Shown piece by piece: positions 1-48,562 of a stretch of 48,562 nt of DNA. Position numbers and translations under genes: made by a program. The number at the start of each line of letters is the position of its first letter. Within the stretch, counting starts at the first letter, position 1. Location: positions 1-48,562 of the forward strand of contig JAUIBG010000002.1 in NCBI GenBank assembly GCA_030428165.1. Direction: 5' to 3'. The stretch is from Actinomycetes bacterium. GTDB taxonomy: Bacteria > Actinomycetota > Actinomycetes > Actinomycetales > Demequinaceae. The notes below the pieces were generated by a model. The model had not been told where the DNA came from. It saw nothing but the letters and a program-made list of their open reading frames with translations, and did not search any database.

Positions 1-62
1 ACTGGAGCCGGGGCCGCGGCACTTGCCCCCCTCTCCCACCCGCGAACGCGAAGGAGTCAGAC

Positions 63-641
63 ATGACTGATCAGACCACCCCGGAGCCCGAGGACAACGG
101 CGACGACGTCCTGGGCGAGGCCGAGCGCATCATCAACGATGCCGCCGCCGCGACGGAGGACACCGTCGAGTCCGCGACGGTCGACGCCGACGCCGACGAC
201 GTCGCCAAGGACATCGAGGCCGCGCGCCAGGAGGCCGCTGCGCACCTGTCCGACCTGCAGCGACTGCAGGCCGAGTACGTCAACTACCGCAAGCGCGTCG
301 ACCGCGACCGCGACCTGGCCTCGACCACGGCGACCGTCAAGGTCGTCGAGGCGCTCATCCCGGTGCTGGACGACATCGCCGGCGCCAGGGAGCACGGCGA
401 CCTGGCCGACGGCCCGTTCGCCGCGATCGCCGCCAAGCTCGAGGACTCGCTCGGCCGGTTCGGCTGGGAGTCCTTCGGCGCCAAGGGCGACGTCTTCGAC
501 CCGATGATCCACGAGGCGCTCACGTCCATCGTGAGCACCGAGGTGACCGAGCCCACGGTGGAGCAGGTCGCCCAGCCGGGCCACCGCATCGGCGACAAGG
601 TCGTGCGCCCCGCGCGTGTGATCGTCGCGCAGCCGGAGTAG
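63..641 (+). CDS. grpE: GrpE nucleotide exchange factor
   Basis: Translation has coiled-coil N-terminus then LQADYxNYRKRVDRD-like motif and C-terminal VEQVAQPGHRIGDKVVRPARVIVAQPE; followed by dnaJ and hspR. Confidence 0.95.
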   Translation: MTDQTTPEPEDNGDDVLGEAERIINDAAAATEDTVESATVDADADDVAKDIEAARQEAAAHLSDLQRLQAEYVNYRKRVDRDRDLASTTATVKVVEALIPVLDDIAGAREHGDLADGPFAAIAAKLEDSLGRFGWESFGAKGDVFDPMIHEALTSIVSTEVTEPTVEQVAQPGHRIGDKVVRPARVIVAQPE

Positions 642-683
642 CGTGCGGCGCCCCGCACATCAGACGACAGGAGGAGGTGAATC

Positions 684-1658
684 GTGACGAGCCAGGACTG
701 GCTGACCAAGGACTTCTACAAGACGCTGGGCGTGACCAAGGACGCCGATGACGCCACCATCAAGAAGGCGTACCGCAAGCTCGCGCGCGACCTCCACCCC
801 GACCGCAACCCGGACAACGCGGAGGCGGAGCGGAAGTTCAAGGAGGTCGGCGAGGCCTACGGCGTGCTCTCCGACGCCCAGCAGCGGCAGCAGTACGACG
901 CCGTGCGGGCCATGGGAGCCGGCGGGCCCCGGTTCAGCGCGGGCGGCGCCGGGGGACCCGGCTTCGAGGACGCGTTCGGCGGCGCCTTCGGAGGCGGCTA
1001 CGGCGGTGGCGGCTTCGGCCGCGGCGGCGCATACGCGTCCACGGGGTCCGGAGGCCCGGGCTTCGAGGACATCCTGTCGAACCTGTTCGGCGGAGGCGTC
1101 CCGCGCGGCCCCCAGAAGGGGTCCGATGTCGCGGCGGCCGCCGAGGTGACGTTCCGTCAGGCGGCGTCGGGCGCCACGGTGACGCTCGGACTCTCGACGG
1201 GCAAGATCTCCGCCCGCCTGCCGGTGGGCGTCAAGGACGGCCAGAAGATCCGCCTGCGCGGCAAGGGCCGCCCCGGCACCAACGGCGGCGAGGCTGGCGA
1301 CTTGATCCTCACCGTCCACGTCGCGAAGCACCCGGTGTTCTCGCTCGAGGGGCTCGACATCACGGCCCAGGTGCCGGTGTCGCTGGCCGAGGCGGCGCTG
1401 GGCGCCGTCGTCGCCGTGCCCACGATCGACGGCGGGTCCGTGCGCGTCAAGGTGCCGGCCGGCACCCAGTCGGGGACGCGGCTGCGGGTCAAGGGTCGCG
1501 GGCTGGTCGACAAGGGCAAGGCCGGCGACATGTACGCCGCAATCACGGTCGCGGTGCCCAAGAAGCTGTCCAAGGAGGCCAAGGCCAAGCTCGAGGAGTT
1601 CGCCGAGGTCACCAGCGAGGACCCGCGCGCCGACCTCGAGTCGAAGGCGGCGCAGTAG
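684..1658 (+). CDS. dnaJ: DnaJ co-chaperone (lacks the CxxCxGxG zinc-finger repeats; G/F-rich region then C-terminal domains)
   Basis: J-domain [35 protein letters not shown]-rich linker; DnaJ C-terminal domain; no CxxCxGxG repeats seen. Confidence 0.93.
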
Positions 1659-1723
1659 CGGCGAGTGCACAGGGTGCGCGGCCAGCGCGCACCTAAGGTA
1701 GCGACAAGGAAGGGAGGGCCACG

Positions 1724-2128
1724 ATGGAGCAGCCGGACGTCGACGAGCCCGTCTTCCTCATCTCCGCCGCGGCCGAGCTCGCCGGCATGCACGCCCAGAC
1801 CCTGAGGCAGTACGACCGCCTCGGGTTGGTGATCCCCAAGCGCCGCCCCGGAGGCGGGCGCCGCTACTCCCTGCGCGACGTCGCGACGCTGCGCGAGATC
1901 CAGCGCATGAGCCAGGAGGAGGGCATCAACCTCGCAGGCATCAAGCGCATCCTCACGCTGCAGCACCGCGTCGACCGACTCGAGCGCGAGGTCGAGAGGC
2001 TGCGCCCCCGAGCCGATGTCGGCTCCCGCGTGTTCGCGTCCGGCCCTTCCGGATCCGTGATCATCGTCGAGCGCGGCCAGCGGGTGGACCGCGACGAGGG
2101 CCGCTCGATGGTCGTCTATCGGGGCTGA
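1724..2128 (+). CDS. hspR: MerR-family heat shock repressor HspR
   Basis: MerR HTH (AELAGMHAQTLRQYDRLGLVIPKR...GGRRYSLRDVATLREIQ) in grpE-dnaJ-hspR order. Confidence 0.92.
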   Translation: MEQPDVDEPVFLISAAAELAGMHAQTLRQYDRLGLVIPKRRPGGGRRYSLRDVATLREIQRMSQEEGINLAGIKRILTLQHRVDRLEREVERLRPRADVGSRVFASGPSGSVIIVERGQRVDRDEGRSMVVYRG

Positions 2129-2181
2129 CCGTCACCAGAGTTTTCCGTGCGCGCGTCAGGGGTGCCCCGTAGCCTGGCCGC

Positions 2182-3162
2182 ATGACGACAGAACTCGCGG
2201 TCGAGGCCACCGGCCTCGAGAAGGCGTTCAAGAAGACACGCGCCCTGCGCGGGGTCGACCTGGCGATGCCGCGCGGCACGGTGCTCGGCGTGCTCGGGCC
2301 CAACGGCGCGGGCAAGACGACAGCCGTCCGCATCCTTGCGACCCTGCTCAGGGCCGATGCCGGGACGGCCCAGGTGGCGGGGTTCGACGTGGCGACGCAG
2401 TCGGCGGAGGTGCGCACGCGCATCGGGCTCACCGGCCAGTACGCATCGGTGGACGAGGGCCTCACCGGGCGCGAGAACCTGCTGATGATCGCCCAGCTGC
2501 TCAACATGACAGGGCAAGGCTCCAAGGCGAGGGCTGCCGAGCTGCTCGAGTGGTTCGACCTGGCCGACGCTGCCGACCGGCCCGCGCGCACCTACTCCGG
2601 CGGCATGAGGCGACGCCTCGACCTCGCCGCCTCCCTCATCGGCCACCCCGAAGTGGTCTTCCTCGACGAGCCCACCACCGGGCTCGACCCCGCCAAGCGC
2701 GAGGACATGTGGGACGTGGTCCGCGCGATCGTCGCGCGTGGCACCTCGGTGCTGTTGACGACGCAGTACCTCGAGGAGGCCGATGCGCTGGCCGACGACA
2801 TCGTGGTCATCAACCACGGCGAGGTCATCGCCCACGACACCGCCGACAACCTCAAGCGCGTGGTCGGCTCCCAGACGCTGCGCGTGCGTCCGTCGGACCT
2901 GGCCGATGCCGGGGCCGCCCAGGCGATCCTGGCGGGCGTCGCCGCCGGAGGCGCCGCGGTGGACGAGGTGCGCACCGGGGTGTTCTCGGTGCCCGTGGAC
3001 GGCGACGCCCAGCTCGAGCAGGCGATCGGGCAGTTCCGCGCTCAGGGCATCGGGGTGACGGAGATGTCGCTGCAGCTGCCCAGCCTCGACGAGGTGTTCT
3101 TCACCCTCACAGGCGAGCGGCAGCGAGAGACGTCCGAGGCGAGCGAGGAGGACGCGGCATGA
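2182..3162 (+). CDS. DrrA-like ABC transporter ATP-binding protein
   Basis: Walker A GPNGAGKTT, signature YSGGMRRRLDLA, Walker B VVFLDEPTTGLD; DrrA-type C-terminal region. Confidence 0.92.
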   Translation: MTTELAVEATGLEKAFKKTRALRGVDLAMPRGTVLGVLGPNGAGKTTAVRILATLLRADAGTAQVAGFDVATQSAEVRTRIGLTGQYASVDEGLTGRENLLMIAQLLNMTGQGSKARAAELLEWFDLADAADRPARTYSGGMRRRLDLAASLIGHPEVVFLDEPTTGLDPAKREDMWDVVRAIVARGTSVLLTTQYLEEADALADDIVVINHGEVIAHDTADNLKRVVGSQTLRVRPSDLADAGAAQAILAGVAAGGAAVDEVRTGVFSVPVDGDAQLEQAIGQFRAQGIGVTEMSLQLPSLDEVFFTLTGERQRETSEASEEDAA

Positions 3163-3965
3163 CCGCCAGCGTGACGCACGACATCGAGACCCGCTCCGGC
3201 GGCCCCGCCGTCGACATGGTCAAGCACTCGTGGGTGCTGGCCAAGCGCTCGCTGCTCAACACGTGGCGCACGCCCGAGAGCCTGATCGACGTGACGATCT
3301 CGCCGATCATGTTCATCCTGCTCTTCACCTACATCTTCGGCGGCGCGATCGCGGGCTCGGCGACGGACTACCTGCCGTTCCTGATCCCCGGCATCCTGGG
3401 CCAGAACATCGCGTTCGCGGCTGTGGGCATCGGCATCCAGCTGAAGTCCGACATGGAGAAGGGCATCTTCGACCGGTTCCGTGCGCTGCCGATCTCCCGC
3501 ATCGCTCCCCTGTTCGGCGCGGCGCTGGGCGACGTGGTGCGCTACGTGATCATGATCGCGGTGATCGTGGGCTCGTCGTACGCGATCGGCTACCGGGTCG
3601 AGGGGTCCTTCCCGGAGTTCCTGGGCGGCGTCGCACTGTCGATCGTGTTCGCGCTGTCGCTGTCGTGGGCCCCCATGCTGGTGGGCCTTATCGCCCGCTC
3701 GGAGCGAGCGGTGCAGGGCATCGTCTTCATGACTCTCTTTCCGCTGACGTTCGCCTCGAACGCCTTCGTTCCACCTGAGACCATGCCCGCCTGGCTCGAG
3801 GCCTTCGCGAACGCCAACCCGCTGTCGCACCTCATCTCCGCGCTGCGCGAGCTGTGGAGCGGCGGGGACTGGGGTGAGCCCGTGCTCTGGACCCTCGGGT
3901 GGTGCGTGATCTTCACCGTGGTGTTCGCGCCGCTCGCGATCCGCGCCTACGGGCGCCGGGTCTAG
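3159..3965 (+). CDS. DrrB-like ABC-2 permease
   Basis: ATGA overlap with upstream ATPase; multi-TM protein (TISPIMFILLFTYIFGGAIAG...ALRELWSGGDW); the ORF track starts this frame far upstream at 2550. Confidence 0.9.
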   Translation: MTASVTHDIETRSGGPAVDMVKHSWVLAKRSLLNTWRTPESLIDVTISPIMFILLFTYIFGGAIAGSATDYLPFLIPGILGQNIAFAAVGIGIQLKSDMEKGIFDRFRALPISRIAPLFGAALGDVVRYVIMIAVIVGSSYAIGYRVEGSFPEFLGGVALSIVFALSLSWAPMLVGLIARSERAVQGIVFMTLFPLTFASNAFVPPETMPAWLEAFANANPLSHLISALRELWSGGDWGEPVLWTLGWCVIFTVVFAPLAIRAYGRRV

Positions 3966-3971
3966 CGGACC

Positions 3972-4715
3972 CTAGAGGGCACGGGCCGCGTCGACCAGGC
4001 GCTGAGCCTCGGCCGCGTCGGTGCTGTCGTACGCGGCCTCGCCGGTCGCGGCTCCGGAGCCGAGCGTCACCGGCGCGACGTAGGAGACGGCACCCTTCGC
4101 GGAGCCGTGCACGGCGTCGACTCCCGCGGCTGCCAGCGGCGCGACGTGCTCCGCGCGGATCGATCCGCCTGCCATGATCTGGATGGCGCCGCTCGCCGAC
4201 GACACGAGTGCGGCGAGCTCGTCGACCGCCTCCGGCGCCGTGGGACGCCCTCCTGAGGTCAGGATCCTCGCGACGCCGGTGTCCGCGAGCGCGATCGCGC
4301 CGGCCCGCGCCACAGCATGATCGCCGGCCAGCACGTCGAACGCCCGGTGGAACGTGACCTCGGCGCCCGCTGCCGCGACCACCGCGTCGCGCACGAAGCC
4401 GAGATCGATCTCACGGCCGTCGAGCGCTCCGATCACCACGCCATCGGCCCCGGCGGCGACGGCGGACTCGATGTCGCCGAGCATGGTCGCGCGCTCGGAC
4501 GCATCGAACTCAAAGCCGCCCGCACGAGGACGGACGAGCACGTGCACGCCCACGCCAGGGGGGCGGAGGACCTCGACGGCGGAGCGGGTGAAGCCGATCG
4601 ACGGCGTCAGACCGCCGAGCGCGAGGGCCGAGCAGAGCTCGATGCGATCGGGCCGGACGTCTGAGGCGATCTGGACTCCGCGGGCATCCTGGACAGCGAT
4701 CTCAACGGCAAGCAC
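3972..4715 (-). CDS. cutC: CutC family copper homeostasis protein
   Basis: EIAVQDARGVQIASDVRPDRIELCSALALGGLTPS, VHVLVRPRAGGFEFD, FHRAFD, ILTSGGRPTA. Confidence 0.9.
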   Translation of the reverse strand: MLAVEIAVQDARGVQIASDVRPDRIELCSALALGGLTPSIGFTRSAVEVLRPPGVGVHVLVRPRAGGFEFDASERATMLGDIESAVAAGADGVVIGALDGREIDLGFVRDAVVAAAGAEVTFHRAFDVLAGDHAVARAGAIALADTGVARILTSGGRPTAPEAVDELAALVSSASGAIQIMAGGSIRAEHVAPLAAAGVDAVHGSAKGAVSYVAPVTLGSGAATGEAAYDSTDAAEAQRLVDAARAL

Positions 4716-4757
4716 GCGGCCAATCGTGGCACAGCCCGGCGGCGCCGGAAGCAGGAG

Positions 4758-5546
4758 CTAGCGTCCCAGCGAGAGGACGAGCTCGCGTGCGCAGTCGAAG
4801 TCCCGCGGCAGCGGCTCGAGCCACACGCGGGGCGGCTGCCGCAGCAGCCTCTCCATGTCGAGCAGCTGCGAGACGGAGATAATCTCCGACTTGAGTCGCG
4901 ACACGGCGTCGACTCCCTCATCGGGCTCCACCAGCACGGCGAAGTGGCCGTCGCCGAGCCGGGCGATGGAGTGGCCCTCGCCGAAGATGTCAGTGAGGAC
5001 GTCGCCGACGGCGGCGTTGCGCGCGATGCGCTGCCACGGGTCGACTGCGTCGACGGCCACGTCGACGACGAGCAGGCGGCAGCAGTCCGACGCACGCTCG
5101 TTCAGGCGGGCGGCGCGACCGTAGATCTCCTTGAGCCTGCGGACGAGGTAGTCGCGGGAACTGAGGCCGCTCTCGGCATCCGAGCCGGCGCCCACCTGGA
5201 TCGCTGCCATCGCCTCGGCCCAGCCGTCGCACAGCGCGCGGAGCACGGGCATGGGAGGGGCCTCGATCCCGACCACCCGGTACAGCGCGGTCAGGTCGTC
5301 GATCGTCTCGCCGATGCCGACGCCGGCCGTCGCGCGGTTCTCGCCGAGCCGGTAGGCGGCAGGCGACACATCCTGCCGGTCGATGAGCCGCTCGACGGCG
5401 GCCTCGTTCGCGCTCGTGAACCAGTCGTCGGGGCGCAGCCAGATGTCTCGCACGCTGGTCTCCCGCCACCGTGCGAGGAGCGCCTCGACGCTGATCGCGT
5501 ACTGCTGAACTGTGTCCCTCACGACACATGAGAGTGTGCCGTTCAC
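4758..5546 (-). CDS. Putative signalling protein with degenerate GGDEF-like C-terminal domain
   Basis: AESGLSSRDYLVRRL resembles the DxLTGLxNRRYLxxRL entry of GGDEF domains; LGDGHFAVLVEPDEG at the GGDEF site. Start is GTG at 5546 or 5522. Confidence 0.5.
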   Translation of the reverse strand: MNGTLSCVVRDTVQQYAISVEALLARWRETSVRDIWLRPDDWFTSANEAAVERLIDRQDVSPAAYRLGENRATAGVGIGETIDDLTALYRVVGIEAPPMPVLRALCDGWAEAMAAIQVGAGSDAESGLSSRDYLVRRLKEIYGRAARLNERASDCCRLLVVDVAVDAVDPWQRIARNAAVGDVLTDIFGEGHSIARLGDGHFAVLVEPDEGVDAVSRLKSEIISVSQLLDMERLLRQPPRVWLEPLPRDFDCARELVLSLGR

Positions 5547-5596
5547 GAATCATGACGCAGTGACGTCATGAATTTCCCAATCGCGTGTCTCATGTG
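5525..5596. promoter_or_regulatory. 9-bp perfect inverted repeat CACATGAGA (5525-5533) / TCTCATGTG (5588-5596) in the divergent intergenic region
   Basis: Read directly; lies between the divergent starts of the degenerate-GGDEF gene and the sigma-fusion gene. Confidence 0.4.
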
Positions 5597-5683
5597 AAAA
5601 GAGGCTTTGCAGATGAGTTGCCTCTCACACGTTCGCACGTACCCTTATGGGAGCGTTTTTCATACTCGAGGAGCAGGCTCACG

Positions 5684-8632
5684 ATGGCACAGGGCACTGT
5701 CGGCGCCTGGACGGAATCGTCCAGCGACGCCGAGCTGATCGCTGGCGTGCGCGCTGGCGACCGCGCCGCCTTCGGCATGCTCTACGAGCGGCACGCGGCG
5801 GCGGCGCGCAAGGTCGCCCGCCAGTACACGAACTCCGAGGCCGATGCCGAGGACGTGGTCTCGGAGTCCTTCTCCCGCATCCTGCGCGCGCTCGGCAACG
5901 GCGACGGCCCCGACCTCGCGTTCCGCGCCTACCTGTTCACGATCGTCCGCCGCACCGGACTGAACCTCATCAACGCGGCCCACCGCACGAGGCCGAGCGA
6001 CGACGAGACGGAGATCGAGCAGGCCATGGGCGCCGCGGACTCCTCCGACGTCACGACGATGGAGGGCTTCGAGCAGACTCTCGTCGCCGGCGCCTTCGAG
6101 TCCCTCCCCGAGCGCTGGCGCGCCGTGCTCTGGTACACCGAGGTCGAGAAGAAGACGCCGCGCGAGATCGCCCCTCTGCTCGGACTGAGCGCCAACGGCG
6201 TGTCCGCGCTCGCCTACCGCGCGCGCGAGGCGCTGCGCCAGGCCTACCTGCAGCAGCACCTCCACACCTCGACTGAGGCCAGCTGCCGGGAGGCGAACGA
6301 GCAGCTCGGCGCCTACGTCCGCGGCGGTCTCAGCAAGCGCGAGAACGCCCGCGTGCAGGCGCACGTCGACGGCTGCGAGCGCTGCGCGCTCGTCGTCGCC
6401 GAGCTGCGCGACGTCAACCACGGCCTGCGGGCGGTCATCGCCCCGCTCTACCTGGGACTCATCGGCGTCGGCGCACTCGCGGCCGGCCTGCCCATCGGCG
6501 GCGGGATCGTGCTCGGCGCTGTCGCGGGCGGGACCGCGACGGGAGCGGCCACTGGCGTGGCGGCCAAGGGCGCCGCCGTCGGATCCGGCGCCGCGTCTGG
6601 TGCCTCCGGCTCGAGCAGCGCGGGCGGCGGTGCGGGAGCCGCGGGCGGCGCTGCCACCGCCGGAGCAGGCGGCATCGCGATCCCCGCCGGCATCGCCGCG
6701 GGTGTCGCAGCGATCGGACTCGTGTCTGCGGCGGCCTTCGGCATCCTGCCGCTGCCGTGGGACGCCCCCGAGACCGTCGTCGCGGCGGAGGACGCCGCGC
6801 CGGTCGAGCAGCCCGCCTCCCAGGGCTCCGGGACCTCGGGCCAGACGGACGAGCCGGCGGAGGACTCCGAGCCCGCCGACGAGACGCCCGATGAGCCCGC
6901 GGAGGACATCGCGCCAGCACCCGTCCAGGATGAGACTCCGGCGCCCGATACTCAGAGGACTGGCGGCAGCACGTCGACGACGGGCACCGACCAGGGAACG
7001 ACGGAGCCGGGCACCACTGATCCCGGCCCGACCGACCCAGGCCCGACCGACCCGGGGCCCACCGATCCCGGCCCGACCGATCCTGAGCCGCCGGTGACGG
7101 AGCCCGCCGCGATCGACCTGACGATGGCGACCACGGCCTCCTGGACCGCGGACCTCATCGTTCTGGACGCCGCGGACCCGGTCATCGACCTCACCCTCGA
7201 GAACAGCGGCGAGGCGACCGCGACCGACCTCATCGCGACGATCGCGCTCCCTGCGGGCCTCGAGATCGCCCCGCCGGCGGCGGTGGTGCCCGCGGGCGCC
7301 GGCGCCGGTGACCACGCGGCCGTCGCGTCGCTGTTCCGCTACCTCGCGACGAGCGAGTTCGATGCGGGCGAGTGGACCTGCGTCGCGGACGATGCGACGA
7401 CGGCCTCCTGCACAGCCCCCGAGGTTCTCGCCGGAGGAGCCACGACGCTGAGCCTGCCCGTCGTCGACATCGCTGGTGCCGCAACCCTCGCGCCCGACGC
7501 CTTCACGTCGATCACCGTCGAGCTCCATGGCGAGATCGTGGGCAGCGTGTCGCTCCCCACCGCATTCCAGACCGGCACCACCGAGACCCTGCCCACCACC
7601 GTCGCCGCCGTGGGCCACTACGACGTCGCCCAGGCTGGCTCGACGCTGCTCGCACCCGACGGCTGCGTCATCGCGCCGCCCCGCACCGCCTGCGACGACC
7701 TCGACGGCTCTCCCTGGATCAACAACGGGGCCAACGACTACGACCCGACGCCGCTGACCGTCGACGCCACGACCGTGGTCTCCGCCTCGACCGATCTCGT
7801 GATTCCCGAGGGTGCCCGCATCGAGTCGGCTGTCCTCGAGTGGTCGGCGAACACCGACGAGACTGGCTTCTCGGGAGCGCTCGACACGGCGAGGGTGATG
7901 AGCCCGGGCGCCGTGGAGTGGACCGCGGTGGGCGCCGGGACGGACTACCCCGCCACGACGGTGTCGTTCGACGCCAAGAAGGGCGGCGGCATCCACGAGG
8001 TCTACAACACCCGCGTCGACATCACCTCGCTGGTGGCGGAGCACGGCGGCGGCAGCTGGTCAGTCGCCGACATCGCGCTCGGTGTGCTCGACTCCGGGGC
8101 CACAGGATGGGGCAGCTGGGCCGGCTTCTCGATCACGGTCGTCTACGAGGACGAGTCGCTGCCGGTGTCCAGGGTGCTGCTCTATGAGGGCACGCTCCAG
8201 ACGGAGTCCATGAGCGCGAGCAACGGCAAGGCGCCCGTCTACCAGTTCGGCACAGCGCGCGACGCGCAGGTCGAGGTCTTCCTCACTGCCTGGGACGGCG
8301 ACTATCAGGCCAACGGCAACGGCGGCGACTCCGTCCTGCTCGACGGCCAGCAGCTGGTGCCGGTGCGCTGGGACGGCACGGCGCCGGCGCACGCCACCGG
8401 GCTCGGGCCGGACGGATACTGCGGGAGCGGGCAGGCCTGCACGTGGGCGGGCGACGCGACGTCGTCGGCGGCCTTGGGCTCCTGGTTCGCCAACAACCTG
8501 GGCGTGGATGCGCACCCGTTCGAGCCGGCATCGGTCACGGCCGGAGCGCACACGCTCATCCCCGAGGTGTCGGGAAGCGACCGCTACATCGCCGGCACGA
8601 TGGCCGTGCTGATCACGCCCGACGTCGACTAG
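5684..8632 (+). CDS. ECF-type sigma factor fused to zinc-binding anti-sigma domain, TM segment, Pro/Thr linker and large exported domain
   Basis: Sigma2 (DAELIAGVRAGDRAAFGMLYERH...EADAEDVVSESFSRILRAL), sigma4 (SLPERWRAVLWYTEVEKKTPREIAPLLGLSANGVSALAYRAREALRQAYL), HVDGCERC zinc motif, hydrophobic segments, TDPGP repeats, beta-rich exported region. Start taken as ATG 5684, not 5585. Confidence 0.85.
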   Translation: MAQGTVGAWTESSSDAELIAGVRAGDRAAFGMLYERHAAAARKVARQYTNSEADAEDVVSESFSRILRALGNGDGPDLAFRAYLFTIVRRTGLNLINAAHRTRPSDDETEIEQAMGAADSSDVTTMEGFEQTLVAGAFESLPERWRAVLWYTEVEKKTPREIAPLLGLSANGVSALAYRAREALRQAYLQQHLHTSTEASCREANEQLGAYVRGGLSKRENARVQAHVDGCERCALVVAELRDVNHGLRAVIAPLYLGLIGVGALAAGLPIGGGIVLGAVAGGTATGAATGVAAKGAAVGSGAASGASGSSSAGGGAGAAGGAATAGAGGIAIPAGIAAGVAAIGLVSAAAFGILPLPWDAPETVVAAEDAAPVEQPASQGSGTSGQTDEPAEDSEPADETPDEPAEDIAPAPVQDETPAPDTQRTGGSTSTTGTDQGTTEPGTTDPGPTDPGPTDPGPTDPGPTDPEPPVTEPAAIDLTMATTASWTADLIVLDAADPVIDLTLENSGEATATDLIATIALPAGLEIAPPAAVVPAGAGAGDHAAVASLFRYLATSEFDAGEWTCVADDATTASCTAPEVLAGGATTLSLPVVDIAGAATLAPDAFTSITVELHGEIVGSVSLPTAFQTGTTETLPTTVAAVGHYDVAQAGSTLLAPDGCVIAPPRTACDDLDGSPWINNGANDYDPTPLTVDATTVVSASTDLVIPEGARIESAVLEWSANTDETGFSGALDTARVMSPGAVEWTAVGAGTDYPATTVSFDAKKGGGIHEVYNTRVDITSLVAEHGGGSWSVADIALGVLDSGATGWGSWAGFSITVVYEDESLPVSRVLLYEGTLQTESMSASNGKAPVYQFGTARDAQVEVFLTAWDGDYQANGNGGDSVLLDGQQLVPVRWDGTAPAHATGLGPDGYCGSGQACTWAGDATSSAALGSWFANNLGVDAHPFEPASVTAGAHTLIPEVSGSDRYIAGTMAVLITPDVD
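7001..7093 (+). repeat. 15-bp coding repeat array (TDPGP units) in the sigma-fusion linker
   Basis: Protein TEPGTTDPGPTDPGPTDPGPTDPGPTDPEPP. Confidence 0.85.
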
Positions 8633-9957
8633 TCGGGGATGCGGGCGACCGTCCACGGTCGCACCACGAGCCACAGCGACGCCGCGGCGACCACGTGGAC
8701 GGCGATCATGACGCCGGCCATCGAGACGATCGAGATGCCGAGCATGCCGACCACGGGCGAGATGATGCCGGCCAGGCCGAAGTTCATCGCGCCGAGCAGC
8801 GAGGCAGCCGTGCCCGCCTCGGAGCCATGGTTGATGAGCGCCGTGACCTGGACGGCGGGGAACGCCATGCCGCTGGCGGCCGTGAAGGTGAAGAGCGGGA
8901 TCAGGAGACCGGCGAGGCCCCATCCCAGAAGCGCGCCCGCCATCATGACGATCGCGCTCGTGGAGGCGATGAACAGCGCGGTCGCGAGCACCCAGGCGGG
9001 GGCGATCCTGCGCATCAGGCGCGACGACAGCTGCACCATCGTCGCGACGCCGATCGAGTTGATGCCGAACACGAGCCCGTACTGCTGCGCGCTCATCGCG
9101 AACTGGTCCTGCAGCAGGAACGACGACGCCGAGAGGTAAGCGAAGAGTGCCGCGAAGTTCATGCCGCCGACGATCGCGACGCCGACGAAGACGCGGTCGG
9201 TCAGCAGTGCGCGATAGCGGCTGGCGACCGAGGCGTGCTTCATGCGGGCGCGACGCTCCGCCGGCAGCGTCTCGATGATGAGGAAGGCCGCGGTGACGGT
9301 GACGATGACGCCGTAGGCAGCGAGCACGTAGAAGATGCCGCGCCAGTCCATCACCTGGAGGAGCTGGGAGCCGATCACCGGCGCAAGCACCGGGGCGAGG
9401 CTCGTGACGAGCGCGAGGTTGGCCAGCATGCGCACCAGGCGCTGGCCGCCGAACAGGTCTCGCACCATCGCCATCGCCACGACACCGCCGCCCGCGGCGC
9501 CGATGCCCTGCAGGATGCGGCCGGCCATCACGAGCTCGATGGTCGGGGCCGAGGCGACCAGCAGCGAGGCCAGGACGTGCACGGCCGTGGCGACCAGCAG
9601 CGGCACACGCCGCCCGACCTTGTCGCTCAGCGGGCCCACTAGCAGCTGGCCGAGTCCGAAGCCCACGGTGGTCGCGGTGAGCGTCAGCTGGATCATCGCG
9701 TCCGAAGTCGCGAGCTCCGCGCCGATCACCGGGAAGGCTGGCAGGTACAGGTCGATCGTGAAGGGGCCGAGGCCCACGAGCGCGCCGAGCACCAGGATGT
9801 ACGTGAGCCGCGCCTTGCGGTCGAGGGTGTCACCGTAGTTCTCGGTGACGCTCGGGGCGGCGATGGGTGCTGCGGTGGCGGTCGCGGTGGTCGTGGCAGT
9901 CTCCTTCGGGGCAGGCCCGGCCAAGCAGGACTGCGCCTGCCAACCAGTGGGGATCAC
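8629..9957 (-). CDS. MFS drug-resistance transporter, Bcr/CflA type
   Basis: 12-TM MFS; LGPFTIDLYLPAFPVIGAELATS, GQLLVGPLSDKVGRR, AGRILQGIGAAGG; stop shares the CTAG palindrome with the convergent upstream gene. Start (GTG) uncertain. Confidence 0.88.
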   Translation of the reverse strand: MIPTGWQAQSCLAGPAPKETATTTATATAAPIAAPSVTENYGDTLDRKARLTYILVLGALVGLGPFTIDLYLPAFPVIGAELATSDAMIQLTLTATTVGFGLGQLLVGPLSDKVGRRVPLLVATAVHVLASLLVASAPTIELVMAGRILQGIGAAGGGVVAMAMVRDLFGGQRLVRMLANLALVTSLAPVLAPVIGSQLLQVMDWRGIFYVLAAYGVIVTVTAAFLIIETLPAERRARMKHASVASRYRALLTDRVFVGVAIVGGMNFAALFAYLSASSFLLQDQFAMSAQQYGLVFGINSIGVATMVQLSSRLMRRIAPAWVLATALFIASTSAIVMMAGALLGWGLAGLLIPLFTFTAASGMAFPAVQVTALINHGSEAGTAASLLGAMNFGLAGIISPVVGMLGISIVSMAGVMIAVHVVAAASLWLVVRPWTVARIPD

Positions 9958-10043
9958 GGCTATTGTAGCCGCGAATTCGTAACGTTTCGAGAGGGCGTCC
10001 GTATTCCCTCGGCCGATGCTGGGGCCGGTGAAGTGCCGAGGCG

Positions 10044-10658
10044 TCAGCGCATGGCGGGATCGGGCGACCAGTCCACGTCGATCTGCCGGGCCGTGCGGCG
10101 TGCGAGGTCCTCACCCAGCAGGCGATGGACCAGGTGGAGTCCCATGTGGACGCCAGAGATCAGACCGGCGGAGGTGACGACGTCACCGTCGTCGACCCAG
10201 CGGACGCCGGCGCCGACGTCGGTGACCCCGGCATCGGCCAGGAGCCCCAGGTCCTCCCAGTGCGTGGTCGCGGGGCGGTCGCCGAGCACCCCGGCACGGG
10301 CGAGCAGCACCGAGCCGGTGCAGACCGAGGTGACGAGCGGGCCGCCCGACGTGAGCGCTCGGATGGCGTCCGCCGTGGCGCCGTCGGCCATCACCGCGTC
10401 GAGGTCGATCGTGCCGGGGACGACCACGATGTCGGCGCCGTCCGCCGCGTCGACGGGCGCGAGGCCCGTGACGGTCATGCCCCCGTAGGCCCTGGCATCG
10501 GCTCCGACCGGGCTCACCAGCTCGACGGAGACGGGGTTTGCCTGGCCGTCGCGCTCGAGCAGGCGCCCGGCCGTCAGCAGCACCTCGTATGGCCCGCCGA
10601 CGTCGAGCAGGTCGAAGCCGTCGAACAGCAGGATGGCGACGCGGATCTGATCTCCCAT
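10044..10658 (-). CDS. DJ-1/PfpI family protein (isocyanide-hydratase-like)
   Basis: MGDQIRVAILLFDGFDLLDVGGPYEVL... nucleophile motif SVCTGSVLLARAGVLGDRPATTHW; internal ATG at 10658 preferred over upstream ORF extension. Confidence 0.87.
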   Translation of the reverse strand: MGDQIRVAILLFDGFDLLDVGGPYEVLLTAGRLLERDGQANPVSVELVSPVGADARAYGGMTVTGLAPVDAADGADIVVVPGTIDLDAVMADGATADAIRALTSGGPLVTSVCTGSVLLARAGVLGDRPATTHWEDLGLLADAGVTDVGAGVRWVDDGDVVTSAGLISGVHMGLHLVHRLLGEDLARRTARQIDVDWSPDPAMR

Positions 10659-10702
10659 GCGGCGAGTGTAGGACCCACCGGATCGCCAACGAGTTGCGCA
10701 AT

Positions 10703-10753
10703 GTGGAACAACACGTACGGTCCTAGAGCCTGCGGCCGTACCGAATGTTCCAC
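10703..10753 (+). repeat. 51-bp palindromic element, copy A
   Basis: GTGGAACA-acac-GTACGG-N15-CCGTAC-cgaa-TGTTCCAC then TTGTGG and G-rich tail; same 51-bp span as copies B, C, D. Confidence 0.8.
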
Positions 10754-10849
10754 TTGTGGCGCCGGGGGTGGGGCGGCTGGCCGAATAGACCGCTGGTCGA
10801 AACGGCGGGTGGCCGTGGCCAGGCTCACGGCGAATCCGCCTCCTGCACG

Positions 10850-10904
10850 TATGTGCACCCCAGGTGCGGAGATCGGGCCCGCTCCCGCACACCGAGTGCA
10901 CATA
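10850..10904. repeat. 55-bp double-arm palindrome TATGTGCAC-N5-GTGCGG-N15-CCGCAC-N5-GTGCACATA
   Basis: Both arms perfect and symmetrically spaced. Confidence 0.7.
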
Positions 10905-10989
10905 GCGCAGAGCGAGGGCATGAGGTGCGCCGGCGATCCCCGGCAAGCCCGGGGCGAGGGCCACCAAGCGGTCGGCGCGGGAGACGACA

Positions 10990-11062
10990 AAGCGCGGCCC
11001 GCGCATCGGACAGAGGGGATCAAGCCTGACCGCCCCGGTTGGCCGATGCGCGGGCCGCGCTT
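10990..11062 (-). terminator. Perfect 20-bp inverted repeat downstream of nrdB, possible terminator
   Basis: AAGCGCGGCCCGCGCATCGG (10990-11009) and CCGATGCGCGGGCCGCGCTT (11043-11062), immediately after the nrdB stop. Confidence 0.65.
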
Positions 11063-11073
11063 CGCTGAGGTGT

Positions 11074-12066
11074 CTACTCCGACCGCTTGGTGGCCTGAGC
11101 GTTGACCTCGTAGGAGGTGTTCTGCTGCTCGAAGAAGTTCACGAGCTGCAGGGTGTCGTTCGCAGTCGCCATCCACTTGGCGGGGTTCGCGACGTTGTAC
11201 TCGGGCTCGAAGCCCAGCTCCTCGAGGCGGCGGTCGGTGAGGTACTTGACGTACTGGTTCACGTAGTCCGAGTTGAGGCCCAGGATGCCGCGGGGGAACA
11301 TGTCGCGGTTGTACTGCTCCTCCATCTCGACGGCCTGGAGGATCATGCCGCGGATCTCGTCGGCGAACTCCGGGTCCTGCAGGTCCTCGTTCTCCTCGAG
11401 CACCGTGAGGATCAGGTTGATGCCGAACTGCAGGTGCAGCGACTCGTCGCGGATGATCCAGTCCATCAGCGAGCCGAAGTTGCGCAGCATGTTCCGCTGG
11501 CGGAAGCTCAGCGCCACCATGAAGCCCGAGTAGAACCAGATGCCCTCGAGGATGATGTTGTAGGCGATGAGGTTCCGGATGAAGTCCTTCTTGCCCTCGG
11601 TCGTCGAGATGTCGAGGGTGTCCTCCGTCATGCGCTTGATGAAGGCGGACTCGAACTCCTCCTTGCGCGCCATCGACGGCACCTCGACGTGAGCCGAGTA
11701 GGCCTTCTCACGGTCGATCGGGAACGTCTCGAGGATGTACTCGAACGTCATCGTGTGGTTGGCCTCCTCCCACATCTGCTTCGCGAGGTAGAGGTGCGCC
11801 TCGGGAGCGTTGATGTAGGGGTACACGCCGAACGCGAGCGCCTTGTTGACCAGCAGCTCGTTGGGGTTGAAGTACGAGATGAGGTGCAGCAGCGCGTGCT
11901 TCTCGTCGTCCGTCATGCGCTTGAAGTCCGCGAGGTCCTCGCCGAGCTGGATCTCGTTGGGGAACCACGTGTTCGCGACGGCCTGGTCGTACAGGTCCAT
12001 TGCCCACTGGTAGGTCACGGGCTTGAGCAGCAGCCCGTCCTGAATTCCGGAGCCGAGGATGGCCAT
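11074..12066 (-). CDS. nrdB: Ribonucleotide reductase beta subunit (R2), class Ic-like residues
   Basis: NELLVNKAL, MWEEANHTMTFEYI, LEGIWFYSGF, RDESLHLQFG; adjacent to nrdA. Confidence 0.95.
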   Translation of the reverse strand: MAILGSGIQDGLLLKPVTYQWAMDLYDQAVANTWFPNEIQLGEDLADFKRMTDDEKHALLHLISYFNPNELLVNKALAFGVYPYINAPEAHLYLAKQMWEEANHTMTFEYILETFPIDREKAYSAHVEVPSMARKEEFESAFIKRMTEDTLDISTTEGKKDFIRNLIAYNIILEGIWFYSGFMVALSFRQRNMLRNFGSLMDWIIRDESLHLQFGINLILTVLEENEDLQDPEFADEIRGMILQAVEMEEQYNRDMFPRGILGLNSDYVNQYVKYLTDRRLEELGFEPEYNVANPAKWMATANDTLQLVNFFEQQNTSYEVNAQATKRSE

Positions 12067-12116
12067 GGTGGATCTACTCCCTGATGAAACGTGTGTGAAG
12101 GGTGGTCAGTGTCGGG

Positions 12117-15100
12117 CTACTGGCACGACTCGCACTGGAGTCGCTCCATGGGGTCGACCGGGCACGCGACCCCGTCGACCATGTCGGTGTCGTCACCGGC
12201 CACGGTAAGCATGGACACGCCCTCCGGCGCAAGCGCGGGCTGGTGCTCGACGATGGGCTCGTGCTCGACCGGAGCCGATGCCTCGACCACCGGGGTGGGC
12301 AGGGACGCCGGCGGCAGCTCGGGCTGCTGCGTGGGCGGCACCGCGAAGGCCTTCGACGCGACGTCCGTGAGGACCGTGCTGGGCGCGGTCGCGATGGCGA
12401 TCGTCGCGGCGGCCGGCTCGGCGACGGCCTCGGGGGCCTCGACGACCGGGGTCGCGGCGGTCACAGCGCCGAAGCCCTTCCTGGCAGGAGCCGCGGCAGG
12501 CGCCGTGGTCTGAGCCTGAGGGGCCGCGTTCAGCGGCACCGAGGCGCCCTCGACGATCTCCGCGACCTCACCGGTGGTGATGGGCGCCTCGACCGCGGCC
12601 TCAGCGACCGGGGCCGCCGCGGCATCGGCCGACTTCTTGACGCCGCCGAAGCCCTTGCGCGCACCGCCGAAGCCCTTGCGGGCGGGACCCGCGGCGGCGC
12701 CGGTCTTGGCACGGCCCGACGCGGAGCCGGTCTTGTTGATGTTCTCCGTCTTGTTGACGCGCACCGTCGACTGCTCGGCGGTGTGACGCGGCTTCATGTG
12801 GAGGTAGTACGTCGTCTTGACGCCCTTCTCCCATGCGGCGGCGTAGAGCTCCATCATGTTGTCGACGTCGCGGTCGGCCAGGTAGATGTTGCGGCTGATC
12901 GCCTGGTCGATCCACTTCTGGGCGCGGGCCGCGACCTCGACGAAGGCGATCGGGCTCAGCTGGAACGAGGTCTTGTAGACCTCGACCAGGTGCTCGGGAA
13001 CGCCCTCGACCTGGCTCAGGTCGCCCTGGGCCTGCAGCAGCTGGTCCTTGACGTCCTCCCACATGCCCAGGTCCTGGAGGTCCTTGACCAGGTTGCGGTT
13101 GACCTCGAGGAACTTTCCGCTCGAGGTGTTGCGCGAGAAGATCTGCGAGAACTGCGGGTCGAAGCCGGGCGTGGTGCCGGCGACGAGACCGATCGAGGCG
13201 GTGGGCGCGACGGCCATCAGCGTGGCGTTGCGGATGCCGCCCGCCACCTTCTCGCGCATCGCGTCCCAGTCCTGACGGGTGGTGCGGTCCACGTCGATCG
13301 CGAGGCCGCGGTCGGCCTCGGTCTCGGCGATGGTGTCGAACGGCACCTTGCCCTGCGACCAGCCGGAGCCGGCGAAGTTGTTGTAGGAGCCGCGCTCACG
13401 GGCGAGGTCCGCCGAGGCGTCGATCGCGTGGTAGCTGACGAACTCGACGATCTCGTCGATGAGGTCGTAGGCCTCCTGCGACTCGTAGGCGAGTCCCATC
13501 TTCTCCGTGATGTCGGTGAAGCCCATGACGCCAAGGCCGATCGCGCGGTTCTCGGAGTTCGCGAACTCCGACTCCGGCACCGACGACAGCGTGATGTCGA
13601 CCAGGTTGTCGAGCTGGCGCACGGCGAGGCGCGTCGAGTCCTTCATGCGGTCCCAGTCGATCTTGCCGTCCTTGAAGTGGGCCGGCAGGTTGATCGACGC
13701 CAGGTTGCAGACCGCGATGTTGTCGCGGTCCTGCGGCAGGCAGATCTCGGTGCAGAGGTTCGACAGGTGGATGGTGCCGGTGTTGGTGTTCAGGGCACGG
13801 TTGTTGATCGTGTCCTTCCACGTGAGCCAGGGGTGCGAGGTGGTCTGCAGCGTCACGAGGATCTGCTTGTACTGCTCGCGGGCGCGCATCTTCTGGAAGG
13901 CGCGCATCTTGCCCTCGCCCGCCAGCTGCACGTACTCGGCATAGCGCGCCGAGAAGGCGGAGCCGGTGAGCTCGACCAGGTCGGGGGTCTCGGCCGGGTC
14001 GAAGAGGTACCAGTCCTGGTCGTCGCGGACGCGCTTCATGAACTCGTCGGAGATCCACACCGCAGTGTTGGCCGTGCGGGTGCGGCGGTACGGGTCGCCG
14101 GAGTTCTGGCGCAGGTCGAGGAACTGGTGGAAGTCGAGGTGCCAGTTCTCCATGTAGAAGGCCAGCGCACCGAACTTCTTGCCGCCACGCGACACGGCGC
14201 GGAGCGTCGAGTCGATGGTGTGCATGAAGGGGATGGGGCCGGTCGAGGTGGTGTTGTTCGACTTGATGGGCGAGCCCTCGGAGCGGAGCTTGGTCACCGA
14301 CAGGCCGATGCCGCCCGTGCCCTTGGTCAACCACATGACGTCGCGCACCGACTTGGCGATGTGCTCGATGTCGTCCTCCATCTGCATGACGAAGCAGTTG
14401 GAGAGCTGGGGGTACGAGGTGCCGGCGTTCACCAGCGTCGAGCCGGCGGGCAGGTAGTCGAGGGTCGAGATCTTGTTGTAGAACTCGATCGCGTGCTTGG
14501 TCGGATCCGCCTCGTTGAGGGACAGGCCCATGGCGACGCGCATCCAGAAGTACTGGGGGACCTCGAGCGGCTTCCGGTGGCGGTCGGTGATCATGTAGCG
14601 GTTGCGCATGGTCACGGTGCCGATGTAGCGCATCAGGTCGTCACGGGTGTGGTCGAGCACCGCGGCGAGGGCGTCGAGGTCGAAGTGCGACTCGAGGCGG
14701 GTGTCGAGCAGGCCCTCCTCGACGGCGTCGCGGATGTAGCCAGGGAAGCGCGCCTGGTGGAGCAGCGAGAGCTCGAGGTCGGTGTCGTAGCCGCCGAGTA
14801 CGCGCTTGTAGATGACCTTGCGCAGCAGGCGGGCAGCGATGATGTCGAAGTCCGGGTCGTCCTTGACGTTCTGCACGGCGACGTTGATCGCGGCCTCGTC
14901 GAGCTGCTCGGTGGTGATGCCGTCGAACAGCGTGATCGCCAGCTCCGACGCCACCTGCGTGACCTTGGAGATGCGGTCCTCGAGGCCGTCGGCGGCGCGC
15001 TCGATCGCCTTGTTGATCATGTCGGCGTTGTACGGCTCCTTGGTGCCGTCGCGCTTGGTGACACGGATGCCCTGGACCGGGATGGATCCAGTGGTGACCG

Positions 15101-15140
15101 GTGCTGCCTCGACCTCTGACGCGTTCTCAGTGACGGTCAT
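12117..15140 (-). CDS. nrdA: Ribonucleoside-diphosphate reductase alpha subunit
   Basis: N-terminal ATP-cone (VTKRDGTKEPYNADMINKAIERAADG); LSNCFVMQMEDD; NLCTEICLP; C-terminal redox pair CESCQ; start ATG at 15140. Confidence 0.95.
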   Translation of the reverse strand: MTVTENASEVEAAPVTTGSIPVQGIRVTKRDGTKEPYNADMINKAIERAADGLEDRISKVTQVASELAITLFDGITTEQLDEAAINVAVQNVKDDPDFDIIAARLLRKVIYKRVLGGYDTDLELSLLHQARFPGYIRDAVEEGLLDTRLESHFDLDALAAVLDHTRDDLMRYIGTVTMRNRYMITDRHRKPLEVPQYFWMRVAMGLSLNEADPTKHAIEFYNKISTLDYLPAGSTLVNAGTSYPQLSNCFVMQMEDDIEHIAKSVRDVMWLTKGTGGIGLSVTKLRSEGSPIKSNNTTSTGPIPFMHTIDSTLRAVSRGGKKFGALAFYMENWHLDFHQFLDLRQNSGDPYRRTRTANTAVWISDEFMKRVRDDQDWYLFDPAETPDLVELTGSAFSARYAEYVQLAGEGKMRAFQKMRAREQYKQILVTLQTTSHPWLTWKDTINNRALNTNTGTIHLSNLCTEICLPQDRDNIAVCNLASINLPAHFKDGKIDWDRMKDSTRLAVRQLDNLVDITLSSVPESEFANSENRAIGLGVMGFTDITEKMGLAYESQEAYDLIDEIVEFVSYHAIDASADLARERGSYNNFAGSGWSQGKVPFDTIAETEADRGLAIDVDRTTRQDWDAMREKVAGGIRNATLMAVAPTASIGLVAGTTPGFDPQFSQIFSRNTSSGKFLEVNRNLVKDLQDLGMWEDVKDQLLQAQGDLSQVEGVPEHLVEVYKTSFQLSPIAFVEVAARAQKWIDQAISRNIYLADRDVDNMMELYAAAWEKGVKTTYYLHMKPRHTAEQSTVRVNKTENINKTGSASGRAKTGAAAGPARKGFGGARKGFGGVKKSADAAAAPVAEAAVEAPITTGEVAEIVEGASVPLNAAPQAQTTAPAAAPARKGFGAVTAATPVVEAPEAVAEPAAATIAIATAPSTVLTDVASKAFAVPPTQQPELPPASLPTPVVEASAPVEHEPIVEHQPALAPEGVSMLTVAGDDTDMVDGVACPVDPMERLQCESCQ

Positions 15141-15258
15141 GCTTCCCCCTAGGTGTGACAAGAAAATGCAAAGTCTGCACGGGCGGAGTCGTGGGGACCG
15201 GGCCCGATTTGGTTCCACGAGAGTAACGCCCAGAACGTCAAACTACAACCGTGTAACA

Positions 15259-15305
15259 CCAAGATATTGGGTTGATTTGAGTTATCCACCACTAGATGTA
15301 GTGGT
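15259..15305. promoter_or_regulatory. Pair of putative NrdR boxes upstream of nrdA
   Basis: CCAAGATATTGG (15259-15270) and ACCACTAGATGTAGTGGT (15288-15305), centres 32 bp apart, upstream of the minus-strand nrdAB. Confidence 0.65.
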
Positions 15306-15493
15306 CGGTGCACGACACGCCTACGTATCCACAGATCGACGGCGTGTCCTCCACAGGATGTCCACCGGCGAGGTGGAGACTCTGCGGCCTCCAACCACCT
15401 TCCCACCGGGGTCTGACACGGACTCGGAACCGGCATCGGCCCCGCCGCACCGCTGCAGTTCGCGGTCAGCCGTGAAGCGGGAGGACCCACAAA

Positions 15494-15542
15494 CGGTCAG
15501 GTTTGTCCGCTTCGCGTCCCACATCCCGGACAAACCGGACCG
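15494..15542. repeat. 49-bp near-perfect hairpin in the nrdA-upp intergenic region
   Basis: CGGTCAGGTTTGTCCG (15494-15509) / CGGACAAACCGGACCG (15527-15542): 16-position arms with one mismatch. Confidence 0.7.
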
Positions 15543-15759
15543 CTACTGGTGCGAGAAGCGGCAGCACGCGAGCGCATTGCAGCGCGTGGGTGCAGATGCG
15601 CATCACCTCGGCGCACGAAATCGTCAGATGGCGTTGCGGCCCCACGGCAGACTCGGGGTAGGTGTCGATTCGGTGCGCCGAAGCGCACGGGGCAGGCAGG
15701 CGGGGCAGGCAAGCGGGGCATGCGCGGCCCGGAGGCGCGCGCGAGAACTATCCGACGGG

Positions 15760-16395
15760 CTAGACCACGCCGTACAGGCGGTCGCCGGCGTCGCCCAGGC
15801 CCGGCACGATGAAGCCCACCTCGTTGAGGCGGTCGTCGACCCGCGCCACGACGACGCTGACCTCGGCCCTGTCGCCCACGGCATCGGTCACGTTGTCGAT
15901 GCCCTCGGGCGCCGCGAGCAGGCACACGCACGTCACGTCGGTGGCCCCGCGCTCCAGCACGTACTCGATCGCCGCGATCAGCGATCCGCCGGTGGCGAGC
16001 ATCGGGTCGACGATGAACACCTGGCGGCCGGTGAGGTCCTCGGGCAGGCGGTTCGCATACGTGATCGCCTCGAGCGTCTCCTCGTCGCGCTTCAGTCCGA
16101 GGAAGCCCACCTCGGCGCTCGGCAGCACGCGCGTCATGCCGTCGAGCATGCCCAGGCCGGCACGCAGGATCGGCACGATGATCGGGGCCGGGTCGGCGAT
16201 GCGGGTGCCGGTCGTGGTGGTGAGCGGCGTCTCGACCTCGCACTGCTCCACACGCACGTGGCGGGTGGCCTCGTAGGCCAGCAGCGTGACGAGCTCGTCG
16301 ACGAGCTGGCGGAAGATCGGCGATGGCGTGTTCTTGTCCCGCAGCACGGTGACCTTGTGGTCGATGAGCGGGTGGTCGGCAACGTGCAGGCGCAT
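15760..16395 (-). CDS. upp: Uracil phosphoribosyltransferase
   Basis: [45 protein letters not shown]...[19 protein letters not shown]...[13 protein letters not shown]. Confidence 0.95.
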
Positions 16396-16441
16396 AGCAC
16401 CACCGTAGTCGGGCAGGGCCGCTCCCGGTAGCGTGAGCGCC

Positions 16442-16912
16442 ATGACGACATGGGCGGGCGAGGGCATCTGGGAGCAGCCGATGCTGCGCGCCCTCGCGCT
16501 CGCCCGTGCGGCTGGCGACGCGGGCGACGTGCCGGTCGGCGCGGTGGTCGTCGGGCCCGACGGGACCGTGGTGGGCGAGGGCGCGAATGAGCGCGAGGCG
16601 TCCCACGACCCCACCTCCCACGCCGAGGTGGTCGCGCTGCGCGCCGCGGCATCGGCGCTGGGCCGCTGGCGGCTCGACGACTGCACCCTGGTCGTCACCC
16701 TCGAGCCCTGCCTGATGTGCGCGGGCGCGCTGCTGCAGGCCAGGATGCCGCGCCTCGTGCTGGGCGCGTGGGACGAGAAGGCCGGCGCATGCGGCTCGGT
16801 GTGGGACGTCGTGAGGGACGCTCGCCTCTTCCGTCCCGTCGAGGTGATCGCTGGCATCGAGGCGCAGGCGTGCGCCGACGTCCTCACCGACTTCTTCGAC
16901 GACAGGCGGTAG
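16442..16912 (+). CDS. tadA: tRNA-specific adenosine deaminase
   Basis: DVPVGAVVV...[10 protein letters not shown]...[12 protein letters not shown] deaminase motifs. Confidence 0.93.
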
Positions 16913-16957
16913 CCGGCCCGTGGCCGATGCCGGGGCCGGTCCCGCTCGCGACGCCGC

Positions 16958-18178
16958 CTAGGACTGGCGCAGGATGCGGGGCGCCACGATGTCGGCGAAG
17001 GTCGCGCTGCCGCCCTGCACCCACTCCCCCGCGAGCGCGCGGGCGGCGAGCAACACCGAGCGCGCCGCCGGAGCCCTCAGCTCCTCGTCGAGGGTCTCGA
17101 TGTCGGCAACCTTCGCGGCGCCCACGATGCGGCGCGCCATCTTGGCCGACGCGAACAGAATCGACTCCCGGCGCCACGTCTCGAGCCTGAGCGCGACGAA
17201 CTCCTCGCCCCAGACCCGCGGGTCGACGGGGGACGCGGCACGGGCGGCGAAGTCCTCGGCGAACGCGTTCCAGGTGATGTCCGCGAGGTTCAGGGCCCAG
17301 GCCGCCTTCTCGGCGTTGCCGAGCGCGGTGGCGCGCGCCGCCGCGAAGGCGTAGTTGGCGAACGCGGCGCCCAGGTCGAACGCGACAGGGCCGTAGAACG
17401 CGAACTCCGAGTCGAACACCTTGACCGAGTCAGCCGCCTGGCCATCCTCGCTGCGGACCATCACGCTGCCGGTGTGGAGGTCGCCGTGGATCAGCGCCTC
17501 CGCCTGCGTCATGAACTTCCACTTGGCGTCGCCCATAGCGCGCGCGAACACGGGGTCGGCGGCCAGGTCCGCCGCGTCGACCTCGTTCGCGGGCAGCACG
17601 ACGTTGCGGCCGGCGTCCACGACGGGCTCGGTGAAGACCAGGTCCTCGGTGATGGTGCACAGGTCGGGGTTGACCGCCTCGGCCAGGGCCGCCGCCTGCT
17701 CGCCCCTGTCCATGCCCAGCACCGACGTGCCGAACGCGACCGCGGCGACGTAGCGGCCCACGACCTCGGCGGCGCCGTCCGCATAGACGCCCGAGTTGAG
17801 GGCGCCGCGCCACACCTGGTGGTCGCTGAGGTCCTCGAGCGCGAGGATGTAGCGCTCCGGGTCGAAGTCGATCAGCTCGACGACCAGCTCGGGCACGAGC
17901 GCGTGGTGAGCCGAGAGCGAGCCGGCCTCGCGAGCGGCGCGCTCCGGCGTCATCGGCCACCCCTCACCCGTCATGCGCACGTACGGCAGCGCCTGCTTCA
18001 GCACCAGACCGCGGCCGTCGGCGTCCTTGAGGATGAACACCAGGTTGAGGTTGCCGTCGCCGATCTCGTCCACCGAGACCAGCCGGTCGGCGTCGATGCG
18101 CGCCGAGAGCGTCGGGTTGCCGCGGACGTAGCCCGCGATGTTGTCGTTCGTGAGGAACTCGTAGGTGGCGCTGGACAT
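16958..18178 (-). CDS. mtnK: S-methyl-5-thioribose kinase-like (MTR/5-deoxyribose kinase)
   Basis: [54 protein letters not shown]; clustered with mtnA and an aldolase. Confidence 0.9.
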
Positions 18179-18217
18179 CGTCGTCCTTCCTTGGATCGGT
18201 GGGAGAGTATCGGGTCG

Positions 18218-19243
18218 CTAGGTCGCTGGGACGTAGCGGTTCTTGTGGCGCGAGACCGTGTAGGACAGCAGCAGCGCGACGATCAGCACGAGGCCCTTCG
18301 CGGTGTCCTGGTGGTAGTACTGGGTGCCCATCATCGTCATGCCGGTCAGCACGATCGAGATCAGCAGGGCTCCGAGCAGGGTGCCCCAGGCGTTCGGCTT
18401 GCCGATGCCCAGCACCGAGGTTCCGACCAGCGCGACGGCGACCGCCTCGAGGAGGCTCGAGCTTCCGGCGGAGACGTCGCCCTGGCCGATGCGGGAGACC
18501 AGGATGATGCCGCCGATCGAGGCGAACACGGCGGAGACGACATACGCGAGGCCGTGGTGCAGCTTCACCTTCACGCCGGCGAGGCGGGCGGCCTCGGGGT
18601 TCGCGCCGATCGCGTAGAGCTTGCGGCCCCACGAGGTGCGGCTCAGGACGAACCAGCTCGCCACGACCAGCACCATCATGATGATGACGGGATACGGGAT
18701 GCCGAACAGGGTGCCGCGGTCGATCTGCAGGAACCAGTCGTCGAACTTGCCCGGCGCCGTCGAGCCGTCGGGCAGCACCATGCCGGACGACACCGACTGG
18801 CCGAACACGGGGATGAGCTTCACTCCCTGGATCACGAACATCATGCCGAGCGTCGCGAGCAGGTCGGGGATCTTGAACACCACGATCAGCACGGCGTTCA
18901 TCACGCCGACGATGACGCCGCCGATGAGGACGACGCTCACCGCGGTGGTGCCAGTGAGGTTGTAGAACACCATCGTCATGGCGGCGAGCTGGACGCTCAG
19001 GCCGGCCGTCGAGCCGATCGAGAGGTCAAGGCCGCCGACGACCATGGAGAACGTCACTCCGAGGCCGAGGATCGCCGTCACCGACGCGTACTTCAGCATC
19101 GACAGCACGGAGGCGGAGGTGGCGAAGGCCGGCTCCGTGACCGCGAAGAAGATGAAGAGCGCGACCGTGACGACGATGAAGCCGTACTTGACGATCAGAT
19201 CCCTCACCCGATCGAGCGTCGTGATCTCTGCCTGCGTAGACAC
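18218..19243 (-). CDS. RbsC-like sugar ABC transporter permease
   Basis: VGGLDLSIGSTAGLS, multi-TM; between an RbsA-like ATPase and mtnK. Confidence 0.9.
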   Translation of the reverse strand: MSTQAEITTLDRVRDLIVKYGFIVVTVALFIFFAVTEPAFATSASVLSMLKYASVTAILGLGVTFSMVVGGLDLSIGSTAGLSVQLAAMTMVFYNLTGTTAVSVVLIGGVIVGVMNAVLIVVFKIPDLLATLGMMFVIQGVKLIPVFGQSVSSGMVLPDGSTAPGKFDDWFLQIDRGTLFGIPYPVIIMMVLVVASWFVLSRTSWGRKLYAIGANPEAARLAGVKVKLHHGLAYVVSAVFASIGGIILVSRIGQGDVSAGSSSLLEAVAVALVGTSVLGIGKPNAWGTLLGALLISIVLTGMTMMGTQYYHQDTAKGLVLIVALLLSYTVSRHKNRYVPAT

Positions 19244-20782
19244 TTATGCCACCTCCGACATGCTTGTGATGATCTGGTCATCGTCGATTTCGTCTGCGTA
19301 CGCGTCGAGGCGGACCTCGCCCTCGACGAGCACGATCACTCGGTCCGCGACCTGCCTGAGCTCGTCGACGTCGCTGAGCATCACGACGACACACGCGCCG
19401 TCGGCCGCCTGGCTCCTCGCCTTCAGCGACAGCTCCGTGCGCGCGCCGATGTCGACGCCGCGGAAGGGCTCGTCGAGGATCAGCACCCGGGGTCCGGCAG
19501 CCATCCAGCGCGCGACCACGACCTTCTGCTGATTGCCTCCCGACAGTGCGTCCACGGGCTGGTTTGGCCCGGTCGCGACCACGCCGAAGTCCTCGATCGC
19601 CGTGGCCGATGCGGCCCGCTCGGCGCCGCCCGCCATCACGCCCAGGCGCGCGAAGCGGCTGAGGAACGGCACGGTCAGCGTGCGTGTGATGGACCAGCCG
19701 GGGAACATCGCCTCGTGGGCGCGGTCCTCCGGCACGAGGAACACGCCGGCGTCGACGGCCGTGCTCGGGTGACGCGGCGCGAACGGCTTGCCGTCGAGCG
19801 TGAACGTGCCCGCCTCGAGGCGGTTCGCGCCGAACACGGCCTGGGCGAGCTCGGTCTTGCCTGCGCCGATGAGGCCGATGATGGCCGTCACCTCGCCGTA
19901 CCTGAAGTCCATGTCGACGAGCGCCGAGTCGTCGAGGATGCGGGCGCCGGAGATGCTGAGCGCGGTTCCCTCGCCCCGCTGGACCTGCAGCGCGCTCTCC
20001 TCCTCGAGCGCCTCGCGGCCGAGCATGGCGCCGATCGCGACGCCCAGGTCGAACGGCGCCGCCTGCTCGTCGACGACCTTGCCGTCGCGCAGCACCACGA
20101 CGGTGTCGGCGAGCTGGCGGATCTCGGACAGGCGGTGGGACACGTAGAGGATCGCGACGCCGGCGTCGCGCAGCTGCTCGACGAGGGCGAAGAGCCTCTC
20201 GGCCTCGGAGGCCGAGAGCGTCGAGGTGGGCTCGTCGAGGACGAGCACCTTGGGGCGGTGCACCAGCGCGCGGGCGAGCAGCAGCAGCTGGCAGTCGGCG
20301 ATGCCGAGGTGGAAGACGTCCTGCTTGAGGATCGAGTCGTCCCAGTCGAGGTCGAGGGTGGAGGCGATGGTGCGGGCGCGCGGCATCAGGCGCCGCAGCG
20401 AGCTGACGGCGGGGAACTCGCCGCGCGCGATCTCCTCGAAGACGAGGTTCTCCGCGACGGTCAGCCCGGGGACGATCGAGTCGTCGATGCGCTGGTGGAC
20501 CGTCTGGATGCCGTGCTTGGACGCGTCGGAGGGAGACTCGATCTCGACCTCGTCGCCGTCGACCCTGACGGTGCCGCCCTGGGCGGAGTAGACGCCGGAG
20601 AGCACCTTGATGAGGGTCGACTTCCCTGCGCCGTTGGCGCCGAGCAGCGCCGTGACCGAGCCGGGGCGCAGCTTGAGGTCGACTCCCTTGAGCACCTGGT
20701 TCGCTCCGAACGCGATGGTGATCGAGTCGAGCTCGAGTGCCCAGTTCTCATCCGTGGTCGTCGTCACGTCAGTCCTTCCCAC
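19244..20782 (-). CDS. RbsA-like sugar ABC transporter ATP-binding protein with two ABC domains
   Basis: GANGAGKSTLIKVLSG, second domain GLIGAGKTELAQ, LSGGNQQKVVVARW; true start probably a few codons inside the ORF. Confidence 0.92.
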   Translation of the reverse strand: MGRTDVTTTTDENWALELDSITIAFGANQVLKGVDLKLRPGSVTALLGANGAGKSTLIKVLSGVYSAQGGTVRVDGDEVEIESPSDASKHGIQTVHQRIDDSIVPGLTVAENLVFEEIARGEFPAVSSLRRLMPRARTIASTLDLDWDDSILKQDVFHLGIADCQLLLLARALVHRPKVLVLDEPTSTLSASEAERLFALVEQLRDAGVAILYVSHRLSEIRQLADTVVVLRDGKVVDEQAAPFDLGVAIGAMLGREALEEESALQVQRGEGTALSISGARILDDSALVDMDFRYGEVTAIIGLIGAGKTELAQAVFGANRLEAGTFTLDGKPFAPRHPSTAVDAGVFLVPEDRAHEAMFPGWSITRTLTVPFLSRFARLGVMAGGAERAASATAIEDFGVVATGPNQPVDALSGGNQQKVVVARWMAAGPRVLILDEPFRGVDIGARTELSLKARSQAADGACVVVMLSDVDELRQVADRVIVLVEGEVRLDAYADEIDDDQIITSMSEVA

Positions 20783-20850
20783 GTCGTCGTGGTTGCCATC
20801 AGGGGGGTGTCGGGCCCCGCGTGGGGACGCGGGGCCCGACGGGGTGGTGC

Positions 20851-21951
20851 CTAGAAGGTGACCGAGGGGATCCAGTCCGCCGAGGAGACATCGGAGATGT
20901 TCAGCTCGGGGATGGACGACCGCAGGTCCTCCATGTTCGTGATGCCATTCTCAAGGAGCATGTCACGGGTGATGAGCACCGGCGGGAAGTCGACGGTCAT
21001 GCCGTCCAGCTCGCCCGCCATGTGGAGTGCGAGGGTGCGGACGACCGCGGCGCCGATGGCGTTCGGGTCGGTCGCTCCGGTCGCCATCCACTGGCTGTCG
21101 TCCGCGATCATCAGCTCGATGTCGGCGGTCGAGATGTCGGCGCCGTAGACCAGGACGTCCTCGGTGCCGGCGACCTGCTCGAGGCCGGACAGCGTGCCCT
21201 TCGTGAACTCGTCGTACGGCGCGTAGATCGCGACGACGGACGGGTTCGAGGTGACGGCGGAGGTCACCATCGGCGCGGTGTCGGTGGCCGTGGAGTTGGT
21301 GAACGATCCGGTCTTGAACAGCTCGTTCCAGCCGTTGGCAGCGGTGTACTCGTTCCACACCACGTCGCGGCGGTCGAGCGGCGCGATGCCGGCGACGTTC
21401 ACGTAGCCCACGTCGACTCCCTCGCCGACGTCGGCGAGCATCTGGTCGAGCACCAGCGACGCCATCAGGGCGTCGGACTGCTGCGTCTGGACGGCGTCGG
21501 GAGCGCACTCCTGGATGACGACGTCGTAGATGATGACGGCGATGCCCGCCTCCAGCGCGTCGTTGACGCCGGTGCACAGGGTGTCGGGGAGTCCGTGGCG
21601 GACGATGATGGCGTCAACGCCCGAGGCGATGGCCTGCTCGAGCTGCGTCGCCTGGGTGGCGTTGTCGCCCTGGGCGTCGTAGACGTCGAGCGTCATGCCG
21701 AGGGCCTCGGCCTGCTGCCTCGTGCCGTTGAGGTACTGCTGGAAGTAGTCGCCCTGGCCGGACTGCTGGACGATGGCGACCGAGACCTCGCCGTCGAACG
21801 GTGCGGGTGCAGCCGCCGTGGTCTCGCCGACCGACGAGGTCTCCTCAGGTGCGGAGCTCTCCTCGGGGGTGCTGGTGGACTGGGTGCATGCGGTCATCGC
21901 GAGCACCGCCGCGGTGGTCACCGCGATCATGGTGGGTACCTTGCGCTTCAT
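20851..21951 (-). CDS. RbsB-like periplasmic sugar-binding lipoprotein
   Basis: Lipoprotein signal VLAMTACTQS; substrate-binding fold sequence; adjacent to ABC genes. Confidence 0.9.
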   Translation of the reverse strand: MKRKVPTMIAVTTAAVLAMTACTQSTSTPEESSAPEETSSVGETTAAAPAPFDGEVSVAIVQQSGQGDYFQQYLNGTRQQAEALGMTLDVYDAQGDNATQATQLEQAIASGVDAIIVRHGLPDTLCTGVNDALEAGIAVIIYDVVIQECAPDAVQTQQSDALMASLVLDQMLADVGEGVDVGYVNVAGIAPLDRRDVVWNEYTAANGWNELFKTGSFTNSTATDTAPMVTSAVTSNPSVVAIYAPYDEFTKGTLSGLEQVAGTEDVLVYGADISTADIELMIADDSQWMATGATDPNAIGAAVVRTLALHMAGELDGMTVDFPPVLITRDMLLENGITNMEDLRSSIPELNISDVSSADWIPSVTF

Positions 21952-21986
21952 TGCGTCGATCCTCCGTGTGATGTGCTGATCCCGCC

Positions 21987-23081
21987 CTAGCGCGAGATCA
22001 GGTCCTTCAGCGGCTCCGGCGACGATGATGCCGCAGGCTCCGCGATCCCCTTCTCCGTGACGACCGCCGACACCAGGTCGCCCGGGGTGACGTCAAAGGC
22101 GGGGTTGAATGTGGTGACGCCCTCCGGCGCCACCACAGCGCCGCCAAAGGAGTGGACCTCCTCAGCCGGCCGTTCCTCGATGACGATGTCGTTCCCGTCC
22201 GCGGTGTCGAGGTCCACCGTGGTCCAGGGCGCCGCCACCACGAACGGGATCCCGGCGCGCTGGCACGCGAGTGCCAGGGCGACGGAGCCGATCTTGTTGG
22301 CGGTGTCGCCGTTCGCGGCAATGCGATCGGCGCCGATGATGGCGACGTCCACCAGCCCGCGGAGGATGGTGCTCGATGCGGCACCGTCCACCTCGATGGC
22401 GTGGGGGATCTCGTCGCGGGTGAGCTCCCAGCTGGTCAGCCGGCTGCCCTGCAGCAGCGGACGGGTCTCGTCCGCGTACACATAGTCGAGCGCTCCGCGC
22501 TCGTGAAGCTCGTGGATGATGCCGTAGGCCGTGCCCCACGCCGTGGTCGCGAGGGCCCCGGTGTTGCAGTGGGTGACGACCCTGACCTTCTCCTTGCCCG
22601 TGCGGGCCAGGATCCAGTCGGCGCCCAGGCGGGACAGCTCCCGGTTGGCGGCCTCGTCCTCGGCCACGAGCTCGAGCGCCGCAGCGAGCACCGCCTCGAC
22701 GCCCTCGGACACGTGGGCCGATGCGCGGTCCGCCCCGACGGCGAGGTTGACGGCGGTGGGCCTGGCGTCGCGGATCCTCAGGATCTGCGCGGCGAGCTCA
22801 TCGTCGGACCAGCCCTCGGCAGCCGCCTGGTTCATCGCGACCACCACGCCGAGCGCGCCGGTGGCGCCGAGGGCGGGGGCGCCGCGGACGGCGAGCGAGA
22901 GCACCGCGTCGACGAGAGCGTCGACGGTGGTGATCTCGAGATACGTCTCGACGGCGGGAAGCGCCGTCTGGTCGATCAGCCTGATGTGGGGTGTGGGCGA
23001 CTCGCGCCATTCGATTGCTCGTACCACCGCTGCTCCATTGCATCCTGGCTCGCCGTACACCGTCGTACAGGTCATCGCCAA
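21987..23081 (-). CDS. mtnA: S-methyl-5-thioribose-1-phosphate isomerase-like
   Basis: AVRGAPALGATGALGVV, VVTHCNTGALATTAWGTA, YADETRPLLQGSRLTSWEL, IIGADRIAANGDTANKIGS, NPAFDVTP; exact start uncertain. Confidence 0.93.
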   Translation of the reverse strand: MAMTCTTVYGEPGCNGAAVVRAIEWRESPTPHIRLIDQTALPAVETYLEITTVDALVDAVLSLAVRGAPALGATGALGVVVAMNQAAAEGWSDDELAAQILRIRDARPTAVNLAVGADRASAHVSEGVEAVLAAALELVAEDEAANRELSRLGADWILARTGKEKVRVVTHCNTGALATTAWGTAYGIIHELHERGALDYVYADETRPLLQGSRLTSWELTRDEIPHAIEVDGAASSTILRGLVDVAIIGADRIAANGDTANKIGSVALALACQRAGIPFVVAAPWTTVDLDTADGNDIVIEERPAEEVHSFGGAVVAPEGVTTFNPAFDVTPGDLVSAVVTEKGIAEPAASSSPEPLKDLISR

Positions 23082-23097
23082 CGACGCTCACGCTAGA

Positions 23098-23112
23098 AGT
23101 TGTCTGACAACT
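23098..23112. promoter_or_regulatory. 15-bp perfect palindrome AGTTGTCTGACAACT, putative GntR operator
   Basis: Same core TTGTCNGACAA as the site at 23962; in the mtnA/gntR divergent region. Confidence 0.75.
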
Positions 23113-23211
23113 CTGTCAACTCTGTATATCGAATCGTGACTATTGGGCTTGCTGTTGTCGGCCAGAAGCGGAGACACTACAGTTCACACACCGCAGAGAT
23201 GGGGGCACGAC

Positions 23212-23928
23212 GTGGGCACTGGCACCACACTCGTCACACAGGTCGTCGCCGACCTCAGGGACATGCTCGCGAGCGACGAGTACCCGCCGGGCTCGCGGCT
23301 CCCCTCAGAGACCAGCCTCGCCGAGAAGCACGGCGTCTCGCGCCCGACGGTGCGCACCGCGATCAAGGAGCTCGAGGCCCAGGGCCTCGTCCGCACCAAG
23401 CAGGGCGCCGGCACCTTCGTCGCGGAGCGCGCGACCATCACCGCAGGCCTCGAGCGGCTCGACTCGATCTCCGACTCGATCCGCGCCCAGGGCCACGAGC
23501 CGGGCATGATCTACAAGGCGCGCGTCGTGCGTCCGCTGCTGCCCGATGAGGCCACCTACCTGGAGCGGGACTCGAATTCGCTCGCACTTGAGATCCGACG
23601 TTCCATCCTCTCGGACGGCAAGGTCGTCGCCTACTCCTACGACCTCATGCCCATGGAGATCTACGGAGAGGACAAGGATCCGCAGGAGCTCACCGGCTCC
23701 CTGTTCGAGTACCTCCGCACCGTGGCCGGCATGGTCCCGCGCTACGCGGTGGCCAGGGTGCACGCCGTGTCGTCGTCGAGCGTGGGCTGGGATCACGAGC
23801 CAGGGCAGGGCGACCTGTACCTGCTGCTCGATCAGGTGCACTACGACGCGGGCCACGAGGCGCTGCTGTACTCCCGCACGTACTTCATCGAGGGACGCTA
23901 CGAGTTCTCGATGGTGCGCTCCGGCTAG
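23212..23928 (+). CDS. GntR/HutC-family transcriptional regulator
   Basis: GntR HTH (YPPGSRLPSETSLAEKHGVSRPTVRTAIKELEAQGLVRTKQGAGTFV) plus UTRA-like effector domain; GTG start at 23212. Confidence 0.9.
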   Translation: MGTGTTLVTQVVADLRDMLASDEYPPGSRLPSETSLAEKHGVSRPTVRTAIKELEAQGLVRTKQGAGTFVAERATITAGLERLDSISDSIRAQGHEPGMIYKARVVRPLLPDEATYLERDSNSLALEIRRSILSDGKVVAYSYDLMPMEIYGEDKDPQELTGSLFEYLRTVAGMVPRYAVARVHAVSSSSVGWDHEPGQGDLYLLLDQVHYDAGHEALLYSRTYFIEGRYEFSMVRSG

Positions 23929-23961
23929 CGCCGTGTTGCGCGGCTTGAAACGTTCGCTGTA

Positions 23962-23976
23962 ACTTGTCAGACAAGT
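23962..23976. promoter_or_regulatory. 15-bp perfect palindrome ACTTGTCAGACAAGT, putative GntR operator
   Basis: Core TTGTCNGACAA matches the site at 23098; just upstream of the aldolase gene. Confidence 0.75.
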
Positions 23977-24011
23977 AAGACAGCAGTCCTCAGCGAATGT
24001 CAGGGAGAGCC

Positions 24012-24662
24012 ATGTCCGCAGACGCCACCGAGCAGCAGCTCCGCGAGCAGATCGTCGAGATTGGCCGCCGCATGTGGGAGCGGGAGTACGTCGCGGCCAA
24101 CGACGGCAACGTCTCGGTCCGCCTGCCCGACGGCAACGTCCTGTGCACCCCCACCTTCGTCAGCAAGGGGACCATGACCCCGGAGTCGCTCCCGATCGTC
24201 ACACTCGAAGGCGCGGTGGTCTCCCAGGGCGACGGCCCCGGCCCCAGCTCCGAGATCCTCATGCACCTGCGCTGCTACATCGAGGACCCCAGCGTTGTCG
24301 CCGTGGTGCACGCCCACCCCGCCACCGCCACCGCCTTCGCGATCCGCGGCGAGGGGCTCCACGGCGCGTTGATGCCCGAGGTCGTGGTCGTCCTTGGCGA
24401 CGTGCCGCTCGCACCGTTCGCCGTGCCGTCGACGCAGGAGATGCCGGACTCGGTCGCCCCCTTCGTGAAGGGCAACCGCGCGTGCCTGCTGGAGCACCAC
24501 GGCGCCCTGTCGTGGTCGTCCGTCTCCCTCGAGGACGCGTACCTCACCATGGAGCGCGTGGAGCACGTCGCGAAGATCACCGCGATCGCACGCGGCCTGG
24601 GTGGGGAGCGCGAGATCGCCCCTGCCGACATGGAGCGCATGCGCGCAAGGTTCGGTCTCTAG
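24012..24662 (+). CDS. Class II aldolase (L-fuculose-phosphate aldolase-like; candidate Ald2/DrdA)
   Basis: AANDGNVSVRLPDGNVLCTPTFVSKG, HAHPATATAFAI, HHGALSW; RBS GGGAGAG upstream. Confidence 0.88.
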   Translation: MSADATEQQLREQIVEIGRRMWEREYVAANDGNVSVRLPDGNVLCTPTFVSKGTMTPESLPIVTLEGAVVSQGDGPGPSSEILMHLRCYIEDPSVVAVVHAHPATATAFAIRGEGLHGALMPEVVVVLGDVPLAPFAVPSTQEMPDSVAPFVKGNRACLLEHHGALSWSSVSLEDAYLTMERVEHVAKITAIARGLGGEREIAPADMERMRARFGL

Positions 24663-24734
24663 CCGGCGGGACCCGCGGCCCGGCGGGCGCCGACGTTTTG
24701 GCGCCTGAGGGACGAGCGGGTACGATATCCCGTT

Positions 24735-24821
24735 GGTAGCGTGTCCGAGCGGCCTAAGGAGCACGCCTCGAAAGCGTGTGTGGGGGCAACTCCACCGTGG
24801 GTTCAAATCCCACCGCTACCG
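24735..24821 (+). tRNA. tRNA-Ser(CGA)
   Basis: Acceptor GGTAGCG/CGCTACC, anticodon arm CACGC-CTCGAAA-GCGTG, T-loop GGTTCAAATCC, long variable arm. Confidence 0.93.
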
Positions 24822-24828
24822 CTCTCGG

Positions 24829-24875
24829 AAGCCCCCGCGTTTCCCCTGATAATTCGGGGAATGCGGGGGCTTTCC
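24829..24875 (+). terminator. Intrinsic terminator-like hairpin after tRNA-Ser
   Basis: AAGCCCCCGC...TTCCCC-tgataattc-GGGGAA-t-GCGGGGGCTT followed by T-rich ttcc. Confidence 0.75.
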
Positions 24876-26621
24876 TCATGTCTCGCCGGCGCCCTCGGCC
24901 CCGTCATCCCACCTGGTGCCGCCCAGGTCGCCACGGAGCGTGCCGGTGAACTCGTCCACCGCCGCCCCCACCGTCGGCGCGACCCGGTCGGGCGCGAAGC
25001 GCTCGGCCACCCCATGGCGGCGCAGCACGTCCAGCACCGGATCCTTGAGCTCCGCGAGCACGAGCGTGATCCCGTTCGCGTGGAGGTAGTCGTCGAGCTC
25101 GACGAGGGCGTCGACGGCGGTCGAGTCGATGTCGGTGATGGGCTCGGCTGCGAGGATCACCGCACGGGTGTCGGGGCCGGCGTCCTCGACCCTGCGCCTC
25201 ACCCAGGTGCCGAACTCCGCCGCGTTCGCGAAGAACAGCGGGGCGTCGAAGCGCACGATCACCAGGCCGGGGATGGGCTCGGCGTGCTCCGCGTGGCGCG
25301 AGAGGTCGTGGTAGCCGCGCATGCCGGGCACCCTGCCCAGCTGGGCGCGGTACGGCCGGCGCGCGTGCTCGACGAACGCCAGCAGCGACAGCGCGAGGGC
25401 GATCACGATGCCCTCCAGCACCCCGACCACCAGCACGCCGACGAGCGCCGCGAGCCCCACCAGCGCATCGGCCCTGTCGACCCTCCACAGGCGCACCTGC
25501 GTCCTGACGTCGATGAGCGTCAGCACCGCGGCGATGACGACGGCGGCGAGCACCGCATCGGGCAGGAAGGCGGTGAGCCCCGGCAGGGCGAGGACGAAGA
25601 GCAGCACCAGTGCGGCGCCCACGATCCCCGTGAGCTGGGTGCGTGAGCCTGCGGCCTCAGCCACCGGCGTGCGCGACGACGATGCGGAGATCGGGAAGCC
25701 GCCCAGGGCGCCGGATGCGATGTTCGCGAGACCCATGCCGCGCAGCTCGTCGCTGCCGTCCACCTCCTCGCCGCGCCGTGCGGCGAGCGAGCGCGACAGC
25801 ACCGCAGTGTCGGTGAAGGCGACCAGCGCGATGCCTGCCGCCGGCGCCAGCAGCGCCAGCACATCGGCCCAGGCCAGGCCGGTCAGCGCGGGGGCCGGGA
25901 GTCCCTGCGGGAGGGCGCCGACCACTGGCATGCTCTGCTCGAGGCCGAGCGCCCACGTGGCGACCGTGCCGAGCACCACCACGACGAGGACTCCTGGCAC
26001 CCGGCTGCGCAGCCGGCGCATCACCAGGATCGTGGCGAGCGAGACGACGCCGAGCGCCGCCGCCGCTGGCACGAGATCGCCGGCGACGACCGCCGTGGCG
26101 ACCTCGGCGAGGCGGCCCCAGGGCGCATCGGCCGTCGTCGCGACTCCGAGCAGCGCGGGCAGCTGGGCGGCGATGACGACCAGCGCGATGGCATTGAGGT
26201 AGCCCACGCGCACCGGCTTGGACAGCAGCTCCGTGACGACGCCGAGGCGCAGCAGCCCTGCGATGACCATGAAGACGCCGACGAGGATCGCCAGGAGGCC
26301 CGCGAGTGCGACCGCACGGTCGGGGTCGCCGTGAGCCAGGGGGAGGATGGTCGCCGCGATGATGGGCGCGAGCGCCGAGTCGGGACCGAGCACCAGGATG
26401 CGCGAGGGGCCGAACACCGCGTACGCGAGGAGCGGCACGATCGTCGCGTAGAGGCCGGTGACGGGAGGCAGGCCGGCAACCGTGGCGTAGCCCATGCCGG
26501 CGGGGATCAGCAGGGCGGTGAGGACCAGCCCCGAGCGCAGGTCCGGCCACAGCCACGCGCGGCGGTAGCCCGCTGCCGTGGCGACTCCGGGGAGCCACCG
26601 CGAGATCACTGACGACGCCAT
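24876..26621 (-). CDS. SulP family anion permease with C-terminal STAS domain
   Basis: GMGYATVAGLPPVTGLYATIVPLLAYAVFGPSR; STAS DIDSTAVDALVELDDYL. Confidence 0.92.
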   Translation of the reverse strand: MASSVISRWLPGVATAAGYRRAWLWPDLRSGLVLTALLIPAGMGYATVAGLPPVTGLYATIVPLLAYAVFGPSRILVLGPDSALAPIIAATILPLAHGDPDRAVALAGLLAILVGVFMVIAGLLRLGVVTELLSKPVRVGYLNAIALVVIAAQLPALLGVATTADAPWGRLAEVATAVVAGDLVPAAAALGVVSLATILVMRRLRSRVPGVLVVVVLGTVATWALGLEQSMPVVGALPQGLPAPALTGLAWADVLALLAPAAGIALVAFTDTAVLSRSLAARRGEEVDGSDELRGMGLANIASGALGGFPISASSSRTPVAEAAGSRTQLTGIVGAALVLLFVLALPGLTAFLPDAVLAAVVIAAVLTLIDVRTQVRLWRVDRADALVGLAALVGVLVVGVLEGIVIALALSLLAFVEHARRPYRAQLGRVPGMRGYHDLSRHAEHAEPIPGLVIVRFDAPLFFANAAEFGTWVRRRVEDAGPDTRAVILAAEPITDIDSTAVDALVELDDYLHANGITLVLAELKDPVLDVLRRHGVAERFAPDRVAPTVGAAVDEFTGTLRGDLGGTRWDDGAEGAGET

Positions 26622-26688
26622 CGTCGGCCTCCTAGGTCCATCCTCCCGCAGCGCGCGGGCGATGGACAGGGCCGAGCGGCCTATCCGG

Positions 26689-27384
26689 CTACGACTCCGG
26701 GCTCGGCGTGGGCGAGGCGGTCGCGAGCGGGTTGTCGGGCAGCTCGCGCGGAGCCGGCACCGTCGACACGAGGTTCACCGGCAGGCATTCGCCCGATGCG
26801 GTCAGCTCGATGTCGGCCATCGCGCTCACATCTGCGGCGGAGACGAGCGTCTCCTCGGGGTTGTACGCGTCGCCGAGCACCAGGTCGACCGTCGCGTCCG
26901 CGCGGTTGTCGAGGACGAGAGCGGCGCCCTCGAAGTGGCGGTCGAGCGTGTACGCGGCCAGGAGGCCCTGGGCGCCGTAGTGGATCTCGACCGCGACCTC
27001 CTCGTCCACGCTCGAGGTCGTCCAGTTGACCGCGCCGACGGTGACGAAGCCGCGCCCATCGAGGATGTCCTCGACGCCGCCGGCGAGCCCGTTGACGTCG
27101 GAGGCGTTGTTGACGCGGACCACGACGGTGTCGGCGGACGCCGCGAAGGCGCCGTCTGGCGGGCAGGCGAGGCTGACGTCGTCGACGTTCACGCCACCCT
27201 CGGGGGTGACGAGCGGTGCGGAGAAGGGGCCGTCGACCTGACCGTTGTAGACGGCAACCGAGAAGATCGCAGCAGCGCCGAGCCCGATGACGAGGACTCC
27301 GAAGATGGCGATCTGCCTCTCGCGCCGCGAGCGGCGGACCTCACGACGAGGACGGCCGGGGCGGCTCGATGGCGTCTCGCTCAC
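26689..27384 (-). CDS. LytR C-terminal-domain membrane protein
   Basis: Single TM (IAIFGVLVIGLGAAAIFSVAVY); VVVRVNNASDVNGLAGGVEDILDGRGFVTVG typical of LytR_C; GTG start at 27384. Confidence 0.75.
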   Translation of the reverse strand: MSETPSSRPGRPRREVRRSRRERQIAIFGVLVIGLGAAAIFSVAVYNGQVDGPFSAPLVTPEGGVNVDDVSLACPPDGAFAASADTVVVRVNNASDVNGLAGGVEDILDGRGFVTVGAVNWTTSSVDEEVAVEIHYGAQGLLAAYTLDRHFEGAALVLDNRADATVDLVLGDAYNPEETLVSAADVSAMADIELTASGECLPVNLVSTVPAPRELPDNPLATASPTPSPES

Positions 27385-27415
27385 AGAACCGTCCTCGTCA
27401 TAGGGCCACGGGTGG

Positions 27416-27500
27416 CGGAGGATGGGGGATTCGAACCCCCGAGGGCTTGCACCCAACACGCGTTCCAGGCGTGCGCCATAGGCCGCTAGGCGAATCCTCC
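27416..27500 (-). tRNA. tRNA-Ser(GGA)
   Basis: Reverse complement GGAGGATTCGCCTAG...anticodon arm CACGC-CTGGAAC-GCGTG...GGGGGTTCGAATCCCCC-ATCCTCC. Confidence 0.93.
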
Positions 27501-27581
27501 AGGAGCACACATGGTACCCGAGTGACACGGGGGACCGCGAACCCGCGCGAACGGGGGCCGATGCCGGGTACGATGGACGCC

Positions 27582-27670
27582 GGCCCTCCACGTGGCGCCA
27601 CCTCGCCCAACTCCCCCAGGTCGGAAACGAAGCAAGGGTAAGCGGGCTCTGGCGGGTGCGTGGAGGGTCC
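27582..27670 (+). ncRNA. ffs: Bacterial small SRP RNA (4.5S)
   Basis: Closing stem GGCCCTCCACG/CGTGGAGGGTCC, conserved CAGGTCGGAAACGAAGCAAGGGTAA apical region; upstream of dnaX. Confidence 0.9.
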
Positions 27671-27725
27671 TCTCATGTCCCCATCCGCGCGTGCCGCGTC
27701 GGTCCCTCGGGCTAGGCTCGCTCCC

Positions 27726-29573
27726 GTGACCACAGCGCTCTACCGCCGGTACCGGCCGGACACCTTCGCCGACGTCGTCGGGCAGGAGCACGTCACCGCG
27801 CCGCTGATGCAGGCGCTGCGCTCCGACAAGGTCGGTCACGCGTACCTCTTCTCGGGCCCTCGCGGCTGCGGCAAGACCACCTCGGCCCGCATCCTGGCGC
27901 GCTGCCTCAACTGCGAGCAGGGGCCCACGGACACTCCCTGCGGCACCTGCGACAGCTGCGTCGAGCTGGCGCGCGGCGGCCCCGGCAGCGTCGACGTGGT
28001 CGAGATCGACGCCGCGTCGCACAATGGCGTGGACGACGCCCGCGACCTGCGCGAGCGCGCGGCCTTCGCCCCGGCGCGCGACCGCTTCAAGATCTTCATC
28101 CTGGACGAGGCGCACATGGTGACGCCGCAGGGCTTCAACGCCCTGCTCAAGCTCGTCGAGGAGCCGCCGCCGCACATCCGCTTCGTGTTCGCGACCACCG
28201 AGCCCGACAAGGTCATCGGCACCATCCGTTCGCGCACGCACCACTACCCGTTCAGGCTCGTGGCCCCGCCGGTGCTGAACGACTTCCTCGGCACCATCTG
28301 CGAGTCCGAGGGCGTCCAGGTCGCCTCCGGCGTGCTGCCGCTGGTGGTCCGCGCCGGCGGAGGATCGGTGCGCGACTCGCTCTCCGTCCTCGACCAGTTG
28401 ATCGCCGGCTCGGACGGCGAGGTCACCTACGAGGGCGCGATCGCGCTGCTGGGCTTCACCGACGCGACTCTGCTGGATGACGCCGTGTCCGCGCTCGCGG
28501 CAGCCGACGGCGCGAGCCTCTTCGACGTCATCGACCGCGTGGTCTCCAGCGGCCATGAGCCACGCAGGTTCGTCGAGGACCTCCTGGAGCGCCTGCGCGA
28601 CATCGTCATCGTCGCCGCCTCCCGCGGCGCCGGCGTCGGCGCGCTGGGCGAGCTTCCCGAGGACCAGCGCGAGCGCCTGGTGGACCAGGCCAGGGGCCTG
28701 GGTCTGCAGCGGGCGTCGAGCTCGGCCGATCTGGTCAACGACGCGCTGTCGTCGATGGTGGGCGCCACGTCGCCCCGACTCCACCTCGAGCTGCTGTGCG
28801 CTCGCCTGCTCGCCCAGGGACCGGCGGCGCCGATGCCGGCAGCGGCGCCCGCCGAGCGCCCCGTCGTCGCCGCTGCGCCTGCTGCAGCCGCGCCTGCTGC
28901 GGCCGCGCCGTCCCGTGCACCCGAGCCCGCACCGGTGACTGCACCCGCGGCCGCGCCGGACGCGGTCCCCGCCGGCGAACCGACCGACGCCCCGGCTCCG
29001 CAGTCCTCGCAGGACGCAGCGCCGGAGCCCGAGGCCACGCAATCGCCGGAGCCCGAGCCCGTCACCGCCGCGCCAGCCGCCGCCAGCAGCGGCTCGGACG
29101 GCTCCGACTCTGAGCTGGTGCGCAGGCGCTGGCGCGAGGTGCTCGGCACCCTCGAGCGCCGCCGTGTCACGTGGGCGATGGTGAGCCAGAGCGCCCAGGT
29201 GCTGAGCGTCGAGGAGGGCGTGCTCACGCTCGGCTTCGACAATCCCGCCCTCGCCGGACGCTTCGACGGCGGCGACCACGCGGAGAACGTCGCCCTCGCC
29301 GTGCGCGAGACGCTGGGCCTCAAGGTGCGCGTCGTCGGCACCACGGGACCGGCGGCGAACTCTGCCGCGGCGGCAGCCGCCCCGGCATCGGCTCCGGCCG
29401 CGGCCGCTCCCGCCGTCTACGCCGCGAGCGCACCCGTCGAGCCCGAGCCGCCGGAACCGGAGGACGAGCACCTCGAGGACATCTCCGAGGACGACGCCGC
29501 CGCGCCCGACGAGGCCCTGTCGGGCTCGGACATCGTCGCACGCGAGCTCGGCGGCGTCATCATCGAGGACTAG
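27726..29573 (+). CDS. dnaX: DNA polymerase III subunit gamma/tau
   Basis: MTTALYRRYRPDTFADVVGQEHVTAPL, SGPRGCGKTTSARILARCLNC, DEAHMVT; GTG start at 27726 avoids overlap with 4.5S RNA. Confidence 0.95.
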   Translation: MTTALYRRYRPDTFADVVGQEHVTAPLMQALRSDKVGHAYLFSGPRGCGKTTSARILARCLNCEQGPTDTPCGTCDSCVELARGGPGSVDVVEIDAASHNGVDDARDLRERAAFAPARDRFKIFILDEAHMVTPQGFNALLKLVEEPPPHIRFVFATTEPDKVIGTIRSRTHHYPFRLVAPPVLNDFLGTICESEGVQVASGVLPLVVRAGGGSVRDSLSVLDQLIAGSDGEVTYEGAIALLGFTDATLLDDAVSALAAADGASLFDVIDRVVSSGHEPRRFVEDLLERLRDIVIVAASRGAGVGALGELPEDQRERLVDQARGLGLQRASSSADLVNDALSSMVGATSPRLHLELLCARLLAQGPAAPMPAAAPAERPVVAAAPAAAAPAAAAPSRAPEPAPVTAPAAAPDAVPAGEPTDAPAPQSSQDAAPEPEATQSPEPEPVTAAPAAASSGSDGSDSELVRRRWREVLGTLERRRVTWAMVSQSAQVLSVEEGVLTLGFDNPALAGRFDGGDHAENVALAVRETLGLKVRVVGTTGPAANSAAAAAAPASAPAAAAPAVYAASAPVEPEPPEPEDEHLEDISEDDAAAPDEALSGSDIVARELGGVIIED

Positions 29574-29636
29574 CCGAATCCGCGCGGGCCGTGAGCCTGC
29601 AGGGCTCGTGCCCACGCGCCGCCTACGCTTGAGCCC

Positions 29637-30233
29637 ATGTACGACGGCGCTGTTCAGGACCTGATCGACGAGCTGGGAGCCCTCCCCGGCATCGGCCCCA
29701 AGAGCGCGCAGCGCATCGCCTTCTACCTGCTGGGCGCAGACGCGGTCGACGTGAAGCGCCTCGCCGACGCCATCACCACGGTGAAGGAGCGCGTGCGCTT
29801 CTGCGCGACGTGCGGCAACGTCGCCGAGTCGGAGACCTGCCGCATCTGCGCCGACGAGCGCCGCGACCGCTCGCTGCTGTGCGTGGTCGAGGAGCCCAAG
29901 GACGTCGCCGCGATCGAGCGCACCAGGGAGTACCGCGGCCGGTACCACGTGCTGGGCGGCGCGATCGATCCCATGAACGCCGTCGGTCCCGACGACCTGC
30001 GGATACGCGAGCTGATGTCGCGCCTCGCGGACGACGAGATCACCGAGGTGATCATCGCGACCGACCCCAACATCGAGGGCGAGGCGACGGCGACGTACCT
30101 GAGCCGCATGCTGAGCGGCGTGGGCGTCGCGGTGTCGCGCCTGGCCTCGGGGCTCCCCGTGGGCGGCGACCTCGAGTACGCCGACGAGGTGACGCTGGGC
30201 CGCGCCCTCGAGGGGCGCCGCACCCTCTCCTAG
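29637..30233 (+). CDS. recR: Recombination protein RecR
   Basis: [48 protein letters not shown] zinc finger; Toprim. Confidence 0.96.
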
Positions 30234-30245
30234 CCTGCCGCCCCG

Positions 30246-31358
30246 CTACGCGACTCGGGTGCCGGAGATCAGCTTCCCGTAGGGCACCTTCACACGGCGG
30301 ATCGCGATCAGCACCGATCCCGCGGCCAACAGCGTGTGGAAGCCGATGCCCCACGGCCACACCGCCGAGAGCTCCTGGAGCTCCTCGGCCCGCTGCAGCT
30401 CCTCCGGGAGCGCCTCGGTGTCGCCGTAGTTGTAGTAGCACCAGTTCTGGAACTCGGCGGGACCGAGCCTGGCCTCGCGCACGGCGTACTTGATCGACCC
30501 GAGCATCGTCTGGTCGTCGTAGAAGTTGCGGTCGAAGTCATCCTCGGCGGGGGCCGCATCGGCCACGATCACGAACGGGTTGGCGGCGAGCAGCCACCAC
30601 ACGTACTCGGTGTGCGGCTCCTCCCACGTCTCCTCGCGCCATTCGCAGTCCTCGATCGACGGCTCGCCCTCGGCCCAGTCGTAGTCGTAGGACACGTCGT
30701 AGATGCGCGTGGTCGTCGGCTGGATCGACAGCGCCGTGCCGAGCCCGAAGAAGACCAGGGTGAGCACCGCGAGGGTCGCGACCGCGAGATACGTCAGGAC
30801 CGCCGATGCCGCGGTCCCGGCGAGGGACGCGGACAGCCCCATGCCGATGGCGCAGATGACGAGCAGCTCGAAGGCCAGCACCAGCACGGTCACCACGGCG
30901 GTCCAGAACGGCGCGTGGGAGACGACGGCGCCGATGACGATGAACGGCAGGGCGACCGTGAGGAACGCGAGCGACGCGAGCCACGCGGCGAGCAGCTTGC
31001 CCAGCACGATGGTCGTCGCCGAGAGCGTCGTGGCCTGCAGCGGCGCGAGCGTGCCGTCCTTGCGGTCGCCGTTGATCGAGGTCGCGGTCAGCGTCGGCGA
31101 GACGAGCAGGCCCATGAACAGGACGAAGAAGACGACCGTGCCGAAGATGACGCCGTAGTCATCGCCACCGAACATCTGCCCGTTCACGGCGAACGCCAGC
31201 AGCAGGGTGAAGATGCCGACGAGCGATCCGAACGCGATCAGCGCGGCGATCCACTTGCCCGAGCGCACCCTGAGGCGCAGCTCGAGAGCGGCGACCAGCC
31301 AGACGCCGCCCATCGTGGCCCTGGCGCGGGAGGTCCGGGCCTGCGTCGCGGTGCTCAT
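30246..31358 (-). CDS. ABC-2 type permease
   Basis: MSTATQARTSRARATMGGVWLVAALELRLRVRSGKWIAAL..., multi-TM; ATGA overlap with the ATPase gene; ORF track extends this frame to 31988. Confidence 0.85.
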   Translation of the reverse strand: MSTATQARTSRARATMGGVWLVAALELRLRVRSGKWIAALIAFGSLVGIFTLLLAFAVNGQMFGGDDYGVIFGTVVFFVLFMGLLVSPTLTATSINGDRKDGTLAPLQATTLSATTIVLGKLLAAWLASLAFLTVALPFIVIGAVVSHAPFWTAVVTVLVLAFELLVICAIGMGLSASLAGTAASAVLTYLAVATLAVLTLVFFGLGTALSIQPTTTRIYDVSYDYDWAEGEPSIEDCEWREETWEEPHTEYVWWLLAANPFVIVADAAPAEDDFDRNFYDDQTMLGSIKYAVREARLGPAEFQNWCYYNYGDTEALPEELQRAEELQELSAVWPWGIGFHTLLAAGSVLIAIRRVKVPYGKLISGTRVA

Positions 31359-32311
31359 CGCTGCTCCCCCTCGAGGCTCAGATAGGTCGACTCGAGCGCG
31401 GAGCCCACGGGGGCGAGGGCGGCGACGGCCACCCCTGCCGCGACCAGCTCGGCGTTCAGCGCGGCGGCGTCGGCGGCATCGGCCACCTCGACGATCGCGC
31501 CGGCCTCGGTCGTCTCCCAGGCGCGTGTCTGGGCCGCGAGCGCCTTCTGCAGCGCCGCGGCGTCGAGCCCGATGACGGAGTAGCGCCGCCTGGCCCGCTC
31601 GAGGTGCTCGGACGCCTCGGTGCCGCGCGTGGAGCCGGCGAACATGAAGACGGCGTCGTCGACCATTTCGTCGAGCTCGGCGAGCACGTGCGAGGAGATG
31701 AGGATGGCCTTGCCCTCGGCGGCGAGCTCGCGCAGCACGGTGCGCAGCTCGGCCCGGGCGCGGGGGTCGAGGCCGGAGGCGGGCTCGTCCAGGATCAGCA
31801 CCGCGGGGTCGTGGACGATCGCCCTCGCGAGCGACAGCCGCTGCTTCTGGCCGCGGGACAGGACGCGCGCGGGTCGCGAGGCGAACTCGGCGAGCTGGAA
31901 CCTGGTGAGGAGCTCGAACGCCCTCGCGCGGGCATCGGTCGCCTTGATCCCGTACGCCCTGGCGAACGTCGTGACCACCTCGAGACACGTGAGCGAGTCC
32001 CAGGTGCCCAGGGTGTCCGGCATCCAGCCCACGCGCGTGCGGGCCTTCACCGGGGAGCGCCTCATGTTCGCGCCGCCCACGGTGATCGTGCCGGCGTCGG
32101 GGGCGAGCAGCCCCGCGAGCATCAGCATCAGTGTGGTCTTGCCAGCGCCGTTCGGGCCGATGAGGGCGGTCACCTGTCCCGGCGCGATCGCCAGGTCGGC
32201 TGACACCACGGCCTGCACCGTCCCGAAGGCGCGGCGGACGCCGGTCGCCGTCAGTGCGGCATCGGCCGGATCCGCCGCTGCGGGCTCATCCACGACATCC
32301 ATATCGCTCAC
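31355..32311 (-). CDS. ABC transporter ATP-binding protein
   Basis: GPNGAGKTTLMLMLAG, LSRGQKQRLSLARAI, VLILDEPASGLD. Confidence 0.92.
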   Translation of the reverse strand: MSDMDVVDEPAAADPADAALTATGVRRAFGTVQAVVSADLAIAPGQVTALIGPNGAGKTTLMLMLAGLLAPDAGTITVGGANMRRSPVKARTRVGWMPDTLGTWDSLTCLEVVTTFARAYGIKATDARARAFELLTRFQLAEFASRPARVLSRGQKQRLSLARAIVHDPAVLILDEPASGLDPRARAELRTVLRELAAEGKAILISSHVLAELDEMVDDAVFMFAGSTRGTEASEHLERARRRYSVIGLDAAALQKALAAQTRAWETTEAGAIVEVADAADAAALNAELVAAGVAVAALAPVGSALESTYLSLEGEQR

Positions 32312-32485
32312 AACGCTGAGGATACGTCGCGGGTTGGGTCGGCGGGAGGTGAGGGCGCGACGACGCGCCGAGGACAGGCTGCCTGCACTCTCAGGCGGCT
32401 CTCGGGAACCCCTCAGATTCGCTTCCTACGGTGGTTCGCGACACCACTCATCGACACGCAGCAGACAGACAAGGACGCGGTACCC

Positions 32486-33667
32486 ATGACTTCCACTCCC
32501 CGATCACCCCGGCGCAGGATCGTCGCGGCGGCGCTGCCGCTGGCCGCGGCTCTCGCGATCACGCTGAGCGCGTGCTCCACCGACACGACCGACGACGTCG
32601 CGACCTCGAGCAGTGCCGTCGAGGAGACGACCACCGAGGCCACGACGGACTCCGTCGCGGAGACCTCGTACGAGGTCGACTCCTCCGAGACCATCGACGT
32701 CGGCTCGGCTGCGCTGATCTCCATCACGCGCGGTGGCACCTACACGCTGACCGGCTCCGGCACGGGCAGCGTGGTCGTCGACACCGAGGAGGACGTCGTT
32801 CTGATCCTCGACGGCGTGTCCATCGTGAGCGAGACCGGCGCCGCGATCGTCGTGCAGAACGCGAACAACGTCTACATCGAGCTGGCCGACGGCAGCGACA
32901 ACTACCTCGAGGACGCCTCGACCCGCAGCGACGAGGAGATCGACGGCACGCTCTACTCCGCCGACGACCTCATCTTCAGCGGCAGCGGCACGCTGACCGT
33001 GGTCGCGAACTACGCCGACGGCATCGTCAGCAATGACGACCTCACCATCGAGTCCGGCACCTACGTGGTGACCGCAGCCGACGAGGGCATCAAGGGCCGC
33101 GACTCGATCGAGGTCCTGGGCGGCGCGATCGACATCACCGCGGGCGGCGACGGCCTCAAGAGCACCAACGACGAGGAGGCCGAGCGCGGGTACGTCTACA
33201 TCGCCGACGGCACCATCACGATCGACTCGGGCGACGACGCCATCAAGGCGGCCTCGTGGATCACCGTCGACGGCGGCACGATCGACGTCACCGACTCCTA
33301 CGAGGGGCTCGAGGCGCAGACCATCACCGTGAACGATGGTGACATCACCATCTACGCCTCGGACGACGGCGTGAACGCGGTGAACAACGGCGGCGCCTAC
33401 ACGGGCGAGGTGCTGATCGAGGTCAACGGAGGCACGATGGACGTCACCGTCGGCAGCGGCGACACCGACGCGTTCGACTCGAACGGCGACCTCACCGTCA
33501 CCGGCGGCACGATCACCGTCACCGCCCCGACCTCCTCGTTCGACTACGACGGCACCGGCAGCTACACCGGCGGCACCCTGATCGTGAACGGCCAGCAGCT
33601 CAGCTCGCTGCCCACCGGGATGGGCGGCGGCGGCGGCATGGGCGGCGGCCCGGGCGGACGCGGCTAG
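32486..33667 (+). CDS. Lipoprotein with carbohydrate-binding/DUF4353-like beta-solenoid domain
   Basis: Lipobox ITLSACS; repeated IxxGTxxVTAxDEGIKG / [17 protein letters not shown] / [15 protein letters not shown] motifs; [16 protein letters not shown] tail. Confidence 0.8.
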
Positions 33668-33679
33668 CAGCCCCTCCCG

Positions 33680-33713
33680 TGGCGGGACGGCGGCCTCCAT
33701 TGCCGTCCCGCCA
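33680..33713 (+). terminator. Terminator-like perfect 12-bp hairpin
   Basis: TGGCGGGACGGC-N10-GCCGTCCCGCCA just after the 33667 stop. Confidence 0.65.
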
Positions 33714-33798
33714 TGGGAACCCGCCGCGCGCACTAGACTGTTGCGGGCGCGCGTACGGGCGCGCACGGAAATCAGCTAGCTGTCGTGGAGTCCTGCGC

Positions 33799-36098
<2,300 letters not shown>

Positions 36099-36166
36099 CC
36101 GCCGCGGTCACCGCGCCACCCCGGCGCCACCACGGCACCATCGCCGCGATCCTGCCACCGGGCTTG

Positions 36167-36217
36167 GTGGAACATCTCGCACGGAAATCTCGAGCATTTC
36201 CATACAGGACGTTCCAC
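36167..36217 (+). repeat. 51-bp palindromic element, copy B
   Basis: GTGGAAC-N9-GGAAAT-N7-ATTTCC-N9-GTTCCAC then TTTTCC and GGTGGGGTCAGGGG. Confidence 0.8.
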
Positions 36218-36278
36218 TTTTCCGGTGGGGTCAGGGGACAGTGAGGCGGGCGCCGCGCGGGTCTCGCAGCCGCCGCGG

Positions 36279-37793
36279 TCACCGCTCCAGCGCGACCGCC
36301 GTCCACGACAGGGGCGGCAGCGTCACGGTGAGCGTGGCCGATGCCGGATCGAGCTCCGCAGGCACATCGCCCCGGGGCGTCACCCGCTCCGGCTGCTCGC
36401 GCGTGTTCTGCGCGAACGGGTCCTCGTCGTGGATCGACACCACCTCGGCGACCCTCGCCAGGCCCAGCCCGTCGAGTGCGACCTCGACCCGCATCGGCTC
36501 CGACACGGACCGGTTCACCAGGAAGACCGCGGCGCGGCCCGCACTCGCGTCGTACGTCGCGACCGCATCCACGAGCGGCACGTCCCCGAAGCGCTCGTTG
36601 GCGTAGCTGCCCGCATCGATCGAGGGCCGCAGCACCTCTCCCTGGGCGAGCCTGCTGGTCGTCGCGAAGGGGTGGAAGGTGGTCTGCCTCCAGGCGGGGC
36701 CGCCAGGCTCGGTCATGATCGGGGCGATCACGTTGACGAGCTGGGCGAGGCTTGCTGACTGCACCCGGTCGCTGCGTCGCAGCAGCGTGATGAGCAGCGA
36801 CCCCACGACCACCGCATCGGCCACGGTGTAGACGTCCTCGAGCAGGCGGGGCGCGACCGGCCAGCCGTCCTCGATCTTCCCCTCGGCCTCGTACTCGTCC
36901 AGAAGCCAGACGTTCCACTCGTCGAAGGAGATCTGGATGCGCTTCTCGCTCCCACGCGCCAGCGCGACCTCATCGGCCGCCTTCACCACCTCGTCGATGA
37001 AGTAGTCCATGTCCAGCGAGGAGGCGAGGAACGTCTCGAGGTCGCCGCCGCGGATCTGGTAGTAGGCGTGGCAGGAGACGTAGTCGACGTGGTCGAACGC
37101 CTTCTCGAGCACGGTGCGCTCCCACGCGCCGAACGTCGGCATCTGCGAGCTCGACGACCCGCACGCCACCAGCTCGAGCGACGGGTCGACCATCTTCATG
37201 GCCGCGGCGGTCTGCGCCGCGATCGACCCGTACTCCTCGGCGCTGCGGTGGCCCACCTGCCACGGCCCGTCCATCTCGTTGCCCAGGCACCACATCCTGA
37301 TGCCGTGCGGCTCCGCGGTGCCGTTCTGGATCCTGAGATCCGACCAGGCGGTCCCGCCGGGGTGGTTGGCGTACTCCAGGACGTCGAGCGCCTCGGCGAC
37401 GCCGCGCGTGCCGAGGTTCACCGCGAGCATCAGCTCGTGCCCGGTGCGGCGGCACCACCGTGCGAACTCGTCGAGCCCCACCTCGTTCGTCTCGGTCGAG
37501 TGCCACGCGAGGTCCAGCCGGGTGGGGCGGTCCTCGACGGGGCCGATGCCGTCCTCCCACTTGTAGCCGGAGACGAAGTTGCCGCCTGGGTACCTGATGG
37601 TCGAGGTGCCGAGCTCACGCACCAGGTCCATCACGTCGCCGCGGAAGCCGTCCTCGTCGGCGGTCGGATGGCCGGGCTCGTGGATGCCGCCGTAGACGCA
37701 TCGGCCCAGGTGCTCGACGAACGAGCCGAAGGTGCGCCGCCGCACCGGGCCCACCGCTGCGGCGGCGGTGAAGGCGACTCGTGCATCGGTCAT
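36279..37793 (-). CDS. Alpha-L-arabinofuranosidase, GH51 family
   Basis: FGSFVEHLGRCVYGGIHEPGHP, RYPGGNFVSGYKWEDGIGP, WCLGNEMDGPWQVG. Confidence 0.93.
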   Translation of the reverse strand: MTDARVAFTAAAAVGPVRRRTFGSFVEHLGRCVYGGIHEPGHPTADEDGFRGDVMDLVRELGTSTIRYPGGNFVSGYKWEDGIGPVEDRPTRLDLAWHSTETNEVGLDEFARWCRRTGHELMLAVNLGTRGVAEALDVLEYANHPGGTAWSDLRIQNGTAEPHGIRMWCLGNEMDGPWQVGHRSAEEYGSIAAQTAAAMKMVDPSLELVACGSSSSQMPTFGAWERTVLEKAFDHVDYVSCHAYYQIRGGDLETFLASSLDMDYFIDEVVKAADEVALARGSEKRIQISFDEWNVWLLDEYEAEGKIEDGWPVAPRLLEDVYTVADAVVVGSLLITLLRRSDRVQSASLAQLVNVIAPIMTEPGGPAWRQTTFHPFATTSRLAQGEVLRPSIDAGSYANERFGDVPLVDAVATYDASAGRAAVFLVNRSVSEPMRVEVALDGLGLARVAEVVSIHDEDPFAQNTREQPERVTPRGDVPAELDPASATLTVTLPPLSWTAVALER

Positions 37794-37809
37794 GGGTGAC
37801 TCCTCGTGC

Positions 37810-38811
37810 TCAGGCGCTCGCGCGCTCGACGATGTGGAAGGGCGCCTCCACGCGCCGCGCCGGCCCGGACTCGCCCTCGATCCGCTCGACCAGCATGTCG
37901 ACGGCGGTCTGTGCGAGCACGTGCCTCGAGGGGTCGGCAGTGGTCAGCGGAGGGGAGGCGAACGGCGCCTCGTCGATGTCGTCGAAGCCGATGACGGAGA
38001 CGTCTCCCGGCACGTCCAGGCCCGCGTGTGCCAGGGCGGAGATCGCGCCGAGCGCGAGGGAGTCGTTGAAGCCGACGACGCCGTCGAACTCCACGCCGGC
38101 GTCGATGAGCGCCTCGATCGCCTGCCGTCCCGAGCCGATGCGCCACAGCCCCGCGGGCACGAGCAGTTCCGGCGCCGCCGCCAGCCCTGCGTCCTCGAGA
38201 CCACCCCGGTAGCCGTCGAGCCTGAGCCTGGCACCGGAGGGGGCGTCGGTCTCCCGCTCGGCGCCGAGCGCGACGATCCTGGTCCGCCCCCTGGCGGCGA
38301 GGTAGCCAACGGCGGCGGCGGCCGCGGCCTCGTGGGCCATGGTGACGAAGTCGCATCCCTCGGCGGCGATCTCGTCGCCGATCAGCACCGTCGGGTAGCG
38401 CAGCTCCGTCACCTCGCCCGAGGTCCGCGCGAGCCCGACCGCGTGCATGATGAGCCCGTCGACCTGCGGGCCGCGATCGCCCGCGAGGTAGGCGAGCTCC
38501 CGCTGGGGATCGGCCCCCGTCATCTCGATCGAGACGTGGAGGCCGTGGTGCTCGGCGCGCACGACGACGTCCTCGGCGAGCTGCGCGAAGTACGGCTGCG
38601 CGAGCTCCGGCACCACCAGCGAGATCGCCCCGGTCCTGCCGAGGCGCAGCCCGCGGGCCGAGGCGTTGACCTTGTAGTCGAGCGCCTCGACCGATGCGGC
38701 AATGCGCGCGCGCATCGCGTCCGACATGAACGGGTAGTCGTTGAGGTAGTTCGAGACCGACTTGATCGAGACGCCGGCATGCCTGGCGACGTCCGCGATG
38801 GTGACGGCCAC
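37810..38811 (-). CDS. LacI-family transcriptional regulator
   Basis: MAVTIADVARHAGVSIKSVSNYLNDYPFMSDAMRARI HTH; LacI effector domain. Confidence 0.93.
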   Translation of the reverse strand: MAVTIADVARHAGVSIKSVSNYLNDYPFMSDAMRARIAASVEALDYKVNASARGLRLGRTGAISLVVPELAQPYFAQLAEDVVVRAEHHGLHVSIEMTGADPQRELAYLAGDRGPQVDGLIMHAVGLARTSGEVTELRYPTVLIGDEIAAEGCDFVTMAHEAAAAAAVGYLAARGRTRIVALGAERETDAPSGARLRLDGYRGGLEDAGLAAAPELLVPAGLWRIGSGRQAIEALIDAGVEFDGVVGFNDSLALGAISALAHAGLDVPGDVSVIGFDDIDEAPFASPPLTTADPSRHVLAQTAVDMLVERIEGESGPARRVEAPFHIVERASA

Positions 38812-38825
38812 GAGTCCTCCCGCTG

Positions 38826-40787
38826 CTAGTCGACGCTCAGGATCGCGGCCTCGCCCGCGGCCACCTGGAGCTCGGTCGAGCCTACCGAGACGGTCGCGTC
38901 CTCATCCGAGTGGTTGAGCAGGAACAGCTTCCCGCCGCGCACGACCGCCTCGAGCCTGGGCTCATCAGTGGCGACCAGGGGGGTGACGCCGGCGTCGGCG
39001 AGAAGCGCGTCCGCGATGGCACCCATCAGTTCGCCCTCGGGCTGCGTGGCGATGTACCAGGCGGGGGCCTCGCCACTACGACGAGTGATGGCCGGGCCGC
39101 CCGCGGCGATGCCCTCGGTGAAGGTGGCCTTGACCTCCGCATCGGTGGCGTGGACGATCTCGCTCCAGCCGCTTGCGGTACCGGACAGCTCGCCCGCGAT
39201 CGTCGTCGTGGGCGCGCCCGCCGGAGCGTTCTCGAACTGGTCGGGGAACGCGTACGGCGCGAACTCCTCCACGCGGACGCCGAGCAGGTCCTGCCAGGAC
39301 CCGAGGTACCCGCCGTCGACCACGCCGAGCGTGTCGTTGAGAATCGCCGACTGGTACGTCACCGCCACTGTCGCTCCCGCGGCGTTGGCCTCGGCGACCG
39401 CGGCGAGGGCCGCATCGGTCACCACCTGGAGCGTGGGCACGACGACGAGGTCGTAGCCGGAGAGATCTGCGCCTGGACGCGCGAAGTCGACCGTCACGTG
39501 CTTCTCCCACAGCGCGCGGTACCAGGCGAAGACCGTCCTGCGGTAGTCGAGCTGCGCCGGGTTCGCGGCCTGACGCAGGGCCCACCACGAATCCCAGTCG
39601 AGCACGATCGCGACCTTCGCCTCGACCTCGGTGCCCATCACATCGGCGAGGCCGGCGAGCTCGGCTCCCATGGCCTCGACGCGACGGAACACCCTGGTGT
39701 TCTCGCCGCCGTGCGGCACCATCCCGGAGTGGAACTTCTCAGCGCCGCGGTTGGACTGACGCCACTGGAAGTGCATGAGGCCGTCCGAGCCGCGCGCCAC
39801 GGACTGCAGCGAGACCAGGCGGTACTGGGAGTCGGACTTGGGGGCGTTGCGCGTGCGCCAGTTGACGGCGGACGTCGCCTGCTCCATGAGCATCCAGGGC
39901 TTGCCGCCGCCCAGGGAGCGCATGAGGTCGCGGTGCATCGCGGCGACGATGACCGAGCTCTCGTCTGCCGGGTCCGGGTAGAAGTCGTCGGAGACGAAGT
40001 CGACCTGCTCCGCCCACTTCCAGTAGTCGAGCGGCTCGAAGAGGCCCATGAAGTTCGTGGTGATGGGGGCGTTGGAGCCTGCGCGGATGACCTCGACCTC
40101 CATGCGGTGCAGATCGAGCAGCGCGTCGGAGCTGAAGCGGTCGAAGTCGAGCAGTTGCGTCGGGTTCGGGAAGCTGGGCATCGCCCGCGGAGGCAGGACC
40201 TCGTCGAAGGAGCCGTAGCGCTGCGACCAGAAGGCCGTGCCCCAGGCGTCGTTGAGGGCGGCGATCGTGCCGTACTTCTCCTGCAGCCATGCGCGGAACG
40301 CCACTGCGGACTCGTCGGAGTAGCAGCGCGAGACATGGCAGCCGTACTCGTTGTTGGTGTGCCAGGCGACGACGGCGGGGTGGTGGCCGTAGCGCGCGAC
40401 GAGCTTCTCGACCAGGCGCTTGGCGTACCGGCGGTACGTCGCCGAGCTGGGGCTGTAGTGCTGGCGGCTGCCGACGCCGAGCGTGACGCCGTCGGCGGTC
40501 ACGGGAAGGATGTCGGGGTGCGCGAGCGCGAGCCACGGCGGCGGCGAGGCGGTCGCGGTGGCGAGGTCCACGCCGATGCCGACCGCGTGCAGCTTCTCGA
40601 TGATCGCGTCGAGCCACTCGAAGTCGAACTCGCCGTCCGCGGTCTCGAGATGGGCCCACGAGAAGACGCCCACCGTTGCGACGGTCACTCCCGCCTTCTG
40701 CATGAGCCGGATGTCGTCGTCCCAGACCTCCCTGGGCCACTGCTCAGGGTTGTAGTCGCCGCCGAACCATGGCGCTCGAGGGATCAT
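38826..40787 (-). CDS. Beta-galactosidase, GH42 family
   Basis: WFGGDYNPEQWPREVWDDDIRLMQKAGVTVATVGVFSWA; WHTNNEYGCHVSRCYSD; ATG at 40787. Confidence 0.94.
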   Translation of the reverse strand: MIPRAPWFGGDYNPEQWPREVWDDDIRLMQKAGVTVATVGVFSWAHLETADGEFDFEWLDAIIEKLHAVGIGVDLATATASPPPWLALAHPDILPVTADGVTLGVGSRQHYSPSSATYRRYAKRLVEKLVARYGHHPAVVAWHTNNEYGCHVSRCYSDESAVAFRAWLQEKYGTIAALNDAWGTAFWSQRYGSFDEVLPPRAMPSFPNPTQLLDFDRFSSDALLDLHRMEVEVIRAGSNAPITTNFMGLFEPLDYWKWAEQVDFVSDDFYPDPADESSVIVAAMHRDLMRSLGGGKPWMLMEQATSAVNWRTRNAPKSDSQYRLVSLQSVARGSDGLMHFQWRQSNRGAEKFHSGMVPHGGENTRVFRRVEAMGAELAGLADVMGTEVEAKVAIVLDWDSWWALRQAANPAQLDYRRTVFAWYRALWEKHVTVDFARPGADLSGYDLVVVPTLQVVTDAALAAVAEANAAGATVAVTYQSAILNDTLGVVDGGYLGSWQDLLGVRVEEFAPYAFPDQFENAPAGAPTTTIAGELSGTASGWSEIVHATDAEVKATFTEGIAAGGPAITRRSGEAPAWYIATQPEGELMGAIADALLADAGVTPLVATDEPRLEAVVRGGKLFLLNHSDEDATVSVGSTELQVAAGEAAILSVD

Positions 40788-40845
40788 CGCGTGTCTCCTT
40801 TGACGTGGGCGGCGCGGCTTGCGCATCGGCCCTTCCGAGCCAGCC

Positions 40846-40867
40846 CGTTCTACATCGTTGTAGAACG
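40846..40867. promoter_or_regulatory. LacI-type operator CGTTCTACATCGTTGTAGAACG
   Basis: Perfect 9-bp arms around tcgt with a central CG step, just upstream of GH42. Confidence 0.8.
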
Positions 40868-40960
40868 AGCGTAGATCAGGACGGTTCGGGATGCAATCGG
40901 CGCTCGACGGCGAGGACGCCAGCGCGAGCGGGCCTGATCCCACCCGTCCCCGACGTCCGC

Positions 40961-41017
40961 CCCCTCGCCATCCCCTCGCCATCCCCTCGCCATCCCGTAC
41001 GTCTGCCCCCTCGCCAT
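40961..41017 (+). repeat. 11-bp tandem repeat CCCCTCGCCAT (three perfect contiguous units 40961-40993 plus one at 41007-41017)
   Basis: Read directly; lies in the tail of palindromic element C. Confidence 0.85.
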
Positions 41018-41036
41018 CCCATCGGGCTCCCCACAA

Positions 41037-41087
41037 GTGGAACGTGCTGCCTGAGAATCGCGTGGATTCGCAGGCGCCGTGTTCCAC
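41037..41087 (-). repeat. 51-bp palindromic element, copy C
   Basis: GTGGAAC...GCCTGaGAATC-gcgtg-GATTCgCAGGC...GTTCCAC; tail (AAG, C-rich on + strand) lies to the left, so minus orientation. Confidence 0.8.
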
Positions 41088-42007
41088 TAGCGCCGAGGCA
41101 TCGACCGGGCAACGGCCGACAGCACCAGGTCACGACATCGGCGGGGATGGTCTCGCAAGTCTGAGAACCCAAATCGGAGGGTGACGTAACCAGCGGCGGC
41201 GAGCTCCGCATCTCGGTGGCGGTCGCGACGAATGCCGGCGAGGCGTTCGTGATCCTTGCGACCGTCGAACTCGACGACGACGCGCGCCTCGCGATGGCAC
41301 ATGTCCGCGCGACGTGTGGAGCTGCCTGTATCGATCGGAACCTGGAAGTCGAACTCGCCGAACCGCGGACCGGTGAAGACTCGGTGCCTCGCAAAGGACT
41401 CCAGCCACGACTCGCTCCCGGAGGCCGAATCGGACACCAGCGCTTCCAGCATGCGACGCGCAGGAACACGCGGCCGTTCGACGAGTTCACGCTCTATCGC
41501 CGTGACGCTGGCGCACCTCTCCCACATGGCTCGGTAGTAGAGGTCCGCACGGCCTGCTGGCTGCGCCGTGCTCCACGCATCGATGAGAGCGGCCGCGGGC
41601 TTGGCGACCCGCGCGCCGCCCAGCCAGTCCGCGGGCGGCAGCCGGCGACGGCGGAGCACCCGCACGCCCTCACGCTCCCTGACTCGATGGTCCCGCCCCA
41701 CCGCGATGACAACCGGACCGGACGCGCTCCATCCGCTGCAGTGCACCGCAAGCGCCGTCTCGCCCGTGACCACTGCCCCAGGCAGCCACAGCATCACGGC
41801 GCCCGCCACTACACGGGCGTGAGAGGCGTGACGAGTTCCACAGAAGGCTCCGGGCGCCAAGCGGACGAGCTCACCGGACCTGCGTGCCGCGTCGAACTGA
41901 TACCGAGACCACCGCGCATGCAGTTCCGCTCGGGAGTAGGCGATTGGAAAGGCATCGACGTAGTCGACCAAGGATCTGTATCCGGTGGCATCGGGGAGCG
42001 CTCGCAC
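41087..42007 (-). CDS. AbiEi-like N-terminal region + DUF559/Vsr-like PD-(D/E)XK endonuclease-domain protein
   Basis: C-terminus ADMCHREARVVVEFDGRKDHERLAGIRRDRHRDAELAAAGYVTLRFGFSDLRD typical of DUF559; GTG start at 42007 inferred; ORF track runs in frame to 42835. Confidence 0.75.
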   Translation of the reverse strand: MRALPDATGYRSLVDYVDAFPIAYSRAELHARWSRYQFDAARRSGELVRLAPGAFCGTRHASHARVVAGAVMLWLPGAVVTGETALAVHCSGWSASGPVVIAVGRDHRVREREGVRVLRRRRLPPADWLGGARVAKPAAALIDAWSTAQPAGRADLYYRAMWERCASVTAIERELVERPRVPARRMLEALVSDSASGSESWLESFARHRVFTGPRFGEFDFQVPIDTGSSTRRADMCHREARVVVEFDGRKDHERLAGIRRDRHRDAELAAAGYVTLRFGFSDLRDHPRRCRDLVLSAVARSMPRR

Positions 42008-42088
42008 GAGTCGATCGTGCGTGCTGCGCCTGAAGCCCGCTGGCGAGTGACGCGGAACTGTGGAGAACGCTTGTGTCCACGGCGCGAT

Positions 42089-42139
42089 GTGGAACGTCCT
42101 GCTTGGAGATCGCAGCAAAACACGGGCAAGGGGTACCAC
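42089..42139 (+). repeat. 51-bp palindromic element, copy D (GTGGAAC...GTACCAC)
   Basis: One mismatch in the terminal arm; inner TGCTTG/CGGGCA pairs as RNA with G-U; followed by TTGGGGGTGGGGGGCGG tail. Confidence 0.65.
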
Positions 42140-42239
42140 TTGGGGGTGGGGGGCGGATGGCGGGGAGGGCGAGGCGGGGTCGGGCCGGACGGGCGAGCGC
42201 CGGGGCCGGGTCCGGGTCAGGGGCCGATGGTGGAGTCGG

Positions 42240-43379
42240 TTAGGACGCCTGCGCCAGCGGATCCGCGAGCAGCGGGCGCAGCGCGAGCTCCGCGACGCCC
42301 ACCAGGACACGGTCGTCGCCCAGCTGGGCGGGCACCACGCGCACCTCGTCGGCCATCGGCGCGAACGCATGGCCCTGCAGCGAGGCAGCGATCTCCTCGC
42401 CCCGAGCCTCGAGCAGATCGGCGAGGAAGCCACCGAGCACCACGCTGGACGGGTTGAAGGCCGACACCACGTTGCCCATGCCGCGGCCCAGGTATGAGGC
42501 CTGCCGATCGAGCTCCGCGTCCAGCGTCCCCGCGTCGGCAGCTGCCTGCTGGCGCTGCATGTTGACCTCGGTCTCGAGGCAGCCGGTGCGGCCGCAGTGG
42601 CACACCTCACCGCCGGGGTTGACGAGCGTGTGGCCGAACTCGCCGGCGAAGCCGTCCGCGCCCACCAGCACGCTGCCGTCGACGACGGCCCCGCCGCCGA
42701 TTCCGGAGGCGGACCCGTTGAAGTACAGCAGGTCGGAGACTCCGCGACCGGCGCCGAAGATGCTCTCCGCGACCACCGACGCACGGGCGTCGTTGCGGAC
42801 CACGGTGGGGACCTGGAAGGCCTCGGCCGCCGCATCGGCCAGGTCGACGTCGTGCCATTTCAGGTGCGGCGCCCGGACCACCAGGCCGTCCGCCGTGCGC
42901 ACCAGGCCGGGCACGGCGATGCCGGCGGCGAGCAGGCGCAGCCCGGGATGCTCGTCCGCGAGCGCGCGCCACATGTCGGCGGCGATCGCGAGCGCGGCCT
43001 CGGGCTCGGGGGGCGCGCTCAGCTCGCGGCGGTCGTGGGCGATGACCCTGCCGCCCAGGCCGACGAGACCCACCTCGACCGCGTCGATGTCGGGGTTCAC
43101 CGCGAGCACGGCCACGTCGGCGGCTGGCCTGACGACGGGGCTGGGGCGTCCCGCGCCGGTCACCTCGGGCTCGTCCTCGAACACGAGGCCGGCGGTCGCA
43201 AGGTCGGCGACCAGCGTGCCGACGGTCGAGCGGTTGAGCCCGGTGAGGCGGGTCAGCTCGGCGCGCGAGGCGCCGCCGGAGTGGTGGACCAGGCTCACCA
43301 GGGTGGACAGATTGTGCTGGCGCGTGCCCTCGTTGCGCGTGCCGCGGCCCGCGGTGAGCGGCGGTCGCTGCGCGGACAC
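42240..43379 (-). CDS. ROK-family transcriptional regulator (XylR-like)
   Basis: N-terminal wHTH (SRAELTRLTGLNRSTVGTLVADLATAGLV), ROK zinc motif CHCGRTGCLE; divergent from xylA; GTG start. Confidence 0.92.
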   Translation of the reverse strand: MSAQRPPLTAGRGTRNEGTRQHNLSTLVSLVHHSGGASRAELTRLTGLNRSTVGTLVADLATAGLVFEDEPEVTGAGRPSPVVRPAADVAVLAVNPDIDAVEVGLVGLGGRVIAHDRRELSAPPEPEAALAIAADMWRALADEHPGLRLLAAGIAVPGLVRTADGLVVRAPHLKWHDVDLADAAAEAFQVPTVVRNDARASVVAESIFGAGRGVSDLLYFNGSASGIGGGAVVDGSVLVGADGFAGEFGHTLVNPGGEVCHCGRTGCLETEVNMQRQQAAADAGTLDAELDRQASYLGRGMGNVVSAFNPSSVVLGGFLADLLEARGEEIAASLQGHAFAPMADEVRVVPAQLGDDRVLVGVAELALRPLLADPLAQAS

Positions 43380-43514
43380 TGCTGCCTCCTTGTCACGGCC
43401 TGGCGGGGCGTCCCTGCCGGCCTGTTGCCTGCGAGGACGATACCGGACGCGGTCCGGGGAAGCCCTGGCGGCATCGGCCGTGGAGCCTGACCCGCCTGGG
43501 CCTTCCGTCACGCG

Positions 43515-43555
43515 TTGACATCGCCCCCTCTCGCTAATATGTTGTAGCCATCAAC
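43515..43555 (+). promoter_or_regulatory. Putative xylA promoter/operator
   Basis: TTGACA-N17-TATGTT overlapped by GTTG-N7-CAAC at 43541-43555. Confidence 0.45.
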
Positions 43556-43596
43556 GAAATCCGTCAATGACGGTCAAGGACGATCGGAGCGCCGCC

Positions 43597-44790
43597 ATGG
43601 CATTCACCCCCACCCCCGCCGACAAGTTCACGTTCGGACTGTGGACCATCGGCTGGAACGCCGCCGACCCGTTCGGCTCCGCCACCCGCGGCCCGCTCGA
43701 CGCGGTCGAGGCCATCCACAAGCTCAGCGAGCTGGGCGCCTACGGCATGACCTTCCACGACGACGACCTGTTCCCGTTCGGCTGCTCGGACGCCGAGCGC
43801 ACCGCCGCGATCGAGGCCCTCAAGAAGGCGTGCGACGAGACTGGCATGGTCATCCCGATGATCACCACCAACACGTTCTCCCACCCCGTGTTCAAGGACG
43901 GCGGCGTCACCTCGAACGACCGCGCCGTGCGCCGCTTCACGATCCGCAAGATCCTGCGCAACATCGATCTGGCCGCCGAGCTGGGCGCGAAGACGTTCGT
44001 GATGTGGGGCGGCCGTGAGGGCGCCGAGTACGACTTCTCCAAGGACATCCGCGTGGCCCTCGAGCGCTACCGCGAGGCCGCCAACCTGTTCGGCGACTAC
44101 GTCCTCGAGAAGGGCTACGACCTCAAGTTCGCGATCGAGCCCAAGCCCAACGAGCCCCGCGGCGACATCCTGCTGCCCACGGTGGGCCACGCGATGGCCT
44201 TCATCGAGACCCTCGACCACCCCGAGCTGGTGGGCCTCAACCCCGAGGTGGGCCACGAGCAGATGGCGGGCCTCAACTTCACCGCCGGCATCGCGCAGGC
44301 GCTGTACCAGGGCAAGCTCTTCCACATCGACCTCAACGGCCAGCGCGGCATCAAGTACGACCAGGACATGGTGTTCGGCCACGGCGACCTCATCAACGCC
44401 TTCTCGCTCGTCGACCTGCTCGAGAACGGCGGCCCCGACGGCGGCCAGTCCTACACGGGCCCGCGCCACTTCGACTACAAGCCCTCGCGCACCGAGGACA
44501 TCACCGGAGTCTGGGAGTCCGCGAAGGCGAACATGCGCATGTACCTGATCCTCAAGGAGCGCGCCGCGGCCTTCCGCGCCGACCCTGAGGTCCAGGAGGC
44601 CCTCACCGCCGCCAAGAACGACCAGCTCGCGCAGACCACCCTGGGCGCCGGAGAGACCACCGCCGACCTGCTCGCTGACACCTCCTCGTACGAGGACTTC
44701 GACCCCGAGGTCTACTACGACGGCGAGGGCTTCGGCTACGTCCGCATCCAGCAGCTGGCCGTCGAGCACCTCATGGGCGCGCGCGGCTAG
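43597..44790 (+). CDS. xylA: Xylose isomerase
   Basis: [56 protein letters not shown] at 43597 (alternative 43567). Confidence 0.96.
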
Positions 44791-44823
44791 TCGCCGCAGA
44801 TCGCCGCTGAGAGGCTCCCCGCG

Positions 44824-46233
44824 ATGACACTGGTGGCCGGGGTCGACTCGTCGACCCAGTCGGTGAAGGTGCTGGTCTGCGACGCCGCGACGGGTGAGGT
44901 GGTGCGCTCAGGGCGCGCCGCCCACCCCGACGGCACGTCCGTCCCCCCGGACGCCTGGTGGGCGGCGTTGCAGACCGCCATCGCCGAGGCGGGCGGCCTG
45001 GCCGATGTGGCGGCCGTGTCCGTGGGCGGCCAGCAGCACGGCATGGTCGCGCTCGACGCGGACGGTCGCGTCGTGCGCGACGCCCTGCTGTGGAACGACA
45101 CCAGGTCGGCGGGCGCCGCCAGGGACCTCATCACCGAGTTCGGGGCCGATGCACTGGTCGCCAGGACGGGCCTGGTTCCGGTCGCGTCGTTCACCTCCAC
45201 CAAGCTGCGGTGGCTGCGCGACGCGGAGCCCGAGAACGCGGCTCGCGTCGCCGCCGTCGCGCTCCCGCACGACTGGCTGAGCTGGCGCCTCATGGGCTAC
45301 GGCCCCGCGGACTCCTCCCCGCTGGGACCCGACCTCGATGCGCTCACGACCGACCGGTCCGATGCCTCAGGCACCGGCTACTGGTCGCCGGCCACGGGCG
45401 AGTACGACCGCGAGCTGCTCGTGGCCGCGCTCGGCCACGATGCCGTCCTCCCCCGCGTGCTCGGCCCCGTCGAGTCCGCAGGGGTGGTGCACGGCACGGA
45501 CTGCCTGGTGGGCCCCGGCATGGGCGACAACGCCGGCGCCGCCCTCGGGCTGGGCGCGCGCGAGGGCGACGGCGTCATCTCGATCGGCACCTCGGGCACG
45601 GCGTTCGGAGTGACCCCGGTCCCCGCCACCGACCCGAGCGGCACGGTCGCCGGCTTCGCGGATGCCTCTGGCGAGTTCCTCCCGCTGATCGCCACCCTCA
45701 ACGCCGCGCGCGTGCTCGACTCGATCGCGCGCGTCCTGGGCGTCGACCACGCAGCGCTTGCGGAGCTCGCGCTCGAGGCCCAGCCCGGCGCCGGCGGGGC
45801 CGTGCTGGTGCCCTACTTCGAGGGCGAGCGCACCCCCAACCTGCCCGACGCCACCGCGACGCTCTCCGGCCTCACCATCGCCTCCACGACCCGCGAGAAC
45901 CTCGCCAGGGCAGCGTTCGAGGGCATGCTGTGCGCGCTCGCCGACGGCCTCGACGCGGTCCGCGCGGTGGGCCTCGTGCCCTCGCGCGTGCTGATCGTCG
46001 GAGGCGCGGCGCAGTCCGCCGCAGTGCAGCGGGTGGCCGCCCAGGTCTTCGACGTGCCCGTCGTCGTGCCGGAGCCGGGCGAGTACGTCGCCCGCGGCGC
46101 CGCCGTCCAGGCCGCCTGGACGCTCACCGGCACCCGGCCCGACTGGCCGCTGGCGGTCGCGGGCGAGCCCGCCGTGGACACGCGTCCCGAGATCCGCGCC
46201 GCCTACGCAACGGCCGCGGCCGCCTACAAGTAA
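44824..46233 (+). CDS. xylB: Xylulokinase
   Basis: [29 protein letters not shown]-type ATP-binding motifs; downstream of xylA. Confidence 0.95.
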
Positions 46234-46304
46234 AACTCCAGGTAAACGCGCACTCAACCGACACATCGGCCGTCTACACTCGCGTCAGGCGACATGGAGG
46301 TCCG

Positions 46305-47318
46305 ATGGAGAGCGAGCTCACCGCACCCGTCATGCTCACGGGAGCGCGCGGACGGCTGAACCCCGACGCGGTCGGGTGGGCGCGCACGCCGCTGATCGAC
46401 ACCGCGGGGATCGACGGCCGCCGCTCGTGGGGCCGCAACAAGCGGTGGGAGTACTGGAACGTCATGACGCCGCGCCACGTGCTGGCGCTCACGGTGGCGT
46501 CGCTCGACTACGCGGCGCTGGCCGAGGCGTGGGTCCTCGACCGGGAAACCGAGCGGGTGGTCGCCTCCTCGGAGACGCTGCTGCCCTCGCGACACGTCGA
46601 GCTCCCCGCCACGCTCGGCGACGGACCCGCGCGTGCGCGCATGGGGAAGCTGAGCATCGACATCGACCCCCACAGCCCGGGCGACCCGACGCGGGGCACG
46701 CGGCTGCGGGCGTCCATCCCCGGAGCGTCCTTCGACGTCACCGTCGAGAGGGAGGCCTCGCACGAGTGCCTCGCCGTCGTGGTGCCGTTCAACCGCCGCC
46801 GGTTCCAGTACACGGTGAAGGACGTCGCCCTGCGAGCGCACGGCACGCTCACCCTCGGCGGCGACCCGATCGAGCTCCCCGGCGACGCCTCCTGGGCGAC
46901 GATGGACCACGGCCGCGGACGCTGGCCCTACGACGTGACGTGGAACTGGGGCGCAGGGGCCGGCGTCGCCGGGCACCACGTGATCGGGATCCAGGTGGGC
47001 GGCAAGTGGACCGACGGGATCGGCGTCACCGAGAACGGCATCCTCATCGACGGACGCCTGCACAAGATCTCGGAGGAGCTGGCGTGGTCCTACTCACGGG
47101 ATGACGTCATGGCGCCGTGGCGGGTGCGCGGCGGAGGGCTTGACCTCGAGTTCGCGCCGTTCTACGACCGGGTCGCCAGGACGGACTTCGCCGTCATCTC
47201 GTCGTCGACCGACCAGTGCTTCGGCCATTGGAGCGGGAGCTTCCGCATGAAGGGCGGGCAGACCGTCAGGTTCACCGGCATCCCAGGGTGGACCGAGCAC
47301 GTGCACCAGCGGTGGTGA
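46305..47318 (+). CDS. DUF2804-family protein
   Basis: RWEYWNVMTPRHVLALTVASLDY, ATMDHGRGRWPYDVTWNWGAGAG, FGHWSGSF; ATG at 46305. Confidence 0.82.
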   Translation: MESELTAPVMLTGARGRLNPDAVGWARTPLIDTAGIDGRRSWGRNKRWEYWNVMTPRHVLALTVASLDYAALAEAWVLDRETERVVASSETLLPSRHVELPATLGDGPARARMGKLSIDIDPHSPGDPTRGTRLRASIPGASFDVTVEREASHECLAVVVPFNRRRFQYTVKDVALRAHGTLTLGGDPIELPGDASWATMDHGRGRWPYDVTWNWGAGAGVAGHHVIGIQVGGKWTDGIGVTENGILIDGRLHKISEELAWSYSRDDVMAPWRVRGGGLDLEFAPFYDRVARTDFAVISSSTDQCFGHWSGSFRMKGGQTVRFTGIPGWTEHVHQRW

Positions 47319-47388
47319 CCGCGGCGTATCCACGACGCCCATGGCGACGGCTCGCGTACCTCGGCTCACTCGCCTAGCCTCGGTAGAC

Positions 47389-48562
47389 ATGTCTGTCCCC
47401 GGCACGACCCTGGCTCACTCGGCAGCGCGCCTCTCGGGCGCCTTCGCGGCCGTGGTGATGGCGTTGCTCGTGGCGATCCTCGCGGCGACGCCCGCGTCCG
47501 CGCACACCGCGCTCGACACCACCGATCCCGCCGACGGCTCCACCGCCTCCGGCCCGGTCGACCGCGTGGAGCTGACCTTCACGCTTCCCGTCACGGTGCT
47601 GGGTGACGGCGCCGTGATCGAGGGCCCCGACGGGCCCGTGGCCGCCCAGGTCACGCAGGAGCAAGAGGGCGTCCTTCTCGTCGCCACTCCCGACGAGCCC
47701 CTGACCGATGGCTCCTACACCGTGAGCTGGACCGTCGCCGCGCAGGATGGTCACCCGCTCGACGGCACCTTCGCATTCGACGTCACCGACGCGCCGCCGG
47801 AGCCGAGCGCCTCGCCGACGCCCAGCGTCGCCCCGTCCTCCACGCCGGCGTCGAGCGCCACCACGTCACCCATGGCCTCCATGAGCCCGTCGCCTATGCC
47901 GTCCTCGATGGAGGACGGCGAGCACTCCGACGACGCGACGCTCGCGACCGTCCTCGCCAGAGCCGGTAGCGCGATCGCGCTGTGGGCGCTCCTCGTCGCC
48001 GCTGGCGCACTCGCCTTCGCCGCGTTCGCGGTGCGCGGCACCGACCGCGACGACCTCGCGCTCATCCTCGCCGGCGTGCGATGGTGCGGAGCCGTGCTGC
48101 TCGGCGGGCTCGCACTGCGCGTGGTCGGACGCTCGGCGATGATCGCCGGAGGCTCCCTGGCCGATGGCCTGGCTCCCGACGCGCTGAGCGACGCCCTGGC
48201 GGGAAGTTTCGCCTGGGTGGTCGGCCTCCAGGCCGCCGGCGGCGTGCTGATCGCGCTGGGCGCCTGGCGCTCGACGGGAGCGTCCCTGGTGGCGATCCTC
48301 GGGGTGCTGCTAGCGGGCGCCGGCCACGTACTCGGCGGCCACAGCAACACGATCGAGCCCCGCTGGCTCGTGCTGACCGCGGACATCGCCCACCTCGTCG
48401 CCGCCGCCATCTGGGTGGGCGGGGTCGCGACGCTCGCGCGCGTCCTGCGGCACCGCCGCCGCGACGGGAGGCCGCTCGACGCCGCGAGACTGGGCGCACG
48501 CTTCGGCGTCGTCGCCGCAGGCGCCTTCGTCGTGGTGGGAGCAGCGGGGGTCGCGCTCACCT
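47389..48562 (+). CDS. CopC/CopD fusion copper-resistance membrane protein (3'-truncated by window end)
   Basis: Missing from the ORF track because it runs off the end; own translation: signal peptide, HTALDTTDPADGS..., TVSWTVAAQDGHPLDGTFAFDV, then multi-TM CopD-like region. Confidence 0.85.
   Translation, partial: MSVPGTTLAHSAARLSGAFAAVVMALLVAILAATPASAHTALDTTDPADGSTASGPVDRVELTFTLPVTVLGDGAVIEGPDGPVAAQVTQEQEGVLLVATPDEPLTDGSYTVSWTVAAQDGHPLDGTFAFDVTDAPPEPSASPTPSVAPSSTPASSATTSPMASMSPSPMPSSMEDGEHSDDATLATVLARAGSAIALWALLVAAGALAFAAFAVRGTDRDDLALILAGVRWCGAVLLGGLALRVVGRSAMIAGGSLADGLAPDALSDALAGSFAWVVGLQAAGGVLIALGAWRSTGASLVAILGVLLAGAGHVLGGHSNTIEPRWLVLTADIAHLVAAAIWVGGVATLARVLRHRRRDGRPLDAARLGARFGVVAAGAFVVVGAAGVALT

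Follow-up and report, generated by a model that had tools for sequence, protein, structure and literature searches.

A DUF559 gene in a Demequina genome is bracketed by two copies of a palindrome, and the original prediction compared this arrangement with REP/RAYT pairs, in which a mobilizing enzyme is flanked by its own palindromes. The enzyme here is a Vsr-type nuclease. Does the locus represent a mobile-repeat system run by such a nuclease, or do the palindromes have another function? We analyzed the 48,562-nucleotide stretch that contains the gene (the window), its homologues, and the dispersed copies of their repeats.

The bracketed gene and its palindromes

Four 51-bp copies of the palindrome had been predicted in the window. 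All of them are present, D with one arm mismatch (Table 1). The exact arms, GTGGAAC-N37-GTTCCAC, occur in A, B, and C, i.e., three times in the window against an expectation of 0.00 by chance. The genome from which the window was taken (2.38 Mb, 229 contigs) contains five exact copies and none of a reversed control pattern. The arms reach one or two bases further outward (AAGTGGAAC...GTTCCACTT), and the length of the palindrome is thus 55 bp. In single-stranded DNA folding against shuffled sequences, the z-scores are −3.9 for A, −2.6 for B, −6.4 for C, and +0.8 for D. Since D folds no better than the shuffles, it is a decayed copy.

Table 1. Positions in the window of the DUF559 gene, its bracketed unit, and the four palindromes.
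Feature	Position	Strand	Description
DUF559 gene	41087..42007	-	GTG start, 306 aa; N-terminal AbiEi-like DNA-binding region and C-terminal Vsr/EDxHD-type nuclease
Whole bracketed unit, 1107 bp	41035..42141		Between GH42 beta-galactosidase gene and ROK-family gene
Palindrome A, solo	10701..10755	+	Core 10703-10753; intergenic between DJ-1/PfpI gene and nrdF
Palindrome B, solo	36165..36219	+	Core 36167-36217; between convergent asd and arabinofuranosidase gene
Palindrome C, 3′ bracket	41035..41089	+	Core 41037-41087; overlaps the gene's stop codon (41087-41089)
Palindrome D, 5′ bracket	42087..42141	+	Core 42089-42139; decayed; ends 79 bp before the start codon

The prediction also described C and D as inverted copies with G-rich tails that point outward, C overlapping the stop triplet of the gene. 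This description is accurate: the alignment score of C and D is 38 in inverted and 28 in direct orientation, both G-rich tails point outward, and the core of C runs into the stop codon. Taken on its own, the similarity of the C and D flanks falls between the 99% and 99.9% shuffle quantiles; what makes the pair convincing is the exactness of the arms and the presence of the same arrangement in homologues. Immediately outside C (40955-41032) are 11-bp tandem-like repeats, CCCTCGCCATC, and a comparable G-rich stretch lies outside D. Rfam matches in the window are an ordinary small SRP RNA (27579-27675) and a tRNA gene (24735-24821). Sparse G-T pairs were considered as proof that the palindromes are maintained at the DNA level, and this was rejected. 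G-T pairs are slightly enriched among the mismatches (0.28 vs. 0.17), and therefore RNA or single-strand hairpins may also be formed.

The N-terminal half of the protein matches the PADLOC AbiEi profile, and the C-terminal part matches Pfam DUF559. Profile searches of the gene did not find a recognized transposase domain. An AlphaFold2 model (41-sequence alignment; pLDDT 94.7) resulted in Foldseek matches to Rv2827c and AbiEi, both AbiEi-type antitoxins, followed by the endonuclease-like 3hrl and the catalytic domain of I-Bth0305I. The match to 3r3p, an EDxHD homing endonuclease, has a probability of 0.98; whole-protein matches are modest (TM about 0.37). Residues E203, D235, E246, D248, H253, and R265 show no or almost no variation in 115 proteins of about 305 aa, and this conservation indicates a nuclease domain under selection for continued activity. 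The closest relatives with names all belong to Demequina, the genus in which the window's genome is also placed. The genes on either side encode GH42 and ROK proteins, and no DUF1814 (AbiEii) toxin gene adjoins it.

Bracketing in homologues and two end geometries

DUF559 homologues are commonly bracketed. Repeats shared between the left and right flanks exceed the 99.9% quantile of 3270 dinucleotide shuffles at 72/109 Demequina loci (about 0.1 expected), with about a third of the loci lacking a significant bracket; the distant flanks of the same loci pass in 0/30 cases. Syntenic loci match one another, which makes cross-locus pairing unusable as a flank control, and dinucleotide shuffles and distant flanks were used for this purpose. 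In six genomes of a second genus, 21/27 DUF559 loci are bracketed. Thus, the predicted co-location with DUF559 genes is found in both genera, and the system reaches beyond Demequina.

The bracketing repeats differ from gene to gene. GTGGAAC-N37-GTTCCAC had been suggested as a search pattern, and it recovers the five exact copies in the window's own genome; across 59 relatives it gave one chance-like match. The search fails in the relatives because each gene has its own arms, and a search by architecture is therefore needed. The five other DUF559 genes of the window's genome (L007, L008, L010, L011, and L012, on other contigs) are each flanked by a different repeat family of their own. In L007, which at 58% identity is the closest paralogue, the arms are GCTCCGAACA instead of GTGGAAC. 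Autonomous units occur once per family per genome and are not multicopy.

The ends have two geometries. In class I, which includes the window, each end is a palindrome of ~55 bp with gene-specific outer arms and a common inner core, roughly TGAGTGC..GGATC...GATCC..GCACTCA. The 34 class-I copies align without gaps and possess no common head. Covariation is 0.67, vs. ≤0.13 when the arms are slid, with two-sided changes in 22/23 pairs, although the sequences were picked for palindromicity and these pair counts describe the design rather than give independent proof. The unit in the window (1107 bp) matches the size of 22 class-I units elsewhere (mostly 1089-1133 bp). The start of the 3′ palindrome precedes the end of the stop codon by exactly 14 nt in 11/22 class-I units.

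In class II, each end consists of two direct motifs 41-42 bp apart (24/32 ends, with spacings of 18-74 allowed), and the two ends are mutually inverted. The left and right flanks are similar in inverted orientation only, i.e., they are terminal inverted repeats. The opposite orientation that had been claimed for the brackets is therefore right for C and D and strictly so for class II; in class I generally the brackets can be direct or inverted, because the palindrome is nearly symmetric. The class changes six times on the protein tree, compared with 25.5 times with shuffled labels (minimum 18), and is thus inherited with the protein. Among the bracketed loci of the second genus (L294-L322, six genomes), DUF559 genes are bracketed by class-II-like paired motifs, CGTGATCATGG, and also by palindromes with the arms GTCACGCCGGAC..GCAGAAGT.

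Dispersed copies and a comparison with REP/RAYT

A covariance model of class-I ends detected copies in 37/37 Demequina genomes and 1/22 others, a result favored by training on Demequina. The sole genome from outside the genus is the one with the best out-of-genus DUF559 match. In the complete genome of D. sediminis, nearly all solo copies bear the arms of the single bracketed class-I gene of that family, and one copy with different arms adjoins another DUF559 gene. For 61 solo palindromes in 18 genomes, the mean arm distance to the brackets of their own genome is 2.16/11, vs. 4.76 when permuted, and 0/2000 permutations were as low; for some of the solos, no matching bracketed gene was found in the same genome. 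The original prediction had allowed that copies might be distributed independently of DUF559 genes. They are not, as the arms of the solos match those of the resident bracketed gene, and one class-II repeat family is confined to genomes that have its own gene.

By heuristic gene calls, the intergenic solo copies lie between 20 convergent, 22 tandem, and one divergent gene pair, and two copies are inside an ORF call. The copies in D. sediminis tend to be nearer the gene than expected (KS p 0.009), and two of the four solos in the window's genome are within this window (p 0.002); both tests are small and post hoc. D. sediminis also carries near-identical palindrome pairs ~0.4 kb apart (L081-L083, L089) in two places separated by 23 kb, at ~2.289 and ~2.312 Mb, which suggests the duplication of a repeat-bearing segment.

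The proposal that palindromes are paired with a Vsr-type nuclease in the manner of REP/RAYT is supported by the co-location, the cognate solo copies, and the empty sites described below. A dispersal system of this type, driven by an unrelated nuclease of the homing-endonuclease kind, is in our view the probable explanation. RAYT genes are flanked by two palindromic repeats that also occur as extragenic single and inverted-pair copies; a genome may hold several repeat classes, each matching one gene, and repeat abundance tracks the cognate gene (PMC2817692, PMC3686654, PMC8049555). The DUF559 system has the same two flanking repeats, cognate dispersed copies, gene-dependent abundance, and inverted doublets like those of REPINs. 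REP repeats are short (20-40 bp) with a conserved tetranucleotide head, whereas the DUF559 sites are ~55-60 bp with paired motifs 42-44 bp apart and lack a GTAG-type head. The enzyme is also different, a PD-(D/E)XK/Vsr-fold nuclease with an AbiEi-like region and not a Y1 HUH transposase. We did not find a Y1 HUH transposase (PF01797) in 36 genomes; the control matched in 5/14 known genomes. The DUF559 system works like REP/RAYT but is not a member, as the HUH enzyme was found neither in the bracketed gene nor in these 36 genomes. To our knowledge, enzymes of this kind have not been found to run a mobile-repeat system, and a search of a collection of open-access papers found no report that links DUF559 to flanking repeats.

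Binding, cutting, and movement by the DUF559 protein could proceed as follows. The protein, a single chain that joins an AbiEi-type DNA-binding region to a Vsr/EDxHD-type nuclease domain, would recognize a site of two ~10-nt motifs about 42-44 bp apart (four helical turns). The motifs would be inverted in class I, forming the 55-bp palindrome, and direct in class II, with one site at either end of the gene. A dimer may grip the two motifs four helical turns apart, which is consistent with the paired inverted-repeat binding of AbiEi-type proteins (PMC7319586) and the ~60-bp target of I-Bth0305I (PMC3943268). The nuclease would cut at or near the site, and the cut, followed by host repair or replication, would copy single sites or inverted site pairs to new intergenic places. 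The whole ~1.1-kb unit would be moved occasionally, and each gene would disperse its own repeat family only. A further-reaching version makes the Vsr/EDxHD nuclease with its AbiEi-like region the sole mobilizer of its own ends, as single, doublet, and whole-gene copies, with no known transposase or recombinase, and perhaps widespread in Actinomycetales; we are evenly divided on it.

If this system is real, a role could be assigned to hundreds of actinobacterial genes for which DUF559 or AbiEi-like is the sole annotation, and their flanks would reveal a predicted DNA target. The REP/RAYT lifestyle would have an independent origin, based on an unrelated nuclease, and the question of why bacteria retain these repeats could be addressed in a second system. 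The predicted site, which is long (55-60 bp), readable, and specific to each gene, also makes the nuclease open to direct tests and potentially useful as a tool.

Empty sites in close species and other explanations

Units and repeats differ between closely related species. The L155 unit is found in D. subtropica (G011) and at the same place in G017, and is missing in D. gelatinilytica (G019), G002, and G030. D. gelatinilytica and D. subtropica are ~95% identical (94-95% in the L155 flanks). L155 repeats occupy many sites in G011 and G017 and none in G019, G002, G006, and G030. At each of the eight G011 solo sites that were tested, G019 has an empty site, with net length differences of 70-183 bp, and several G011 copies (L230-L233, L235, and L237) are REPIN-like inverted doublets of 130-150 bp. 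The solo copies of G017 are at other sites than those of G011. The simplest reading is a gain of the L155 gene and its repeats in G011; loss of the gene and all copies in G019 is less likely. G017, G002, and G030 also lack a second unit, L102, which is found in G019. Presence or absence of the whole unit with an empty site in relatives, proposed as a check on mobility, is thus seen for both units, with one gene-level example per unit family. We could not define a target-site duplication or a base-exact junction at the empty sites, as the junctions are blurred by divergence of the intergenic DNA between species.

The repeats could instead be the operators of a regulon, with an AbiEi-like autorepressor acting on its upstream repeat and on dispersed repeats elsewhere, and a nuclease domain that serves another purpose. 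AbiEi and Rv2827c bind pairs of 23-bp inverted repeats and autoregulate through them, over a similar total length of 49-59 bp (PMC7319586), and every bracketed gene has an upstream repeat. We consider a regulon unlikely: it does not account for the second repeat copy at or inside the stop codon, for solos that lie mostly between convergent or tandem genes (divergent 1/43), for length differences of 70-183 bp between close species, some of them inverted doublets, or for invariant catalytic residues. The likeness to AbiEi antitoxins (type IV toxin-antitoxin systems, including Rv2827c) is in the N-terminal domain, by profile and fold, and in the paired inverted-repeat sites of AbiEi. The window gene has no AbiEii (DUF1814) partner, is fused to a nuclease, and has repeats at both ends and dispersed, and is not a complete AbiE system.

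Homing-type spread, in which the nuclease cuts alleles without the unit, homologous repair copies the unit in, and the dispersed repeats are old targets, is quite unlikely. Two observations fit it: the nuclease domain has an EDxHD homing endonuclease among its matches, and the L155 unit shares one location in G011 and G017 while G019, G002, and G030 lack it. However, the presumed target is uninterrupted, with a whole copy at either end of the gene, and genomes without the gene are also without solo repeats, the reverse of what is expected of empty homing targets. The doublets would also be left unexplained. The target on which I-Bth0305I dimerizes is nearly 60 bp long (PMC3943268), and the DUF559 protein resembles this enzyme in its related nuclease fold and its conserved acidic and His residues. 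The DUF559 gene differs in being free-standing and chromosomal, not in an intron or intein, in its AbiEi-like DNA-binding region, and in having a full repeat at either end as well as many dispersed copies.

The repeats might also be moved in trans, by another recombinase or by host replication errors, with the DUF559 gene a passenger captured between two copies. In favor of this, the tie between the protein and movement is an indirect one, and host replication has been proposed for local REP amplification (PMC8049555). A passenger is nonetheless improbable, as about 110 loci from two genera, with ends of either geometry, repeat the association, always with one gene family and with gene-specific arms, and the classical REP mobilizer was not found in the 36 genomes searched. 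MITEs and insertion sequences are similar in that class II has terminal inverted repeats and gene-less inverted doublets exist. The DUF559 unit differs from them in that it has no known transposase domain and its autonomous copies stay single.

Coincidental transcription terminators or chance palindromes are very improbable: many copies are at gene ends, but we found no terminator-like site at C or D, the exact arms are far above chance, and the cognate matching and the variation of the repeats between close species contradict terminators that are conserved regardless of the gene. Searches for an Rfam RNA, plasmid carriage, or phage carriage gave nothing.

At the L102 site, G011 holds an unrelated ~1.4-kb insert (G011:C13:247647-249048, in L330) with no detectable similarity to the L102 unit. 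At the orthologous site of L050 (G011) and L173 (G019), the two species have the same class-I palindrome, and G019 has a second class-I palindrome, of another arm family, that is missing in G011.
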